Source of the DNA: Duganella sp. CF402
GTDB lineage: Bacteria > Pseudomonadota > Gammaproteobacteria > Burkholderiales > Burkholderiaceae_D
NCBI RefSeq assembly: GCF_900109645.1
Contig: NZ_FOBG01000002.1
Coordinates: 248,001-312,000 of the forward strand
DNA: 64,000 nucleotides
Direction: 5' to 3'
Shown here: piece after piece, positions 1 to 64,000 of the stretch
Numbering within the stretch: position 1 is the first letter of the stretch
Layout: the number at the start of each line of letters is the position of its first letter
Program-made: the position numbers and the translations under genes
The notes under the pieces: model-generated
Database searches by the model: none
What the model was told of the DNA's origin: nothing
What the model saw: the letters and a program-made list of their open reading frames with translations, nothing else

Positions 1-140
1 GTGAGAGAGATTATCGAGCTGCATGATTGTGCAAATTTCCTGTTCAAACCATGCAGATGAACGCGCTTGTTACCTGCATACCGTGGGAATTATAGTGCAA
101 CGGCAGATAACAATCCGTTTATCCTCACCCAGGAGTTCCC

Positions 141-1211
141 ATGTTTAAAGCCCACGGCTATGCCGCCCACGACCAGCATTCCCACCTCGTCCCCTTCAGC
201 TTTGAGCGCCGCGCACCGGGCCTCAACGACGTGGTGATCGAGATCCTCTACTCCGGCGTTTGCCACTCCGACTTGCACCAGGCGCGCGACGACTGGGGCG
301 GCTCGATCTACCCGATGGTGCCGGGCCATGAAATCATCGGCCGCGTGACGCAGGTCGGCAGCGGCGTACACAAATTCAAGGTCGGCGATCTGGCCGGGGT
401 CGGCTGCCTGGTGGACTCCTGCCGCCACTGCTCGGCCTGCGACGAAGACCTCGAGCAATACTGCGAGCACGGCCCGACCGTCACCTACAACGGCCGCGAA
501 CGCGAAACCGGCGCGCCAACCTACGGTGGATATTCCGACATCATCGTGGTGGACGAACACTTCGTGGTGAAGGTCTCGGACAAGCTCGACCTGAAAGCGG
601 TAGCGCCGCTGCTGTGCGCCGGCATCACCACCTACTCGCCGCTGCGTCACTGGAAAGTTGGTCCGGGCCACAAGGTCGGCGTGATCGGCTTGGGCGGCCT
701 CGGCCACATGGGCGTGAAATTCGCCAAGGCGATGGGCGCGCAAGTGGTGATGATCACCACCTCGCCGGACAAGGGCAAGGACGCACAACGCCTCGGCGCC
801 GACGAAGTGCTGCTGTCCACCGATGCCGACGCCATGAAGGCGCACGCCAACAGCTTCGACTTCCTGCTCAACACCATCCCGGTGCCGCACGACATCAACC
901 CGTACCTGGTGCTGCTGCGCCGCGACCGCACAATGGCGATGGTGGGCGTGCTGACCGAACTCGATCCGCCGCCGGCCGGCGTCAACCTGATCCTCGGCCG
1001 CAAATCGGTGGCCGGCTCGGCTATCGGCGGCCTCAAGGAAACCCAGGAGATGATGGACTTTTGCGCGGAACACAACATCGTCAGCGATGTCGAGATGATC
1101 GCCATCCAGGACATCAACCAGGCGTACGAGCGTCTGGTCAAGAACGATGTGAAGTACCGCTTCGTGATCGATATGGCTACCCTGAAAGCGGGCGAGGCGC
1201 ACATGAGCTAG
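141..1211 (+). CDS. Zinc-dependent NAD(P)-linked alcohol dehydrogenase, CAD/YahK type
   Basis: A 356-aa medium-chain dehydrogenase that probably interconverts aldehydes and primary alcohols with NAD(P)H in the cytoplasm. Catalytic zinc ligands are visible as Cys41 (GVCHSD), His63-Glu64 (PGHE) and Cys159. The structural-zinc cysteines are Cys94, Cys97, Cys100 and Cys108. A GLGGLG nucleotide-binding loop lies at 183-188. The length is normal for the cinnamyl-alcohol-dehydrogenase/YahK branch. The start is supported by CCAGGAG just upstream. The gene stands alone before a separate diguanylate-cyclase gene. Substrate cannot be read from sequence. Confidence 0.93.
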   Translation: MFKAHGYAAHDQHSHLVPFSFERRAPGLNDVVIEILYSGVCHSDLHQARDDWGGSIYPMVPGHEIIGRVTQVGSGVHKFKVGDLAGVGCLVDSCRHCSACDEDLEQYCEHGPTVTYNGRERETGAPTYGGYSDIIVVDEHFVVKVSDKLDLKAVAPLLCAGITTYSPLRHWKVGPGHKVGVIGLGGLGHMGVKFAKAMGAQVVMITTSPDKGKDAQRLGADEVLLSTDADAMKAHANSFDFLLNTIPVPHDINPYLVLLRRDRTMAMVGVLTELDPPPAGVNLILGRKSVAGSAIGGLKETQEMMDFCAEHNIVSDVEMIAIQDINQAYERLVKNDVKYRFVIDMATLKAGEAHMS

Positions 1212-1278
1212 CCGTGCGACAAAGTTTTGCTGGCTTGGCTAATATCAGAGCGAGATCATCTTTGACGAGGCCCGACCG

Positions 1279-3735
1279 ATGGACAGGCTTCCACAGCCAG
1301 CATACAGCCGCGCTCCCGAACGCCAGCGCAGCCAGCACGCGCGGGGACGGCGGCCCGGCCCGGACTTCGAACAGCAGTTCGGGCGCAGCCCGTATTTTGC
1401 CTTCACCATCGACGAGGCCGGCCACGTGCTGGCCTTCAACGAGCATGCTGCCAACCTGCTCGGCCCGCTATCACCGCAGCTCCCGGCCAGCGCCCTGTTT
1501 GCCGGCTGGGTGTTGCCGATGCTGCAAAACGAGGCCCTGCCGACGGCGCGCATGCGCGGCTACTGGCGCAGCGAGGTGGCGCTGGCCGGCCGCGACGGCC
1601 GGCAGCACCCGGTCAGCCAGACCATCGAATGGCGGCCGGCCGACCAGCCGCCCTGCTTCCTGTGCCTGGCCTATCCGCTTGACGATTACGACGTCTACGA
1701 ATCGCGCCTGCGCTTCAAGTACCTGTTCGAAGCCCATCCGCAGCCGATGTGGGTGTACGACCTGGAGACGCTGCGCTTCCTGGTGGTGAACGCCGCCGCC
1801 GTGGCCCAGTACGGCTACACCGAAGCCGAATTCCTGCAACTGACCATCCGCGACATTCGCCCGCCTGATCAATGGGAACGGCTGCAACGCAACCTGGCGG
1901 CAGCGCCGGCCAAAGGCGCCGAGCAGGCCGGCCTCTGGACCCACATCCGGCGCGACGGCAGCCGCCTGCAGGTGGAAATTTCATCGCATTCGGTCACGCT
2001 GTCCGGCCGCCCGGCACGGCTGGTGTTTGCCCATGACGTCACCGAGCGCCAGCAACTGAAACTGGCGCTGCAGCTGCGCAGCCAGGCGCTGGAAGCCAGC
2101 GTCAATGCCATCGTCATCACCTCGCACGCGTCCGAAGGCGACTTGATCGAGTACGCCAACCCGGCCTTTGCGCGCCTGTTCGGCCATGCGCCCGCCGCCC
2201 TGCCCGGCCAGCGGCTGGAGTCGCTGCTGGGCTTGCAGGCACAGGACGAGCAGCACCAGCCGCTGGCCGCCGCCCTGCAGGCGCAACAGGAAGCCACGCT
2301 GCTGCTGCGCACGCGCCACCGCGACGGCGCCCAGCTGTGGACCCAGCTGCACGTGGCGCCGGTGCACGCAGCCGAAGGTGACATCGGCCACCACGTGTGC
2401 GTGCTGACCGACATGACCGCCATCATGGACTACCAGGCCCAGCTTGAACACCAGGCCAACCACGACGCCCTCACCGGCCTGCCCAATCGCGCCCTGCTCA
2501 GCGACCGCATGGCGCAGGCGGTCACTTTCTCGCAGCGCTTCAAGCACAGCCTGTGGCTGGTGTTTATCGGCCTCGACAACTTCAAGCTCATCAACGACAA
2601 CCTCGGCCACCAGTTCGGCGACGAACTGCTGTGCGCGATCGCCGGCCGCCTGTGCGCCTGCGCCAGCGAAGGCGACACCGTGGCGCGGCTGGGCGGCGAT
2701 GAATTCGTACTGTTGCTGCCGGTCGCCAACCAGCGGCCGATGTCCAGCGTCTTGCAGCTGGTGCAGGAAGCGGTGGCGTCGCCGGTGACGCTCGGGCAGC
2801 AAGTGGTGACGGTGACCTGCAGCATCGGCGTCAGCATTTACCCGGCCGATGGCAGCGAGCCGGAACAGCTGCTCAAGCATGCCGACATCGCCCTGTACCG
2901 CGCCAAGGAAGCCGGCCGCAACCAGGTGCAATTTTACGAGGCGGCCATGCACGCGCGCATCGCCGAGCGCGCGCTGATCGAATCGGAATTGCGCCATGCG
3001 CTGGCGCGCGGGCAACTGAGCCTGGTCTATCAACCGAAGCTCGACCTGCACAGCGACACTGTGACCGGCATGGAAGCGCTGGTGCGCTGGCAGCATCCGA
3101 CGCTGGGCATGGTGCCGCCGATGCGCTTCATCGGCGTGGCCGAGGAAACCGGCCTGATCGTCCCCATTGGCCGCTGGGTGCTGCGCACCGCCTGCGCCCA
3201 GGCCAAGGCATGGCAGGACGCCGGCCTGCCGCCGCTGCGGGTGGCGGTCAACCTGTCGGCGCGCCAGTTCCGTGACCAGTCGCTGCTGGACGAAGTGCGC
3301 GCCGCGCTCGGGGATAGCGGACTGGACGCCCAGTACCTGGAACTCGAGCTGACCGAAAGCCTGATGATGCACAACGTCGACGAAGCGGTGGCGCTGGTGC
3401 ACAAGCTCAAGCAGCTCGGCATCGCGCTATCGATCGATGATTTCGGCACCGGCTATTCCAGCCTGGCCTACCTCAAGCAGTTCCCGGTCGACTATCTGAA
3501 GATCGACAAATCCTTCACGCGCGACATGCTGGATGAGCCCAAGGTGGCGGCCATCGTGCGCTCGGTGATCGCGCTGGGCCAGAGCCTGGGCTTCAAGATC
3601 ATCGCGGAAGGCGTGGAGACGGCGGACCAGCTGGCCTACCTGCGCCAGCACCAGTGCGACGAAATGCAGGGCTACTACTTCAGCCGTCCGCTCACGCCGG
3701 AAGCGTTTGCCGACAAGCTGCGCCACGCGTCCTAG
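1279..3735 (+). CDS. PAS-PAS-PAS-GGDEF-EAL cyclic-di-GMP signalling protein
   Basis: An 818-aa soluble protein without a membrane segment. Three PAS-like sensor regions occupy roughly residues 30-385. A GGDEF domain (about 395-555) carries an intact RLGGDEF motif, and an EAL domain (about 570-815) carries MEALVRW, NLSARQF and DDFGTGYSS. Both catalytic signatures are intact, so it could synthesise or degrade c-di-GMP. The allosteric I-site is absent: the position that would be RxxD reads SEGD. In such composite proteins the EAL activity often dominates, but that is inference here. The ATG follows an ACGAGG-type ribosome site. The PAS ligands are unknown. Confidence 0.93.
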   Translation: MDRLPQPAYSRAPERQRSQHARGRRPGPDFEQQFGRSPYFAFTIDEAGHVLAFNEHAANLLGPLSPQLPASALFAGWVLPMLQNEALPTARMRGYWRSEVALAGRDGRQHPVSQTIEWRPADQPPCFLCLAYPLDDYDVYESRLRFKYLFEAHPQPMWVYDLETLRFLVVNAAAVAQYGYTEAEFLQLTIRDIRPPDQWERLQRNLAAAPAKGAEQAGLWTHIRRDGSRLQVEISSHSVTLSGRPARLVFAHDVTERQQLKLALQLRSQALEASVNAIVITSHASEGDLIEYANPAFARLFGHAPAALPGQRLESLLGLQAQDEQHQPLAAALQAQQEATLLLRTRHRDGAQLWTQLHVAPVHAAEGDIGHHVCVLTDMTAIMDYQAQLEHQANHDALTGLPNRALLSDRMAQAVTFSQRFKHSLWLVFIGLDNFKLINDNLGHQFGDELLCAIAGRLCACASEGDTVARLGGDEFVLLLPVANQRPMSSVLQLVQEAVASPVTLGQQVVTVTCSIGVSIYPADGSEPEQLLKHADIALYRAKEAGRNQVQFYEAAMHARIAERALIESELRHALARGQLSLVYQPKLDLHSDTVTGMEALVRWQHPTLGMVPPMRFIGVAEETGLIVPIGRWVLRTACAQAKAWQDAGLPPLRVAVNLSARQFRDQSLLDEVRAALGDSGLDAQYLELELTESLMMHNVDEAVALVHKLKQLGIALSIDDFGTGYSSLAYLKQFPVDYLKIDKSFTRDMLDEPKVAAIVRSVIALGQSLGFKIIAEGVETADQLAYLRQHQCDEMQGYYFSRPLTPEAFADKLRHAS

Positions 3736-4979
3736 CGCTCGGCCTGCCCCAGCGGCGCCAGCGTGCGCAGCCGCAGGGCGACCAGCAGCGCCAGCCCCAG
3801 CGCGCCGGCCAGCACCGCCACCACGCCGGGCCAGCCAGCGCGGCCCCACATCACGCCGGTAGCCGAACCGATCACGCTGGAACCGAGGTAGTAGAAGAAC
3901 AGGTACAGGGCCGAGGCCAGCGCCTTGTTGCTGGTGGCGCGGCGGCCGACCCAGCTGCTGGCCACCGAGTGCGTGGCAAAGAAGCCGTAGGTGAAGATCG
4001 CCACACCGGCCAGGATCAGCGGCAGCCAGTTCGACAGCGTCAACAGCAGGCCGGTGAGCATGATCAGCGCCATCAGCCACAGCACGTTGCGGCGGCCGTA
4101 GCGGTCGGCCAGCTTGCCCGCCCATACCGAGCTGTAGATGCCCAGCAGGTAGAAGAACGACACCGCGCCCACCAGGCTCTGGCTCAGGCTGAACGGGCCG
4201 CCCAGCAGGCGGTAGGCGATGTAGTTGTACAGGCTGACAAACGCGCCCATCAGCAGGAACGCCAGTGCGAACAGCCACGGCAAGCCGGCATCCGACAGGT
4301 GCAGCTTGAAGCCCGATGGCAGCCCGCGCCAGCCGCCATGCGCCGGCGCGAAATGGCGCGAGTCCGGCAGGCTGCGCCAGAATTCCACCGCCGCCGCAAT
4401 CCCCGCCACGCCGACCATGCCCAGCGCCAGCCGCCACGACATATGGTCGCTGATCACCGAAGTGATCACCCGCCCCGCCATGCCGCCAAACGCGCTGCCG
4501 CTGATGTACAAGCCCATCGACAGTCCCAGCGACTGCGGTTCGATTTCCTCGCCGAGATAGGCCATCGCAATCGCCGGCATGCCACCGAGCGCCACGCCCA
4601 GCAAGGCGCGCATCACCAGCAGTTGGCCGTAGTTGTGGGCGAAGGCGCACAGCAGGGTCATGACGGCGGCAATCGCCATCGCCGCCACCATCAGCGGCTT
4701 GCGGCCCAGCCGTTCGGAGACGGCGCTGGACGCCACCAGCGACAAGGCCAGCGCCCCGGTCGAGATCGACAGCACCATGCTGCTCTGGGCCGCACTCAGC
4801 GCGAACTCATGCGACAGCAGCGGCATCAAGGGCTGCACGCAGTACAGCAAGGCAAAGGCCGAGAAGCCGCCAAAGAACATGGCGCGGTTGCTGCGTTTGA
4901 ATTCGGGACTTCCGAGGGCAATGCGTGGGGCGGCTGCGGCTAACATGGCTTGCGGTTCCGGAGAGATACGATGACTCAT
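3732..4979 (-). CDS. MFS transporter, YnfM-like (putative efflux)
   Basis: A 415-aa major-facilitator protein with about 12 hydrophobic helices. The loop between helices 2 and 3 carries an SERLGRKPL-type signature, and the central loop carries a second one (DRYGRRN). I chose the MSHRIS start at 4979; an in-frame start at 5030 would add 17 atypical residues and push into the promoter of the neighbouring regulator. The gene diverges from a LysR gene 65 bp away, the same arrangement as ynfM/ynfL in Escherichia coli, so the LysR protein probably controls it. Its 3' end overlaps the stop codon of the upstream gene by 4 bases. Substrate unknown. Confidence 0.88.
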   Translation of the reverse strand: MSHRISPEPQAMLAAAAPRIALGSPEFKRSNRAMFFGGFSAFALLYCVQPLMPLLSHEFALSAAQSSMVLSISTGALALSLVASSAVSERLGRKPLMVAAMAIAAVMTLLCAFAHNYGQLLVMRALLGVALGGMPAIAMAYLGEEIEPQSLGLSMGLYISGSAFGGMAGRVITSVISDHMSWRLALGMVGVAGIAAAVEFWRSLPDSRHFAPAHGGWRGLPSGFKLHLSDAGLPWLFALAFLLMGAFVSLYNYIAYRLLGGPFSLSQSLVGAVSFFYLLGIYSSVWAGKLADRYGRRNVLWLMALIMLTGLLLTLSNWLPLILAGVAIFTYGFFATHSVASSWVGRRATSNKALASALYLFFYYLGSSVIGSATGVMWGRAGWPGVVAVLAGALGLALLVALRLRTLAPLGQAER

Positions 4980-5044
4980 CTTAGGATTGCCACAGTAAGC
5001 TGTCCAATATATATTTAAACCGTCAGTCATACTTTTTAAAGATA

Positions 5045-5956
5045 ATGGAATTACGCCACCTGCGTTACTTCGTTGCCGTTGCCGAAGAGCTAAGCTTTAC
5101 CCGCGCGGCCGAACGCCTGCACATCGGCCAGCCGCCGCTCAGCCACCAGATCCAGCAGCTGGAAGCCGAAGTGGGCGCTCAGTTACTGGAACGGAGCAAG
5201 CGCTGGGTGCGACTCACCGAAGCGGGCAAGCTGTTCCTCGATGATGCGCGCCGCGTGCTGGCGCTGTCCGAGCAGGCGATGCAGACCGCGCGCCGGGCTG
5301 AGCGCGGCGAAGCCGGCGAGCTGCGTGTGGGCTTCACCTTTTCGACGCCGTTGACGCCACTGTTTGCAGCCGTGATCAACCGCTACCGCCAGCAGTATCC
5401 GGGCGTGCAGCTGACTTTGCAGGAGATGTCAACCGTCGGCCAGATCGAAGCGCTGGCCGCGCGCGAGCTCGATCTCGGGCTGGTGCGGCCGCCGGAGCTC
5501 ACGCTGCCGGAGTCGGTGGAGTTGACGATTTTACGGCGCGATCCGCTGGTGATGGTGCTGCCGATCCGCCATCCGCTGGCGCAGAAGCAAAGCATCGCCA
5601 TCAACGATTTGAAAGGGGAACCGCTGGTGATGTATCCGGAGAGCGCCGGCACCGGGATTCATCCGCAGATCAATCGCCTGTGCCGGGAAGCCGGTTTCAA
5701 GCCGACCATTGCGATGGAGGCCGGGGAAGCCTCCACCATCATTGGCCTGGTAGCGGCCGGTTGCGGCGTATCGGTGCTGCCGAGTTCCTTCGACATCATC
5801 CGCATGAGCGAGGTGTGCTACCGCCCGCTGGCCGATGCCGAGGCCACCACCGCGCTGTATCTGGCGAAACGCAAGGATGCGATATCACCACTTATCGCCG
5901 CCTTCGTCGCGGTGGCGACCGAAGCAAGCCGTCATTCCGCCCACTGGGCGAAATGA
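5045..5956 (+). CDS. LysR-family transcriptional regulator, YnfL-like
   Basis: A 303-aa LysR-type regulator. The N-terminal winged helix-turn-helix covers residues 1-60 (MELRHLRYFVAVAEE..., PPLSHQIQQLE). The C-terminal part is a periplasmic-binding-protein-like effector domain. It is transcribed away from an MFS gene and most likely regulates that gene and itself from the AT-rich 65-bp gap. The last residues (RHSAHWAK) are encoded inside a REP-like hairpin cluster that has overrun the 3' end of the gene, so the C-terminus is probably not native. The effector is unknown. Confidence 0.92.
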   Translation: MELRHLRYFVAVAEELSFTRAAERLHIGQPPLSHQIQQLEAEVGAQLLERSKRWVRLTEAGKLFLDDARRVLALSEQAMQTARRAERGEAGELRVGFTFSTPLTPLFAAVINRYRQQYPGVQLTLQEMSTVGQIEALAARELDLGLVRPPELTLPESVELTILRRDPLVMVLPIRHPLAQKQSIAINDLKGEPLVMYPESAGTGIHPQINRLCREAGFKPTIAMEAGEASTIIGLVAAGCGVSVLPSSFDIIRMSEVCYRPLADAEATTALYLAKRKDAISPLIAAFVAVATEASRHSAHWAK

Positions 5957-6020
5957 CTCCCGGCGAAGGCCGGGATCCAAGCTGAGCATGCGTTCTATGG
6001 GCTCCGGCCTTCGCCGGAGC
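5931..6020. repeat. REP-like cluster of three hairpins
   Basis: Three consecutive inverted repeats are visible. The first pairs GTCATT (5931-5936) with AATGAC (5952-5957). The second is CCCGGC-GAAG-GCCGGG (5959-5974). The third is GCTCCGGC-CTTC-GCCGGAGC (6001-6020). The cluster begins inside the 3' end of the LysR gene and ends just before the stop codon of the convergent gene at 6026. It resembles dispersed REP/BIME elements in beta- and gammaproteobacteria and may act as a bidirectional terminator or mRNA stabiliser. Confidence 0.7.
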
Positions 6021-6025
6021 GACGG

Positions 6026-6898
6026 TCAGGAGTAGTCCGCGTCCAGCTCGGAACCGGCGTAGTTTTCCAGTTCCGCAAACAGCGTTTTCATCGCCGTGCG
6101 GCCTTTGATGTTTTGCAGCACGGTGCAGTTCTGACGATAGCTGTCGATGCGTTCCAACAGCACCGGATGATGCTGCACCGGCACCTTGGCCAGCAGCGCC
6201 GCCCAGCCAGCCTCGTAGTCCGGCTTGTTCTTGCGCACCGCTTTGACGAAACGCTCGAACTCCTTCTGGCCGGTACGCGCCACGATCATGCCGCCGCCCT
6301 CCACCGCAAAGATGATGGCCAGCGCGATCACGCCTTCCGCGTTCAGGTCGGCATCGCTGACCGGGCCTTCGGTGTTGTGGCGGCGCAGCCAGTTGGCCAG
6401 CCGCACCACCGCCTGCACTTCCTTGCGCTGCTTGAACTGCACCGCATAGCGCGCCGTGCCGTCCCAGTTCTGGTTCGGATCGGTCAGGCAAATGTCGACG
6501 AACTTGTCGCGCAGGCGGCGCGCGGCGTACACCGGATCGGTGTCGTACTCGCCAACCAGCGCATCTTCCGGCATCGCAACCAGGTCCTTGATCATGCGGA
6601 AGCCAAGCTGGAACGCATGCTCGGCGCCCTCGTCGATCAGCAGGTCCAGCGCGGCCAGGTCATCCTCGTCCGGCAGCGCGTGGTCCAGCCCCAGCGACAC
6701 GCAACCGGTGGTCAGCTGCAGCGCCTTCTGGATGCCGTCCGCCGTGCGGTCGTTGGTGAACTTCTCGGCCACCATCGCGGTAATGCCGGTCAGCTCGTCG
6801 GCCAGCGCGTAGGCGGCGTCATCGTCCGGATGGGCCGCCAGTTGCTGGATCGCGCGCGTCAGGCGCGGCAGGGTTTCTACTACGAGTGCTGGCAACAT
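6026..6898 (-). CDS. Uncharacterised acidic protein, last gene of the J-domain operon
   Basis: I do not recognise this 290-aa protein. It has no signal peptide and no membrane segment and looks mostly alpha-helical. Acidic stretches occur (for example PDEDDLAALD and the C-terminal ELDADYS). The run EGVIALAIIFAVEGGGMIVA near residue 200 is hydrophobic but contains charged neighbours, so it is more likely a buried helix than a membrane anchor. It begins 14 bases after the stop of the 258-aa gene and is the fourth gene of a minus-strand operon that starts with a small J-domain protein. Function unknown; the context suggests a link with chaperone action. Confidence 0.8.
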   Translation of the reverse strand: MLPALVVETLPRLTRAIQQLAAHPDDDAAYALADELTGITAMVAEKFTNDRTADGIQKALQLTTGCVSLGLDHALPDEDDLAALDLLIDEGAEHAFQLGFRMIKDLVAMPEDALVGEYDTDPVYAARRLRDKFVDICLTDPNQNWDGTARYAVQFKQRKEVQAVVRLANWLRRHNTEGPVSDADLNAEGVIALAIIFAVEGGGMIVARTGQKEFERFVKAVRKNKPDYEAGWAALLAKVPVQHHPVLLERIDSYRQNCTVLQNIKGRTAMKTLFAELENYAGSELDADYS

Positions 6899-6912
6899 CT
6901 ATCGGCCACCCA

Positions 6913-7689
6913 TCACGAGAAGATGTTGGTGCCGACCGAACGGCGCGAGGTTTTCGCGGCGCGCGTGGACGGTACTTGCTTGCGCAGGCGGTACAGCAGT
7001 TCCTTGGTCGAGCGCTGCAGGATAGTCGGCTCGGCGTCCGGATCGTCCTCGTACTCGGCGTCGGCCAGGTCGGCGCTGTGGCGGAATTCCGGGAACAGCT
7101 CGAACAGCGCGCGGTCCCAGCCGTCTTCCGAGGCCTGCGCCAGCGCGATCGCCACCGGCACGATGTCGCTGTCGGACGAGGTCTGGCCGGTCAGGTACGG
7201 GCCTTTCGAAATCACTTCGCCGGCCACTTCCAGGATTTCCTTCGGCGCCAGCGAGAACAGGATGGCGAAGATGGTGGCGCCGTGGTCGGTGGCCGACGCG
7301 GCCGCCAGCAGTTCGTTGCGGCGCTCTTCGTCGTCGGTGGCAAAGGCCACGCCGTGCACGTGGGCGAACAGCGATTCGGCGATGCGCTCAGGATCGTCCT
7401 CGATCTGGTCGTCCGGCCAGGTGGCGGCGATGAAGGCCAGGCTGTCGGCCCAGGCTTTCGGCGGCACCAGCAAGGTGGTCAGCGACATCTTGCCGCCGTC
7501 AAAGCCGGCCATGTGCAGCGCGGTCACTTGCGGCGGGATGTTGTTGAGCACCTCCACCACGGCCAGGTCGCCGTACTGGTCGGCGGCTTCGGCAAAGGCG
7601 TCCTCGGCGTGGCTCAGCGAGCCGGCCAGCACCAGTTCCGTGACTTGCTTGCTCAGTGCAGGCAGATTGCTCTTGGTGTCATCGGACAT
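6913..7689 (-). CDS. Uncharacterised acidic protein of the J-domain operon
   Basis: An unrecognised 258-aa cytoplasmic protein, predicted largely helical and acidic. It has an acidic segment near residue 210 (EYEDDPDAEP) and a basic C-terminal tail (RAAKTSRRS). There is no signal peptide. It starts two bases after the stop of the 166-aa gene, so the two are probably translationally coupled. The repeated pattern of short amphipathic helices recalls helical-repeat scaffolds, but I see no motif that fixes a family. Confidence 0.8.
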   Translation of the reverse strand: MSDDTKSNLPALSKQVTELVLAGSLSHAEDAFAEAADQYGDLAVVEVLNNIPPQVTALHMAGFDGGKMSLTTLLVPPKAWADSLAFIAATWPDDQIEDDPERIAESLFAHVHGVAFATDDEERRNELLAAASATDHGATIFAILFSLAPKEILEVAGEVISKGPYLTGQTSSDSDIVPVAIALAQASEDGWDRALFELFPEFRHSADLADAEYEDDPDAEPTILQRSTKELLYRLRKQVPSTRAAKTSRRSVGTNIFS

Positions 7690-7691
7690 GC

Positions 7692-8192
7692 TTATTCTCC
7701 ATCCTGGTCGAACATTTGCGCAAAATCGTCGCTCGCGCCATCTTCGTCTTCGATATCGTCGCCGTCGTCGTTGGCCGACAGTTGTTCCAGCGACTGGTCG
7801 TCATCATCCCACTTGCGCGGATTCTTGTGCAGGAAGGCGGTGATGATGGCCTGGCGCGCCAGGTCCGGCATGCTCTGGCCGATCGCCTCGTACATGCGGG
7901 CCGCCTCGTCGCCCTTGCAGGAGGCCATCGCAAACACGCGCGCGGCGTCGCCGAACTCGTAGTCTTCCGCCTCGGCCAGCAAGCCTTTCGGATTGTTGAA
8001 CTCGATGTGGTCGACCAGCGCGAAGGCCAGCATGTTGACGTCTTCGATGCCGCCGCCGTCGGCGTATTCGCCCACCAGCGCGTCAACCATGCGCTGGTAG
8101 TTCTTGCGGTCCGGCGGATCGCCGAGGATGCCTTCGATCTGGCCTTCCAGTTCGCGCGATTGATAGGCAAACTCTGGGTGTACTTTTCTCAT
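7692..8192 (-). CDS. Uncharacterised acidic protein of the J-domain operon
   Basis: An unrecognised 166-aa cytoplasmic protein. The first 125 residues look helical. The C-terminal 40 residues form an extremely acidic low-complexity tail (DDDDQSLEQL, DDGDDIEDEDG) and end in AQMFDQDGE. It lies 37 bp downstream of the J-domain gene and two bases upstream of the 258-aa gene. Such tails are common in chaperone clients, DNA mimics and histone-like binding proteins, but nothing here decides between these. Confidence 0.8.
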   Translation of the reverse strand: MRKVHPEFAYQSRELEGQIEGILGDPPDRKNYQRMVDALVGEYADGGGIEDVNMLAFALVDHIEFNNPKGLLAEAEDYEFGDAARVFAMASCKGDEAARMYEAIGQSMPDLARQAIITAFLHKNPRKWDDDDQSLEQLSANDDGDDIEDEDGASDDFAQMFDQDGE

Positions 8193-8229
8193 TACGAATC
8201 TCTTCTTAATCTTTTCTAAACACAGGGAC

Positions 8230-8523
8230 TTACGCGGCCGGCAACGTGGTGCCGTGCAGCGCGAACACCGAACGCCACAACTGATAGGCTTCCGCCTCCG
8301 CGTCGATGATGATGCGGTGGTTCAGGCTCTGGTTGTATTCCTCGCGCTTGGCCGGGTCCGACAAAACCTCGTAGGCCTTGGTCACGGCCTTGAAGCGCGC
8401 ATCGGCACCGGGCGCGGGATTACGGTCAGGGTGGAAACGCATGGCCAGCGAACGATAGACCTTTTTGATCTCATCTTCGGTGGCGTTCGGCGCGATACCC
8501 AGTGTGTTGTAATAATTTTCCAT
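8230..8523 (-). CDS. Small J-domain (DnaJ-like) co-chaperone
   Basis: A 97-aa protein that is little more than a J domain (residues 1-70) with the diagnostic HPD tripeptide at 31-33 and the flanking helices (YNTLGIAPNAT, FKAVTKAYEVLSDPAKREEYN). It lacks the Gly/Phe, zinc-finger and substrate domains of DnaJ, so it should stimulate an Hsp70 (DnaK) without binding clients in the DnaJ manner. It is the first gene of a four-gene minus-strand operon with three uncharacterised acidic proteins, which may be its targeting partners. It diverges from glnS across a 132-bp gap. Confidence 0.93.
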   Translation of the reverse strand: MENYYNTLGIAPNATEDEIKKVYRSLAMRFHPDRNPAPGADARFKAVTKAYEVLSDPAKREEYNQSLNHRIIIDAEAEAYQLWRSVFALHGTTLPAA

Positions 8524-8655
8524 TTTGGAAACTCCGGGCTATGTTGCGCTGCAAATCAATCGCAAATTAATCGATCATTATACCGTGCCGCCGTATCCCC
8601 ACTGGCAATACGGTAAAATGCAGCAACATAGAACTTTTGCACAGCCAACTTTCAG

Positions 8656-10425
8656 ATGAGCAACGATAAAAACAGCCCAGCGCCAGCACTACCATCCAAT
8701 TTCCTGCGCGCCATCGTCGAGAACGACCTCGCGGCCGGTACCCACGTCCGCGACGGCATGCCCAGCGTCATCACCCGCTTCCCGCCTGAGCCGAACGGCT
8801 ACCTGCACGTCGGCCACGCCAAGTCCATCTGCCTGAATTTTGGGCTGGCGCGCGATTATCAAGGCCGCTGCAACCTGCGTTTCGACGACACCAACCCGGC
8901 CAAGGAAGAGCAAGAGTACGTCGACACCATCATCGACAGCGTGAAATGGCTGGGCTTTGACTACGACTATCCAAAAGCCGACGGCTCGGTCGAGCACCAC
9001 CTGCACTACGCCTCGGACTACTTCGAGCAGCTGTACCAGATGGCCGAATGGCTGATCGAGCAAGGCTACGCCTACGTCGACAGCCAGTCGGCCGAAGACA
9101 TGGCGGCCAACCGCGGCAACTTCAGCACGCCGGGCACCAATTCGCCGTTCCGCAACCGTCCGGCGGCCGAATCGCTGCAACTGTTCCGCGACATGAAGGC
9201 CGGCAAATACGCCGACGGCGAACACATCCTGCGCGCCAGGATCAGCGAAGACGCCATGTCGTCGCCGAACATGAATATGCGCGACCCGGCCATCTACCGT
9301 ATCCGCCACGCGCACCACGTGCGCACCGGCGACGCCTGGTGCATCTACCCGATGTACGACTACACGCACCCGATTTCGGACGCGCTGGAAAACATCACCC
9401 ATTCGATCTGCACGCTGGAATTCCAGGACCACCGCCCGTTCTACGACTGGCTGCTGGAAACCCTGTCGAAAGGCGGTTTCTTCAAGCTGCCGGTGCCGCG
9501 CCAGTACGAATTCTCGCGCCTGAACCTGACCTACGTGGTCACCTCCAAGCGCAAGCTGCGCCAGCTGGTGGAAGAGAAGATCGTCGACGGCTGGGACGAC
9601 CCGCGCATGCCAACCATCGTCGGCCTGCGCCGCCGTGGCTACACCCCGGAAGCGATCAAGCTGTTCTGCGAGCGCATCGGCGTCACCAAGGCCGACGGCT
9701 GGATCGACATGAGCACGCTGGAAGGCTGCGTGCGCGAAGACCTCGATCCGAAAGCGCCGCGCGCCACCGCCGTGCTGCGTCCGCTGAAACTGATCGTCGA
9801 CAACTACCCTGAAGGCCAGACCGAAGAATGCACCTCGCCGGTCCACCCGCACCACCCGGAAATGGGCGTGCGCACCTTCCCGTTCTCGCGCGAGCTGTGG
9901 ATCGAGGAAGAAGACTTCATGGAAACGCCGAGCAAGGGCTACTTCCGCTACTACCCGCCGATCGGCGAGAATCCGGGCAGCCGCGTGCGCCTGCGCCACG
10001 GCTTCGTGACCGAGTGCGTCGGCTACGACAAGGATGAAAACGGCAAGGTCATCGCGGTGCACGTGAAGTACTTCGAGGATTCCAAGTCGGGCACGCCGGG
10101 CTCGGACAACTACAAGGTCAAGGGCAACATCCACTGGGTGTCGGCCGCTGCCGCACTGGAAGCCGAAGTGCGCCTGTACGACCGCCTGTTCACCGACGCC
10201 CAGCCGGACGCCGGCGGCAAGGACTTCCTCTCGCTGCTGAACCCGAACGCCAAGGAAGTGGTGAAAGCCTACCTCGAACCGGGCATGAGCGCGGCGCAAG
10301 CCGACCAGCGCTACCAGTTCGAACGCCACGGCTACTTCGTGGCCGACCGCGTCGACTCGCAACCAGGCAAGCCGGTGTTCAACCGCATCGTCACCCTGAA
10401 GGACAGCTGGGGCCCGGCCAAGTAA
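8656..10425 (+). CDS. glnS: Glutaminyl-tRNA synthetase
   Basis: A 589-aa class I aminoacyl-tRNA synthetase that charges tRNA-Gln with glutamine in the cytoplasm. The HIGH-type motif is HVGH at residues 51-54, within the PPEPNGYLHVGHAKSICLN block typical of GlnRS. The KMSKS-equivalent is TSKRKL near residue 295. The C-terminal beta-barrel anticodon-binding domains are present. It is about 35 residues longer than the E. coli enzyme, partly at the N-terminus. A strong rho-independent terminator follows. Confidence 0.98.
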   Translation: MSNDKNSPAPALPSNFLRAIVENDLAAGTHVRDGMPSVITRFPPEPNGYLHVGHAKSICLNFGLARDYQGRCNLRFDDTNPAKEEQEYVDTIIDSVKWLGFDYDYPKADGSVEHHLHYASDYFEQLYQMAEWLIEQGYAYVDSQSAEDMAANRGNFSTPGTNSPFRNRPAAESLQLFRDMKAGKYADGEHILRARISEDAMSSPNMNMRDPAIYRIRHAHHVRTGDAWCIYPMYDYTHPISDALENITHSICTLEFQDHRPFYDWLLETLSKGGFFKLPVPRQYEFSRLNLTYVVTSKRKLRQLVEEKIVDGWDDPRMPTIVGLRRRGYTPEAIKLFCERIGVTKADGWIDMSTLEGCVREDLDPKAPRATAVLRPLKLIVDNYPEGQTEECTSPVHPHHPEMGVRTFPFSRELWIEEEDFMETPSKGYFRYYPPIGENPGSRVRLRHGFVTECVGYDKDENGKVIAVHVKYFEDSKSGTPGSDNYKVKGNIHWVSAAAALEAEVRLYDRLFTDAQPDAGGKDFLSLLNPNAKEVVKAYLEPGMSAAQADQRYQFERHGYFVADRVDSQPGKPVFNRIVTLKDSWGPAK

Positions 10426-10443
10426 GCCTGCCCTGCTCCACTG

Positions 10444-10476
10444 AAAACGGCACCCCGGCGGTGCCGTTTTTTTTTT
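10444..10476 (+). terminator. Rho-independent terminator of glnS
   Basis: The stem ACGGCACC (10447-10454) pairs with GGTGCCGT (10460-10467) around a 5-base loop. AAAA precedes it and a run of ten T follows, giving a canonical intrinsic terminator 19 bases after the glnS stop. Confidence 0.93.
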
Positions 10477-10529
10477 GCCGTTTTTTGTTAACACTCCGTA
10501 TAGGACAAGTGTCATTTCAGCAAAATTAC

Positions 10530-10562
10530 TTGACTAGACAAACTAATATTTCCTATAGTCAA
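10530..10562 (+). promoter_or_regulatory. Sigma70-type promoter with overlapping inverted repeat
   Basis: TTGACT (10530-10535) and TATAGT (10554-10559) are separated by 18 bp and lie upstream of the histidine-kinase gene. TTGACTA (10530-10536) and TAGTCAA (10556-10562) form a perfect inverted repeat spanning both promoter elements, so a regulator bound there could block or reshape the promoter. Confidence 0.6.
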
Positions 10563-10592
10563 AAAACTATTGGCTGCTTCAAAGGGGGCGCG

Positions 10593-12422
10593 GTGGCGGC
10601 ATTTCTCGGAGCAAAACAGCTGATCTCCCGCGCGCGCCCGGTGCTGTCGGCGGGCGTGCTGCTGTCGCTCGGCATCGGCGGCGTGTTTTACTGGGCCGCC
10701 AGCCAGACCATCGAATACGACGCCGGCGAGCGCTTCCTGCACCAGGCCCAGAACGCGCAGTACAACATCAACTCGCGCATCAACGCCTACACCGACGTGC
10801 TGCGCGGCGCCGCCAGCTACTTCCACGCGGCCGGACAGGTGGACCGCGCCAGCTTCCACCGCTATGTCAGCGGCCTCGACATCGAACACCAGTTCCCGGC
10901 GCTCGACAACATCAACTACGCCCAGTACGTGACGGCCGCCAGCCGCGCCGCCTTCGAGCGCAGCCTGCGCGCCGGCCCCGCCGAGACCGCGCTCGGCTAT
11001 CCCGAGCGCCCCGCGCTGTCGCCGCCCGAGCCGCGCGCCGAATACTGGGTGCTGACCATGATCGAACCGCTGGCCGAGTTCCGCGAAAAAATCGGCCGCG
11101 ACATCGGCTTCCGCGCGCCGGTGGCGCGCGCACTGGCGCAGGGCCGCGACCACGGCAGCCTGAGCGCGTCCGGCACGCCGATCGACAGCGTGCACCAGCC
11201 GGCCGGCGCCGGGCTGGCGCTGCGCCTGCCGGTGTACCGCAACGGGCTGCCGCTGACCACGGCGGAGGAGCGGCGCGACGCCTGCATCGGCTCGGTGGGC
11301 ATCGGCTTCAGCGTGCCGCGCCTGGTGCAAGCGGCGCTGGAGCAAATCCAGGTACGCGACGCCCGGCTGGTGCTGTACGACAGCGGCGACACCCACGGCA
11401 ACACGCAGCAACCGCAACAGCAGCCGGTGCGCCTGTTCGACAGCCAGCCACACGGCCCGGCGCTGCGCCCCGGCGACCTGTTCAACGTGGTGCTGCCGAT
11501 CGATTTCAACGGCCGCCACTGGAACGCCTACTTCAGCGCGCCCAAGGCCAGCTGGTACAGCCGCTTCGACACCTGGCTGCCGTGGCTGGCGATGGGCTGC
11601 GGCTTCACCGGCTCGCTGCTGTTCTTCCTGCTGTTCCACACCCTGTCCTCGTCGCGCATGCGGGCCGTGAAGATGGCCAAGGAAATGACGCGCGAGCTGC
11701 GCAACAGCCAGGCGCGCCTGCAGCAGTCGCACCTCCGGCTGCGCCGCCTGGCCGCGCACGCGGACCAGATCAAGGAACAGGAGCGCAAGCGCATCGCGCG
11801 CGAGATCCATGACGACCTCGGCCAGAACCTGCTGGTGCTGCGCATCGACGTCGACATGCTGTGCACGCGCACCCGCCACCGCCATCCGCGCCTGCACGCG
11901 CGCGCCCAGCACATGCTGGGCCAGATCGACCGCACCATCAAGAGCGTGCGCCACATCATCAACGACCTGCGTCCGACCGTGCTGGACCTGGGCCTGAACG
12001 CGGCGGTGGAATGGCAGATCGCCCAGTTCCGCCAGCGCTCCGGCATGGTGTGCGAGCTGGTCGAGCACCAGCCCGACATCCGCATCGACGACCATTGCGC
12101 CACCGCTTTCTTCCGCGTGCTGCAGGAATCGCTGAGCAATATCCTGCAGCACGCCAACGCCAGCCTGGTGCGGGTCGACCTGCGCCAGGACGACGGCATG
12201 CTGAGCATGACCATCAGCGACAACGGCGTCGGCCTGCCCCACGCCAGCCGCCACAAGGCCGGCTCGTTCGGCCTGGTCGGCATCGAGGAGCGTATCAGCC
12301 TGCTGGGTGGCCGCTGCGCCATCACCAGCAGCCCCAACGGCGGCACCACGGTGGCCATCGCCGTGCCGCTCAGCAAGCGCGCCGCGCCGGCAACCGACGA
12401 CCAGCTGGACTTCGCCGTCTAA
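10593..12422 (+). CDS. CHASE-domain sensor histidine kinase, NarX/DegS-type kinase core
   Basis: About 610 aa. I chose the GTG at 10593: it follows AAAGGGGGCG and lies just downstream of a good promoter, whereas the open frame extends upstream into the glnS terminator. One membrane segment near residues 15-35 is followed by a periplasmic CHASE-like sensor region to about 300. A second membrane segment (LAMGCGFTGSLLFFLLF) comes next, then a HisKA_3 dimerisation helix with phospho-accepting His406 (REIHDDLGQ). The ATPase has an N box (QESLSNILQHA), DNGVG and GLVGIEERI. It should pair with a NarL-type response regulator, but none lies beside it. Confidence 0.9.
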   Translation: MAAFLGAKQLISRARPVLSAGVLLSLGIGGVFYWAASQTIEYDAGERFLHQAQNAQYNINSRINAYTDVLRGAASYFHAAGQVDRASFHRYVSGLDIEHQFPALDNINYAQYVTAASRAAFERSLRAGPAETALGYPERPALSPPEPRAEYWVLTMIEPLAEFREKIGRDIGFRAPVARALAQGRDHGSLSASGTPIDSVHQPAGAGLALRLPVYRNGLPLTTAEERRDACIGSVGIGFSVPRLVQAALEQIQVRDARLVLYDSGDTHGNTQQPQQQPVRLFDSQPHGPALRPGDLFNVVLPIDFNGRHWNAYFSAPKASWYSRFDTWLPWLAMGCGFTGSLLFFLLFHTLSSSRMRAVKMAKEMTRELRNSQARLQQSHLRLRRLAAHADQIKEQERKRIAREIHDDLGQNLLVLRIDVDMLCTRTRHRHPRLHARAQHMLGQIDRTIKSVRHIINDLRPTVLDLGLNAAVEWQIAQFRQRSGMVCELVEHQPDIRIDDHCATAFFRVLQESLSNILQHANASLVRVDLRQDDGMLSMTISDNGVGLPHASRHKAGSFGLVGIEERISLLGGRCAITSSPNGGTTVAIAVPLSKRAAPATDDQLDFAV

Positions 12423-12438
12423 TTTTTCCTTCCAAACA

Positions 12439-12452
12439 TTGATTAACATCAA
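12439..12452 (+). promoter_or_regulatory. FNR/Anr box upstream of the AHSG-repeat gene
   Basis: TTGAT-TAAC-ATCAA is a perfect match to the FNR/Anr consensus. A -10-like CAAAAT lies at 12474-12479, about 31 bp from the box centre, as expected for a class II activated promoter. The downstream gene starts at 12533. Confidence 0.7.
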
Positions 12453-12532
12453 GGAACAGATGTCTCCTGTGGGCAAAATCAAGCCGTTCGCTGCTTTTTT
12501 TCAACCCGCATCAATAACGAAAGGAACATCCG

Positions 12533-13231
12533 ATGAATGCTCACGACATGCACGCCATCGCCGCCCTCGACCTGGAGCCGATCAAAGTCAAGCTGATGCA
12601 TCAAGAATCCGGCGAAGGCTGGACGCTGGAACGCGCCAACGCGGTCGAGTTCGAATACCGCCGCTTCCTGATCCTGATGAAAAAATTCCCGAACGAGCAA
12701 ACCGCGCCGCTGGTCGATGTCGATACCTTCTGGCACTACCACATCCTCGACACCATGAAATACGCCGCCGATTGCGACGCCGTGTTCGGCCACTTCCTGC
12801 ACCACTTCCCCTACATCGGCCTGCGCGGCGAGGATGACGAAGCGGCCCACATCCGCGTCGGCCTGCGCATGAAAGAGCTGTACGAAGACACCTTCGGCGA
12901 AGACTATGTGCGGGCAACGGCCGCCAACGCCGATACCGCCCACTCCGGCGTGGCGGCGCCGTCGTATGCCCATTCGGGCGTGGTCGGCGCCCAGTTCGCA
13001 CACTCCGGCGCGGTCGGCGCGAAAGTGGCGCATTCCGGCGTGGTCGGCGCAAAGGTCGCGCATTCCGGCGTGGTGGGGGCCAAGGTGGCGCATTCCGGCG
13101 TGGTAGGCGCGCAGTTGGCGCACTCCGGCGTGGCCGCCAGCTTTGCGCACTCGGGCGTGATCGGCGCCGGCGCGCTCATCGCCGCGCAACAGCCGGGCTT
13201 TTACCAGCAGCGGCCTCGCCTGGCGGCATAA
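12533..13231 (+). CDS. GRDP-like domain protein with C-terminal AHSGVVGA tandem repeats
   Basis: A 232-aa protein in two parts. Residues 1-125 resemble the glycine-rich-domain-protein-like family (PF07173): the family signature VDTFWHYHILDT is at 63-74, followed by the His-rich HFLHHFPYIG near 87-96. Residues 136-213 are eight tandem repeats of about 10 residues, consensus AHSGVVGA[KQ][VLF]. No signal peptide is present. A GAAAGGAAC ribosome site precedes the ATG, and a perfect FNR/Anr box lies upstream, suggesting induction at low oxygen. The function of the GRDP-like domain in bacteria is unknown. The repeats could be a structural solenoid, a metal-binding histidine array or a multi-core modified peptide; none of these is proven. 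Confidence 0.85.
   Translation: MNAHDMHAIAALDLEPIKVKLMHQESGEGWTLERANAVEFEYRRFLILMKKFPNEQTAPLVDVDTFWHYHILDTMKYAADCDAVFGHFLHHFPYIGLRGEDDEAAHIRVGLRMKELYEDTFGEDYVRATAANADTAHSGVAAPSYAHSGVVGAQFAHSGAVGAKVAHSGVVGAKVAHSGVVGAKVAHSGVVGAQLAHSGVAASFAHSGVIGAGALIAAQQPGFYQQRPRLAA
12938..13171 (+). repeat. In-frame tandem repeat, about 30-bp unit, eight copies
   Basis: Eight units encode AHSGV-x-x-A-x-x. Unit lengths are 33, 30, 30, 30, 30, 30, 27 and an end unit, so length changes are multiples of three and the reading frame is kept. The Ala-His-Ser-Gly core is invariant in all units, while codons vary between copies (cactcc, cattcc, cattcg, cactcg), which argues for selection on the peptide. Confidence 0.92.
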
Positions 13232-13296
13232 AAAAACGGCAGCCTGCTCAAAAAAGTGGCATACTTGACGACCTGAGCACAAGATGGGAGTTCATC

Positions 13297-13503
13297 ATGG
13301 CCGTCAATACCGTCGCCTCCAGCAGCAGTACCGCCGTCCAGCAAGCCATTCCGGCGCGCCAGCCCGAGCAGGTCAAGCCGGTGGACAAGCCGGCCGAACG
13401 CGTCGAGCAGCCAGCACCACCGCCACCGCCGCAAGCGGCCAGCGCACCGACCGTCAACACCAGCGGCCAGCGCATCGGCACCACCATCAGCACAACGGCC
13501 TGA
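13297..13503 (+). CDS. Small proline-rich hypothetical protein
   Basis: A 68-aa protein of low complexity: a Ser/Thr-rich N-terminus, a central charged region (VDKPAERVEQ), a polyproline run (APPPPPPQ) and a Thr/Ser-rich end. There is no signal peptide and no recognisable domain. The ATG follows GATGGGAG. An intrinsic terminator stands 15 bp after the stop, which supports it as a real transcription unit. Function unknown. Confidence 0.65.
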   Translation: MAVNTVASSSSTAVQQAIPARQPEQVKPVDKPAERVEQPAPPPPPQAASAPTVNTSGQRIGTTISTTA

Positions 13504-13518
13504 ACCGGGCCGGCTAAC

Positions 13519-13555
13519 AAAAACGGCGCGTCACCTTGCGGTGCGCGCCGTTTTT
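13519..13555 (+). terminator. Rho-independent terminator (bidirectional form)
   Basis: The stem AAAAACGGCGCG (13519-13530) pairs with CGCGCCGTTTTT (13544-13555). The flanking A and T tracts let it work in both directions, so it can also serve the convergent gene ending at 13573. Confidence 0.9.
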
Positions 13556-13572
13556 CATTGGGGCCTGCAAAA

Positions 13573-13812
13573 TTACGAAGCCATCATTTCGCGCAGTTCG
13601 CGAATGCTGAAGTCGCTGATCTCGTGCATGCGGATCAGGATGGTGGCGCCGATCGGCAGCGTGTTGTGGCGGATCTTGGAGATGACCGGCGGGGCCACTT
13701 CCAGCGCGCGCGACAGCGCTGCATCGTTTTTCAGTTGCAGTTTTTCAATGATCGCGTCCAGCACGCGGTTCGGGTTGTAGGTCGGCGACGCGGTGATTTC
13801 TTTGAGGGACAT
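13573..13812 (-). CDS. Small helix-turn-helix-like protein, conserved in Burkholderiales
   Basis: A 79-aa protein reading MSLKEITASPTYNPNRVLD from the ATG at 13812. A GTG start at 13830 would add six residues. The middle (NDAALSRALEVAPPVISKIRHN) reads as a Cro/XRE-type helix-turn-helix: a short helix, a turn, then a recognition helix ending in Ser-Lys-Ile-Arg. The end is EISDFSIRELREMMAS. From memory, close relatives occur widely in Oxalobacteraceae and Burkholderiales as single-gene hypothetical regulators. The target is unknown. Confidence 0.8.
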   Translation of the reverse strand: MSLKEITASPTYNPNRVLDAIIEKLQLKNDAALSRALEVAPPVISKIRHNTLPIGATILIRMHEISDFSIRELREMMAS

Positions 13813-13951
13813 GATAGTAAGTAGGTTCACTGCCGTTCTTGGAAAAAAAACGACACATAGCCATATGAGTGAGAATTGGATAGATTCTAACCCTATTTTT
13901 TATGCTATGGAACTTTTTTGTTGTAAAAAAAAGTATCAAACCATGTAAAGA

Positions 13952-14203
13952 TCAGCTGGAACGGCGCACGCCGGCGGCCAGGAAACACCATTCAACCGCC
14001 ATCAAAGCGGCCAGTTGGGCGATCGAGCCTGGGAAGAACAAGGTGGAGGAAGAGAAGTGGTCGGGATGATCAACGCTGTAGTGCCAACCCAGCTGGCGCC
14101 GGATTTCTTCCGGCATGGGAGGCGGACGGTGACAAAACTCACGCTGCCGCTGATGCATGTAGGCGCGGACTTGCTCCTTGGTGGGCTGCAAACTGGCTAC
14201 CAT
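13952..14203 (-). CDS. Small hypothetical protein downstream of an FNR/Anr box
   Basis: An 83-aa protein of unknown function. The N-terminal half is basic and Arg/Gln-rich (TKEQVRAYMHQRQREF), then PPPMPEEIRRQLGWHY. The C-terminal third is hydrophobic (SIAQLAALMAVEWCFLAAGV) and may be one membrane helix. The start is strongly supported by AAGGAG eight bases upstream. The perfect FNR/Anr box at 14259-14272 lies about 62 bp upstream, suggesting induction under low oxygen. Confidence 0.75.
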   Translation of the reverse strand: MVASLQPTKEQVRAYMHQRQREFCHRPPPMPEEIRRQLGWHYSVDHPDHFSSSTLFFPGSIAQLAALMAVEWCFLAAGVRRSS

Positions 14204-14258
14204 GCGCGCACTCCTTAGTGGAAGATGGCTTAGGCTATCTTATCACGCGACGACTTTC

Positions 14259-14272
14259 TTGATCTCCATCAA
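14259..14272 (-). promoter_or_regulatory. FNR/Anr box upstream of the 83-aa gene
   Basis: TTGAT-CTCC-ATCAA matches the consensus perfectly. On the minus strand a -10-like TAGCCT falls about 31 bp from the box centre, giving class II geometry toward the gene starting at 14203. Confidence 0.65.
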
Positions 14273-14343
14273 ACGGATCGTCTTATAAGTTTGTCACATA
14301 AATCCGACGCCAGCATTGCAATATATTAACTTTTGTTGTTTCT

Positions 14344-15231
14344 TTACGTATCTTTACATAGCAAGGCGCTCGCCACGGTTGGATAGCGCAGGCGCACGCC
14401 CAATTCCCGCTTGATGCGCTCGTTGCGCAGGCGGCGCGACTCCGACATGAAGGACAGCAAGGCCGGCGATACCACTTGCCGCAGTTCATCGCGCGGCAGG
14501 CGCGGCGGGCGCGGCAGGTCGTGGGCGTCGGCCACCGCGTCGAAGTATTCGGCCATCTTCATCTCGCTGTCGTCGACCGCGTGATAAATGCGATTAGGCA
14601 GCGCCCGGAACAGCGCGCGCGCAATGATGGCGGCCAGGTCGTCGGCATGGATGTGGTTGGTGTACACGTCATCGGCCTCGGCCAGCGCCGGCGTACCTTC
14701 GCGCAAGCGCTTGAGCGGCAGGCGGTCGGCCGCGTAAATGCCCGGCACCCGCAGGATGGACAAGGCCGCCCCGCTGCCCCCCGCCCAGCGCCGCAGCACG
14801 CTTTCGGCATCGACCCGGCGCAGCGCGCGCGGGTTGCGCGGCGCCACCGGGCGGCTCTCGTCGAAGCGGGCGCCGCCACAGTCGCCGTAAACGCCGGTGG
14901 TGCTGACATAAACCAAGCGCCCTTGCTCGGGTAAAATGGCGGTCAAATTGCGCGTGCGGCGGTCCAGCGCGCCTTCGGCAGGCGGCGGCGCCAAATGCAC
15001 CACCCACGGCGCCAGCCCGGCCAGGCGGCGCAGACTGGCGGGATGATCGAGATCGGCCACCAGCGGCACGGCGCCGGCGGCGCGCAGTTCGGCGCGTCGC
15101 TGCGGCTGGCTGGTGGTGGCAAACACGCGGAAATGCGGGGTCAGCAGCGGCAGCAGGCGCATGCCGACATCGCCGCAGCCGACGATCAGCACACGCGGCT
15201 TAGAGAATTTGTGAATTTTGAAGTTTTTCAT
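14344..15231 (-). CDS. NAD-dependent epimerase/dehydratase-like SDR protein (YeeZ-like)
   Basis: A 295-aa extended short-chain dehydrogenase-fold protein. The dinucleotide-binding motif VLIVGCGDVG is at residues 14-23. STTGVYGDCGG and a later NHIHADDLAAIIARAL are typical of the atypical epimerase group. The usual YxxxK dyad is not evident, so catalysis is uncertain. The frame is open far upstream, but that part is the antisense of the ferredoxin-reductase gene. The ATG at 15231 is the first sensible start and lies only 12 bp from the divergent gene's start. Confidence 0.85.
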   Translation of the reverse strand: MKNFKIHKFSKPRVLIVGCGDVGMRLLPLLTPHFRVFATTSQPQRRAELRAAGAVPLVADLDHPASLRRLAGLAPWVVHLAPPPAEGALDRRTRNLTAILPEQGRLVYVSTTGVYGDCGGARFDESRPVAPRNPRALRRVDAESVLRRWAGGSGAALSILRVPGIYAADRLPLKRLREGTPALAEADDVYTNHIHADDLAAIIARALFRALPNRIYHAVDDSEMKMAEYFDAVADAHDLPRPPRLPRDELRQVVSPALLSFMSESRRLRNERIKRELGVRLRYPTVASALLCKDT

Positions 15232-15243
15232 CAGAAAGATTGT

Positions 15244-16269
15244 ATGACGTTTCAGATAACTGTACAGCCTAGCGGCCACCAATTCAGCTGCGAGGAAGAC
15301 GAAACCATCCTGGCCGCTGCCATGCGCGCCGGCGTCGGCCTGCCTTATGGCTGCAAAAACGGCGCTTGCAGCTCCTGCAAGGCCAAGGTGGTTTCCGGTT
15401 CGGTCAGCCACAAGGCGCACCAGGAACGTGCCCTGACCAAGGACGAAGAAGCGGCCGGCTACTCGCTGCTGTGCTGCGCCACCACCAAGGGCGACCTGGT
15501 GATCGAGGCGCGCGAAGTGGCGGGCAGCGATGATTACCCGATCCGCAAGATGCCGTCGCGCGTGTCGACGCTGGAAAAAGTGGCCTCGGACGTGATCGTC
15601 ATGACGCTGCAATTGCCGGCCAACGAAACGCTGAAATTCCGCGCCGGCCAGTATATCGAATTCATGCTGAAAGACGGCAAGCGCCGCAGCTACAGTATCG
15701 CCACCGCGCCGGACCAGAACGCACCGCTGGCCCTGCACATCCGCCACATGCCGGGCGGCCTGTTCACCGACCAGGTATTCAGCACCATGAAGGAACGCGA
15801 CATCCTGCGCTTCGAAGGCCCGATGGGCACCTTCTTCGTGCGCGACGACAGCGACAAGCCGATGGTGTTGCTGGCCTCCGGCACCGGCTTCGCGCCGATC
15901 AAGGCCATCGTCGACCATCTGCGTGCGACCGGCTCGCAACGCCAGATGACCCTGTACTGGGGCGGCCGCCGTCCGCAAGACCTGTACATGGATGCGCTGT
16001 GCCGCGAGTGGGCCGCCACCCTGCCGAACTTCAAGTACGTGCCGGTGCTGTCCAACCTGCTGCCGGAAGACCACTGGGCCGGCCGTACCGGCTTCGTGCA
16101 CCAGGCCGTGATGGCCGACCTGCCCGACCTGTCCGGCCACCAGGTGTACGCCTGCGGCGCGCCGATCATGGTGGAGTCGGCGAAAAAAGATTTCGTCGCC
16201 CAGTGCGCCTTGCCGGAGGAAGAGTTCTACGCGGACGCCTTCACCACCGAAGCCGATATCAACGCCTAA
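15244..16269 (+). CDS. CDP-6-deoxy-delta-3,4-glucoseen reductase-like 2Fe-2S/FAD oxidoreductase
   Basis: A 341-aa electron-transfer flavoprotein. The N-terminal plant-type ferredoxin domain (1-90) has the cluster ligands in CKNGACSSC and the downstream LLCCATT. It is followed by an FAD domain (RRSYSIATAP) and an NAD domain (LASGTGFAPIKAI, YACGAPIMV). The family is annotated as AscD-like reductase; in betaproteobacteria outside O-antigen clusters the real partner is usually unknown, and no dideoxysugar genes are nearby. It probably transfers electrons from NAD(P)H to an acceptor protein. Confidence 0.9.
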   Translation: MTFQITVQPSGHQFSCEEDETILAAAMRAGVGLPYGCKNGACSSCKAKVVSGSVSHKAHQERALTKDEEAAGYSLLCCATTKGDLVIEAREVAGSDDYPIRKMPSRVSTLEKVASDVIVMTLQLPANETLKFRAGQYIEFMLKDGKRRSYSIATAPDQNAPLALHIRHMPGGLFTDQVFSTMKERDILRFEGPMGTFFVRDDSDKPMVLLASGTGFAPIKAIVDHLRATGSQRQMTLYWGGRRPQDLYMDALCREWAATLPNFKYVPVLSNLLPEDHWAGRTGFVHQAVMADLPDLSGHQVYACGAPIMVESAKKDFVAQCALPEEEFYADAFTTEADINA

Positions 16270-16335
16270 CCGATCCATCCCGTTGCGCCTTGCGGGATGC
16301 AGCGTCCCGCAAGGCGCTGCATCCCGAAAGTAACA

Positions 16336-17571
16336 ATGTCAGTCAGTTCTTCCAACGGTTTCAGCGTCCTGCGCCACCGTAACTTCACGCTCTACCTCTC
16401 CGCCCGTACCCTCGCCACGCTGGCCGTGCAAATGCAAAATGTCGCCATCGGCTGGCAGGTGTACTCGATGACCCACAACCTGTTCGACCTCGGCCTGATC
16501 GGCCTGGCGCAGTTCCTGCCGTTCCTCGCTCTGATCCTGATCGCCGGCCACGCCGCCGACCGCTACGACCGCCGCACCCTGATCACGCTGGCGCTCGGCG
16601 CGCAGCTGCTGTGCGGGCTGGCCTTGCTGGGCTTCACCTACACCGGATTGAGCGCCGTGTGGCCGGTGTTCGCGGTGCTGGTGTTGTACGGCAGCGCGCG
16701 CGCCTTCATGGGACCGGCCACCCAAGCGATTCTGGTCAACCTGGTGCCGCAGGAAAGCTTCAGCAAAGCGGTGGCCCTGAGCTCGTCGAGCTTCCACGTG
16801 GCCGTCATCCTGGGCCCGACGCTGGGCGGCCTGTTCTACCTGGCCGGACCGAAAACGGTTTATATGATTTCCTCGGCGCTGCTGCTGGCGGCGGTGGTGA
16901 TGATGTCGCTGGTGAAATCGGTCAAGCAGCCAAGCGCCAGCGGGCCGGCCTCGTGGCACACGGTGCTGGAAGGCTTGCGTTTCGTGTGGTCGAAAAAAAT
17001 CGTGCTGGGCGCGATCTCGCTCGACCTGTTCGCGGTGCTGTTCGGCGGCGCCACCGCGCTGCTGCCGGCGCTGGCGCATGACGTGCTGCACATCGGCCCG
17101 AGCGGCCTCGGCGCGCTGCGCACCGCGCCCGGCATCGGCGCGGCCTTGTGCTCGATCGCACTGGCCTTCTTCCCGATCACGCGCCGCGTCGGCGCCTGGA
17201 TGCTGGGCGGCGTGGCGGTGTTCGGCGTGTGCACTATCGTGCTCGGCGCCACCACCAGCTTCATGGTGGCGCTGGTCGCCCTGTTCCTGATGGGCGCCGG
17301 CGACATGATCAGCGTCTACGTGCGCCACCTGCTGGTGCAGTACGAAACGCCGGATGAAATTCGCGGCCGCGTGAGCGCGGTCAACTCGGTGTTCATCGGC
17401 GCCTCCAACGAGCTGGGCGAATTTGAATCGGGCATCACCGCCGGCTGGCTGGGCCTGACGCGCGCGGTGCTGTTCGGCGGCGCCGCCACGCTCGGCGTGG
17501 TGGGTGCCTGGACCGTGCTGTTCCCGGTACTATCGCGCATGGACCGTTTCCCGCACGAGGATAAAAAATGA
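16336..17571 (+). CDS. MFS transporter, EntS/MFS_3 family
   Basis: A 411-aa major-facilitator protein with about 12 membrane helices. HAADRYDRRTL after helix 2 is the family loop, and GPATQAILVNLVPQE resembles enterobactin-exporter-like (MFS_3) proteins. I preferred the ATG at 16336 over the frame opening at 16297 because MSVSSSNGFSVLRHRNF matches the usual N-terminus of this group. Its last bases overlap the start of the next gene (ATGA), so they are co-translated. Substrate unknown; efflux is more likely than uptake. Confidence 0.9.
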   Translation: MSVSSSNGFSVLRHRNFTLYLSARTLATLAVQMQNVAIGWQVYSMTHNLFDLGLIGLAQFLPFLALILIAGHAADRYDRRTLITLALGAQLLCGLALLGFTYTGLSAVWPVFAVLVLYGSARAFMGPATQAILVNLVPQESFSKAVALSSSSFHVAVILGPTLGGLFYLAGPKTVYMISSALLLAAVVMMSLVKSVKQPSASGPASWHTVLEGLRFVWSKKIVLGAISLDLFAVLFGGATALLPALAHDVLHIGPSGLGALRTAPGIGAALCSIALAFFPITRRVGAWMLGGVAVFGVCTIVLGATTSFMVALVALFLMGAGDMISVYVRHLLVQYETPDEIRGRVSAVNSVFIGASNELGEFESGITAGWLGLTRAVLFGGAATLGVVGAWTVLFPVLSRMDRFPHEDKK

Positions 17572-18221
17572 ACTTGCGCCTGCCCGGCATCATCCACAGC
17601 CGCCCACACCTGAGCACGGCGATTCTGCTGGGCGTCGCGGCCTATCCCCTGCTGCCGGACGCATGGCCGCTGCTGACGCGCGGACTGGCGTGCTGGGATA
17701 TCCTCGTATGGACCTACCTCGCCACGATGGCGTGGATGATGGTGCAGGCCGACCACCACGACATCAAGCGCGCCGCCTGCCGGCAGGACGAACGCGGGCC
17801 GGTGATCCTGGCGGTGCTGTCGCTGGCGGTGATGGTGAGCCTGGCGGCCATCGTCTCGCAGCTGGCGAGCGGCAAGGCCGGCGGCGACCTGGTCGAGCAC
17901 TACGCGCTGGCCGTGCTGACCCTGATCGGCTCGTGGTTCATGGTGGGCGTGATGTTCTGTTCGCACTACGCCCACCTGTACTACATCGACGACAGCGACG
18001 ACAAGCCGCTCGGCTTCCCCGACAGCGACCTGGTGCCGAACTACTGGGACTTCCTGTACTTCTCGTTCACCATCAGCGTGGCGGTGCAGACCTCGGACGT
18101 CACCGTGCGCTGCCGCAGCCTGCGGCAAGTGGTGCTGGGCCAGTCGGTGCTGTGCTTCTTCTACAACCTCGCCATCCTCGGCCTCTCCATCAACATCGCC
18201 GCCTCCCTGCTCAACGGCTGA
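17568..18221 (+). CDS. DUF1345 family membrane protein
   Basis: A 217-aa inner-membrane protein with about five hydrophobic helices. DIKRAACRQDERG between helices 2 and 3 and the C-terminal FSFTISVAVQTSDV are typical of DUF1345. The latter is reminiscent of an ion-channel selectivity segment, but no function is established. It overlaps the MFS gene by four bases and presumably shares its transcript. Confidence 0.9.
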   Translation: MNLRLPGIIHSRPHLSTAILLGVAAYPLLPDAWPLLTRGLACWDILVWTYLATMAWMMVQADHHDIKRAACRQDERGPVILAVLSLAVMVSLAAIVSQLASGKAGGDLVEHYALAVLTLIGSWFMVGVMFCSHYAHLYYIDDSDDKPLGFPDSDLVPNYWDFLYFSFTISVAVQTSDVTVRCRSLRQVVLGQSVLCFFYNLAILGLSINIAASLLNG

Positions 18222-18301
18222 ACTTGCAGAATAGAATTTAACGTGCACTTAAGGCGGGAAGGAGTAAGATGGTTACGCAGTTCAACAACAGGAGCAAGCG
18301 T

Positions 18302-18679
18302 ATGCAAATCCAAATCAATACCGACAAGACCATCGAGCGTCATTCTGGCCTCGACGAGCACGTACACACTGTCGTGAGCACTGCCCTCCACCGCTTCGGC
18401 GAGCAAATCACCCGCGTCGAAGTCCATCTCAGCGACAACCTGGGCCAGAAGTCGGCCGATGGCGATAACCGCTGCCTGATGGAAGCACGCCTTACCGGAC
18501 TTCAACCGATCGCGGTCAGCGACCATGCCGCCACCCTGCATCAGGCCATCTCCGGCGCCACCGATAAACTGAAACGTGCAGTCGATAGCGCGGTCGGCAA
18601 GCTGCACGACCACAAGCGGCATGCCGCCGGCGTGGCCGCCGCCTCGGCCGCCGTGGTGGCCGACCAGGACGACGAGTAA
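18302..18679 (+). CDS. HPF/RaiA-like ribosome-associated protein
   Basis: A 125-aa short-form ribosome hibernation/stress factor-like protein. Residues 1-100 fit the sigma54-modulation/S30EA fold (MQIQINTDKTIERHSGL, RVEVHLSDNLGQK, HQAISGATDKLKRAVD). The C-terminal tail is Ala/Asp-rich and divergent. The long-form dimerisation domain is absent. I took the start at 18302, preceded by AGGAGC, rather than 18269. It would bind the 30S subunit during stress. It is a second-copy type: the classical hpf next to rpoN would be elsewhere. Confidence 0.87.
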   Translation: MQIQINTDKTIERHSGLDEHVHTVVSTALHRFGEQITRVEVHLSDNLGQKSADGDNRCLMEARLTGLQPIAVSDHAATLHQAISGATDKLKRAVDSAVGKLHDHKRHAAGVAAASAAVVADQDDE

Positions 18680-18693
18680 CACCGCAGCGGGGG

Positions 18694-19473
18694 CTAGCGC
18701 CGTGTTAGCTCCCGCAAGTATTTCAAGCCCTGCAGCGAACGGCTGCCATACCACGACATCATCTCCCCATCCACCAGCAGCACCGGCTTGCCGATCTGGC
18801 GTTCCAGCACGTCCGCATGGGCTTCGGTGAAGCGGTACGGCTCGCTCGACAGCAGCACGCCGTCGATGCCATCGATCAGCTGCTGCGACCAGCGGAATTC
18901 CGGATAGCGCGACTCGCCCAGATCCGGCACCTGCCAGCCGATTTCTTCCAGCATGCGCGCGATGTAGGTGTCCTGCGAAATGCTCATCCACGGATCCTGC
19001 CAGATGCAGTACAACATGGTTTGCGGCGGCCCTTTCGGCGCGGCCTGCAGCAGCGCGTACTCGGCCTCGAACGCCGCGCACCAGTCGGCCGCCTGCTGCT
19101 CGCGGCAGAACACGCCGCCCATCAGGCGCGCCAATGCCACGTTGTCGTAAGGCCGCAAAGGATGGGTAACCACCAAGTTGGGCACGAACTCGGCCAGCGC
19201 GTCGGCGGTCGGCTTTTCATTTTCATCGATGTTGAGCACCACGTGGGTCGGCGCCAGCTTGCGGATTTTTTCCAGGTTGACGTCCTTGGTGCCGCCCACC
19301 TTGGGAATGTCCTGCACCACGTCCCACGGATGGATGCAAAAACCGGTGCGCCCCACCACTTGCGACGCCAGGCCGAGATCGCACAGCAGCTCGGTAATCG
19401 ACGGCACCAGCGAGACGATGCGCGCGTTCGGATCCGGCTGGTGTTCCGTGCCCAGCGCGTCAAGGTAAGCCAT
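18694..19473 (-). CDS. Cobalamin-binding/helical-backbone metal receptor, BtuF-like, without signal peptide
   Basis: A 259-aa protein of the class III periplasmic-binding fold (BtuF/FecB type): IVSLVPSITELLCDLGLASQVVGRT near the start, then NLEKIRKLAPTHVVLN and a C-terminal VLLSSEPYRF. The start at 19473 gives MAYLDALG with no signal peptide, and the frame upstream adds none, so it should stay in the cytoplasm. No ABC permease or ATPase gene accompanies it. A role as a cytoplasmic corrinoid- or metal-binding protein is inference. Confidence 0.85.
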   Translation of the reverse strand: MAYLDALGTEHQPDPNARIVSLVPSITELLCDLGLASQVVGRTGFCIHPWDVVQDIPKVGGTKDVNLEKIRKLAPTHVVLNIDENEKPTADALAEFVPNLVVTHPLRPYDNVALARLMGGVFCREQQAADWCAAFEAEYALLQAAPKGPPQTMLYCIWQDPWMSISQDTYIARMLEEIGWQVPDLGESRYPEFRWSQQLIDGIDGVLLSSEPYRFTEAHADVLERQIGKPVLLVDGEMMSWYGSRSLQGLKYLRELTRR

Positions 19474-19571
19474 GTTGTATCCAGTTAAGTTTTGATGTCG
19501 ATATTGAAGCACTCCTGACGGCATTCGTGCAACAATATGGCTCATCCAGAACCTGTACTAACCATTTTTGC

Positions 19572-20540
19572 ATGAAACAGATTAGCACCTTCGGCTCATC
19601 CAGCTACCAGATCAGCGATTTGCAACTGCTGCGCAATTCCGACGATGATGCCGCCGTCGCCCACATGCTGGCGCACTGCCCCATCATGCAACTGGAAGCC
19701 GACGAAGCCGTCAACGAATCGAGCCGCGCACGCCTGTACATCCTGCTGCGCGGCGCGCTGTCGGTCACCAACGACACCCGCACCGGCATGGCCGATGGCA
19801 CCATCAGCAAGATCCTGCCGGGCGAGAGCGTGGGCGAGCAATCGGTGCTGGATGAGGAAACCAACCTGGCCCACATCGTCGCGCTGGAGCAGAGCGAAGT
19901 GCTGGTGATCGAGGCCGACCTGGTATGGCAGTTGATCGATGAATCGAATGTGCTGGCGCGTAACCTGCTGCGCCTGCTGTCGTTCCGCATCCGCGCCGCC
20001 AACGCGCAGTTGCGCCGGCGCCAGAAGCTGGGCGAATTCTACCGCCAGTTGTCGATGATCGACGGCCTGACCAATCTGTACAACCGCGCCTGGCTGAACG
20101 ATCTGCTGCCGACGATGGTAGCCACCGCGCACGGCTCCGGCGCGCCGCTGTCGCTGATCATGATCGACCTCGACCACTTCAAGCAATTCAACGACAGCCA
20201 CGGCCACCTGGCCGGCGACGAAGCGCTGCGCGCGGCCGCGCAAGTGCTGAGCGGCGCGCTGCGCCCGACCGACTTCGCGGTGCGCTACGGCGGCGAGGAA
20301 ATGATGGTGCTGCTGCCCGACACCAGCGACAAGGTGGCCATGTCGGTGGCCGAGCGTCTGTGCGAGCGCATGCGGCAGGCCAAGGTGTTCGGCGACATGC
20401 GCCAGCCGCTGCCGCATATCACCGCCTCGTTCGGCGTGGCGGCCCTGCAGCCGCAGCAAAGCGAACACGAGCTGATCGCCACGGCAGACGCCGCCCTCTA
20501 CCGCGCCAAGGAAAACGGCCGCAATCAGGTTGCGGCCTGA
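19572..20540 (+). CDS. Diguanylate cyclase with N-terminal cyclic-nucleotide-binding-like domain
   Basis: A 322-aa soluble protein. Residues 20-150 form a cNMP-binding/CRP-like beta-roll (LYILLRGALSV, ILPGESVGEQSVLDEE). Residues 160-322 are a GGDEF domain with the active-site motif GGEEM in place of GGEEF. The inhibitory I-site RPTD lies the usual five residues upstream. The metal-binding segment DLDHFKQFNDSHGHLAGD is intact, so activity is likely. It probably couples a small-molecule or stress signal to c-di-GMP. Its 3' end overlaps the convergent DUF5610 gene by 16 bases. Confidence 0.92.
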   Translation: MKQISTFGSSSYQISDLQLLRNSDDDAAVAHMLAHCPIMQLEADEAVNESSRARLYILLRGALSVTNDTRTGMADGTISKILPGESVGEQSVLDEETNLAHIVALEQSEVLVIEADLVWQLIDESNVLARNLLRLLSFRIRAANAQLRRRQKLGEFYRQLSMIDGLTNLYNRAWLNDLLPTMVATAHGSGAPLSLIMIDLDHFKQFNDSHGHLAGDEALRAAAQVLSGALRPTDFAVRYGGEEMMVLLPDTSDKVAMSVAERLCERMRQAKVFGDMRQPLPHITASFGVAALQPQQSEHELIATADAALYRAKENGRNQVAA

Positions 20541-21085
20541 GCCTCTGCTTCCTGTGCCTTGGGCTGGTGGGCTGCGATGAAATCGGCAAAGCCCTGCTGC
20601 ACCAGGTCGTAGGTCTTGTCGATGTTGCTGGCGATGTCGCCATTCAGCACCTTCAAGCCCTGCAGTACGTCGCGCGCTTCCTTGAAGCCCTGGTCCACGC
20701 CCTTTTTCAGGGTATCGATGAAGTTATTCAGCGTTTCGGTCTCATCCTCGCCGGAATGCTGCTGCTTATAGGCTTCGTAAAATGCGGTGGACAGCGATAC
20801 AATGCGGCCAGCCGTGCCTTCCGGCGTATTGTCTTGCGACACCGCGTTCTGGATGGCGTTATCGCCGAAATCGTTCTTGAGCGCCTCGTTGATGCCGGTC
20901 AGCGCGGTTTTCAGCACCAGCGACAACGGTTCATTGGAAGAATTTAGCGAAACCGTCAAGGAAGCTTGTACGATAGAAGCATTAAGCTCCGCCTTGGCGC
21001 GGGCGGCGGGCGACAGCGTGCTGTCATCCCTGGATTGCACCGGCGTCGCGGTATTGCCCGACGTCGCGGAAACGGGAGTAGCCAT
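20525..21085 (-). CDS. DUF5610-like protein
   Basis: A 186-aa soluble protein: a Ser/Thr-rich N-terminus (ATPVSATSGNTATPVQ) followed by a helical domain (IVSLSTAFYEAYKQQH, LNNFIDTLKKGVDQGFKEARDVL) that fits my recollection of DUF5610. The ATG at 21085 follows ATGAGGAGC. There is no signal peptide. Function unknown. The gene is a single unit between two plus-strand genes. Confidence 0.75.
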   Translation of the reverse strand: MATPVSATSGNTATPVQSRDDSTLSPAARAKAELNASIVQASLTVSLNSSNEPLSLVLKTALTGINEALKNDFGDNAIQNAVSQDNTPEGTAGRIVSLSTAFYEAYKQQHSGEDETETLNNFIDTLKKGVDQGFKEARDVLQGLKVLNGDIASNIDKTYDLVQQGFADFIAAHQPKAQEAEAQAAT

Positions 21086-21147
21086 AATATTGCTCCTCAT
21101 TGAACACGCTGGAATTATCGGCAGAATTTAAAATAACTGTAGCACCT

Positions 21148-22590
21148 ATGACCAATCAGACCTTCCTCTGGCACGACTACGAAACCTTTGGCGCGGTGGC
21201 GCGCCGCGACCGCCCGGCACAGTTCGCCGCGATCCGCACCGATGCCGAGCTGAATGAAATCGGCGATCCAATCATGCTTTATTGCAAGCCGGCCAACGAT
21301 TTCCTGCCGGATCCGCAATCCTGCCTGATCACCGGCATCACGCCGCAGCAGTGCCTGGAATGGGGCGTGCCCGAGCACCAGTTCGCTGCCACCATCGAAC
21401 AGGCGTTCTCGCAGCCGGGCACCATTGGCGTCGGCTACAACACCATCCGCTTCGACGATGAGATCACCCGCTTCATGTTCTGGCGCAACCTGATCGATCC
21501 GTACGCGCGCGAATGGCAAAACCAGTGCGGCCGCTGGGACTTGCTGGACGTGGTGCGCATGACCTACGCGCTGCGCCCGGAAGGCATCAACTGGCCGACC
21601 AAGGAAGACGGCAAGCCGAGCTTCAAGCTGGAAGACCTGGCCAAGGCCAACGGCCTGCTGCACGAGTCGGCGCACGATGCGCTGTCCGACGTGCGCGCCA
21701 CCATTGCGCTGGCGCGCCTGATCCGCCAGCACCAGCCCAAGTTGTTCGACTTCTGCTTCGCGCTGCACAAGAAGGACCGCGTGGCCGACGAGATCGGCAT
21801 GCATTTGGCGGCGAATCTGCGCCAGCCCTTCCTGCACGTGAGCGGCATGTTCCCGGCCGAGCGCGGCTGTATCGCACTGGTCTACCCGCTGGGCACGCAT
21901 CCGACCAACAAGAACGAGATCATCGTCTGGGATTGCACCTACGATCCGAGCGAGCTGTTCACGCTGGATGCGGACACCATCCGCATGCGCATCTTCACCC
22001 GCAGCGACGCGCTGCCGGAAGGCGTGACGCGCTTGCCGGTGAAGAGCATCCACCTGAACAAATCGCCGATGCTGGTATCCAACCTGAAGACCTTGTCGCC
22101 GACGATGGCGAGCCGCTGGGGCATCGACCTGGAACAGGGCAAGGCGCACGCGGCGATTGCCGCTGCTGGCAGCGATCTGAGCGCGGTGTGGGAGCAGGTG
22201 TTCTACCGCCCACCGGGCGAGCCGCTGGATGTGGACGAGGATTTGTACAACGGCTTTATCAGCAAGGAAGACCGGCGCTTGCTGGACTCGCTGCGGCGCG
22301 AGTCGCCGGCGCGACTGGCAGTGGCGTCGCCGTCGTTCAGCGATGGGCGGCTGGCGGAACTGCTGTTCCGCTACCGTGCTCGCAACTTCCCTGAAACCTT
22401 GTCGGAGACCGAGATGGAGCATTGGGAGCAGCACCGCGCATCGCGCTTCTACGAAGGCGCAGGCGGTGCGCGTACCATCGACGATTTCTTTGCCCGGATC
22501 GACGAGTTGCAGCAGCAAGCCGACGAGCGCGCCGAGCAAATCCTCGGCGAGCTGTATGAGTACGCGGAGCTGGTCGCTCCGCCGCAATAA
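21148..22590 (+). CDS. sbcB: Exodeoxyribonuclease I
   Basis: A 480-aa 3'-5' single-strand DNA exonuclease used in recombination and mismatch repair. The DEDDh exonuclease motif I is DYETFG (Asp10, Glu12). Motif II lies in GVGYNTIRFDDE and motif III in HESAHDALSDVRAT. The SH3-like and C-terminal helical regions of ExoI follow. The length is close to the E. coli enzyme. The start at 21148 gives the standard N-terminus; the frame opening at 21100 is unneeded. Confidence 0.97.
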   Translation: MTNQTFLWHDYETFGAVARRDRPAQFAAIRTDAELNEIGDPIMLYCKPANDFLPDPQSCLITGITPQQCLEWGVPEHQFAATIEQAFSQPGTIGVGYNTIRFDDEITRFMFWRNLIDPYAREWQNQCGRWDLLDVVRMTYALRPEGINWPTKEDGKPSFKLEDLAKANGLLHESAHDALSDVRATIALARLIRQHQPKLFDFCFALHKKDRVADEIGMHLAANLRQPFLHVSGMFPAERGCIALVYPLGTHPTNKNEIIVWDCTYDPSELFTLDADTIRMRIFTRSDALPEGVTRLPVKSIHLNKSPMLVSNLKTLSPTMASRWGIDLEQGKAHAAIAAAGSDLSAVWEQVFYRPPGEPLDVDEDLYNGFISKEDRRLLDSLRRESPARLAVASPSFSDGRLAELLFRYRARNFPETLSETEMEHWEQHRASRFYEGAGGARTIDDFFARIDELQQQADERAEQILGELYEYAELVAPPQ

Positions 22591-22593
22591 ACG

Positions 22594-23415
22594 TTAAGCG
22601 CGGTACTGGTTGATGGCGTCGCGCGTTTCCAGCGCGACGCGGCGTGCCGCCATCGCGAAGTCTTCACCAGCTTGCGGCGCCGCGTACAGAATCGCGCGCG
22701 AGGAGTTGATCATCATGCCGGCACCATTCGCGGTGCGGCCCGATTTCACCGTCGCCGCGATGTCACCACCCTGCGCGCCGATGCCCGGCACCAGCAGCGG
22801 CATGTCGCCGACAATCGCGCGCACTTGCGCCAGTTCTTCCGGGAAGGTCGCACCCACCACCAGCGCGCACTGGCCGTTCTGGTTCCACTTCTGCGCCACC
22901 AGCTGTGCCACGTGCTGGTAAAGCGGCTTGCCGCCCACGTCCAGGAACTGCAGATCCGAACCGCCCGCATTCGAAGTACGGCACAGGATAATCACACCGC
23001 GATCGCTCCACTCCATGTACGGCTCGACCGAATCAAAGCCCATGTATGGGTTGACGGTCACCGCATCCGCGCCATAGCGGTCATACGCTTCACGCGCATA
23101 CTGGCGCGCAGTCGCACCGATATCGCCACGCTTGGCGTCCATGATCAGTGGAATATGCGGATAGTTCTCACGCACATAATCGCAAATCTGCTGCAGTTGG
23201 TCTTCCGCACTCAGCGCGGCGAAGTACGCGATCTGCGGCTTGAACGAACACGCCAGGTCGGCGGTCGCGTCGATGATCTCGCGGCAGAATTGATAGATGC
23301 CTTGCGGGTCGTTCTGGAACTGGGCCGGCAGCTTGGCCATGTCCGGATCGAGACCGACGCACAGCAGGGAGTCGTTGGCCGTCCACGCGGCGGATAATTT
23401 GTTAATAAAAGTCAC
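22594..23415 (-). CDS. pyrF: Orotidine 5'-phosphate decarboxylase
   Basis: A 273-aa enzyme of the last step of de novo UMP synthesis. The catalytic signature DAKRGDIG is at residues 93-100. The N-terminal [13 protein letters not shown] and the size of about 270 aa place it in the longer type-2 form of pyrF. It is convergent with sbcB, with a 3-bp gap between stops. Confidence 0.97.
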
Positions 23416-23509
23416 GACGGCCCCCTAAAGAAAATTGCAAACCCTCTATTGTAACCCGCCCACTGGTGGCTGTTAAAATTTGGGTTCACCACCAAAGAAA
23501 GACTACACC

Positions 23510-24274
23510 ATGAAATTATCGAACAAAGTCGCTATCGTGACCGGCGCCACCCAGGGCATCGGCCTGGCCTGCGCCCAGCGCATGATTGCGGAAGGCGCCA
23601 AGGTCATGCTGGTGGACATCAAGCCGGAAGGCGCGGAGGCCGCCGCCAAGCTGGGCGAGCAGGCCCGCTTCTTCGCTGCCGACGTCAGCCAGAAAGCCGA
23701 CGTCGACGCGCTGGTGGCCGCCACCCTCGCCGCTTTCGGCCGCATCGATATCCTGATCAACAACGCCGGCGTCACCCACGCCGCCAACTTCCTCGACGTG
23801 TGCGAGGAAGATTTCGACCGCGTCATGCGCATCAACCTGAAGTCCATGTTCCTGTGCGGCCAGGCAGTGGCGCGCGTGATGGTCAAGCAGCAGAGCGGCT
23901 CCATCATCAATATGTCGAGCGTGAACGCCGAGCTGGCCATCCCGAACCAGGTGCCGTACGTGGTGTCGAAAGGCGCGATCAACCAGCTGACCAAGGTGAT
24001 GTCGCTGAATCTGGTCTCGCACGGCATCCGCGTCAACGGCATCGGCCCCGGCACTATCCTGACCGAACTGGCCAAGAAAGCGGTCATGTCGAGCCCGGAA
24101 TCGCGCCACACCATTTTGTCGCGCACGCCAATGGGGCGCTGCGGCGAGCCGGAAGAAGTGGCCTCGATTGCCGCCTTCCTGGCCAGCGACGATGCCAGCT
24201 ACATGACCGGCCAAACCCTGTACGTGGACGGCGGGCGCCTGGCCCTGAATTACACGGTGCCGGTACAGGATTGA
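23510..24274 (+). CDS. SDR-family oxidoreductase (FabG-like)
   Basis: A 254-aa classical short-chain dehydrogenase. The cofactor loop TGATQGIG is at 11-18, the structural NNAG at 84-87, and the catalytic Ser136/137, Tyr150 and Lys154 (YVVSK) are intact. Asp36 after beta-2 (LVDIK) favours NAD over NADP. It probably oxidises a sugar or polyol or reduces a ketone; the substrate is unknown. A strong terminator lies about 110 bp downstream. Confidence 0.93.
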   Translation: MKLSNKVAIVTGATQGIGLACAQRMIAEGAKVMLVDIKPEGAEAAAKLGEQARFFAADVSQKADVDALVAATLAAFGRIDILINNAGVTHAANFLDVCEEDFDRVMRINLKSMFLCGQAVARVMVKQQSGSIINMSSVNAELAIPNQVPYVVSKGAINQLTKVMSLNLVSHGIRVNGIGPGTILTELAKKAVMSSPESRHTILSRTPMGRCGEPEEVASIAAFLASDDASYMTGQTLYVDGGRLALNYTVPVQD

Positions 24275-24279
24275 TAGTT

Positions 24280-24381
24280 ATGCGCCAGAGTGATGACTGG
24301 TATCTGAAACAACAATTAGACACATATCTGGCGACGCAGCATAATTACACCTGTCTCCACTATTCTCCTCCAAGAAAATAG
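24280..24381 (+). CDS. Possible 33-aa small protein
   Basis: An ATG-initiated frame of 33 codons (begins MRQSDDWYLKQQLD, ends SPPRK) sits between the SDR stop and the intrinsic terminator, so it would be on the same transcript. No clear ribosome site is visible (GATAGTT precedes). The composition is unlike the neighbouring high-GC genes. It may be an untranslated tail. Confidence 0.25.
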   Translation: MRQSDDWYLKQQLDTYLATQHNYTCLHYSPPRK

Positions 24382-24385
24382 TTTT

Positions 24386-24416
24386 AAGCCCGCTCCAGTC
24401 AGCGGGCTTTTTTTTT
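24386..24416 (+). terminator. Rho-independent terminator after the SDR gene
   Basis: The stem AAGCCCGCT (24386-24394) pairs with AGCGGGCTT (24401-24409) around a 6-base loop, followed by a run of nine T in all. Confidence 0.93.
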
Positions 24417-24504
24417 GCGCGCTGTCATGACGGCGTAACAATCCCTGCCTATACTGGCTTCATCTTAAGTACATGCAACCGATAGGCATGACTGAAGACC
24501 AGGT

Positions 24505-24541
24505 GCACCGGGGATGCCCGGTGCGCCACTCCCGTTTTTTT
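24505..24541 (+). other. Strong hairpin plus T-tract in the vanZ-like gene leader
   Basis: GCACCGGG (24505-24512) pairs with CCCGGTGC (24517-24524) around GATG. Ten bases later TTTTTTT runs to 24541. It stands 25 bp before the start of the next gene and could be a leader attenuator or the end of a short RNA. The gap between stem and T-tract is too long for a classical terminator. Confidence 0.35.
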
Positions 24542-24565
24542 GCAGTGCATGGTATTGTCTGCCCC

Positions 24566-24958
24566 ATGCTCAAACAAATCCTGCTCACCTCATCCCACGC
24601 CCGCCTGCGCTACTGGACCGCCATCGTGCTGTACCTGATGATCCTGGTGATCGGCTCCATTCCCGGTGCCCGCCAGGACATCGGCGAACTGGCGACCGGC
24701 CTGATCCTGCACAGCATCGCCTACGCAGGGCTGGCGTTCCTGATCTTCACCGGCAGCCGTGGCGGCCTCCGGCTGCGCGCAGCCAAGGCCGTGCTCACCA
24801 TCGCGCTGATGGGCGCGCTGGATGAGTTGGTGCAAAGCCGCTTCCCCTACCGCCACGGGGCGGTGTCGGACTGGCTGGTTGATTGCAATGCGGCGGTGCT
24901 GGCCTCGGCGTTTATGTGGGTTCTGTGGAGCCGGTATCGCATCCTTCCGGCAGATTGA
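24566..24958 (+). CDS. VanZ-like membrane protein
   Basis: A 130-aa protein with about four hydrophobic helices. The start region RLRYWTAIVLYLMILVIGS, the central HSIAYAGLAFL, and the later DELVQSRFPYRHGAVSDWLVDCNAA match VanZ-family proteins. The family is named after a teicoplanin-resistance gene, but most members have no known function and no resistance cluster is present here. The ATG at 24566 follows GTCTGCCCC without a clear ribosome site; upstream in-frame ATGs give an unlikely hydrophilic extension. Confidence 0.85.
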   Translation: MLKQILLTSSHARLRYWTAIVLYLMILVIGSIPGARQDIGELATGLILHSIAYAGLAFLIFTGSRGGLRLRAAKAVLTIALMGALDELVQSRFPYRHGAVSDWLVDCNAAVLASAFMWVLWSRYRILPAD

Positions 24959-25130
24959 TGCCGCCACCGGTAGCCCGTTCTACATCCTGACGCATTTCCT
25001 GGAGTTGTTCGGCCTTGGCCACGCGAACCAAGCCGTGCAGTGCGTGAAGAAAAATGTGCCGGCTGCGGACGTCGTTGCAGGTGGCATCTATTAATTCTTC
25101 GATAATGGTGTCTGTCACGCGTGTCAACAT
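24912..25130 (-). CDS. Small hypothetical protein under a predicted Anr promoter
   Basis: A 72-aa helical, soluble protein (MLTRVTDTIIEELIDATCND, HIFLHALHGLVRVAKAEQLQEM). I chose the ATG at 25130 because AAAGGA lies seven bases upstream; a start at 25160 lacks a ribosome site. Its 3' end overlaps the convergent VanZ-like gene by 47 bases. A perfect FNR/Anr box lies 64 bp upstream with a -10 element (AATAAT at 25165-25160) exactly 32 bp from the box centre. Function unknown. Confidence 0.7.
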   Translation of the reverse strand: MLTRVTDTIIEELIDATCNDVRSRHIFLHALHGLVRVAKAEQLQEMRQDVERATGGGINLPEGCDTGSTEPT

Positions 25131-25187
25131 ATCGATGTCCTTTAAAGTGATACCCGACAATTATTGCGTGTAGGTAGCATCTTTCAA

Positions 25188-25201
25188 TTGATGTACATCA
25201 A
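25188..25201 (-). promoter_or_regulatory. FNR/Anr box between the 72-aa gene and a lipoprotein gene
   Basis: TTGAT-GTAC-ATCAA is a perfect and fully symmetric site. On the minus strand AATAAT (25165-25160) stands 32 bp from the box centre, ideal class II spacing. On the plus strand no -10 stands at the equivalent place, so I assign the site to the minus-strand gene. Confidence 0.7.
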
Positions 25202-25266
25202 GCCAAACCATCGGTAAGGGAACAAAGCGCGGTTTCGCCCCTCTCACGTTATTTAGGGAGGTGAAG

Positions 25267-25731
25267 ATGAAAATGACGAATCTGTGTGCTGCTGCGCTAT
25301 GTGTGCTTGCCGTGGCAGCCTGTGCAGACAGGATGAACAAATCCAGCAATACGGCCGGCAACGACAGCGGCTACGGCAGCAGCAGTACCGGCGGCACCAG
25401 CATGGCCGGCTCCAGCGGCTCCTCTACCGGCTCCGGTACGGCCGCACAATCGACACCGGCCACGACACCCGCCACGGCCGGCGCAACGTCCTCCACCAGC
25501 GCGCAAACCAGCTACGGCGTGGTGCAAGCCATCGACCAGCTGCAGCGGCAGGATGTTGGTGTGGGCGTGATGGGCGCGGCGGTGGCCGGCGGCCTGCCCG
25601 GCGACAAGGTCTACCGCGTCACCGTCCGGCTGGACGACGGCAGCACCCAAATGGTGGTGCTGGAGTCATCGCCCAGCTACAAGATCGGCGACCGCATCCG
25701 CTACAGCAACGGCGCCGTGCAGAGCTACTAA
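25267..25731 (+). CDS. Lipoprotein with Ser/Gly/Thr-rich linker
   Basis: A 154-aa lipoprotein. The signal peptide ends in the lipobox VAAC (LCVLAVAAC-A), so it should be anchored by its cysteine. A low-complexity Ser/Gly/Thr/Ala linker of about 60 residues follows. The folded C-terminal domain (about 85-154: GVVQAIDQLQRQDVGVG, YRVTVRLDDGSTQMV, YKIGDRIRYSNG) resembles the glycine-zipper/SlyB-type outer-membrane lipoprotein tail. A strong ribosome site (AGGGAGGTGA) precedes the start; ATG 25273 is also possible. Confidence 0.85.
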   Translation: MKMTNLCAAALCVLAVAACADRMNKSSNTAGNDSGYGSSSTGGTSMAGSSGSSTGSGTAAQSTPATTPATAGATSSTSAQTSYGVVQAIDQLQRQDVGVGVMGAAVAGGLPGDKVYRVTVRLDDGSTQMVVLESSPSYKIGDRIRYSNGAVQSY

Positions 25732-26600
25732 TCGAGCTGTTCGACCTGGTAGCCGCGCCGCTTGAGCAGTTGCGGCAAACCGTCCTCGCCCACCAGATGC
25801 AGCAGGCCGACGCCGACAAAAGCCACCCGGTCCTGCTGCATGATGCGCTCGATATTGGCCGCCATCTCGGGATTGCGCTTGCCCAGCAGCACGCGCTGCA
25901 TGAAACCGGCGCTGACGCTGTCGCCGCTGGTGGCGGACTGCCATGCCGCATTGATGCCGGCGCCATCGGCGGCGCTCCACGCCTCGATCAACGCCCGCGA
26001 TTTTTTCAGCGCGTCGCCGTCGGCGAGGTCGGCCAGGTTTTCGAGCAGATACTGCTCTTGCTGGCGCTCGTCCAGGCTATCGAACAAGCCCAGCTGGTAA
26101 TCGGCACTTTCCAGTTCGCGCACCGTCTTGTCCTGCTGCTGGGCCGCAGCCAGCAGCGCATACTCCACCGCCTGGCTGCGCTGGAAGCCGTGCCGGTCCA
26201 GTTCCACGCCGACCAGCAGGTTGGCGATCAGCCAGGGTTTGTATTGCTGCACCGAGGCCAGCGTCATGCCGGCCCGCGCCAGCGCCTGCGTCAGCTGCTC
26301 CAGCGCAGTCGGCGTCAGGTGCTTCTGCACCGAGTCCCCCTCCGGATAGCGGGCATGGCGCGCCAGCGCCAACTGAAACGCCTTGTCTTCGCGGATATCG
26401 AGCTCGATCACCAGCGCGCGCGAAGCCAGCAGTGCGCGCGAGGCAGCTTCATTGAGGGGATACGTCCCGTCGCGGCCGACATGGACGGTGCCATACAGAT
26501 AACTGGTTTGACCTTCATGCGTGACCCGGTACAACTGGCCGGCGGCAAACACAGGCTGGCAGCAAGCCAGCAGCAAAGCGAGGAAGAGAGGGCGGAACAT
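25728..26600 (-). CDS. TraB/GumN-family protein
   Basis: A 290-aa secreted protein. The signal peptide MFRPLFLALLLACCQPVFA precedes the mature part. SYLYGTVHVGRDG near the start and VAFVGVGLLHLVGEDGLPQLL near the end carry the two GxxH-type motifs of the TraB/Tiki/GumN superfamily, which is related to metal-dependent proteases. The function of bacterial GumN-like proteins is not settled. The ATG at 26600 is preferred because it starts the signal peptide. The stop overlaps the lipoprotein stop by four bases. Confidence 0.9.
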   Translation of the reverse strand: MFRPLFLALLLACCQPVFAAGQLYRVTHEGQTSYLYGTVHVGRDGTYPLNEAASRALLASRALVIELDIREDKAFQLALARHARYPEGDSVQKHLTPTALEQLTQALARAGMTLASVQQYKPWLIANLLVGVELDRHGFQRSQAVEYALLAAAQQQDKTVRELESADYQLGLFDSLDERQQEQYLLENLADLADGDALKKSRALIEAWSAADGAGINAAWQSATSGDSVSAGFMQRVLLGKRNPEMAANIERIMQQDRVAFVGVGLLHLVGEDGLPQLLKRRGYQVEQLD

Positions 26601-26692
26601 CGCAGGATGATTTACAAGGAAGAGTTTCCAATGGTAAATCACGCGCCAGCGCGGCTGAAACTATTTTTGTTGATCGTCGGCAAAATCAAACA

Positions 26693-27448
26693 CTATTTGA
26701 TGTGCTGCTGATAATTGCTGAGTATTTTGCTCACACTACCGTCCCTGACAATCTGTCCGATCGCCTTGTTGACGGCGCCGATCCGCACCTGCCCTTGCGG
26801 CGAGACCGCACACTGGGCTTGATAATTCTTGACCACCAGCGGCGCATACAGCGATAGCTTCTCGCCAACCTTGAGGTAATAATCCAGCGTGCTCTGCTGG
26901 GTGATCGCATGGTGCAGCCGGCCGGCCGCCATCTTGCGCAAATTACCCGACGAGGAATGGCCATCGTCGCGCACAAAGCCTTGTCCCAGCTGCGCATCCA
27001 GTTCGGGATAGGCATAGCCCAGCACCGTGGCCACCGGCTTTCCGCTCAGGTCACGCAGCGTGCGCGGCTGCGGCACCGAGGTATCCGTCACGATCACCTC
27101 GGCTACCGGGAAAAAGCCGCGCGTCCAGTGGAAATTGCCGGGTAGCCAAGGCGGCAGGTACAGGCAGATCAGGTCAGCCTGCCCCGACTCCAGCGCCATC
27201 GCGATGCGCTTGCGCGGCAGCAGCAGGAATTGGGCTTCGCGCCCCATCCTGGCCGCCAGCGCCTGCCCCAGATCCTTGTGAATGCCGGCCGCGAGGCGGC
27301 CATCCTGGAACTCGGCCATTGGCATTTCCGTGCCGGTGTCGACCAGCACCACCAGCGGCGGCGCGGCCGCTGCAGCCTCCAGCGCGGCGGCGCAAATCAG
27401 CGCCCCGCCAGCACGCTTGAGCCAATCTGTGTATGCTTGTCTGTCCAT
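26693..27448 (-). CDS. Periplasmic solute-binding protein, SBP family 3-like
   Basis: A 251-aa secreted protein. A moderately hydrophobic signal ([16 protein letters not shown]) is followed by a two-lobed binding-protein fold ([73 protein letters not shown]). It belongs to the amino-acid-binding-like group, but there is no ABC permease or ATPase beside it. Orphan versions of this family are common in Oxalobacteraceae and may be sensors. Ligand unknown. Confidence 0.85.
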
Positions 27449-27511
27449 TTCGAAAGATTATACCCATACCCTTTCAATGGGATTGTTAGTCACTTCAGAT
27501 TAGGTAGCACC

Positions 27512-28519
27512 ATGATTCCATTTTCCATCCTCGACCTGTCCCCGATTGCCGAGGGCAGCAACCCATCCACCTCCTTCCGCAACACGCTGGACCTGGCCCA
27601 GCACGGCGAGCGCTGGGGCTACCAGCGCTACTGGCTGGCCGAGCACCACGGCATGCCGGGCATCGCCAGCGCCGCCACCGCCGTGGTGATGGCCCATGTG
27701 GCCGGCGGCACCAGCACCATCCGCGTGGGCGCCGGCGGCATCATGCTGCCGAACCACTCGCCGCTGGTGATCGCCGAACAGTTCGGCACGCTGGAAGCCC
27801 TGTTCCCTGGCCGTATCGACCTCGGCCTCGGCCGCGCGCCGGGCTCGGACCAGACCACCGCGCGCGCCCTGCGCCGCAATCTCGACTCCGATGCCGACGC
27901 CTTCCCGCAAGACGTGCTGGAACTGCAAGATTACATGTCCGACCATCCGCGCGGCCGCGTGCTGGCGGTGCCGGGCAAAGGCGCCAAGGTGCCGCTGTGG
28001 ATCCTCGGTTCCAGCACCTTCGGCGCGCAGCTGGCCGCGCACCTCGGCCTGCCGTTCGCGTTCGCCTCCCACTTTGCGCCGCAGATGATGATGCAGGCTC
28101 TCTCCATGTACCGCGCCAGCTTCCAGCCGTCCGCACAGTTGAGCAAGCCTTACGTGATGCTGGGCTTTAACGTGTTCGCCGCCGACAGCAACGAGGAAGC
28201 GCACTTCCGCGCCACCTCCATGCAGCAAGCCTTCGTCAACCTGCGCACCGGCCGGCCATCGCAACTGCCGCCGCCGAAGGAAGGCTACCTCGAATCGCTG
28301 GGCCTGCCGGAGCGGGCGATGCTGGACTCGGTGCTGTCCTGCAGCGCCATCGGCGCGCCGGACACCGTGGGCCGCCAGCTGCAAGACTTCATCGCCCGCA
28401 CCGGCGCCGATGAGCTGATGATCACCTCGCAAATCTACCAGCACGAACAGCGCCTGCGCTCCTACGAGATCACGGCGGAAGTGCGGCAATCGCTGCAGCG
28501 CGCGGAAGCGGGGCTGTAA
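27512..28519 (+). CDS. LLM-class flavin-dependent oxidoreductase (YhbW-like)
   Basis: A 335-aa luciferase-like flavin enzyme that would use FMNH2/F420-type chemistry with oxygen. Typical blocks are [44 protein letters not shown] and the C-terminal [19 protein letters not shown]. The substrate is unknown. It is followed three bases later by an MFS gene, so uptake or export of the same compound is plausible. Confidence 0.92.
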
Positions 28520-28522
28520 TCG

Positions 28523-29701
28523 ATGGAGCAAACGAAACACGACCTCTCGCCCGGCATGGTCTGGCTGTTCGCCATCGCGACCGGCCTGATCGTCGCCAAC
28601 CTGTACTATGCGCAAACGCTGATCGGACCGATCAGCAAAGCCACCGGCCTCGATCCCGGCGCGGCCGGGCTGATCGTCACGCTGACGCAGATCGGCTACG
28701 TGATCGGCCTGCTGTTCATCGTGCCGCTCGGCGACTTGCTGGAAAACCGCCGCCTGATCTTCATCGCCCTGCTGACCACGGCGCTGGCATTGCTGGCGGC
28801 CTCGGTGACCAGCAACGCCAACCTGTTCCTGTTTGCCGCGCTGTGCATCGGCCTGTGTTCGGTGGCGGCGCAGATCGTGGTGCCGTTCGCGGCCCACCTG
28901 TCGCAGCCTGAAACGCGCGGCAAGACCGTCGGCAAAGTGATGAGCGGCCTGCTGATGGGCATCATGCTGGCGCGTCCGGTGGCCAGCCTGGTGGCCGATA
29001 CGTTTGGCTGGCATGCGATCTTTGTGCTGTCCGCGATCGGCACGGCGGCGTTGGCGTTCGTGCTGCGCGCCAAGCTGCCGCTGCGCCAGCCGCAAGGCGG
29101 CATGCACTACTTCGAACTGCTGGCGTCGATGTGGCATCTGCTGAAGACCACGCCCATCCTGCGTCGCCGCGCGGCATATCAGGCCTGCATGTTCGGCGCC
29201 TTCAGCGTGTTCTGGACTTGCGTGTCGCTGGAACTGACCGGGCCGCATTTCGGCATCAGCCAGAGCGGCGTGGCGATCTTTGCGCTGGTGGGCGTGACGG
29301 GTGCGCTGGTGTCGCCGGTTGCCGGCCATCGCGCCGATCAGGGCAAGAGCCGCTCGACCACCTTTGCGGCGCTGACACTGGGTGCGCTGGCGTTTGCGCT
29401 GCCGCTGCTGATCCACAGCAACCAGCTGGTGAATCTCGGCCTGCTGGTGCTGGCCTCGATCATCCTCGACATGGGCGTCTCGGCCAATCTGGTGACGGGT
29501 CAACGCGCCATCTTCGCCTTGCCGGCGGAAGTACGCAGCCGCCTGAACGGCTTGTACATGGCGCTGTTCTTCATGGGCGGTGCGATCGGGTCATCGCTGG
29601 GCGGCTGGATGTTTGCGGCGCACGGCTGGACCGGCGTGCTGTGGACTGGCCTGGCATTCCCGCTGATCGCGCTCTGCATCTTCGCGACCGAAAAGCGTTA
29701 A
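28523..29701 (+). CDS. MFS transporter
   Basis: A 392-aa major-facilitator protein with about 12 helices (ATGLIVANLYYAQTLIGPIS, GLLFIVPLGDLLENRRLIF). The N-terminus resembles the YgaY/sugar-efflux-like MFS_1 group. It starts three bases after the luciferase-like gene and is probably co-transcribed with it. The stop overlaps that of the convergent secreted-protein gene by four bases. Substrate unknown. Confidence 0.92.
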   Translation: MEQTKHDLSPGMVWLFAIATGLIVANLYYAQTLIGPISKATGLDPGAAGLIVTLTQIGYVIGLLFIVPLGDLLENRRLIFIALLTTALALLAASVTSNANLFLFAALCIGLCSVAAQIVVPFAAHLSQPETRGKTVGKVMSGLLMGIMLARPVASLVADTFGWHAIFVLSAIGTAALAFVLRAKLPLRQPQGGMHYFELLASMWHLLKTTPILRRRAAYQACMFGAFSVFWTCVSLELTGPHFGISQSGVAIFALVGVTGALVSPVAGHRADQGKSRSTTFAALTLGALAFALPLLIHSNQLVNLGLLVLASIILDMGVSANLVTGQRAIFALPAEVRSRLNGLYMALFFMGGAIGSSLGGWMFAAHGWTGVLWTGLAFPLIALCIFATEKR

Positions 29702-30162
29702 TGCCCCCAGAAGCGGACCTGGCCTTGTAGCGATACCGTGCCGTTGATGTTCAGGCTGCCCAGGCTGTTGGTCACCGGTGCGGTGGGGTCGTTCTGCACG
29801 CTCAGCGATTCAAAGCCGAGGTTGGTGTAATGCACATAACCCGGCAGCCCGATGGCGATGTAGTCGCCGCCGCCATCGGTGCGCGTCTGCACGCCTAGGC
29901 TGACGGCAAACATGTCCACCGTCCCGCGCACATTCTTGAACACGATGTAGCGGTTCTGCCCGCCGCCACTGAAGCCCAGCGACAAGCGGCTGTCGCTCAC
30001 CGCGCCGACCAGCGTCGGATCATTCAGCACCACGTGCGCGGCAAAACTGATGCCGTCGCCGCCGCTGACCTGCGACAGCTCCTTGTCATCCAGCGGCTTC
30101 AGCTCGCCGGCCATGACCTGCGCGGCGCCCGCCATCAGCATCAAAAGGAGCGCGCGCTTCAT
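29698..30162 (-). CDS. Secreted DUF6160/FilA-like protein with double-glycine-like motif (Fil-like cluster, gene 5)
   Basis: A 154-aa exported protein. The signal peptide (about 1-18, ending in VMA) is followed at once by LKPLDDKELSQVSGGDGIS (residues 21-39). This is the cluster's shared motif and here carries a true Gly-Gly. The rest is beta-strand-like (SLGFSGGGQN, IAIGLPGYVHYTN) and ends in SLQGQVRFWGH. It is the last of five co-directional genes and overlaps the preceding one by four bases. I relate it to DUF6160/FilA proteins from memory. It is probably a minor component of a surface structure. Confidence 0.8.
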   Translation of the reverse strand: MKRALLLMLMAGAAQVMAGELKPLDDKELSQVSGGDGISFAAHVVLNDPTLVGAVSDSRLSLGFSGGGQNRYIVFKNVRGTVDMFAVSLGVQTRTDGGGDYIAIGLPGYVHYTNLGFESLSVQNDPTAPVTNSLGSLNINGTVSLQGQVRFWGH

Positions 30163-30986
30163 TGCTTGAACTTGATATCAAGGTACTGGATCTGCACCGA
30201 TCCAATGCGCGACGAGCCGAGATCGACCGTCGGCTGCCCCGGACTCACGAACGAAATATTGTCGACCACGATGCTGCCCGCCGGCGCCTGGCCGTTGCCA
30301 TAGCGCGCATCCGGCCAGTCGATGCCGATGTGCAGGCGCGGCCCGTTCTCGTCATTGAGCGCATTGATCACGCCCGGCTGCGCCGCCACATGGGCGATCT
30401 GCCACGGCGTGCCATCCACGCCGCCGATATGCACGCCGCTGAACACCATCGCCTCGGTCGCATCGTCGCGTCCGCGCGGCTGGAACGACAGCTGCGCAAT
30501 ATCCATCTTCAGCGCCGCGCCAAACGCGATGCCGTCATTGACTTGTGGCGTAGTGAACTGCAAGCCGCCGCCATAGAACACCAGGTCCTTGACCACCACA
30601 CTGCCCTGCTCGCGCACCACACCATCCGCACCCACGCCCCAGTCATAGGCCAGCTGCCAGCGCTGGTCGCCATTGGCGTTGGTCGGGAAAGCGATGTTGA
30701 TGTAGTCGGCCAGGCCTGGCGCGGAAGGCAAAATATCGAGCCGGAACGGATCGGAAAACGGCAGCGGATTATCGCTGCGCGAGGCATGGAATTTTTCCAC
30801 ATACAAGCTGCTGCCGACCGGCGTGGTGTAGCTCACACGCGCGTCGCCGCTCATGGCAAAGCCGTTCAGGTCGAAGCTGACGCCGTCGCGCCCGCGCACC
30901 GAGGACAGCGCGCTATCGCTCATCGGCTCCATCGCCGACGCGGCTGACGCGCACAACAGCAAGCCCACCGCCAGCGCGCGCTGCAT
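30159..30986 (-). CDS. Secreted DUF6160/FilA-like protein (Fil-like cluster, gene 4)
   Basis: A 275-aa exported protein. The signal peptide (MQRALAVGLLLCASAASA) is followed by EPMSDSALSSVRGRDGVS, the cluster motif with Arg-Gly-Arg-Asp-Gly in place of the double glycine. The remainder is predicted beta-rich and contains a lone RGRD sequence near residue 165. It overlaps the upstream gene by one base and the downstream gene by four, so translation is coupled. It is a larger relative of the 169-aa proteins. No enzymatic motif is seen. Confidence 0.78.
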   Translation of the reverse strand: MQRALAVGLLLCASAASAMEPMSDSALSSVRGRDGVSFDLNGFAMSGDARVSYTTPVGSSLYVEKFHASRSDNPLPFSDPFRLDILPSAPGLADYINIAFPTNANGDQRWQLAYDWGVGADGVVREQGSVVVKDLVFYGGGLQFTTPQVNDGIAFGAALKMDIAQLSFQPRGRDDATEAMVFSGVHIGGVDGTPWQIAHVAAQPGVINALNDENGPRLHIGIDWPDARYGNGQAPAGSIVVDNISFVSPGQPTVDLGSSRIGSVQIQYLDIKFKQ

Positions 30987-31777
30987 CAGCGGCCCTTCGG
31001 CAAGTTAGGCGGCGCCACGCCGCTGGTGGCCAGCGCCTGCAATTTATCGCGCCAGTTCAGCCACATGCCAGCTTGCGCCGTGTCGTTGGCCGGCTGGCCG
31101 CTGGCGGCCGGGAATTGCACCGACGTTTTCAATAGCGAAATCCAGAAATCGCGGCTGCCACCGCTGGCGTCGCCCGCCGTCACGCCGCCCAGTTGCGACA
31201 AGGTCAGGCACGGCGCGGTGCAGGCGCCGTCCCAGCGCTTGCCGCCGCCGGCATCGGTGCGCGAGTCAAGCACAATGGTGCTGCCGTCGGCCGCAGTGCC
31301 GGTCACTTTCATCGAGCCGGACAAGGTGGTGATCTGCAAACCGACATCGCCGCTGATCGACTCGAAGCCGAAGCGCATGCCGATCGCCTCACGCGAGGCA
31401 TTGTCCGCCGCGTTCTTGTAGACGAATTCAAAATAGGGATTACTGATCTGCACCACGCGCTGCGCGTCGGTGCCATCGCTGCGGCCGAACTGCAGCAGCG
31501 GAATATCAAGGTCGGCGCCACTGCCATTGCGGGCGGCGTAGGTGTACTCGCCCAGCCGCATATTGCGCAGGTTGGCGCTCAGGGTAATGTCCGCGTCGAG
31601 CGCGATCTTGCTGAAGTCAAAGCCATTCAGGCTGGTGTTGGTCATGGTGACCAGGCCTTGCCCGTTGACGGCCGACAGCTCGTCTTCGCTCAGTGGCTGC
31701 ATCTGTGCCGAGGCCGCGTGCATGCCGCATAGCAGTGCCGCGCCCAGCGCCAGCCGGCGCAGTAGTTTGGAGGTCAT
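30986..31777 (-). CDS. Secreted DUF6160/FilA-like protein (Fil-like cluster, gene 3)
   Basis: A 263-aa exported protein from the ATG at 31777; a GTG at 31804 would add nine residues before the signal peptide. The signal sequence (LALGAALLCGMHAASA) is followed by MQPLSEDELSAVNGQGLVTMT, the cluster motif (ELSxVxGQ-G). The rest is beta-rich. Two cysteines (DGACTAPCL) could form a disulfide. It sits 47 bp downstream of the 169-aa pair and overlaps the next gene by one base. Confidence 0.78.
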   Translation of the reverse strand: MTSKLLRRLALGAALLCGMHAASAQMQPLSEDELSAVNGQGLVTMTNTSLNGFDFSKIALDADITLSANLRNMRLGEYTYAARNGSGADLDIPLLQFGRSDGTDAQRVVQISNPYFEFVYKNAADNASREAIGMRFGFESISGDVGLQITTLSGSMKVTGTAADGSTIVLDSRTDAGGGKRWDGACTAPCLTLSQLGGVTAGDASGGSRDFWISLLKTSVQFPAASGQPANDTAQAGMWLNWRDKLQALATSGVAPPNLPKGR

Positions 31778-31824
31778 AAGATAGGGAGCGGCAACCGCCC
31801 ACACGGTTGCCGCCGCTCAGCTGA

Positions 31825-32334
31825 TTAGTGAGCGAAGATCCACACGGTGGTGCCGCGCATGTCGATCTGGTTCATGGCGACCGAGCCGAACGAAGCAGCG
31901 TTGTTGCCCATCTTGATCGAGTCAACCGACACGTTCAGGTAGTGGCCGTCAGCAACCACGGTCGAAGGGATCGCGATTTGCACCACGTCGCCGCCGGTGG
32001 CTGGGTTGTAGAAGGTGCCTGGGTTGGTCACGCCAGCAGCGCCGGCGGCGGCCAGGAACGAAGCCTTCGACAGGATGTCGATGTTAGCAGCGATCAGGCC
32101 GTTCACTTTGATGCCGTTGAACGATACCGAACCACCGCCCAGACCCGAAGCGTCCAGCGCGTCGGTGTCGGTGTAGGTGAAGGAATTGATTTTGATGTTC
32201 AGGTTGGCAGCGATCGACACGCCGTCCTGGCCGCTGACAGTGCTCAGTTCTGCATCTTGAATCGGGGTCATGGCCGATGCCGAGAAGGCCAGGGTTGCCA
32301 GGGCTGCAGCGACTGCGGTTTTGATGAATTGCAT
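31825..32334 (-). CDS. Secreted DUF6160/FilA-like protein, tandem copy A (Fil-like cluster, gene 2)
   Basis: A 169-aa exported protein almost identical to the next upstream gene: four amino-acid differences, at residues 3, 8, 50 and 53. The signal peptide (about 1-21, ending ASA) is followed by MTPIQDAELSTVSGQDGVS. Later segments are Gly/Ala/Asn/Ser-rich beta-type sequence (SGLGGGSVSFNGIKVNG). The C-terminus FGSVAMNQIDMRGTTVWIFAH matches the pattern at the end of the fusion protein at 38497. It may be a filament or matrix subunit; that is inference. Confidence 0.85.
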   Translation of the reverse strand: MQFIKTAVAAALATLAFSASAMTPIQDAELSTVSGQDGVSIAANLNIKINSFTYTDTDALDASGLGGGSVSFNGIKVNGLIAANIDILSKASFLAAAGAAGVTNPGTFYNPATGGDVVQIAIPSTVVADGHYLNVSVDSIKMGNNAASFGSVAMNQIDMRGTTVWIFAH

Positions 32335-32465
32335 GTGATCGTCTCCGTTAATGGTTTTATATCGGTGTATGTTTTTTTGATACTGCGAGACCAGTGTAGG
32401 GTCCCGCAGCCACCAGCGTCCATGACTCGTCAGGCCAAGCTACAGGCCTGGCGAGCCGCGCCGGA

Positions 32466-32975
32466 TTAGTGCGCGAAGATCCACACGGTGGTGCCGCGCA
32501 TGTCGATCTGGTTCATGGCGACCGAACCGAACGAAGCTGCGTTGTTGCCCATCTTGATCGAGTCAACCGACACGTTCAGGTAGTGGCCGTCAGCAACCAC
32601 GGTCGATGGGATGGCGATCTGCACCACGTCGCCACCGGTGGCTGGGTTGTAGAAGGTGCCTGGGTTGGTCACGCCAGCAGCGCCGGCAGCGGCCAGGAAC
32701 GAAGCCTTCGACAGGATGTCGATGTTCGCTGCGATCAGGCCGTTCACTTTGATGCCGTTGAACGATACCGAACCGCCGCCCAGGCCCGATGCGTCCAGCG
32801 CGTCGGTGTCGGTGTAGACGAAGGAGTCAATCTTGATGTTCAGGTTGGCGGCGATCGACACGCCGTCCTGGCCGCTGACGGTGCTCAGCTCAGCGTCCTG
32901 AATCGGGGTCATGGCCGATGCCGAGAAGGCCAGGGTTGCCAGGGCTGCTGCGATTGCGGTTTTGATGGTTTGCAT
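32466..32975 (-). CDS. Secreted DUF6160/FilA-like protein, tandem copy B (Fil-like cluster, gene 1)
   Basis: A 169-aa exported protein, the promoter-proximal gene of the minus-strand set. The signal peptide (residues 1-21) is followed by ELSTVSGQDGVS at 29-40. Between it and copy A are 131 bp with a CAGGCC/GGCCTG inverted repeat that could protect or terminate the first transcript. Codons differ between the copies at roughly two dozen mostly silent sites, so the duplication is not brand new and the protein is being conserved. It is likely the most abundant product of the cluster. Confidence 0.87.
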   Translation of the reverse strand: MQTIKTAIAAALATLAFSASAMTPIQDAELSTVSGQDGVSIAANLNIKIDSFVYTDTDALDASGLGGGSVSFNGIKVNGLIAANIDILSKASFLAAAGAAGVTNPGTFYNPATGGDVVQIAIPSTVVADGHYLNVSVDSIKMGNNAASFGSVAMNQIDMRGTTVWIFAH

Positions 32976-33518
32976 TTGGTATCTCCGGTTATGAGTAATA
33001 AATTTTTTATCTGGGGGTCACCCCGCTGCGGCCACTCCATGCGCTCCGGGTAGGAGCACCGGGGACCGGTCCCGGTGGGTGAGAAATCTTAATATTTGAA
33101 TATTAATTAAATTAATCATATGAGTCGGCCCAGCCACGGGTCCAGCTTGTTGCGCTGACCGGGAAAGCCAACGACTTGGCCCTGCGAGCCATCCAGAGTG
33201 AGACAGGTGTTGCACTTTTGTCTCCTGCCGTAGCATAGGTTTCCGGCCCAAAGCTAGAGTCACATTTCTAAAAAATCAGATGCGATGGCTCGGAAAACCG
33301 TGCGTTAATGCCTTACAAAAATGAAAAGACGAGTTGTCGCTTAAATAAGCACGACCGTTCGAATCTAGAATATTGGAGACAGGATGACATCAGCATTGGG
33401 GCGCCAGACGCCTCTGGGCGGAGCTCACGCTACAGCTTCGCGCCAGGCCCTACACCACATTTTTTTACGCGCGCATCCGAGCGAGCGCTCGCTCCCGCGC
33501 GTGCGCGAGGACTGACCC
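32976..33518. promoter_or_regulatory. 543-bp divergent control region of the Fil-like cluster
   Basis: No supported gene lies here. It separates the two divergent halves of the cluster and must hold both promoters. Visible structure includes GGGGT-C-ACCCC at 33014-33024, an imperfect GC-rich dyad at 33057-33077, and a perfect AT-rich inverted repeat TTAATATT-TG-AATATTAA at 33089-33106. The last stands in an AT-rich island (about 33085-33120) unlike the surrounding DNA and is the best operator candidate for the cluster's AraC-type regulator or a nucleoid protein. A weak TTGCAC/TAGCAT pair (33210-33236) has a spacer of only 15 bp. Confidence 0.5.
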
Positions 33519-34289
33519 ATGCTGGCCCTGTTGCTGGGTGTACTCGCCGCCATGATCGGCGGCGCCGGGTTCGTCTCCCGGCACGAACCCCAAGACCGTC
33601 CCAAGGACCAGTACGAGATGCCGCAGAGCCTGCTGGGCGGGGGCGGCGCGTACGTGCAGTCGGTCAAGCTGGAGCCGTTTTCCGAGCTCAAGTACAAGCA
33701 CATCGTGCGGCAAGCGTTCGACTACAGCTGCGGCTCGGCCGCGCTGGTCACCATCCTCAACTACCACCTCGGCGTGATGGTCAATGAGCAGCAGGCGATG
33801 GAAGGCATGCTGGACAAGGGCGAGAAGGACAAGATCATCGAGCGGCGCGGCTTTTCCCTGCTCGACATGAAGCGCTACGTCGGCTCGCTGGGCATGAACG
33901 GCGCCGGCTTCAAGGCCGAGATCAAGGACTTGATGACGCTGGACGAACCGGCCATCGTGCCGATCGACTATGCCGGCTCCAAGCACTTCGTGGTGCTGCG
34001 CGGCATCCGCGACGGCGTGGTCTACATCGCCGATCCATCGGCCGGCAACATCGTGTTTTCGGTCGAGGAATTCGCCCGCTGGTGGGACAAGAACACCCTG
34101 TTCATCATCTCCCCGGCCAAGGGCCAGGCGCCGGTGCGGCAACTGGCGCTGAACGATCTGGAACTAGGCGTGGTCGACATGGACCGCGTTACCGGCAAGG
34201 GGCGCCAAGACCCTTTGAGCAATGCCGCCCAGCTGCTGATGCGCGCCGCCAATTCGGGCGCGGCCGGCACCTGGATGCGCCACAACTAA
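33519..34289 (+). CDS. Membrane-anchored C39 (double-glycine-type) cysteine peptidase
   Basis: A 256-aa protein. Residues 1-18 (MLALLLGVLAAMIGGAGF) are a signal anchor, placing the catalytic domain in the periplasm. The C39 triad is visible: Cys71 in DYSCGSAALVTIL, His156 in SKHFVVLRG, and Asp172 in YIADPS. Unlike bacteriocin-processing C39 domains it is not fused to an ABC transporter. It is the first gene of a six-gene operon diverging from five genes for exported proteins with ELSxVxGxDG motifs, its obvious candidate substrates. It resembles FilB of the Acinetobacter Fil set as I recall it. GAGGA precedes the start. Confidence 0.88.
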   Translation: MLALLLGVLAAMIGGAGFVSRHEPQDRPKDQYEMPQSLLGGGGAYVQSVKLEPFSELKYKHIVRQAFDYSCGSAALVTILNYHLGVMVNEQQAMEGMLDKGEKDKIIERRGFSLLDMKRYVGSLGMNGAGFKAEIKDLMTLDEPAIVPIDYAGSKHFVVLRGIRDGVVYIADPSAGNIVFSVEEFARWWDKNTLFIISPAKGQAPVRQLALNDLELGVVDMDRVTGKGRQDPLSNAAQLLMRAANSGAAGTWMRHN

Positions 34290-34312
34290 TCCCCCTCTCA
34301 CAAGGAAGTCCC

Positions 34313-35317
34313 ATGATGTTACGCACCATATCCCTTGCCGTAGTCATCGCGTTTGCCGCCGCCCCGGCGCTGGCGCAACAAGCCAGCCAGCCTGCTACCG
34401 CCGACGCCGCGCGCGACGCACTCGCAAAAAAAGAAGGCGAAGGCGACCAGAGCGCCCTGCTCAAGCAAACCCTGACGGCAGTCGACAAGCAATACACCCT
34501 GATCCGCCGCAACCAGCTGTCGGTAACCTACGACTTCAGCTACAGCTACATCGGCGAAGACCGCATCGTCACCGACATCGGCAACGGCAGCGCCACCCTG
34601 TTCAACATCGAGAACAACAACTCGCACACGGTGACCAACACCTTCTCGGCCGACTACGGCGTGCGCGACAACCTGACCGCCAACGTCACCCTGCCATTGA
34701 TCTCGCGCTATGCCGACACCGCCGCCCGCAGCGGCATGTCGAACTCGATCGGCGACATCGGCATCGGCGCGCGCTGGCAGCCGTTCGAGGCCAAGCGCGA
34801 CCAGCCCGGCCTGACCGTCACCAGCAATGTGCGCCTGCCAACCGGCCGCAGCCCGTTCAAGATCATCGCCGGCAGCGGCGAAGCGACCGGCAGCGGCGTC
34901 GGCGCCGCCACGGTCGGCCTCAACGTCAACAAGATCGTCGACCCGGTTGCGCTGTTCGGCTCGGTGAACTTCACCGCCAGCCTGCCGGCCAAGAACCTGT
35001 GGCAAGTCAACGGCTCGCGCATCCTGACCCGTGTGGCGCCGGGACCGAGCGTGGGCTTCGGCCTCGGCTTCGCGTACGCGCTGTCGTACGGCATCTCGAC
35101 CACCATCTCCTTCCAGGAAGCGATTTCGGCCGGCACCAAGCTGCGCTTCGCCGACGGCCTGGAAGCCAAGACCCATATGCAGACCTCGGGCATTCTGAAC
35201 CTCGGCCTGGGCTACCGCATCTCGCCCAAGACCACGGTCAACTTCTCGGTCGGCATCGGCCTGACGCCGGACTCGCCTAACCTGATCGTTGGCATGAACC
35301 TGCCGTTGAGCTTCTGA
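34313..35317 (+). CDS. Outer-membrane beta-barrel protein (transporter-like, PF13557 type)
   Basis: A 334-aa exported protein. The signal peptide (ISLAVVIAFAAAPALA) is followed by a helical or coiled segment (ATADAARDALAKKEGEGDQSALLKQTL). Alternating amphipathic strands then follow to a C-terminal Phe (NLIVGMNLPLSF), typical of outer-membrane barrels. The closest fold I recognise is the 'meta-pathway phenol degradation'/transporter group. It starts 23 bases after the peptidase gene (AAGGAAG ribosome site) and overlaps the FadL-like gene by one base. It could be the exit pore of the cluster. Confidence 0.8.
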   Translation: MMLRTISLAVVIAFAAAPALAQQASQPATADAARDALAKKEGEGDQSALLKQTLTAVDKQYTLIRRNQLSVTYDFSYSYIGEDRIVTDIGNGSATLFNIENNNSHTVTNTFSADYGVRDNLTANVTLPLISRYADTAARSGMSNSIGDIGIGARWQPFEAKRDQPGLTVTSNVRLPTGRSPFKIIAGSGEATGSGVGAATVGLNVNKIVDPVALFGSVNFTASLPAKNLWQVNGSRILTRVAPGPSVGFGLGFAYALSYGISTTISFQEAISAGTKLRFADGLEAKTHMQTSGILNLGLGYRISPKTTVNFSVGIGLTPDSPNLIVGMNLPLSF

Positions 35318-36918
35318 TGAAACAGCTTGCCATTGCCGCCGCCGTTGCCGGCACGCTCAGCGTGTCCTTGCCGGCTTACGCCGCGCTGACCGAAAACCTC
35401 ACCACCAGCGTGGTTGCAATGGCGATGGGGAACGCGGTGACGGCCGACCCGCCGGGCATCGCCTCGATCCACTTCAACCCGGCCGGCCTGGCGCGGCTGG
35501 AGGGCGACAGCGAAAGCATCCACAACTTCGTGGCCTCGATCCGCACCAGCGCCCGCTTCACGCCGGGCGAAGGCTTCGACGTCGGCGGCTGGCGCGACGA
35601 CCCGCTGTCCAATACCTCCACCGGACCGGTCAAGCAGATCATGTACGTGCCCGGCTACGGCATGCCGGGCTGGCGCCTGCCGGCGGTGGCCGTGCCCGGT
35701 ATCGGCATGGCGTGGAACAAGCCCGGCTCGCCGTGGACCTTCGCCACCGACAGCTATATGTCGCAGGCCATGAGCCTGGACCGCACCACCGATCCCAACG
35801 ATCCGGGCCAGTACCAGGGCCGCCAGCAGCAGATCCAGCGCCTGGTGTATGCGGCGCCGTCGGTCGGCTACAAATATTCCGACACCCTGCGCTTCGGCGT
35901 CTCGGTGCCGATCGCGCACGCAGCCTTCGTGGTCGACACCAATATGCGCTTCCCGAATGAACTGCTGGGCGTGTTCGGCCAGCTGCAGAAAGGCTGGTGC
36001 CCGGAAAACGGCGGCAACATCATCGACGTGTTCGGCTTCGGCGTGTGCGGCGGCGGCAAGGACGGCATGGTCAGCCCGTTCAAGAAGGCCGCCAATATGC
36101 GGCTGGAACTGACCGCGCCGTTCGATCCCACCATCAACCTCGGCGTGCTGTGGGAGCCGTCGCCCAGGTTCGCGCTGGGCGTGGTGTACCAGGGCGGCTC
36201 CAAGACCCACTACACCGGCAGCTATGTGTTCAAGGCCGAGCCCATGCTGCGCAACTTCGTGCGCGGCATGAACGCCAGCCTGCTGGGACCGATCGCCGGC
36301 GCGGTGCTGGGCTTCCCGTCGTCCATTCCGGCCGAACAAAAGGGCAATATGAGCGCCAACATCCCCTTCCCTGCGCACGTGCAGGTGGGCGTCAAGCTCA
36401 AGCCCATCAAATACATCCAGCTCAATGTGGACGCCAGCTACGCGCGCTGGAGCGACTGGGACGCGCTGCGCTTCCAGTTCGACCAGAGCGTCAAGCTGCT
36501 GGAAGTGGCGCGCCTGTATGGCATCCCGGATTCGGGCAAGCTGATCATCCCGCGCGGCTACAAGAGCGTGGTCAACTTCGCCTACGGCCTGCAACTGAAT
36601 CCGCTCGACAAACTGTCGATCCGGCTCGGCTACGAGCCGCGCAAGACCTCGATCCCGGCCGACAAGATCGACCTGCTGGCGCCGCTGCCGGACACCAAGC
36701 TGCGCAGCGTGGGCATCGGCTACAAGATCAGCAAGAACATGGACATCAGCGTGACCGGGTCCTACATGACCGGCAAGTTCTACACGCCGGCCAACACCAG
36801 CTGCAATATGAACTGCAACACCTTCCTCAACATTATCTACAACCCGTACGCGGGACAAAATGTCGGCGGCGATATCCACGTCCGCTACTTCGGTTTCGAA
36901 TTGAACAAGCGTTTCTGA
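35317..36918 (+). CDS. FadL/TodX-family outer-membrane protein
   Basis: A 533-aa exported barrel. The signal peptide ends in LPAYA. NPAGLARLEG near residue 50 is the hallmark FadL/TodX block, followed by many beta strands and a C-terminal aromatic-strand end (RYFGFELNKRF). FadL proteins import hydrophobic compounds; here the gene is embedded between a C39 peptidase/barrel pair and a DUF2059 gene, so a role in the cluster's surface assembly is possible. It overlaps the preceding stop (TGATG). Confidence 0.87.
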   Translation: MKQLAIAAAVAGTLSVSLPAYAALTENLTTSVVAMAMGNAVTADPPGIASIHFNPAGLARLEGDSESIHNFVASIRTSARFTPGEGFDVGGWRDDPLSNTSTGPVKQIMYVPGYGMPGWRLPAVAVPGIGMAWNKPGSPWTFATDSYMSQAMSLDRTTDPNDPGQYQGRQQQIQRLVYAAPSVGYKYSDTLRFGVSVPIAHAAFVVDTNMRFPNELLGVFGQLQKGWCPENGGNIIDVFGFGVCGGGKDGMVSPFKKAANMRLELTAPFDPTINLGVLWEPSPRFALGVVYQGGSKTHYTGSYVFKAEPMLRNFVRGMNASLLGPIAGAVLGFPSSIPAEQKGNMSANIPFPAHVQVGVKLKPIKYIQLNVDASYARWSDWDALRFQFDQSVKLLEVARLYGIPDSGKLIIPRGYKSVVNFAYGLQLNPLDKLSIRLGYEPRKTSIPADKIDLLAPLPDTKLRSVGIGYKISKNMDISVTGSYMTGKFYTPANTSCNMNCNTFLNIIYNPYAGQNVGGDIHVRYFGFELNKRF

Positions 36919-36937
36919 TTTACTTGAAGGAGCACAC

Positions 36938-37483
36938 ATGAAAAAAGCCAAACACGGTCTGATACTGCTGGCCCTGAGCGCGGCCTGCCTGAGCGTCCAC
37001 GCCGCTGCGCCGGTATCCCCGGCCAAGCAGGCGCTGGTCGACCAGGTCCTCAAACTGTGGAACATCGACAGCATCGGCCAGTCCATGCTGCAAGTGCCGG
37101 TGGCCGATGCAGTACAACAGGCGCGCGCCATGCTGCAGGGCCGCGCCGCGCCGGAGAAACGTGACGCCGCCATGACCGACATCGTCGGCGAAGCCAAGCA
37201 GTTCATGGCCGATGCCACACCGATCACGCGCGCCAGCGCCGACAAACTGATCCCTACCACCATCGCCCCCCTGCTGGCCGAGCGCTACACCGAGGAAGAA
37301 CTCAAGCAGCTGATCGCCATCCTGGAATCGCCGGTGAAGAAAAAATTTGAAGCCATGCTGCCGGAAATGCAGAAAACCCTGGGCGAAGGCGTGGCGGCCG
37401 ACACCCGTGCGGTGATCGATCCCAAGCTGCAGGGCCTGAAAGAAAAAATCGGCCTGCGCCTGCGCGCTGCGGTCACGCCATGA
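36938..37483 (+). CDS. DUF2059 periplasmic protein
   Basis: A 181-aa exported helical protein. The signal peptide (LILLALSAACLSVHAAA) is followed by a helical domain (KQALVDQVLKLWNID, ERYTEEELKQLIAILESPVKKKFEAM), the latter being the characteristic DUF2059 block. Function unknown in the family; it may be a periplasmic chaperone-like helper here. A GAAGGAG site precedes it, and its stop overlaps the start of the AraC gene (ATGA). Confidence 0.87.
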   Translation: MKKAKHGLILLALSAACLSVHAAAPVSPAKQALVDQVLKLWNIDSIGQSMLQVPVADAVQQARAMLQGRAAPEKRDAAMTDIVGEAKQFMADATPITRASADKLIPTTIAPLLAERYTEEELKQLIAILESPVKKKFEAMLPEMQKTLGEGVAADTRAVIDPKLQGLKEKIGLRLRAAVTP

Positions 37484-38484
37484 CGTACTCTTCCGCCCTG
37501 CATCTGGTGCGCGGCGTGAAATCGCGCCTGGCGCAATCCGGCGTGCAGGCAGAATCGCTGTTCGCGCAGGCCGGCCTGGACGAAGGCGACGGCCTCGCCT
37601 GCGACGCGCTCACGCTGTCGGACAAACTGAGCCACCTGTGGGAACTGCTGGTGGCGCAATCGGGCGACCCGCTGATCGGGCTGAAAATCTCGACTCCGCA
37701 CCGGCTCGGCTGGCTGGGCGTGATGGGCCACATCATGCTGGTGTCGCCGACCGTGCAAAGCTCGATCGAACGCTGCCACGGCAACACCCGCGTCGGCCTG
37801 CTGCTGCCGGGCGCCCAGCGCGCCGTGCCGCAGCAGCGCTACGACTTCGTCTGGTGCGTACTGCTGCGTTCCTTGCGCTGCGCGGCGGGCCGCGACGACA
37901 TCGCGCCGGTGGTGGTGGAATACAACTTTCCGGAGCCGGACTACGCCCACGTATTTGAAGAAACCTTCGGTTGCCCGGTGCGCTTCGGCATGCAGCACAA
38001 CGTGATGGAATTTTCCGACACCGACCTGGTCTCGGCGCTGCCGGCCGCGCCGCCGCTGGCCAATGGCGGCGGCGAGCACGTACTGGCCACGCTGGCGTCG
38101 GCGCAGCCGCCGACCTTCAGCGCCAAAGTGCAAGCGCTGCTGGCCAGCCTGCTGCCGAAAGGGCCGCCGCACCGCGACGACGTGGCGGCGCAAATGATGA
38201 TGAGCGAGCGCACCCTGCAGCGGCGGCTGGCCGAGGAAGGCACCAGCTTTACCAACCTGGTCGACGACACCCGGCGCGAGCTGGCGCGGCAATCGCTGAG
38301 CGCGGGCGAACTGTCGCTGAAAATGCTGAGTTTCCAGCTCGGCTTTTCCGAGCCGAGCGCGTTCTACCGCGCGTGCAAGCGCTGGTTCGGCATGGCGCCG
38401 TCCGACATCCAGCACCTGGCGCACCAGCCGGGGCCAGGGCCGGACGTGCTGCAGGCGCCGGTCAAGCCGCGCAAAACCGCATAA
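37480..38484 (+). CDS. AraC-family regulator with Arabinose_bd-type N-terminal domain (OruR-like)
   Basis: A 334-aa transcription factor. Residues 1-200 fit the PF12625 'arabinose-binding' effector domain seen in OruR/ArgR-like AraC proteins (LGWLGVMGHIMLVSPTVQSSIE). Residues 230-320 are the double helix-turn-helix (VAAQMMMSERTLQRRLAEEG, SFQLGFSEPSAFYRACKRW). It is translationally coupled to the DUF2059 gene and lies within the operon, so it most likely controls the cluster, perhaps through the AT-rich inverted repeat at 33089. Confidence 0.9.
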   Translation: MTYSSALHLVRGVKSRLAQSGVQAESLFAQAGLDEGDGLACDALTLSDKLSHLWELLVAQSGDPLIGLKISTPHRLGWLGVMGHIMLVSPTVQSSIERCHGNTRVGLLLPGAQRAVPQQRYDFVWCVLLRSLRCAAGRDDIAPVVVEYNFPEPDYAHVFEETFGCPVRFGMQHNVMEFSDTDLVSALPAAPPLANGGGEHVLATLASAQPPTFSAKVQALLASLLPKGPPHRDDVAAQMMMSERTLQRRLAEEGTSFTNLVDDTRRELARQSLSAGELSLKMLSFQLGFSEPSAFYRACKRWFGMAPSDIQHLAHQPGPGPDVLQAPVKPRKTA

Positions 38485-38496
38485 AAGGAGAACAAG

Positions 38497-39177
38497 ATGG
38501 GATGGCTATCGAGCAACCAAAATAAATCGATGCTGGGTCAGCTGCTGGTCAAACAGAAGCTGATTACCGAAGAACAGCTGGCCAGCGCGATTGAACTGCA
38601 ACGCAAGACCGGTCAGCGCCTGGGCGACATCTTTGCCGACCTGAACCTGATCACCCAGGAACACATCGAAAACGCCCTGCGCAAGCAGCGGCGTTTGCGG
38701 ATGGCGGCAGCGATCGCCACCTCGCTGCTGGCGCCGCTGGAAACCTACGCGGCATCAGCCTTGCCGGCAGCCGCACTGACCGCCAGCGCGCCCGTCAGCA
38801 CCCGCGCCCTGCGCGCCCTGAGCGACGAAGAACTGGGCGACACCGCCGCGCAGGGCCTGAGCGACGACCTGGTCAACGCCGTCAAACACGCCAAAGGCAA
38901 TAACCTGGAAGTCGTAGGTGAGATCAGCAAGCTGCTGAATCCGGTGCTAGGCTTCCTTGAAGCCGACACCACGATGAAAAACGTGGTCTACGACCCGAGC
39001 AAGGCGGCCGCCACCATCAACAAAGACGGCTCGCTGACCCTGAGCCTGCCGTCCTCGATCGGCGAAATCGCCTTCAACAACATCCGCGTGAAAGGCACCG
39101 AGGGCAGCAGCTTCGGCAGCATCTCCATCAAAGGCATCGACCTGACCGGCACCACCATCACCCTCGGTTTCCACTAA
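38497..39177 (+). CDS. GspE-N/MshEN-like domain fused to a FilA-like passenger
   Basis: A 226-aa protein with an unusual layout. Residues 10-65 (LGQLLVKQKLITEEQLASAI, LGDIFADLNLITQEHIENAL) read as a GspE-N/MshEN-type domain normally found on secretion or pilus ATPases and c-di-GMP-binding proteins. A hydrophobic stretch follows (MAAAIATSLLAPLETYA, 69-85), then LRALSDEELGDTAAQG (105-120), a variant of the cluster's motif. The C-terminus FGSISIKGIDLTGTTITLGFH lines up with the end of the 169-aa secreted proteins. No ATPase domain is present. It ends the operon, 12 bp after the AraC gene. Confidence 0.82.
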   Translation: MGWLSSNQNKSMLGQLLVKQKLITEEQLASAIELQRKTGQRLGDIFADLNLITQEHIENALRKQRRLRMAAAIATSLLAPLETYAASALPAAALTASAPVSTRALRALSDEELGDTAAQGLSDDLVNAVKHAKGNNLEVVGEISKLLNPVLGFLEADTTMKNVVYDPSKAAATINKDGSLTLSLPSSIGEIAFNNIRVKGTEGSSFGSISIKGIDLTGTTITLGFH

Positions 39178-39179
39178 AG

Positions 39180-39237
39180 TTCGGGGTCAGAGCCGACAAT
39201 CGGACACGCATGTCCGATTGTCGGCTCTGACCCCGAA
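39180..39237. repeat. Perfect 27-bp inverted repeat with 4-base loop
   Basis: The left arm 39180-39206 (TTCGGGGTCAGAGCCGACAA then TCGGACA) is the exact reverse complement of the right arm 39211-39237, around the loop CGCA. It sits between convergent genes and may terminate both transcripts by structure alone. The GGGGTCAGAGCC core resembles REP-type elements mobilised by RAYT transposases in related genomes, which is recollection, not proof. Confidence 0.9.
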
Positions 39238-39242
39238 TTTGC

Positions 39243-40871
39243 TTACTTGGCGTTGCGGGGGACGGCGAAGGCGTCGCCGGCTTTCCATTCGGGCAGCTTG
39301 GCACCGTTGGCGATCAGGCGGCCCAGGTTGAGCGTGTATTGCGCCGTCTGTACCATCCCCGACAGGTCCCAGCTTGGATCGTATTCATCATCGGCCTGAT
39401 GGTAGCGCTTGCCGTAGGCTTGCTGCTTCACTTTCGCACCTTCCGGGTCTTTCACGTAATCGCGGCCCGAGCTGATCGAGAACGCTGGTACGCCGTTCTT
39501 GGCGAAGTTGAAGTGGTCGCTGCGGAAGTAGCCACCCGCCAGGTCCGGCTTGGCGTCCGCGATGCGCATGCCCATGCCTTTGGCCGCCGTCTCGGCCAGC
39601 TTGCCCAGCTCGGTGCGCTCGCTGCCTTGGGTGCCGATGTCACGCGTGGTGCCGATGAAGTTCAGGCTGTCCAGGTTCAGGTTGGCGGCCGTTTTCGCCA
39701 GCGGCCACAGCGGCGACGAGGCGTAGGCTGCGCTGCCCAGCAAGCCCTGCTCTTCCGCCGCCACCCACAGGAACATCTGGCTGCGCTTGGCCGGGAACTG
39801 GCGCGCCTGCTCGGCCATCGCCAGCAGCGCCGCCGAGCCGGAGGCGTTGTCGACCGCGCCGTTGAAGATGGTGTCGCCCTTGTCGCCCTGCTTGCCCAAA
39901 TGGTCCCAGTGCGCGCTGTAGATCACCACTTCATCCTTCAGTTTTGGATCGGTGCCCGGCACCACGGCGGCGACGTTGAATTGCTCAACCTTGCGCATTT
40001 CGGCCTTCATTTCGCCATTCAGCTTGGCGGCCAACGCCACCGGCTTGAAGTCTTTCCTTTCGGCTGCCGCACGCAGCGCGTCCAGATCTTGTCCGGCGGC
40101 GGTGAACAGCGCGCGCGCCGTGTCGTCGGTAATCCAGCCTTGCAACGGCGAGCCCAGGGTGCCGGCCGCCAGCTGGAAGCGCTCCACGCCGGCCCAGCTA
40201 TTCTGGATCACGCTCCAGCCGTACGACGCAGTCGGCGTGGTGTGGATCAGCAGCACGCCAGCCGCGCCCTGGCGCTGGGCTTCTTCAAACTTGTAGGTCC
40301 AGCGGCCGTAGTAGGTCAGGCCCTTGCCGTTGAAGCGGTTCGGCTGCTCGGCGGTCGGCTGCGGGTCGTTGACCATCATGACCAGCACTTTGCCCTTCAG
40401 GTCCATGCCCTTGAAGTCATTCCACTGCTCGTCCGGCGCGGTGATGCCGTAACCAACGAACACCAGCTCCGCATTGAAGCTGTGCACGGCGGTCGCATCG
40501 CCCGGCGCAAACACCCAATCCTTGCCAAAGGCGATATCCAGCGCCTTGCCGCCCGCTTCCAGTTTCAGCGTGCTCTCGGCCGGCTGGGTCTTCACGCCCG
40601 CGATCTGCACCGACTGGCGGAAGCTGTTGCCATTGCCCGGCTTGAGGCCCAGCGCCAGCGCCTGCGATTCCAGGTAGGCCACGGTCAAATCACCGCCGCG
40701 CTGGCCGGTGCCGCGTCCTTCCAGCATGTCGCTGGCCAGGAACGACAGGTGAGCGCGCAGCGGCGCTTCCTGCACGAGGGCGGTCTTGCCCGCGTCTGCG
40801 TGGGCCGGGAATGCCAGCGCCAGGCTCATGGCCAGCGCGGAGGCAACGTAGGATGGGTTCATTTTTTTCAT
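39243..40871 (-). CDS. Secreted M28-family zinc metallopeptidase
   Basis: A 542-aa exported peptidase. The signal peptide (SYVASALAMSLALAFPAHA) is followed by a protease-associated (PA) region and the M28 catalytic domain. Zinc and catalytic residues are visible in YSAHWDHLG, GAVDNASGSAALLAMAEQA and VAAEEQGLLGS, with a late ligand in YFRSDHFNFAKNG. It is probably an aminopeptidase acting in the periplasm or medium. The ATG at 40871 follows AGGACATC; the frame opens at 40952, which would overlap the divergent gluQ. Confidence 0.92.
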   Translation of the reverse strand: MKKMNPSYVASALAMSLALAFPAHADAGKTALVQEAPLRAHLSFLASDMLEGRGTGQRGGDLTVAYLESQALALGLKPGNGNSFRQSVQIAGVKTQPAESTLKLEAGGKALDIAFGKDWVFAPGDATAVHSFNAELVFVGYGITAPDEQWNDFKGMDLKGKVLVMMVNDPQPTAEQPNRFNGKGLTYYGRWTYKFEEAQRQGAAGVLLIHTTPTASYGWSVIQNSWAGVERFQLAAGTLGSPLQGWITDDTARALFTAAGQDLDALRAAAERKDFKPVALAAKLNGEMKAEMRKVEQFNVAAVVPGTDPKLKDEVVIYSAHWDHLGKQGDKGDTIFNGAVDNASGSAALLAMAEQARQFPAKRSQMFLWVAAEEQGLLGSAAYASSPLWPLAKTAANLNLDSLNFIGTTRDIGTQGSERTELGKLAETAAKGMGMRIADAKPDLAGGYFRSDHFNFAKNGVPAFSISSGRDYVKDPEGAKVKQQAYGKRYHQADDEYDPSWDLSGMVQTAQYTLNLGRLIANGAKLPEWKAGDAFAVPRNAK

Positions 40872-40938
40872 GATGTCCTGTGGGCTGATGTAATCAAGGC
40901 GGGATTTCCGCGCGCACATTGTATGCGAAAATATCGGC

Positions 40939-41841
40939 ATGACTGTCCGCAACTCCTACATCGGCCGCTTCGCGCCCTCGCCCACCGGCCCCCTGCATCT
41001 CGGTTCGCTGGTGGCCGCCATTGCCAGCTATCTCGACGCCAAGGCCCACCACGGCCAGTGGCTGGTGCGCATTGAAGACGTGGACGGCGCCCGCAATGTG
41101 CACGGCGCCGACGATCACATCCTCGCCTCGCTGCAACGCTGCGGCATGCATTGGGATGGCGAGGTGACGTGGCAAACCAAGCGCTACGCGCTGTACCAGC
41201 ACGCGCTGGAGCAGCTCGGCGAGCTGGTCTACCCCTGCGGCTGCTCGCGCCGCGAGATCGCCGATTCGCAGGTCAACCAGGTGACGCATCACAATCAGGC
41301 GCTGATCTATCCCGGCACCTGCCGCAACGGCCTCGCCCCCGGCAAGGTCGGCCGCGCGCTGCGCGTCAAGGTGCCGCTATCGCCACACTGCGTGCCCGCG
41401 TTTGAAGACCGCTGGGCCGGCCACTACAGCCAGGACCTGACCGCCGAAGTGGGCGACTTCATCATCCGCCGCGCCGACGGCTACTGGGCCTACCAGCTGG
41501 CGGTGGTGGTGGACGATGGCGCGCAAGGCATCACCGATATCGTGCGCGGCGTCGACTTGCTCGATTCCACGCCACGCCAGTTGTACCTGCAACAGGTGCT
41601 GGGCCTGCCGCAGCCGAGCTACCTGCATGTGCCGGTGGTGCTCAACGAGGCCGGCGACAAGATGTCCAAGCAAACCGGCGCCATCGCTTTCGACGACGGC
41701 AGCGATCCGCAGCAACTATTGCAAAAGGCCATGCTGCCAGCTGCGCGCTTCCTCGGGCTGGACTTGCAGGCCGACAGCATCGAAGCGTTCTGGCGCGCAG
41801 CCGTTCCTGCATGGGCGCAACTGTTGCAGCGCCACGCCTGA
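40939..41841 (+). CDS. gluQ: Glutamyl-Q tRNA(Asp) synthetase
   Basis: A 300-aa truncated GluRS paralogue that attaches glutamate to the queuosine of tRNA-Asp. The HIGH-type motif is HLGS (20-23) and the KMSKS-type motif is KMSKQ near residue 242. The zinc-type cysteines begin at YPCGCSR. The anticodon-binding domain is missing, as expected for GluQ, and the length is right for the family. Confidence 0.95.
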   Translation: MTVRNSYIGRFAPSPTGPLHLGSLVAAIASYLDAKAHHGQWLVRIEDVDGARNVHGADDHILASLQRCGMHWDGEVTWQTKRYALYQHALEQLGELVYPCGCSRREIADSQVNQVTHHNQALIYPGTCRNGLAPGKVGRALRVKVPLSPHCVPAFEDRWAGHYSQDLTAEVGDFIIRRADGYWAYQLAVVVDDGAQGITDIVRGVDLLDSTPRQLYLQQVLGLPQPSYLHVPVVLNEAGDKMSKQTGAIAFDDGSDPQQLLQKAMLPAARFLGLDLQADSIEAFWRAAVPAWAQLLQRHA

Positions 41842-41883
41842 TGGCGTGCGCCGCGCAGCCGCACTTTTCCCTACACTGAAGCG

Positions 41884-43365
41884 ATGGAAGTCGAACTCAA
41901 ACTCTTGCTCGCCCCCGAGGACAACAGCAAGCTGCTGCAGCATCCGCTGCTGGATGCGCCGACGCGCGTGCAGCATCTGGCCGCGCGCTATTTCGATACA
42001 CCGGACCTGCACCTGATGCGCCACGGCGCCGGCCTGCGCGTGCGCAAGGAGGACGGCGAGTGGATACAGACCATGAAGGCGGGCGGCAGCGTGCAAAGCG
42101 GCCTGCATAGCCGCAACGAGTGGGAGTGCCCGGTTGATCGTTGCTGGCCACGTCTCGGCAAGCTGCGCAAGCTGCTCGGCGATGACCAGCGCTGGCTGGA
42201 TATGCTGGATGCGCCGGATCTCAAGGACCGCCTTGAACCGCTGTTCCTGGTCGACGTGCAGCGCCACCTGTGGGAAGTGGAAATCGACGGTAACCGCATC
42301 GAGGTCGCGCTGGACGTCGGCCAGGTCGAGCGCAAGGCGCACAAGGTGGCGATCAACGAAATCGAACTGGAATTGAAAGATGGCGATCCCGCCGGGCTGT
42401 ATGCGTTTGCCTTGCAGCTGCTGGACGACATCCCGCTGCGCATCACCAACATCAACAAGGCGCAGCGCGGCTACATGCTGGTGCGCGAGACCGGCCATGC
42501 GCCGTATCGCGCGCAGGCGCTGCATCTCGACGCCGATGCCAGCTTGAGCGACGCCATGCCCGCCGTGCTGGGCAACTGCCTTGAACACATCCAGCGCAAC
42601 GAAGTCGCCGTGATAGAAGGCCACGATCCCGAAACGCTGCACCAGATGCGTGTCGGCGTGCGCCGCCTGCGTTCCGCGCTCAAGCTGTTCGAGCAAGTGG
42701 CGCCCTGCCCACCCGCGCTAGAGGAAAATATCAACTGGCTGGGCATGGAACTGGGCGCGGCGCGCGACTGGGATGTACTGCTGTCTTCAACGCTGACGCG
42801 GTTGGAGGTGCCGCAAATCGAGTTGCAATCACTGGCACTGCAAACCGCACACGCAAAACGGCACGAGGCGGCGCAAGCATTGCTATCGCCGCGCTACACA
42901 CGGCTGATGCTCACAATGGGATCATGGATGCTGCAAGCCGCGCCGCTGCTGCAAGGATCAGCCGCGCAGTTTTCTCGCCTGACCATGCAGCACCTGCACA
43001 AGTCGCTGATCAAACGCGCCAACCGCATGCAGCACGACGACCCGGCCAGTGCGCACCACACGCGCATCGGCGCCAAACGCGCCCGCTACGCATTGGAGTT
43101 TTTTCATTCGCTGTATCGCACCAAGGGCACGCAGGCCTATCTGAAAACGCTGGCAGCGGTGCAGGAAGAACTGGGCCGGCACAACGACATGGCGGTGGCA
43201 GGTCGCCTGCTGCAGGAACTGGCGCAACAGCATCCGCAAGCAGCCGGCGCGATCCAGTTTGCGCGCGGATACCTGCTGGCGCAACAAACCGCAGCGCCGG
43301 CTGCACTCGACGCCATCCGCCGCAGGTTGCACACGCTGCGCCTGCCGCACGCGCAGCGTGATTAG
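41884..43365 (+). CDS. CYTH-CHAD domain inorganic triphosphatase (YgiF-like)
   Basis: A 493-aa soluble protein. The N-terminal CYTH triphosphate-tunnel domain has the ExExK motif (Glu2, Glu4, Lys6 in MEVELKL). The C-terminal CHAD domain from about residue 220 carries HQMRVGVRRLRSALKLFE and HHTRIGAKRARYALEFF, with the conserved His/Arg/Lys residues that bind polyphosphate. It probably hydrolyses inorganic triphosphate and localises to polyphosphate. It ends in a four-base overlap with a convergent gene. Confidence 0.94.
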   Translation: MEVELKLLLAPEDNSKLLQHPLLDAPTRVQHLAARYFDTPDLHLMRHGAGLRVRKEDGEWIQTMKAGGSVQSGLHSRNEWECPVDRCWPRLGKLRKLLGDDQRWLDMLDAPDLKDRLEPLFLVDVQRHLWEVEIDGNRIEVALDVGQVERKAHKVAINEIELELKDGDPAGLYAFALQLLDDIPLRITNINKAQRGYMLVRETGHAPYRAQALHLDADASLSDAMPAVLGNCLEHIQRNEVAVIEGHDPETLHQMRVGVRRLRSALKLFEQVAPCPPALEENINWLGMELGAARDWDVLLSSTLTRLEVPQIELQSLALQTAHAKRHEAAQALLSPRYTRLMLTMGSWMLQAAPLLQGSAAQFSRLTMQHLHKSLIKRANRMQHDDPASAHHTRIGAKRARYALEFFHSLYRTKGTQAYLKTLAAVQEELGRHNDMAVAGRLLQELAQQHPQAAGAIQFARGYLLAQQTAAPAALDAIRRRLHTLRLPHAQRD

Positions 43366-43742
43366 CGGCGCGCCTGTTTTGCGCTGACGTTCCAGCTCAA
43401 GGTGCCGGGGCACTTGGCCTGCTGCACGGCGGCCAGCGTTTCATCGGCTTCGCTGCTGGCTTGCGCATACTCCTTGCGGCCGGCCACCTTGAAGTGCAGC
43501 GCCGGCGCGGTGGTGCTGGCGGTCTTGGACAGCGTAGGCTGGAAACCGCGCTCGGTGAGGATCTTGCGGCAGGCATCCATGCCGTTCAGCTTTTCCGATT
43601 CGATCTCGATGCTCAGCACCCAGCTCTCCACATAGCCGCGCGCGGCGCGTTCCGGCACCGGCAGCATCAGGTCCGACGGCAAAGTGGCGGCTTGCACAGC
43701 GCCGGCCAGCATGGCGGCGCCCAGCGTAATCAGGCGATACAT
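43362..43742 (-). CDS. Secreted hypothetical protein
   Basis: A 126-aa exported protein of unknown function. The signal peptide (LITLGAAMLAGAVQA) precedes a small alpha/beta-like domain (GYVESWVLSIEIESEKLNG, CRKILTERGFQPTLSK). Two cysteines (DACRK and AKCPG) could form a disulfide in the periplasm. It is transcribed alone. Confidence 0.75.
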   Translation of the reverse strand: MYRLITLGAAMLAGAVQAATLPSDLMLPVPERAARGYVESWVLSIEIESEKLNGMDACRKILTERGFQPTLSKTASTTAPALHFKVAGRKEYAQASSEADETLAAVQQAKCPGTLSWNVSAKQARR

Positions 43743-43778
43743 CGATATTCCTTCACATGCGGTAAAGGCGCTATGGTA

Positions 43779-44375
43779 TCAGGCCAGCATCGGATACAGG
43801 GTGCCCACCAGCAGCAGTGCCATCACGATGTTGAAGATGCGTACCGAACGCGCGTCCTGCAACACGCGGCGCATGGCCACGCCGAACATGGCCCACGCGC
43901 CGACGCAGAACACGCCGATCAAGCCGAAGATCCCGGCCAGCATGGCGGCGTCGATCACCGTGAAGCCCTGCGGCAGGTAGGTGGTGAGCGCGCTCAGGGC
44001 CATCACCCATGCCTTCGGATTAATCCACTGGAACGCAGCTGCGCCGAAGAAGGTCATCGGCTTGGACAGGGCGGCCTGCTCGCCGCTCATCGGCGCCGCG
44101 TGCGCCAGCTTCCACGCCAGCCAAAGCAGGTAGATCGCGCCGCCGTATTTGAGGATGGTCTGCAGCATCGGCACCTGCTCGAATACCACGTGCAGCCCCA
44201 TGCCAGTCGCGAAAATCATGAAGGTGAAGCCGCAGGTAATACCGAACAAGTGCGGCAGCGAACGCATAAAACCGTAATTCAGGCCCGAGGCCAGGATCAT
44301 GGTGTTGTTCGGGCCGGGCGTGATGGAACTGACGGCGGCAAAGGTGCACAGTGGCAGCAGCAATTCGGGCGACAT
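43779..44375 (-). CDS. LysE/RhtB-family amino-acid exporter
   Basis: A 198-aa inner-membrane protein with five to six helices. SSITPGPNNTMILASGLNYG is the family's conserved first-loop motif, followed by GITCGFTFMIF. It is likely to export an amino acid or derivative. The start at 44375 gives the standard N-terminus; the frame opens at 44432 inside the promoter. The promoter region carries TGTA[CT]TGG motifs in inverted and direct order. Confidence 0.92.
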   Translation of the reverse strand: MSPELLLPLCTFAAVSSITPGPNNTMILASGLNYGFMRSLPHLFGITCGFTFMIFATGMGLHVVFEQVPMLQTILKYGGAIYLLWLAWKLAHAAPMSGEQAALSKPMTFFGAAAFQWINPKAWVMALSALTTYLPQGFTVIDAAMLAGIFGLIGVFCVGAWAMFGVAMRRVLQDARSVRIFNIVMALLLVGTLYPMLA

Positions 44376-44407
44376 GATGTATCCGTGTGTGGAGTGTGTA
44401 CTTGCAT

Positions 44408-44473
44408 TGTATAGCCAAGTGTACTGGCACACACCAATACACTTTCACAAACAGTCAGCACCACTGTATTGGT
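44408..44473 (-). promoter_or_regulatory. Promoter and operator array of the LysE-type exporter gene
   Basis: Read on the minus strand, TTGGTG (plus 44437-44432) and TATACA (plus 44413-44408) are 18 bp apart. An octamer TGTA[CT]TGG occurs as TGTACTGG (44420-44427), as its inverse CCAATACA (44434-44441), and as TGTATTGG (44465-44472). The first two form an inverted repeat across the promoter, suggesting operator occupancy by an unidentified regulator. Confidence 0.55.
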
Positions 44474-44477
44474 CACT

Positions 44478-45425
44478 TTACCGATACGACCGGCGCTTCC
44501 CCAGCTGCTTGTAGAAGCCTTCCAACTCGCGCGCCACCAGATCCTGGCCGTTCTCGATCACGAAATCCTGGAACGCTGCCGCCACTTTTGGGATCGGCTG
44601 GTCGCTCAGGTGCATGATGTGCCAGTCCGCCTCCACCAGATTAATCGGCAGGGTCGCCAGCAGGCCGGCCTCGAATTCCAACCCGCAGGCGTGCACCGAC
44701 AAAAAGCCCACGCCCAGTCCCGCCGACACCATGCGCTTGATTGCCTCGTTGCTCGATACCTCGGAGCCGAATTCCGCCGCATGCCCCTCCTCGCGCAGCA
44801 GCTTTTCCACCGCCGTGCGCGTGCCCGAGCCGCGCTCGCGCACCAGCAGGTTGGCCGCCATAACATCGTTGAGCGTGACTTTTTTCTTCTTCATCAGCGG
44901 GTGCGATGGACTGGCGACAAACGCCATCGGGTGACGCGCGAACTTGGCCGCATTGGTGCGCAGCTCGCGCGGCGGCGTCCCCATGATAGCCAGTTCGATC
45001 TCGTGCCGCGCCAGCATGTTGATGATCTCCGTCCGATTCCCCACTTGCAGCTTGAGGCGCACATCCGGCCGCTCCAGCGTGAACGGCACCAGCATCGGCG
45101 GCAGCAAGTGCTCCGCCGTGGTCACCGCGCCGATGCGCAGCGTACCGGAAGTGACGCCCTGCAGCGCCGCCAGTTCGTCGGCGGCCTGCTCCCACAGGCG
45201 CAGGATGCGCTCGGAGAATTCGGCCATCACCTCGCCCGCTGCCGTCAGCTGGATATTGCGTCCTACCTTGCGGGTCAGCGCCATGCCGGCGATGTCTTCC
45301 AGTGTGCGGATTTGCAACGAGACGGCCGGCTGCGTAAGGTGCATGGCGTCCGCCGCACGCGACACGCTGCCGTGGCGCGCCACCAATATCAACGACTGTA
45401 GCTGGCGAAAACTCGCATGATACAT
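44478..45425 (-). CDS. LysR-family regulator, CbbR-like
   Basis: A 315-aa LysR protein: helix-turn-helix at residues 1-65 (SVSRAADAMHLTQPAVSLQIRTLE), then an effector domain (LRIGAVTTAEHLLPPML, LLVRERGSGTRTAVEKLL), the latter a CbbR/CysB-like block. It diverges from a HAD gene across 96 bp that include an imperfect dyad TTATCGATTATCGAATAA (45435-45452), a likely self-regulating site. No RuBisCO or Calvin-cycle gene is nearby, so the CbbR resemblance is only structural. Confidence 0.92.
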   Translation of the reverse strand: MYHASFRQLQSLILVARHGSVSRAADAMHLTQPAVSLQIRTLEDIAGMALTRKVGRNIQLTAAGEVMAEFSERILRLWEQAADELAALQGVTSGTLRIGAVTTAEHLLPPMLVPFTLERPDVRLKLQVGNRTEIINMLARHEIELAIMGTPPRELRTNAAKFARHPMAFVASPSHPLMKKKKVTLNDVMAANLLVRERGSGTRTAVEKLLREEGHAAEFGSEVSSNEAIKRMVSAGLGVGFLSVHACGLEFEAGLLATLPINLVEADWHIMHLSDQPIPKVAAAFQDFVIENGQDLVARELEGFYKQLGKRRSYR

Positions 45426-45521
45426 AAGGAATCCTTATCGATTATCGAATAACTTTAATTTTTCTTTTATAGATTCTACCCTTATATTGATAATCATCTG
45501 ACATGTTTAAGTGAGGGCATG

Positions 45522-46232
45522 ATGAGCATCGACGTAATCTTCCTGGGACTGGACGGCGTTCTGTTTGATACCGAAACGCTGCACCTTGCAGCCTGCAACG
45601 CGGCGTTTGCCAACGCCGAGCTGTCGGTACGCTGGACCTTGCCGGCGCTGCGCGCTGCCGCCGCCACCCACGGTTACGCCCGCGCCATCGGTTCCGCCGT
45701 TGCCATGCCGCCACTGTCGCGCGACAAGCAGCGCGTGGCCGATCTGCAGGAAGACAAGCACCGCCAGTTCCATCAAGCGATCCTCGCACAGCCGCCGCAG
45801 GCGCAAACCGCCGCGCTGGCGTTGATCGAGGACGCCACCGCCGCCGGCTGCAAGATCTGCATTCTGACCGACTTGCCGGCGCCCGCAGCATCCGCGCTGC
45901 TGGAGCACCAGTTCGGCGCCGATGTGAATAGCCTGTTCAGCGTGGTCGCTGGCGGCGTCAATTTCGACAGCAGCGCAGGCGCCGGTCCGTATGCGCACGC
46001 GCTGCACGCCATCGGCGCGGCGCCACACGACGCCATCGCCATCGACACCGCCGTTCCAGCACTGCAGGCGGCGGAAGATGCGGGACTGTGGACCGTCTCG
46101 GTCGCCCCTTACGGCACGGACGTGGTGCGTCCGCGCCAGTTCATCACCTTTGACGCCCTGCGCGAATTGCAGGCCAGCCCTTATACGCCGGATCAGCAAC
46201 GCCCCAAACCGGGGCTGCATCGAGCCGCATAG
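45522..46232 (+). CDS. CbbY-like HAD-superfamily protein lacking the nucleophile
   Basis: A 236-aa HAD-fold protein. Motif I reads FLGLDGVLFDTE, so the nucleophilic Asp of the usual DxDG is replaced by Gly9 while the acid/base Asp11 remains. Motif II (CILTDLP) is present. The motif III lysine of the KPxP block is missing (SAGAGPYAHAL), and motif IV keeps one Asp (AIDTAVPALQAAEDAG). Ordinary phosphatase or mutase activity is therefore doubtful. The start is set by GAGGG four bases upstream of 45522. It is probably co-transcribed with NDH-2 28 bp downstream. Confidence 0.85.
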   Translation: MSIDVIFLGLDGVLFDTETLHLAACNAAFANAELSVRWTLPALRAAAATHGYARAIGSAVAMPPLSRDKQRVADLQEDKHRQFHQAILAQPPQAQTAALALIEDATAAGCKICILTDLPAPAASALLEHQFGADVNSLFSVVAGGVNFDSSAGAGPYAHALHAIGAAPHDAIAIDTAVPALQAAEDAGLWTVSVAPYGTDVVRPRQFITFDALRELQASPYTPDQQRPKPGLHRAA

Positions 46233-46260
46233 TTTTTTCACTCGCTACTGGAGGCGCATC

Positions 46261-47532
46261 ATGGAAACCATCGTCATCGTCGGCGGCGGTGCGGGCGGAC
46301 TCGAACTCGCCACCCGTCTTGGAGATACGCTCGGCAAAAGCAAACGCTCGCGCGTGCTGTTGGTGGACCGCTGGCCCGGCCACTTCTGGAAGCCGCTGCT
46401 GCATACCGTCGCGTCGGGCAAGTGCGATCCGCAAGTGAGCGAGCTGCCGTTCAGCGCACAGGCGCTGGACCATGATTTTGAATTCGTACAGGGCGACATG
46501 CTGTGCCTCGACCGCGCGCATCGGACCATCACCCTGTCGCCACGCGGCGGCGGCGACGGCGCCTGCCGCGTGCTCGCCTACGACAAGCTGGTACTGGCGC
46601 TGGGCTCCGTCACCAACTTCTTCGGCGTGCCGGGCGCGCAGGAGCATGCGCTCACGCTCGACAGCGTGGCCGATGCGGAGCACTTCCGCCGCCGCTTCTT
46701 CGACGCCTGCATCGCCGCCGGCGAGCAGAAAAAGCCGGTGAACGTGGTCATCGTCGGCGGCGGCGCCACCGGCGTGGAGCTGGCGGCGGAGTTGAGCAAC
46801 ACGGCGCGTGCATTGGCCGCGTACCGCGTGCACGATCTCGACCCGGAGCAGGACATTCGCATCACCGTGATTGAACGCGGCCAGCACCTGCTGCCGCAAC
46901 TCGACCCGCTGCAAGCACAGCGCGCGGCTCGGCACCTGCGTGCGATGGGCATCGAGGTGATGACCTCCACCAGCGTGGCCAGCGTCAGCGCCGACGCGGT
47001 GACCGACGCGCAAGGCACGGCGTATCCGGCCGACCTGACCTTGTGGGCCGCCGGTGTCGAGGCGCCGCCGCTGTGCGCCACGCTGGGCCTGAGCGTGAAT
47101 CACCTGAAGAAGATCATGGTCGACGCCAGCCTGCGCTCGTCCAACGACAGCCGCATCTACGCCTTGGGCGACTGCGCCAACTACGTCTGTCCGCTCAAAG
47201 GACCAACGCCGCCGCGCGCGCAGGTAGCACACCAGCAGGCCATGTTCCTGGCCGATCTGCTGGCGCGCAAGGACGACACGCCGCGCCCGGACTTCCGCTA
47301 CCACGACTACGGTTCGCTGGTGTCGCTGGGCCAGCAGGCGGCGGTGGGCTCGCTGACAGGACCAGTCAGCGGCAGGAGCTACAGCGTGGGCGGACCGGTG
47401 GCCAGCGTGCTGTATCGGCTGCTGTACCAGAAGCACCTGCTGCAACTGCATGGCACGGTGCCGATGCTGACCCACACGCTGGCCGGCTGGCTGCGTTCGC
47501 GTGTGCTGCCGCCGGTGAGGCTGCACAGGTAA
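46261..47532 (+). CDS. Type II NADH dehydrogenase (NDH-2-like FAD oxidoreductase)
   Basis: A 423-aa peripheral-membrane flavoprotein that oxidises NADH and passes electrons to quinone without pumping protons. The FAD motif VIVGGGAGGLE is at 5-15 and the NAD motif VVIVGGGATGVELAAEL near 161-177. A late IYALGDCANYVC block closes the FAD site. The C-terminal amphipathic region (LYRLLYQKHLLQLHG) would anchor it. It follows the HAD gene by 28 bp. Confidence 0.93.
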   Translation: METIVIVGGGAGGLELATRLGDTLGKSKRSRVLLVDRWPGHFWKPLLHTVASGKCDPQVSELPFSAQALDHDFEFVQGDMLCLDRAHRTITLSPRGGGDGACRVLAYDKLVLALGSVTNFFGVPGAQEHALTLDSVADAEHFRRRFFDACIAAGEQKKPVNVVIVGGGATGVELAAELSNTARALAAYRVHDLDPEQDIRITVIERGQHLLPQLDPLQAQRAARHLRAMGIEVMTSTSVASVSADAVTDAQGTAYPADLTLWAAGVEAPPLCATLGLSVNHLKKIMVDASLRSSNDSRIYALGDCANYVCPLKGPTPPRAQVAHQQAMFLADLLARKDDTPRPDFRYHDYGSLVSLGQQAAVGSLTGPVSGRSYSVGGPVASVLYRLLYQKHLLQLHGTVPMLTHTLAGWLRSRVLPPVRLHR

Positions 47533-47540
47533 AACCGGCC

Positions 47541-47546
47541 TATAAT
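47541..47546 (+). promoter_or_regulatory. Perfect -10 element just before a start codon (possible leaderless gene)
   Basis: TATAAT ends six bases before the ATG at 47553, so a transcript initiated there would begin at or next to the start codon. No ribosome site is visible. The -35 region (AGGCTG at 47518-47523) is poor, so activity is uncertain. Confidence 0.35.
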
Positions 47547-47552
47547 GGTCCC

Positions 47553-49085
47553 ATGACGACGATCACCTCTCTGAATCGGACCACTCCTGCCGTTGCCAAC
47601 CCGGCGACGGCTGGCGCAATCATGCCCACGTCCGCTACGACCGGCAACAGCGGAAACGGCGCCTCCACCATCGTTTCCTTGGGCGGTTCGGACGGCGACA
47701 CGCTGACCAAGGCGCTGGTGTGGGAAAACCGCAACCGCAGTACCGCCGCCGTGCTGATGGCGCAGAACTTCAACAATCAAGCGGGAGCCGCACGGCTCAA
47801 GGGCCTGGGCGGCGAGCTGCTGAAGCAGGTAGCCTACGAAGGCGAAGATTTTTCGCAAACCGTCCAGCAGGCGCCGGATGGCGTGCAAGCCTATACCTAC
47901 GACATGCTGGTGTCACCATCGCAGGTGTCGCAGCACGGCATGGGCGACAGCCAGGTTGCGCTGACCGTCACCACCCGCAGCGGCGTCAAGGTCGAACTGA
48001 AGCTCGACGCCAGCGACAACAGCATCGCCATCGAAGCGCATAGTGACGGCAAGTTGAGCGAGAGCGAGCGCAAGGCGCTGGGCAAGTTGTCGGAGGCGTT
48101 TCAGAAATCGATCGATGGTCTGAGCGAGGATCCGCCGCGCATCGACTTGGGCGACCTGACCCAGTTCGATCATGGTGCACTGTCGTCGGTGGATCTGAAA
48201 GCGCAGATCAAGATCAATCCGAAGGAAACGCAGCGGCTTGAATTCCACGCCGATGCCGCCCAGCGCACGCTCAGTTTCAGCGGCCCTGCCGGCAGCGCCA
48301 ACATCGCCGTGGACCTGAGCCAGCCGGCCAGCTGGGGCAGCAAGGACCAGCAGGCCAAGGCGCTGGACAAATACCTGCAACAGGTTGATCAGGCCGGCCT
48401 GCGCGGCCAGGGCGACGGCGCCATGATCTCCATGTTCAAGGATGCGTTCAAAGGCATGAACAGCGACTACGGCACACCGGCCATCGCTCCGCGCAACATC
48501 GTGCTGACCGACCAGGATCGCGCCATGACCACCGGGCTGGCCGACTTCAAGGCATCGTTCGCACAGACCGAGGTGGCGTCCAATCCGGCGCGCATCACGG
48601 AGAAGGACACCTTTGCCTACGAACTGTCGCAGAAGACCAGCATCACCGGCACCTCGCAGCTGGACCGCGCCATCTCGCAACAGCAGCAGTCGCACCTGAA
48701 GGCGCGCTACCACGCACCGATCAAGGCCGATGCGCAACTGGCGCTGGACCTGTCGCCCAATTCGCAGAACTACAAATACATCACCGTCGAAGATTCGGCC
48801 AGCAGCACCACCAACATCGCCTACGACAAGGGCGCGCTGGCCAAGGCCACGCTGGAGATGCAGGCGCACCAAACCACTCGCGTGCTGACCTACACGCTGG
48901 GCAAGCTGAAAGACGACCAGACCACGCCATCCGGTAAATCGATGACGCGCGACCTGCTGTCCACCCTGGAGCCTGAGCGCGATGGCTTGCCGGCGCTGAA
49001 CGATGAAGAACGCGCCCAAGTGCTGGCCAAATTGAACAATCAGATCTTCCTGCAATCCAATCCGAACGCCATACCAAAAGCATGA
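47553..49085 (+). CDS. Large hypothetical protein
   Basis: An unrecognised 510-aa protein with a Ser/Thr/Ala/Asn-rich N-terminal 60 residues (NPATAGAIMPTSATTGNSGN), similar in style to the DUF5610-like gene at 20525. A long soluble region of mixed alpha/beta character follows (GVKVELKLDASDNSIAIEAHSDGKLSESERKALGKL is interrupted here only for description: the first half is beta-like and the second helical). There is no signal peptide, membrane segment or catalytic motif I know. It overlaps the DinB gene start by four bases. Confidence 0.75.
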   Translation: MTTITSLNRTTPAVANPATAGAIMPTSATTGNSGNGASTIVSLGGSDGDTLTKALVWENRNRSTAAVLMAQNFNNQAGAARLKGLGGELLKQVAYEGEDFSQTVQQAPDGVQAYTYDMLVSPSQVSQHGMGDSQVALTVTTRSGVKVELKLDASDNSIAIEAHSDGKLSESERKALGKLSEAFQKSIDGLSEDPPRIDLGDLTQFDHGALSSVDLKAQIKINPKETQRLEFHADAAQRTLSFSGPAGSANIAVDLSQPASWGSKDQQAKALDKYLQQVDQAGLRGQGDGAMISMFKDAFKGMNSDYGTPAIAPRNIVLTDQDRAMTTGLADFKASFAQTEVASNPARITEKDTFAYELSQKTSITGTSQLDRAISQQQQSHLKARYHAPIKADAQLALDLSPNSQNYKYITVEDSASSTTNIAYDKGALAKATLEMQAHQTTRVLTYTLGKLKDDQTTPSGKSMTRDLLSTLEPERDGLPALNDEERAQVLAKLNNQIFLQSNPNAIPKA

Positions 49086-49609
49086 GCACACCCCAGTACT
49101 TCGCGCTGCTGGCGCGCTACAACGCCGACATGAACCAGAAGCTGTACGACGCGGCGGCACAGCTGTCGCCGGAAGAACTGGCGGCCGACCGCAAAGCCTT
49201 CTTCGGTTCCTTGCTAGGCACCATGAACCACCTGCTGGCCGGCGACACCATCTGGCTCAAGCGATTCAGCACGCATCCGTCCCGCTACCCGGCGCTGCAA
49301 GATGCGCCGTCGCTGCCGCAGCCCAGCGGCCTGACGCACACCTTTGGCGACTCGCTGCCGGCGTTGCGCACCTACCGCGAACAGCTGGACGCCATGATCT
49401 GCGCATGGGCGCCGCAACTCACGGAAGCCGACCTGGCGAGCACCTTCGAATACCGCAACATGAAGGGTGACGTATTTCACAAGCACTTCGGCGGCGTGCT
49501 GCAGCACTTCTTCAACCATCAGACGCACCATCGCGGACAGGCCAGCACCTTGCTGACGCAGGCCGGCGTCGATATCGGCGTCACCGATCTGGTGGTGTGG
49601 GTCGAATGA
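49082..49609 (+). CDS. DinB-family protein
   Basis: A 175-aa four-helix-bundle protein of the DinB/YfiT superfamily. The metal-binding histidines are in MNHLLAGD and the late FNHQTHHRGQ. Members are putative metal-dependent thiol (bacillithiol/mycothiol-like) transferases; in betaproteobacteria the role is unknown. ATGA overlaps couple it to both neighbours. Confidence 0.92.
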   Translation: MSTPQYFALLARYNADMNQKLYDAAAQLSPEELAADRKAFFGSLLGTMNHLLAGDTIWLKRFSTHPSRYPALQDAPSLPQPSGLTHTFGDSLPALRTYREQLDAMICAWAPQLTEADLASTFEYRNMKGDVFHKHFGGVLQHFFNHQTHHRGQASTLLTQAGVDIGVTDLVVWVE

Positions 49610-50598
49610 AAATCGCCGTCTACAGCGCCCAGCCCTACGACCGCCGCTTCCTCGACGAAGCGCGCGCGCCCGGCGTCGAAGCCGTGTACTTCTCCGACCG
49701 GCTGGAACTGGACACCGTGCCGCTGGCACAAGGCTGCAGCGCTGTCTGCGTGTTCGTCAACGACCGGCTGGACGCGCCGGTGCTGGAAGCCCTGCACGCA
49801 ATGGGCGTGCGCGCCGTGCTGCTGCGCTGCGCGGGCTTCAACAACGTCGACCTGAAAGCTGCCGAACGGTTAAAGCTGTTCGTCGCCCGCGTGCCGGCCT
49901 ATGCGCCGGAAGCCGTGGCCGAACATGCGCTGGCATTGGTGATGACGCTGAACCGCCGCACCCACCGCGCCTACGCGCGCGTCCGCGAAGGCAACTTCGC
50001 GCTGGACGGCCTGTTGGGCATGACGCTGCACGGCAAGACCGTCGGCATCGTCGGCGCAGGACAGATCGGCGCGGCGGCGGCGCGCATCTTCCACGGCATG
50101 GGCTGCAAGGTGCTGGTCAGCGATCCCGCGCCGACGCCGCAGCTGCAAGGCGTGGCCGAACGCAGCGATCTCGATGCGTTGCTGGCGCAGTCAGACGTGG
50201 TATCCCTCCATTGCCCGCTGCTGGACGCTACACGCCACATGATTGACACCGCCAGCCTGGCCCGCATGAAGCGCGGCGCCATGCTGGTCAACACCTCGCG
50301 CGGCGGCTTGATCGACACCGCCGCCGTGATCGAAGCGCTGAAGTCCGGGCAACTGGGCGCGCTTGCGATCGACGTTTATGAACAGGAGAGCACCCTCTTC
50401 TTCCAAGATCACTCCAGCGACATTATTACCGATGATGTCTTCCAGCGACTGATGACCTTCCCGAATGTACTGGTCACAGGGCATCAAGGCTTCTTCACCA
50501 TTGAGGCCATGCGCGAAATCGCCGCAGTCACATTCGCCAATCTGGCCTGCTTCTTGCAGGGATCCCCTTGCGCCAATGCGCTACTCACACCCGGTTAA
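49606..50598 (+). CDS. ldhA: 2-hydroxyacid dehydrogenase, D-lactate dehydrogenase (LdhA) type
   Basis: A 330-aa NAD-dependent D-2-hydroxyacid dehydrogenase that probably reduces pyruvate to D-lactate. The NAD loop GIVGAGQIGAAAARIF lies near 148-163. The catalytic Arg is in NTSRGGLID, the Glu in DVYEQES, and the His in VLVTGHQGFFT. The segment STLFFQDHS after DVYEQE is typical of LdhA rather than glyoxylate reductases. It starts at 49606 in an ATGA overlap with the DinB gene. Confidence 0.93.
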   Translation: MKIAVYSAQPYDRRFLDEARAPGVEAVYFSDRLELDTVPLAQGCSAVCVFVNDRLDAPVLEALHAMGVRAVLLRCAGFNNVDLKAAERLKLFVARVPAYAPEAVAEHALALVMTLNRRTHRAYARVREGNFALDGLLGMTLHGKTVGIVGAGQIGAAAARIFHGMGCKVLVSDPAPTPQLQGVAERSDLDALLAQSDVVSLHCPLLDATRHMIDTASLARMKRGAMLVNTSRGGLIDTAAVIEALKSGQLGALAIDVYEQESTLFFQDHSSDIITDDVFQRLMTFPNVLVTGHQGFFTIEAMREIAAVTFANLACFLQGSPCANALLTPG

Positions 50599-50609
50599 TA
50601 AGGAAGTCC

Positions 50610-51947
50610 ATGTCGCTCGCCTATCGTGCCAACGCCGATTTCGCCAAGCTGAATCACCCTATGCGGGTTCCGCTGTCGGCGGAAATCCATTCGCGTCCGT
50701 TCCTGCAACTGCAGGCGCCTGAAAGCCTGACCCATTTCGCGCTCTACCTGCAGCAGGACCAACCGTCGCGCCAGAACCACCGCAGCAGCCAGCACCAGAT
50801 ACTGGAACAGCTTTGCCTGCACTACGGCGTGGCCGGCCCGCACGAACAAGCACGCTACTTCTTCCATGACTTCGGCCGCTTCCGCCTGAAGTGGGAATGC
50901 CACACCGAGTTCGCCACCTATACCTTCGTCGAACGCGGCGAGGACGGCACGGACTTCCGCACCGCCTTCGAGCGCATGCCGGTGCAGCACGTGCCGCAGG
51001 AATGGCTGGCCGGCCTGCACGGCAAAATCATCGTCGCCGCTCACGTGGTGCTGTGCAAGGACGCTTCGGACGACGACAGCTTCGCGGCCAAGATCCGCGA
51101 ACTGTATCAAGGCAAATCGCTGGTGGGCAGCAGCGGCGGCGGCAACGCCGAAGTGTGGACCGACTTCCTGATCCACCCCGATGGCTTCAGCCGCTTCGTG
51201 GTGCGCGACCAGCACCTGCGCGAATTCCAGCCTGGCCGTCTGGTGGGCCGCATGCTGGAAATCGAAACCTACCGCATGATGGCGCTACTCGGCCTGCCAC
51301 AAGCCGAAGCGACGCAGCCGGCGCTGAGCGGCATCGAAAACGAACTGGCGGAGCTGACTTCCACGCTGGTAAAGAACCAGGCCAACGGCGACCAGGACAT
51401 GCTGCACCGGATTACCAGCCTGGCAGCGCAGCTGGAAAAAATCTCGGTCAACAACAGCTACCGTTTCGCCGCCTCGCAGGCTTATTTCAACCTGGTCCAA
51501 TCGCGCATCCAGGAACTGCGCGAAGTGCGCATTCCCGGCACGCCGACGTTGGCCGAATTCATGGGCCGCCGCCTCGCACCGGCAATGAACACCTGCACCT
51601 CGGTGACGCAGCGGCAGGAAGGCCTGGCGAAGCGGATCGCGCGCACCAATGACCTGCTGCGCACGCGGGTCGGCATCGAACAGGAACAGCAGAATCGCAA
51701 GATCCTGCAATCGCTGGACGCGCGCGCGGCCCAGCAACTGCGCTTGCAGCAGGCGGTGGAAGGCCTGTCGGTGGCGGCGATCTCGTACTACACGCTGGGA
51801 TTGGTGGGCTACGTGGGCAAGGCCCTGAAGGCCAGCGGCACGCCGGTCAACCCCGACCTGATGACCGGCATCGCCGTACCGCTGGTGATCGGCGCCGTGT
51901 GGCTAGGCCTGCGCCGCCTGCATCACCAGCTGTCGTCTAAGCATTGA
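50610..51947 (+). CDS. DUF3422 membrane protein
   Basis: A 445-aa protein. The N-terminal part is soluble (MRVPLSAEIHSRPFLQLQAP is the family's opening block). A central helical, coiled-coil-like region (IENELAELTSTLVKNQ) comes next, and two C-terminal membrane helices (VEGLSVAAISYYTLGLVGYV, LMTGIAVPLVIGAVWLGL). The layout matches DUF3422. Function unknown. The ATG at 50610 follows GGAAG. Its end overlaps a convergent hydrolase gene by 11 bases. Confidence 0.92.
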   Translation: MSLAYRANADFAKLNHPMRVPLSAEIHSRPFLQLQAPESLTHFALYLQQDQPSRQNHRSSQHQILEQLCLHYGVAGPHEQARYFFHDFGRFRLKWECHTEFATYTFVERGEDGTDFRTAFERMPVQHVPQEWLAGLHGKIIVAAHVVLCKDASDDDSFAAKIRELYQGKSLVGSSGGGNAEVWTDFLIHPDGFSRFVVRDQHLREFQPGRLVGRMLEIETYRMMALLGLPQAEATQPALSGIENELAELTSTLVKNQANGDQDMLHRITSLAAQLEKISVNNSYRFAASQAYFNLVQSRIQELREVRIPGTPTLAEFMGRRLAPAMNTCTSVTQRQEGLAKRIARTNDLLRTRVGIEQEQQNRKILQSLDARAAQQLRLQQAVEGLSVAAISYYTLGLVGYVGKALKASGTPVNPDLMTGIAVPLVIGAVWLGLRRLHHQLSSKH

Positions 51948-52770
51948 AGCGGCTTGCCAGGAAACTGGCGATGCGCGTCTGGGTCGCTTCCAGATAGGGG
52001 ATGTTGAGGTGGTCGGAGTCGGGTACGATTTCGTCCGCATGCAGCATCCCAAGTTTTTCCACCAGCAGGTCGGTATGCGAATGCGGCACGATATCGTCAA
52101 CCGCAGCGCGCAGCACATAGGTCGGCGCCTTGAGCTGGTGCGCGTACTTGATCGACTCGAATTTATGCTGCAGCACATACTCCACCGGAATCGCCTTGAA
52201 CTTGCGCTTGGCGATGGCGAGTATGGAATCGTAAGGCGTAATCAGCACGATGGAATTAGCGTCGCGCTCCATCGCCACCTGCACCGCCACACCGGAGCCG
52301 AGGCTGCGGCCAACCACGGCCATGCGCTTCGGATCGACGTGATGGCGCTCGCTCAGCCAGTCGTACAGCATGCGGCCGTCGTCGATAAAGTGTTCTTCCG
52401 CAGGGTCGCCCTGCGAATCGCCGTAGCCGCGGTAATTCACCGCCAGCACCGCCATGCCGGGGAATAGCTTGCCGGCGTCGCGCGCCACCCACGACACTTC
52501 CTCCGAACGCCCACCGAAATAGACCACGCCCGGATGCGGGCCGGCCACCGGTGGCGTCATCAGCCAACCGGCCAGGCGCGTACCGTCCTTGGCCCGCACC
52601 ACAATAGGACGGGTGCGATGGCCGCTGCTGTAAGGCTTGAGAACTTCACGCTTGCTGCCCAGTGCATTGAACACCAGCCGCCTCTGACTGGCGGCTACTG
52701 CTGCGGTAAAACCCATCCACAGGACGCTGGCGAGACCTGCCAAGCCGGCGACTTTTTTAGAATTATTCAT
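51937..52770 (-). CDS. Alpha/beta hydrolase, membrane-anchored, BEM46-like
   Basis: A 277-aa protein with an N-terminal hydrophobic segment (VAGLAGLASVLWMGFTAAVAA) that may anchor it. The hydrolase domain has the nucleophile elbow GRSLGSG, an Asp in AAVDDIVPHSH and a late His (SDHLNIPYLEA). The segment VNYRGYGDSQGDPAEEHFIDDG matches the BEM46/Bud-emergence-type group. Substrate unknown. The start at 52770 is the first ATG after the region shared with the divergent promoter. Confidence 0.88.
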   Translation of the reverse strand: MNNSKKVAGLAGLASVLWMGFTAAVAASQRRLVFNALGSKREVLKPYSSGHRTRPIVVRAKDGTRLAGWLMTPPVAGPHPGVVYFGGRSEEVSWVARDAGKLFPGMAVLAVNYRGYGDSQGDPAEEHFIDDGRMLYDWLSERHHVDPKRMAVVGRSLGSGVAVQVAMERDANSIVLITPYDSILAIAKRKFKAIPVEYVLQHKFESIKYAHQLKAPTYVLRAAVDDIVPHSHTDLLVEKLGMLHADEIVPDSDHLNIPYLEATQTRIASFLASRFNA

Positions 52771-52873
52771 GACTTCTACTTTACTCCTGTCGCGCACAAA
52801 AAAACTGCTGGCGTGGTATAGACCACACAACCCGGTATAATCTCCGCTTCAATTTTTTTAACTTTACCCGGCA

Positions 52874-53644
52874 ATGAAACCTGCTGTCGTCCTGCTGCAT
52901 AGCTCCATGAGTTCCAAGTCCCAGTGGTCGTCGCTGAAAGCGCAACTGGGTGACGCCTACCGCTGCATCCCTGTCGACTTGCAGGGCTACGGCGCTTCGC
53001 CCTTCCCTGCCGATGCGGGTGACGATTATATCCATACCCTGGCGCACGAGGTGGACGCGGTCATCGCCGCCACCGCCTCCGAGCTGGAGCCGGGCGAAGC
53101 ATTCCACCTGATCGGCCATTCCTTCGGCGGCGCCTGCGCGCTGCATATGGCGCGCCGCATGCCGCAGCGCGTGCTGTCGCTCACGCTGTTCGAGCCGGTG
53201 GCCTTCCACCTGCTGCCAGCGACGCATCCAGCCAAGCAGGAAATCGTCAGCGTGGTAGCTCGCATCAAGGCTTGCGACAACGACCGCGACGCCACCCGCA
53301 TCTTCATCGATTACTGGAACCGTCCGGGCGCGTTCGACGATGCGCCGCACGCCGCGCAGGAAAAGATGATGGCGCAAATCGCCAAGGTGCGCCTCGACTT
53401 CGACGCTCTGTTGGGCGAACAGGCAACGTTGGCGGATTTGTCCATGTTGACCATGCCATCACTGGTCATGGCCGGCGAACGCAGCCCCGCTTCCACCCGC
53501 CTGCTGGTGGAGCAACTGGGCGAGGCCCTGCCCAACGCCAGCGCCATGCAAACGCGCGGCGGCCATATGGGACCGATCACGCACGGCGACGTCGTGAATC
53601 CCGCCATCGTCAACTTCGTCAGCGGCGCGGAAGTCACGTCCTAA
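52874..53644 (+). CDS. Alpha/beta-fold hydrolase
   Basis: A 256-aa soluble serine-hydrolase-fold protein. The oxyanion block is VVLLHSSMSSKSQW, the nucleophile elbow GHSFGG (Ser near 85), and the later catalytic Asp and His are likely in VMAGERS/RGGHMGPITH. It resembles MhpC/epoxide-hydrolase-like esterases. The substrate is unknown. It overlaps the convergent MerR gene's stop by four bases. Confidence 0.9.
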   Translation: MKPAVVLLHSSMSSKSQWSSLKAQLGDAYRCIPVDLQGYGASPFPADAGDDYIHTLAHEVDAVIAATASELEPGEAFHLIGHSFGGACALHMARRMPQRVLSLTLFEPVAFHLLPATHPAKQEIVSVVARIKACDNDRDATRIFIDYWNRPGAFDDAPHAAQEKMMAQIAKVRLDFDALLGEQATLADLSMLTMPSLVMAGERSPASTRLLVEQLGEALPNASAMQTRGGHMGPITHGDVVNPAIVNFVSGAEVTS

Positions 53645-54012
53645 AGACTTTTGGGGCACTCGCCCCTTTCCCATGTCGCCTGCACCTTGGCCTTGGTCTC
53701 CAGCAGCGAGGCGCGCTGCTTGGCCAGGGCCTCCATCATCTGGTCGATATCCTGCAATCTCGTATCGAGTTGCTGCATCAATCCTCCGTGCAGCGCATCG
53801 CCTTCCAGTGCCAGCACGTCGCGTATCGCATCCAGCGTAAAGCCCAACTGCTGTCCGATCTGGATCAGGTTGAGGCGCTCCAGCGCGGCGTCGCCGTACT
53901 CGCGGTAGCCATTGGCCCCGCGCTCCGCGCGCTCCATGAGCCCCGCCTGTTCGTAATACCGGATCGCCGACGCCGCCATACCCGTGCGCTCGGCCAGTTC
54001 GCCTATCTTCAT
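53641..54012 (-). CDS. MerR-family regulator (SoxR/CueR-like branch)
   Basis: A 123-aa MerR protein. The winged helix-turn-helix is MKIGELAERTGMAASAIRYY (start at 54012; an upstream ATG at 54057 would run through the promoter). A dimerisation helix follows (QLDTRLQDIDQMMEALAKQ). A single cysteine near the C-terminus (ECPKSL) could be redox-sensing, but there is no SoxR [2Fe-2S] cysteine set. It diverges from an ene-reductase gene with a MerR-type promoter between them. Confidence 0.92.
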   Translation of the reverse strand: MKIGELAERTGMAASAIRYYEQAGLMERAERGANGYREYGDAALERLNLIQIGQQLGFTLDAIRDVLALEGDALHGGLMQQLDTRLQDIDQMMEALAKQRASLLETKAKVQATWERGECPKSL

Positions 54013-54019
54013 TTTTCGC

Positions 54020-54050
54020 TTGACCTTAAAGTTGGCTTTAATCTTAGTAT
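54020..54050 (+). promoter_or_regulatory. MerR-type promoter with 19-bp spacer and internal dyad
   Basis: TTGACC (54020-54025) and TAGTAT (54045-54050) are 19 bp apart, longer than the usual 17, as in MerR-activated promoters. The spacer contains the perfect dyad TTAAAG-TTGG-CTTTAA (54026-54041). It directs transcription to the ene-reductase at 54083 and overlaps the 5' region of the MerR gene. Confidence 0.75.
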
Positions 54051-54082
54051 AGCTCATCTCCTTTTAAAATTTGGAACCGACT

Positions 54083-55312
54083 ATGCTGTTCACACCACTC
54101 ACACTGCCCAATGGCAGCACCTTACCTAACCGGCTCGCCAAGGCCGCAATTGAAGAAAGCCTGGCCGAACCTGGCCAGTTGCCCGGCGCCGTTATCCAGC
54201 GCCTTTACCAGCGCTGGGCCGATGGTGGCGCCGGCTTGCTCATCACCGGTAACGTGATGATCGACCGACGCGCACTGACCGGTCCCGGCACCATCGCGCT
54301 GGAAGCCAACGCTCCGCTGGCGCCGTTCAAGGCGTGGGCGCAAGCTGCGCGCTCGAACGGCGCGCAAGTGTGGATGCAGATTAATCATCCCGGCCGCCAG
54401 GTCATGGCCGATATGGGCGGGCAGGCATGGGCGCCGTCCGCTGTGGCGCTGGACCTGGGCAAGCACAGTAAGCTGTTCGCGCAGCCGGTGGCCATGAGCG
54501 CGGAGAACATCGCTGAGGTGATCCAGCGTTTCGCCGACACCGCACATGCAGCCGAACAGGCGGGTTTCAACGGCGTGCAGATCCATGCGGCGCACGGCTA
54601 CCTGATCTCGCAATTCCTGTCGCCGCTGACCAATCGCCGCAACGACGAATGGGGCGGTTCGCTGACGAACCGCGCCCGCCTGCTGCTGGAAGTGGTGCGC
54701 GCGGTGCGGGCGCGCGTGTCGCCGGGCTTCAGCGTCGCCGTCAAACTCAACTCGGCCGACTTCCAGCGCGGTGGCTTTTCCGAGGACGATGCACGACAGG
54801 TGGTGGTGCTGTTGAACGGACTGCCGGTCGACCTGATCGAGCTGTCCGGAGGCAGCTACGAAAGCCCGGCCATGCAAGGCCGCACTGCAGACGGCCGCAC
54901 GCTGGCGCGCGAAGCCTACTTCCTCGAATTCGCCACGGCGCTGGCAGCGGTGGCGCGCATGCCGGTGATGACCACCGGCGGCATTACACGTCCGGCGATT
55001 GCGGAGCAGGTGCTGGCCAGCGGCATGGCGATGGTGGGCATCGCCACTGCGCTGTCGGTCGCACCGGACTTGCCAAATCAATGGCGCGCCGGCCAAGCGC
55101 TGAATGCTGCCCAGGCGCCGGTGAACTGGAAGGACAAGACGCTGGCCAGCATTGCCACGATGGCGCTGGTGCGTCGCCGCTTGCACACACTGGGCACTGG
55201 CGGCGGCAGCGGCGGCGCGCTCAATCCACTCTGGACGCTGCTGGGCGACCAGTGGCGCGCCAAGCAGCTAACGCGTCGTTACCGCAAGTGGCTGGCGCAA
55301 TCAGCGGCTTGA
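54083..55312 (+). CDS. NADH:flavin oxidoreductase, Old Yellow Enzyme family
   Basis: A 409-aa FMN-dependent ene-reductase-like enzyme. LFTPLTLPNGSTLPNRLAKAA is the opening block, QINHPGRQVMAD and QIHAAHGYLISQFLSP are the substrate and FMN blocks (the latter with the His-x-x-His type pair), and MTTGGITRPAIAEQVL closes the FMN phosphate site. OYE proteins reduce alkenes and electrophiles, often as detoxification, which suits the divergent MerR gene. A TTG start at 54071 is possible; the ATG at 54083 is preferred. Its 3' end overlaps the GH2 gene by 12 bases. Confidence 0.9.
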   Translation: MLFTPLTLPNGSTLPNRLAKAAIEESLAEPGQLPGAVIQRLYQRWADGGAGLLITGNVMIDRRALTGPGTIALEANAPLAPFKAWAQAARSNGAQVWMQINHPGRQVMADMGGQAWAPSAVALDLGKHSKLFAQPVAMSAENIAEVIQRFADTAHAAEQAGFNGVQIHAAHGYLISQFLSPLTNRRNDEWGGSLTNRARLLLEVVRAVRARVSPGFSVAVKLNSADFQRGGFSEDDARQVVVLLNGLPVDLIELSGGSYESPAMQGRTADGRTLAREAYFLEFATALAAVARMPVMTTGGITRPAIAEQVLASGMAMVGIATALSVAPDLPNQWRAGQALNAAQAPVNWKDKTLASIATMALVRRRLHTLGTGGGSGGALNPLWTLLGDQWRAKQLTRRYRKWLAQSAA

Positions 55313-58096
55313 GTCGCCAACCACGATATCGATGGTGTTTTCCAGCCAGATGCCCAGGTTGGGCGTGCGCGCCTGCTGGGCCGACGGGCCAAGCTCGCCG
55401 GGCGGATTGAATTTGGTGCCGATCGGGAGTATCGCGTTCAGGAAGGAGATATCGCCCGGAGGGAAATCCATCTGCGTACCCTTCGGTTCAAAGCCTTCGC
55501 CGCTCGCCTGCTTCGGCGTGAACACGCGCAGGGCGATATCGTCGGCGTGGTTGATGAAGGTGATCGGCAGATTCTTTGTCGCCAGCGTCGCCCAGTACAC
55601 CTTGTCGTGGAAGCCCTTGAATTCCGGGTAATTCCATGACAAGCCGGTGACGGCGTCGTTGTAGTCCTTTTGCCAGACGTCGAACTCCACGCCTTGCGTG
55701 CGGTTTTTCCATACGCGGTAAGGGCCGCGCCCCAGCCAGCGCATGGATTTCACTTCGCTTTCAGGATAGTCGAAGGTCACGCCCAGCGCGTCGACATAGC
55801 GGCCGCCTTCCATCTGGTAGCCGTAGTTGACGCTCAACCGGCCCGCCGCCGTCAGCCGCCAGTTAACCTTGCGCAGGTTGCCGGTGTATTCGGTGGATAC
55901 CACCACATCGTTGCCATCGCGCGCGGCTTGAATACGTTTGAGTTCCGCCTTGCCGGTGACGAGGCGCGGGCCGTTGCTCAGCGGCGCGATCACGTCGCCC
56001 TGTTTCAACTCGCGCAGGTAGCCGGTGGACTTGTCGATGATGACGCTCACGGCGCCGGCTTGCAGGCGATAGCCATCCGCCAGTTCGACCAGCGTGGCCG
56101 GCCCGGCCGGCGTACTCGCAGCCATCGCCGCTACGCGCGCAGCCATGCGCTCGGCGACTTGCTGTGGGCTCGCGATCATCCACGACCACGTGTAGACCTC
56201 GCGGCCTTCACGGTCCGTAGCCGTAAAATACAACGCATCCTGCTGGCGCCAGTCACGCGGCAAGGCGATGCTGGTGATACCGCGCATGCCCGCCGCAACG
56301 TCTGGCGCTTTCGAACTGCCTTGCGCGACCAACGTGTGGCCGGCCTCGCGGCCAAAGCGCACCAGCTGCCAGCCGAATTTCAGCTGATTCAGGTTCGTAA
56401 AATCGTAGCGGTTCTCCAGCGTCACCGTACCGTCAAAGCTCGGCGGCAGCGACGCCATTTCTGACAACGGCAAATACACAGGCGACCAGATTTTCTTGAT
56501 CGCAAAGAAGCTGCCCTCTTTCTCGCGGTACGGCCCCACAATGCCATCCGGCGCCTGGTTGCCAGCTACGTCGATGGCGCCGTTGCGGTCATCGCGCACG
56601 ATGCCTTCATCGGCAAAAGCCCAGATAAAGCCGCCCGCACTAAGCGGATTCGCCAGCATGGCGTTCCACCAGTCGCTCAGGCTCGCGCCGGCGCCGCCGT
56701 CGTACAAGCCGTGCAGGAATTCGGTCGGCATGAACACGTCGCGGCCATTAAACAGCGAGGTCGCGCAGCAGTTATAGGTTGGGTAGTGTGCGGTGTCGAT
56801 GCCGCCAAAGTGTTCCCACGGATGGATCACCGGCCGTTTCTGCACATCCCAATTGGCGAACAGGCGATCGAGGTCGCGATTGAAGCCGCCCTCATTGCCA
56901 TTGGCCCAGAACAGAATCGATGGGTGATGCTGGTCGCGCTGTACCAGCTCCTTCACCAGCGGCGTGGCGACGTCGGTATCGTAGGCCTTCTGCCAACCGG
57001 TCAATTCATCGATCACGTACAAGCCCACTTCGTCCGCCACATCGAGGAAGTGCGGATCCGGCGGATAGTGCGACATGCGCACCGCGTTCATGTTCATTTC
57101 CTTCATCAGCTTCGCGTCCTGATAGCTCAACGCCTTGCTGGTGGTGCGCCCGGAAGTCGGCCAGATCGAATGGCGGTTCGAGCCTTTCAAGCGCACCCTG
57201 CGGCCATTGACGTAGACGCCGTCACGCGGCCGCAGCTCGATGGTGCGGAAGCCGATGGTCTTGCTGACCTCATGCACCGCCTTGCCGCCTTCGAGCAGCT
57301 GGAAACGCACCTGATAGCGTTGCGGATTCTCCGCCGACCAGGACACAATGCGCTCCACCCGTCCATGCAGGTGAACCTTGCCGTCGACGACTTCAGCGCT
57401 CATTTCCTTGCCGAGCGGTGCGCCGGCCAACGTTGTCACGCGCGCGCTGACTTTTCCGCTGCGCGCGCCGGCCAGGAATACGTCGGCATCGAATTCGCCA
57501 GTGTGGCGCGCGTCCAGGCTGATGCGTTCAATATTGGCGACTGGCTTGGCCTCCAGCCACACCGGCCGGTAAATCCCGCTGAACAGCCAGAAATCCGCCG
57601 TGCGCTCGGCGCGGTTGACCGAAGCATTGGCTGAGTAGCGGTTCACCGTCACTTCCAGCTGATTGCTCTCGCCAGGCTTGAGCAGTGGCGTAACGTCGTA
57701 GCGGAATTCGTAGAAGCCGCCTTGATGCACTGGTCCGGCGATCTGGCCGTTGATCTTGACCAGCGTATCGGTCATCGCCGCGCCGAATACGATCTCGATC
57801 TGCTTGCCGCGCCAGGAGGCGGGTACGCTGAACTGATGGCGATAGATACCGGTACTATCCGGCGCGGGATCCTTCTGCCAATCGCTGTAGTAGCGATAGG
57901 TGCCGAAGCCTTCCATCTCCCAGTTTGATGGCACCGGAATCTTCTTCCACTCGCCGCTGTTGCGACCACCATTGACGTGGAAGTCCCACTCAACGCGGTG
58001 GTCCTTGTCGGTGCCGCTCAGGTAGTGAACCTGCGTCGGTTCCGCAACACACTGGCTGCCAAGCGCCAGTAGAAAAGCACTCAACAGCCAACGCAT
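55301..58096 (-). CDS. Secreted GH2 beta-galactosidase-like enzyme (xyloglucan side-chain set)
   Basis: A 931-aa exported glycoside hydrolase. The signal peptide is [21 protein letters not shown] sugar-binding jelly roll (VPSNWEMEGFGTYRYYSDW), an Ig-like region and a TIM barrel follow. The catalytic acid/base is in WANGNEGG and the nucleophile in PTEFLHGLYDG. A Bgal-small-chain-like C-terminal domain (about residues 700-931) completes the LacZ-type layout. It is likely to remove beta-galactosyl residues. The start at 58096 follows GGAAGGAG, overlapping the GH95 stop. It is the last gene of a four-gene operon. Confidence 0.92.
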   Translation of the reverse strand: MRWLLSAFLLALGSQCVAEPTQVHYLSGTDKDHRVEWDFHVNGGRNSGEWKKIPVPSNWEMEGFGTYRYYSDWQKDPAPDSTGIYRHQFSVPASWRGKQIEIVFGAAMTDTLVKINGQIAGPVHQGGFYEFRYDVTPLLKPGESNQLEVTVNRYSANASVNRAERTADFWLFSGIYRPVWLEAKPVANIERISLDARHTGEFDADVFLAGARSGKVSARVTTLAGAPLGKEMSAEVVDGKVHLHGRVERIVSWSAENPQRYQVRFQLLEGGKAVHEVSKTIGFRTIELRPRDGVYVNGRRVRLKGSNRHSIWPTSGRTTSKALSYQDAKLMKEMNMNAVRMSHYPPDPHFLDVADEVGLYVIDELTGWQKAYDTDVATPLVKELVQRDQHHPSILFWANGNEGGFNRDLDRLFANWDVQKRPVIHPWEHFGGIDTAHYPTYNCCATSLFNGRDVFMPTEFLHGLYDGGAGASLSDWWNAMLANPLSAGGFIWAFADEGIVRDDRNGAIDVAGNQAPDGIVGPYREKEGSFFAIKKIWSPVYLPLSEMASLPPSFDGTVTLENRYDFTNLNQLKFGWQLVRFGREAGHTLVAQGSSKAPDVAAGMRGITSIALPRDWRQQDALYFTATDREGREVYTWSWMIASPQQVAERMAARVAAMAASTPAGPATLVELADGYRLQAGAVSVIIDKSTGYLRELKQGDVIAPLSNGPRLVTGKAELKRIQAARDGNDVVVSTEYTGNLRKVNWRLTAAGRLSVNYGYQMEGGRYVDALGVTFDYPESEVKSMRWLGRGPYRVWKNRTQGVEFDVWQKDYNDAVTGLSWNYPEFKGFHDKVYWATLATKNLPITFINHADDIALRVFTPKQASGEGFEPKGTQMDFPPGDISFLNAILPIGTKFNPPGELGPSAQQARTPNLGIWLENTIDIVVGDSSR

Positions 58097-60402
58097 TACA
58101 AACTCCTTCCGAACTGCCGGCTCTCGCCGGCTTTCAAATTCAGCGACACTACCTTGCCGCCATAGCGCACCGCGCCTGCGCCGCTGCCGGCGGTGCGGCG
58201 AATCGTGGCGGAGACCAATTTGCCGCTGGCCCAGCTCAGATCCACTTCGTAGCCGCCGCGTGCGCGCAGGCCTTTGACGGAGCCGGCCGCCCATGCCGAC
58301 GGCAGCGCAGGCAGCAGATGGATTTCACCAGTCTGCGATTGCAGCAGCATTTCGCAAATCGCCGCCGTGGCGCCGAAGTTGCCGTCGATCTGGAACGGCG
58401 GATGGGCGTCGAACATGTTCGGGTAGGTGCCGCCCGCGTTATTGCTCTCCGTGCCTTGGCTGGCCTGCTGTGCAGCGCGCGCGCCCGGTTTGGCGAGTTG
58501 GCCGCGCAGCATTTTGTAAGCGTGGTCGCCATCCAGCAGACGCGCCCAGTAGGCGGCCTTCCAGGCCATCGACCAGCCGGTGCCCGCATCGCCGCGTGCT
58601 TCCAGCGATTTGCGCGCGGCGGCGGCCAACGCTGGTGTCTTGGCCGGCGAGATCTGGCGGCCGGGGAACAGGCCGAATAGGTGCGAGACGTGGCGGTGGG
58701 TATCGCCCGGCGTATCAAGCACTTTGTCTTTTTTCTCTTCCATCCATTCCAGCAGTTGGCCCCAGCTGCCGATAGCCGGCGTAGCCAGCTTGTCGCGCAT
58801 GGCGGCGATGCGGTCACGGTACTGCGTATCGCCCAGCGCTTCCGCCGCTTCCACGGTGTTGTTGAACAGGTCCCAGATGATTTCCTGATCGTAGTTGACG
58901 CCATCTTCGATCGGGCCGTGTTCAGGCGACCAGCCGAGTGGCGCGACCAGGCGGCCATCCGGCAGTTCTTTCAGATAGTCCTCCCAGAAGGCGACGGCTT
59001 CCTGCATCAGCGGGTAGGCGGTGGAGCGCAGGAAGGTTTTGTCCTGCGTGTAGGCGTAGTGTTCCCAGAAGTGCTGCATGTACCACGCGCTGCCGGTCTT
59101 GTTCCACACGTAGCCCATCGCGCCAAATGGATTAGACTCAGTGCGCACGGTCCAGCCGCGTACTGGCTTGCCGGATTTGCTGACGAAGGTTTCTTCGCGC
59201 TGCACCGCTTCGCCGCTCAGGTCCGGTGCGGACATTTGCACAGAAGCGGGATCTGCGATGGCCTTGGCGGCGGTGTCGGCTACCAGCTTGCGGTAGACCG
59301 GAGCCACGCCTTGCACGAAGTCGAAGAATGGCTTGGCGTGCTCGGACAAGTTGGCCGGTTCCGCAGGCCAGTAGTTCATCTGGATGTTGATGTTGGTGTG
59401 GTAGTCCGAGTTCCACGGCGGCGTGAGGCTATTGTTCCACAGGCCTTGCAGGTTGGCGGGCAGCGAGCCGCGCGAGCTGGAGATCAGCAGGTAGCGGCCG
59501 AATTGGAAGAACTGCGCTTCCAGTTCGGGATCTTTGCCTTCTGCGGTGTAAGCCTCGATGCGCTGGTCGGTGGGCAGCGCGCGGCGCGCGGCAGGCGCAG
59601 CGCCGAAATCTGCCGCGACACGCTTGAACTGCGCGCCGTAGTCTCGTTCGTGCGCCGCCAGCAGCGCCGGCCAGCGTCCAGCAGCAGCGACTTGCGCGCT
59701 CACGCGCGGCAGCGGTGCATCACCGTTGAAGCGTCGGGAAGCGTCGTTGACATAGCTGGTGCCTGCGCCGAGGATCAGCGTGATGGCGTCCGCACCGATG
59801 AAGGTGATCTTGTTGCTCTCCACCGCCAGCTTGCCGCCCTCATTCAGCACCTGCACCTGGCTCGCATACTGCATCGCATTGGGCAGCGCGCCGGTTGCCA
59901 CGATGCGGCCATCCTGCGCGCGGATCTGCGCGCCGTGCATATCGGCCAGCTCGATCGAACCAGTGTACTGCCCACGCTTGCTGGCCGTCAGCCGCACCGC
60001 AATCACCTGCGCCGGATAACTGGCCAGCGCCTCGCGCTTGAACTGCACGCCGTTGTGCGTGTAGCTCACCGTGTGCAAACTGCGCGACAGGTCAAGCTTG
60101 CGCGCATACGCCGTCGTACCCAGCTCGTGCCCCGGCAGATTGATGTACACGTCGCCAAACGGCTGATACGCCCCCATCGCCTTGTCATCCCCGGTCCACA
60201 GCGTGATGTCGTTGAACTGCAAACGCTCGCGCGCCAGCTGCCCGAAAATCATCGCGCCGATGCGGCCATTGCCGATCGGAAGCGCCTCCTTCTCCCAGCC
60301 CGCCGCCGTGTCAGGCGCCGGCTGCGTATAGCGCAAAGTCAGATCAGGCGCCGCCACCGCATTGGCAGCGACAAACGCCGCCGCAATTAACAACAGCTTC
60401 AT
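58096..60402 (-). CDS. Secreted GH95 alpha-L-fucosidase
   Basis: A 768-aa exported enzyme. The signal peptide is [36 protein letters not shown] is the GH95 opening block. [21 protein letters not shown] and the N/D-rich active-site segments of the (alpha/alpha)6 barrel follow ([48 protein letters not shown]). GH95 members remove alpha-1,2-fucose (some act on L-galactose). The gene overlaps both neighbours by 1-4 bases and is third in the operon. Confidence 0.93.
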
Positions 60403-61949
60403 TGCGGATTAATCTTCACCAGTACCACATCATTGACGCGCATCTTCACCTTCACCGATGCCGCGCCGGATGCAGGCACGCGCACCGTGCTGGTTTGCGG
60501 ACGGTCCATCGTCACCGCCTGCAGTCGTTCAATCTCCTTCGGCGTCAGCGTCTTTGGCGAACCCATTTTCAGGTAAGCCGTATGCGCATCGTTCGCCTCA
60601 AAGCCAGTGCGATACACGCTGACCGAATACACACCCGGCTTGAAGCCCTTCAGGTCCACACTGACCGGCGCACCATCGCGGGTCGGCTGCACCGTGGTGT
60701 AGAAGCCGCGATTGCTGCGTCCCTGCTTCGGCGTCTGGAAGTCCCACGCCAGCACCTGCACGCCACGGCCATCCTTGGCCGCATAGCTTTGCGCATCGGC
60801 AGTCTTGATCGCCTCACTACCCAACTGGTTCAGGTACTTGTAGGCGAACCACGACGGCTTGCGTATGCCCTGCGGATTCATCAAACCGAAGCCGCCTTCA
60901 AACGGCGCAGTCGGTGGACCTGGTTCTTCAAACAGGTCGCTGTAGGTCCAATAGCTCATGCCTTGCACGAGGCCTTCGGTCGCTTTTAGCTTGCTCAGGA
61001 TGTACGGCGCGCTGATATAGGAATCATGCACTGGATCGCGCGGCGTGTAGCTGGTGCTCCACTCGGTGAAGTACAGCGGCATGTCGCCATGACCGGCAGC
61101 CTTCATCTCATTGCGCACCTTGCGCACATCGCCCACGATGGCGTCCGGCGACGGCGACAGCTTGGTGTCGTCCTTGCCATTCTCGTCAAGGAAGCCGCCA
61201 TCCACGCCGTAGGTATGCGTGGTTACGAAGTCCACCACCGAACCGCTAGCCTTGGTATGCGCGAGGAATTCCGGCACCCACGCGGCACCAGCGGTCGACG
61301 GACCGCCCACGCGCAGCGCAGGATCAATCGCCTTGATGGTACGCGAGGTGATGTCGAACAGTTCGAAGTACACCTTCTGGTCCGCCTTCTCCCAGAAGCC
61401 GTCCAGGTTAGGCTCGTTCCACACTTCGAAGAACCACGAGCGCACTTCTTCCTTGCCGTAGCGCTCTTGCGCGTGACGCACGAAGGCATCGATCAGCGCC
61501 GCCCACTTCTTCGGATCCGGATGCGAGGTGTTGCCCTTCCAGTAAAAGATGCTCAGGTCCGAGCTGCGCATGGCCAGCGGCGTAAAGCCCAGTTCCACGA
61601 ACGGTTTCACGCCCATCTTCAGCAGACGGTCGTAGAGGTAATCGAGCTTGGTCCAGTCGTACACCGGCTTGCCGTCGACTTCCTTGTACGTGCCCAGCAC
61701 GTCGTGGAAGATAGCGTGGAAGCGAATGTAGCGGAAGCCCAGTTCGTCCTTCGCTGTCTTCAGTTGTGCGAGACTGTCATCGCGGATCAGCGTGCCCGGA
61801 TAATCCGAGCCGACAGACAAATCCGCAAAACGGTCGCGCGGCGTGGTGGGCGCGGCGGCGTCCACCACAATACGGCGCACATCGGCGGCGCCAGCAACCG
61901 CACTGGCGCCAGCCAGCATCATCAACAACAACGCAGCAGGAGTCTTCAT
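60399..61949 (-). CDS. Secreted GH39 beta-xylosidase-like enzyme
   Basis: A 516-aa exported enzyme. The signal peptide is [20 protein letters not shown]. The TIM barrel follows with the acid/base Glu in [12 protein letters not shown] and the nucleophile Glu in [10 protein letters not shown], both typical of GH39. A beta-sandwich C-terminal domain (about 390-516) completes it. Beta-xylosidase or a related activity on xylose-containing side chains is likely. The start overlaps the GH31 stop by four bases. Confidence 0.92.
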
Positions 61950-64000
61950 TTCTTCACCGTGATCGTTTTACCTTCGTAGCTCACCACTTTATCAGCGGCG
62001 TCAAAATTGTCGGTGCTCGACACACCAGGCTTGATGAAGCGCACCTTGAACTGGCGCTTCGCCACCATGCCCTTGTACTGGCCTACGCGGTCGCCGATGG
62101 TGACCACGCCGGTCTTGTCGTTGTAGCTCAACGGAATGCGGCTGGCTTCACCACGCAGATAGCCGTTGCTGACGCCATCATCCTCGTACAGGCTGAATTT
62201 ACCGTCCGCGCCGGTGTACACATTCAGCGTGATCGGCGCATCCGGTTTCTCATCCACGTATTGCGTCACAGGCCCCATCGGCAGGATGGCGCCAGCTTTC
62301 ACCAGCACCGGCATGCGCGTTTCCGGCGCCTTGATGGCTACCGTGCTGCCGCCTTTATGCAGCTCACCGGTGTAGAAGTCATACCAGTTCACGCCTTTCG
62401 GCATATAGACCTTGCGTTCGCGCGCACCGTACTCATACACCGGCGCCACCAGCATGCTGCGGCCGAACAGGTATTGGTCCTTGATATCCTTCACCGCTTC
62501 GTCGTTCGGGAAGTCCATCACCAGGCCGCGCATGATGGCGCCGGACTGGTAGTGGATATCGGAAGCGGCCGAGTAAATATAAGGCATCAGGCGATAGCGC
62601 AGCTGGTCGTACCAGACCATCGACTCACGCATCGGCGAACCTTCCGGCGAAATCTCGTGGATCTCGCGCTTCACCACTTCGCCGTGGGAGCGGAACAGCG
62701 GCGAGAACGCGCCGAACTGGAACCAGCGCAGATTCAGCTCGCGCCATTCCTTGATGTCTTCCGGGTTGCCCTGCTTCGCGCCGGTGCTACGGTTCTCCTG
62801 CGCCGAGCCGACATCACCAACCTGGAAGCGCGTCTCCTGCGCATAGCCGCCGATATCGTGCGTCCAGTTGGCGATGCCCGACATGGAGACGCTCACACCC
62901 GCCGAAATCTGGTCATACAGATTGTTCCAGCGGCTGGCCGTATCGCCGCTCCACACGGCGGTGCCGTTGCGCTGGATGCCCGCAAAACCAGAACGCGACA
63001 GGATGAACTGGCGCTTCTCCGGCTGGTCTTTCTTCAGGTGCTGATAGAAGCCTTCGGTGTGAACGAGGCTGTACGGATTGAAGGTGATCTCGCCGCCGCC
63101 ATAAATGGTCGGGCCGATCAGCTTCTTGAAATCGGACGGACGGGTGTTCGACAGCACATCCGGCTCAGTGTTATCCATCCACCACGCGTCGAAGCCCAGA
63201 TCCACCAGCTTCGGTTTCATCTGGCGATAGTAAATGTCGCGTGCTTCAGGAGCATACGGATCATAGTGGCTGTTCTTGTAGCCAGGGCCTACCCAATCCA
63301 GTGCGCCATCTTCGACGTTCTTGGTCCACATATGGCCTTTTGCCGCCAGCTCCTTGTAGTTGTCGGTGTTGGCGTAGAACTTGCCCCAGATCGAAATCAT
63401 GATGCGCGCGTTGGCCTTGTGGACTTCGTCCACCATCGCCTTCGCATTCGGGAAGCGCGCCTTGTCGAAGTCGTGCGAGCCCCAGCCGTTTTCCGGCCAG
63501 TAGAACCAGTCCTGCACCATGTTATCGACCGGCCAGCCTTGCTTGCGGTACTCGCGCAGCACGCCCAGCAGCTGCTCCTGCGTCTCGTAGCGCTGGCGCG
63601 ACTGCCAGAAGCCGTAGGCCCATTTCGGCATCATCGGCGCCTTGCCGGTCAGCTGGTGATAGCCGGCGATGACGTTGTCGATGTTCTCGCCGTTGATGAC
63701 GTAGTAGTTAATCGACTGCGCGACTTCCGACGAGAAGGTCAGCGAATGGCGTTCCGCTTCCGGCAGCGGGTCGTTGTGGGTGATCGCCACCATGCCGCCG
63801 CTTGGCTTCCACTCGAGGTGCAGCTTGACCGGCTTGTTGGCCTCAAACTTCACTTCAAAGTTGTGATACCAGGGATTCCAGCCCTGGCGCCACACGTCCA
63901 TGATTTGCTTGCCGTCGATGGCCAGCTTGGCGTAGTCCGACGAATACAGCTGCAGCTTGTGCACGCCCGCCTTCGGCGAAGCCATCGAACCTTCCCACAC
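61946..64000 (-). CDS. GH31 alpha-xylosidase-like enzyme with PA14-like insert, N-terminus beyond the window
   Basis: At least 684 residues are present; the beginning lies past 64000, so the first methionine in view is internal. The visible N-terminal part (KLQLYSSDYAKLAIDGKQIM, GWNPWYHNFEVKFEANKPVKL) reads as a PA14-like insert. The catalytic nucleophile is Asp in WWMDNTEPD, and the acid/base Asp is in VWSGDTASRW. A C-terminal beta domain (DUF5110-like) ends the chain. The PA14 insert is a feature of the xyloglucan alpha-xylosidase of Cellvibrio (Xyl31A). It heads a coupled operon with GH39, GH95 and GH2. Confidence 0.9.
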   Translation of the reverse strand: MWEGSMASPKAGVHKLQLYSSDYAKLAIDGKQIMDVWRQGWNPWYHNFEVKFEANKPVKLHLEWKPSGGMVAITHNDPLPEAERHSLTFSSEVAQSINYYVINGENIDNVIAGYHQLTGKAPMMPKWAYGFWQSRQRYETQEQLLGVLREYRKQGWPVDNMVQDWFYWPENGWGSHDFDKARFPNAKAMVDEVHKANARIMISIWGKFYANTDNYKELAAKGHMWTKNVEDGALDWVGPGYKNSHYDPYAPEARDIYYRQMKPKLVDLGFDAWWMDNTEPDVLSNTRPSDFKKLIGPTIYGGGEITFNPYSLVHTEGFYQHLKKDQPEKRQFILSRSGFAGIQRNGTAVWSGDTASRWNNLYDQISAGVSVSMSGIANWTHDIGGYAQETRFQVGDVGSAQENRSTGAKQGNPEDIKEWRELNLRWFQFGAFSPLFRSHGEVVKREIHEISPEGSPMRESMVWYDQLRYRLMPYIYSAASDIHYQSGAIMRGLVMDFPNDEAVKDIKDQYLFGRSMLVAPVYEYGARERKVYMPKGVNWYDFYTGELHKGGSTVAIKAPETRMPVLVKAGAILPMGPVTQYVDEKPDAPITLNVYTGADGKFSLYEDDGVSNGYLRGEASRIPLSYNDKTGVVTIGDRVGQYKGMVAKRQFKVRFIKPGVSSTDNFDAADKVVSYEGKTITVKK

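Follow-up and report, generated by a model that had tools for sequence, protein, structure and literature searches.

Why should a protein that bears the marks of an exported pilus subunit begin with a unit that resembles the c-di-GMP receptor of secretion ATPases? The question is raised by one short gene in a 64,000-nucleotide stretch of Duganella sp. CF402 DNA (the whole stretch analysed, here called the window). The usual targets of c-di-GMP are transcription, enzymes, secretion ATPases and the LapD route; in this protein, and in counterparts from several bacterial families, the receptor unit sits on the predicted exported subunit itself, before the signal peptide. A sequence-only reading had suggested that joining a cytoplasmic c-di-GMP-type domain to an exported passenger could tether secretion to a signal, and the evidence gathered here fits that suggestion, the link to a signal being something that we infer. 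The fusion is a new combination of known parts. Among the open-access papers listed, supplements such as the MshEN-fusion tables of Wang 2016 aside, none describes an MshEN–signal peptide–FilA-like protein.

An intact gene at the end of a fil operon

The fusion gene (Table 1) is one intact open reading frame of 226 amino acids, with the coordinates and frame that the sequence-only reading had assigned to it, and its ATG lies 12 nucleotides past the stop of an AraC-family gene. The nearest named relative of its product is from Duganella rivi (96% identity; lineage Oxalobacteraceae). A frame error joining two genes is excluded by 36 proteins from relatives that align with the window protein over its full length, and by purifying selection on each named part: across ten close orthologues, pN/pS is 0.16 in the MshEN part, 0.09 in the signal peptide (the most constrained block), 0.16 in the leader and 0.22 in passenger residues 141-222, whereas it rises to 0.53 in the variable stretches 86-107 and 122-140. 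A related alternative holds that the N-terminal part is not translated together with the passenger, either through such a join or because the true start is an internal methionine, Met69. That residue does exist in the window sequence, just before the hydrophobic segment, but it is present in only 39 of the 64 sequences (58 of them distinct) in our alignment of fusion proteins, AAGGAG precedes Met1 and none was seen before Met69, the MshEN part is itself under constraint, and the same layout is found in more than one family. Conservation refutes both versions of this alternative, which we regard as exceedingly improbable. A promoter and terminator scan returned nothing usable.

Table 1. Features of the fusion gene and of the surrounding fil cluster, in window coordinates
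Feature	Coordinates	Strand	Basis
FilA-like protein, 154 aa, leader VSGG/DG	29698..30162	-	DUF6160 26.8 bits, just under cut-off 27
FilA-like protein, 275 aa, leader VRGR/DG	30159..30986	-	DUF6160 37.1 bits
FilA-like protein, 272 aa, leader VNGQ/GL	30986..31804	-	DUF6160 26.0 bits, just under cut-off 27
FilA-like subunit, 169 aa, near copy of the next	31825..32334	-	DUF6160 73.4 bits
FilA-like subunit, 169 aa, leader VSGQ/DGVS	32466..32975	-	DUF6160 74.3 bits; FilA 44.4 bits, cut-off 220
FilB/FapD-like C39 peptidase, N-terminal hydrophobic segment	33519..34289	+	Pfam Peptidase_C39 70.7 bits; NF050078 (FilB) 222.7 bits, cut-off 475; FapD 130 bits, also below cut-off
FilC/FapF-like outer-membrane transporter	34310..35317	+	NF050079 260.6 bits, cut-off 630; FapF 72.7 bits, below cut-off
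FilD-like, OmpP1/FadL family	35317..36918	+	NF050080 413.2 bits, cut-off 970; Pfam Toluene_X 130.3 bits
DUF2059-like protein, same conserved gene row	36938..37483	+	Pfam 22.1 bits, just under cut-off 23.6; synteny
AraC-family regulator, between DUF2059 gene and fusion gene	37480..38484	+	family read by eye; synteny
Shine-Dalgarno AAGGAG, 6 nt 5' of fusion-gene ATG	38485..38490	+	sequence
Fusion gene, 226 aa: MshEN_N, Sec signal peptide, C39-type leader, FilA-like passenger	38497..39177	+	
MshEN_N unit, residues 12-64 (53 residues): two 24-residue motifs and 5-residue linker	38530..38688	+	
Signal-peptide-like segment, residues 65-85 (RRLR / MAAAIATSLLAPL / ETYA), predicted cut after A85	38689..38751	+	
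Variable linker, residues 86-107, length varies	38752..38817	+	pN/pS 0.53
C39-type leader LSDEELGDTAAQ, residues 108-119, predicted cut Q119/G120	38818..38853	+	
FilA-like passenger, residues 120-226, beta-rich after about residue 153	38854..39174	+	

The gene is the last of an operon that also encodes FilB-, FilC- and FilD-like proteins, and this operon faces five FilA-like genes, whose products are each predicted to have a Sec peptide and then a C39-type leader. The FilB, FilC and FilD homologues are found together in the cluster, in conserved order. As in the Acinetobacter Fil pilus system, in which FilA is the pilus subunit of strain Tol 5 (available text of PMC11784438), FilA-, FilB-, FilC- and FilD-like proteins share one cluster here, but all four models, in an NCBIfam scan of eight proteins, score below their curated cut-offs, so these names mean homologue and not confirmed member. 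A profile of the 169-aa FilA-like proteins matches pilus chain 9xfv_A at E = 8.9e-31; in this alignment the chain begins opposite the aspartate that directly follows VSGQ. Judged by sequence, the passenger of the fusion belongs to this Fil-type pilus cluster, which the sequence-only reading had left unnamed. PDB entry 9xfv, 'bacteria pilus (like)', known here from the entry alone, is a homologue of the 169-aa proteins and has a C-terminal motif in common with the passenger, whereas its chain carries no MshEN domain.

The Fap functional amyloid system has a C39 protease and a FapF-like pore in common with the cluster, both matches being below cut-off. According to the available text of PMC5557850, which mentions no c-di-GMP domain for Fap, its C39 protease FapD is periplasmic, is needed for secretion and has an unclear target, for which FapE, the sole Fap protein with full N-terminal processing, is the processed candidate. 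The substrates encoded here differ from those of Fap in their predicted Sec peptide and GG-type leader.

The order C39-FilC-FilD-DUF2059-AraC-fusion is found in 30 of the 36 fetched fusion loci of relatives and in 42 of 53 named loci, two sets that overlap; some of the other 11 named loci are short contigs. All told, 40 loci were fetched: 30 with the main gene order, six with fusion copies elsewhere and four with passenger-only paralogues. Matches to the N-domain region that look by eye like secretion or pilus ATPases (L134-L139), together with one whose frame is not readable as a gene (L133), were dropped before the 53 were counted. Massilia norwichensis (L131) has the AraC gene inverted and on the other side, with the fusion gene still directly behind DUF2059. 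Five of the copies outside the fil cluster (L036, L048, L049, L050 and L051) lie, by eye, downstream of ATP synthase beta and epsilon genes; motif I of their MshEN unit keeps Arg and the turn Gly and has Phe for the first Leu. The sixth is in G119, from another family of the same order, where the fusion and the fil genes are on different contigs.

A c-di-GMP-type unit without its ATPase

The N terminus had been likened to the corresponding domain of secretion ATPases, and the resemblance is far beyond chance. NCBIfam model NF053729 (c-di-GMP_motif, titled 'cyclic di-GMP-binding domain-containing protein, MshE-related') matches the fusion protein with 62.8 bits (E = 1.9e-17; curated cut-off 38), and a phmmer search of the PDB with residues 1-70 finds PilF (6.1e-13) and MshE 5htl (3.2e-07). 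The unit is laid out as residues 12-35, a linker at 36-40 and residues 41-64, and its length is identical in 64 of 64 sequences; the c-di-GMP unit of Wang 2016 (available text of PMC5013675) likewise comprises two 24-residue motifs and a 5-residue linker, 53 residues in total. No ATPase follows, as the earlier reading had observed; MshEN_C is absent too, and the frame stops at 226 residues. Pfam and NCBIfam gave no ATPase-domain match in the fusion protein, and the PilB model covers residues 13-65 only. A whole MshEN or an ATPase remnant was considered and rejected; the N-terminal subdomain alone is present.

The proposed structural match to MshEN is also borne out. An AlphaFold model of the full-length protein, of low confidence overall (mean pLDDT 51) and about 50-60 in this region, was used for a fold search of the N-domain only. 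Foldseek ranked MshE with c-di-GMP first (5htl_B; probability 1.00, rmsd 0.9 A over 52 columns, E 0.052) and PilF GSPII-B with c-di-GMP next, with no N-domain match at E <= 0.001; the fold found in this low-confidence model is the four-helix one of MshEN_N.

The 12 key c-di-GMP contact residues are R, L, G, L, L and Q in each motif. The window protein keeps nine of them and deviates at M12 (for R of motif I) and at I32 and I57 (for L). Each of G14, L28, Q35, L42, G43 and Q64 is invariant in all 64 sequences, and these include both Gly and both Gln, which are polar or backbone contact residues. Invariant columns account for 6 of the 12 key sites and 6 of the 41 others (Fisher p = 0.018, a modest enrichment in a set of related sequences). 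Only 8 of the 64 sequences retain R at the Arg position of motif I and one has K, so that 55 have lost it; of the turn glycines, the first is missing from 54 and the second from every sequence. Arg is absent from both motifs in three sequences, which speaks either against a strict requirement for Arg or against binding in those three.

Published measurements indicate which of these changes matter. The available text of Wang 2016 (PMC5013675) gives a KD of 0.35 uM for c-di-GMP binding by isolated MshEN_N, with binding abolished by mutation of Gly11 and reduced at most fivefold by changes at Arg9, Asp12 or Gln32; replacing Leu by Ile in engineered PilF constructs has a cost of about 2.4-fold (available text of PMC12002112). 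Because the glycines and glutamines are kept, and because changes at Arg9 and from Leu to Ile cost little whereas a change at Gly11 abolishes binding, the N-domain of the fusion protein is likely to bind c-di-GMP, perhaps more weakly.

The fold could instead have lost c-di-GMP and now serve to dock or target the protein, for example to a component of type II secretion, of the type IV pilus or of Fil. The widespread loss of the motif I Arg, and of both Args in three sequences, would suit such a role, for which there are precedents: XpsE and PilF GSPII-A are known non-binders of the MshEN fold, as far as the available texts go, and the PilB N-terminal domain has been solved with PilZ (7lko, going by the PDB title). 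However, both Gly and Gln61 are among the residues lost in XpsE (available text of PMC5013675), and of the eight XpsE changes associated with the loss of binding, the fusion protein shows none in non-conservative form; here both Gly and both Gln are invariant. In a distant family of our sample, f57 (probably Moraxellaceae, to judge from 33 genomes with FilC above the curated cut-off), all 12 key residues are present in five of nine copies, the sole change in three more is K for the second R, and the copy L154 deviates at two. We therefore doubt that the unit has become a mere dock, and keep c-di-GMP binding as the preferred reading.

With the MshEN domains of V. cholerae MshE, PilF (GSPII-B) and E. 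coli NfrB, the unit has in common the 53-residue double motif, its geometry, the fold, and both Gly and Gln; it differs from them in lacking MshEN_C and an ATPase, in being followed directly by a signal peptide, and in the replacement of the motif I Arg in most home-lineage fusion sequences. EpsG/NfrB-type fusions likewise place an MshEN unit on a non-ATPase protein, but their partners, as described in the portions of the sources available, are cytoplasmic or membrane enzymes and not an exported subunit. An EpsG-like tyrosine kinase with an MshEN unit near its N terminus is encoded in the same genome (L004, 847-1734).

Two c-di-GMP genes unlinked to the fusion had been noted elsewhere in the window. 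One of them stands: an 818-aa frame at 1279-3735, about 35 kb away, has both GGDEF- and EAL-type motif strings. The second was not found by our narrow script, which searches ORFs of at least 150 aa for such strings and would miss other c-di-GMP domains. By the same script no cyclase was seen beside the fusion gene, and no c-di-GMP riboswitch in the window reached its gathering score.

Signal peptide, leader and passenger

The hydrophobic segment described earlier is present (residues 69-81), and is better understood as the core of a signal-peptide-like stretch, probably not an anchor. All 64 sequences have R68, P80 and A85, the latter two at -6 and -1 relative to the predicted cut, and all have T, A, S, G or V at -3. 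Q64, the last ligand-contact residue, and A85 are 21 residues apart in 64 of 64, with no indel between them, and the f57 copies have R at +4 and P at +16 past the last Gln in nine of nine, as in the home family. In the window protein, the hydrophobic core spans 13 residues and the best 19-residue hydropathy is 1.2. With A at -1 and P at -6 throughout, a short core and low hydropathy, the segment looks like a cleavable signal peptide sooner than an anchor, and a permanent tether is not our first choice.

An alternative is that the segment escapes cleavage and serves as an N-in anchor. Events in the cytosol, either c-di-GMP binding or dimerisation of MshEN, could then alter the periplasmic FilA-like domain, which would hold or release FilB or fibre subunits in a manner comparable to the action of LapD on LapG. 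Placing a cytosolic receptor ahead of a membrane segment makes sense for a sensor, 18 of the 64 sequences have a 19-residue hydropathy of at least 1.6, and the full-length model predicts, at low confidence, a single helix from 54 to 88. Nevertheless, A85, P80 and the small residue at -3 resemble a signal-peptidase site in all 64 sequences, the core and hydropathy of the window protein are low for such an anchor, and a C39-type leader comes next, as in the FilA-like subunits. An inside-out switch of this kind thus seems unlikely to us, and cleavage remains the preferred reading.

The variant of the cluster's leader motif that had been reported in the fusion protein is indeed there, at residues 108-120. 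Q119 is kept in 64 of 64 sequences and G120 in 63, with A for G at -2 in 58. This leader is in register with those of the cluster's exported proteins (ELSTVSGQ/DG, DELSAVNGQ/GL, KELSQVSGG/DG and ALSSVRGR/DG), and its predicted cut falls in the same register as the start of 9xfv_A in the 169-aa proteins. We take the leaders of the fusion and of the FilA-like proteins to resemble double-glycine leaders (LSxxELxxIxGG). Two cleavages are predicted, one after A85 by signal peptidase I and one after Q119 by FilB, and we consider each of them quite probable.

The claimed likeness of the C terminus to the 169-aa exported proteins holds in a profile comparison (hhalign probability 91.8, E 7.3e-07, 45 columns). 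This region also resembles FilA 227-276 (E 0.033), and the passenger profile finds 9xfv_A (E 0.0068) via the FGSxxIxxIDLxG segment. Both curated models score the passenger below cut-off, DUF6160 with 18.7 bits (cut-off 27) and FilA with 13.6 bits (cut-off 220). The succession of signal peptide, GG-type leader and C-terminal FGSxxIxxIDLxGT is complete in the fusion, these features being read from the sequences and not from a curated definition. Block by block, the passenger model has a pLDDT of 77-92 once past the first 30 passenger residues. Foldseek gave no match to a known fold at E <= 0.001, and the best VIA-align result, Z 3.6 to 9xfv_A (rmsd 4.5, 73 aligned), is barely above unrelated rows; as the fold comparison is weak, it is the sequence match that carries the link to 9xfv.

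Might the exported domain be a decoy or regulator, and not part of a fibre, that occupies FilB or FilC and slows assembly at low c-di-GMP? Its gene is a single one at the tail of the operon, beside an AraC-family regulator, and the A at -2 of the leader could be taken in the same sense; but the leader and the C-terminal motif are common to the FilA-like proteins, and to pilus 9xfv, which points to co-assembly. We find the decoy role improbable and favour a fibre subunit.

Seven relatives carry an additional gene whose match is confined to the passenger part; the three that were checked at full length are all without the MshEN part. The passenger-only paralogues L071, L072 and L074 (175, 172 and 162 aa) combine a signal peptide with a leader-like motif, which in two of them reads LNDAELRGVS, and have no MshEN domain.

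Distribution and proposed mechanism

The fusion gene is linked to fil genes well beyond the window. Across 297 sampled genomes (148 relatives and 149 of f57), all 55 with the fusion also have FilC. The full fusion occurs in 46 of the relatives, all with FilC, out of 48 that have FilC at all; among these 46 is G056, whose genome is 60% complete and matches FilC only partially, and whose fusion is a stray copy outside the cluster. As for the two relatives with FilC and no fusion, G037 has a complete fil cluster minus this gene, and the G040 contig ends within AraC. Matches to the N-domain only, in open frames of 568-589 aa (G034, G070, G090, G095, G135 and G143), were not counted as fusions.

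In f57 (G154 and relatives), 9 of 149 genomes have the fusion and 59 have FilC; all nine also have FilB, and 50 of the 59 FilC-bearing genomes are without the fusion. The complete cluster of G037 and these 50 genomes indicate that the fusion gene is dispensable. Fusion and filBC lie on different contigs in all nine draft genomes, and no fil gene is found within 19.5 kb around the G154 copy, so the link is not one of simple neighbourhood. One of the nine copies (L154, in G540) has a divergent passenger. In a departure from the Acinetobacter Fil system, the genera in which FilC scores above the curated cut-off, g353 and g347, include none of the nine f57 fusion genomes. Of the 70 genera sampled among the relatives, only 2 were found to have the fusion, and the architecture is patchy on a wider scale as well: when the class was sampled evenly, 2 of 369 genomes, G154 and that of the window itself, gave a passenger match.

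Our main reading, to which we give about an even chance, is that the fusion protein is a minor (initiating, capping or regulatory) Fil-type subunit and that a c-di-GMP receptor in cis controls its export. On this view the bundle formed by MshEN_N (12-64) would remain in the cytosol and read c-di-GMP, and the last helix of this sensor would continue unbroken into the signal peptide (65-85), such that the ligand state sets how the peptide is presented to Sec. The proposed coupling of sensor to Sec is supported by the fixed Q64-A85 spacing and by the finding that an engineered isolated PilF domain folds on ligand binding (available text of PMC12002112). After export, signal peptidase I would cut after A85, the periplasmic C39 protease FilB would then cut after Q119, and the FilA-like domain (120-226) would join a fibre secreted via FilC, of which the fusion may be the initiator, matching the role of FapE in Fap. 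If signal peptidase does cut, the sensor acts only before or during export. Because AlphaFold confidence is low, the unbroken helix is weak evidence. Several further observations count against the main reading: the loss of the motif I Arg in most sequences, the window protein included; the modest enrichment of invariant columns at key sites; Foldseek matches that stay above E 0.001; the lack of a c-di-GMP riboswitch at its gathering score and of a cyclase seen next to the gene; the dispensability and patchy occurrence of the fusion, with the divergent passenger of L154 and the stray copy in G056; and the passenger scores below the FilA and DUF6160 cut-offs.

Gating itself, and its direction, we judge to be evenly poised, with a lean towards c-di-GMP licensing export because c-di-GMP usually favours attachment. 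An allosteric signal peptide, by which a receptor fused in cis decides, protein by protein, on the export of a pilus subunit, is a tentative idea that we would on balance not expect to hold. If true, it would place c-di-GMP control of secretion on the substrate, and not on transcription, an ATPase or a periplasmic protease. If c-di-GMP is bound, the fusion represents a new way of coupling this messenger to the assembly of surface fibres, and the architecture suggests that fibre building may be tied directly to the cell's attach-or-swim signal.

Two further elements were seen in the window. At 39183-39234, just past the fusion stop, lies a perfect inverted repeat with 24-base arms, GGGGTCAGAGCCGACAATCGGACA, and a 4-base loop. 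The sequence GGGGTCAGAGCC forms nine inverted pairs in the genome, one of them about 950 bases apart (C2:883409/884362); these pairs are perhaps a REPIN-like family, and the wide pair may hold a putative transposase gene. At 24352-24415, a Betaproteobacteria toxic small RNA (RF02278) scores 55.6 bits against a gathering score of 50.
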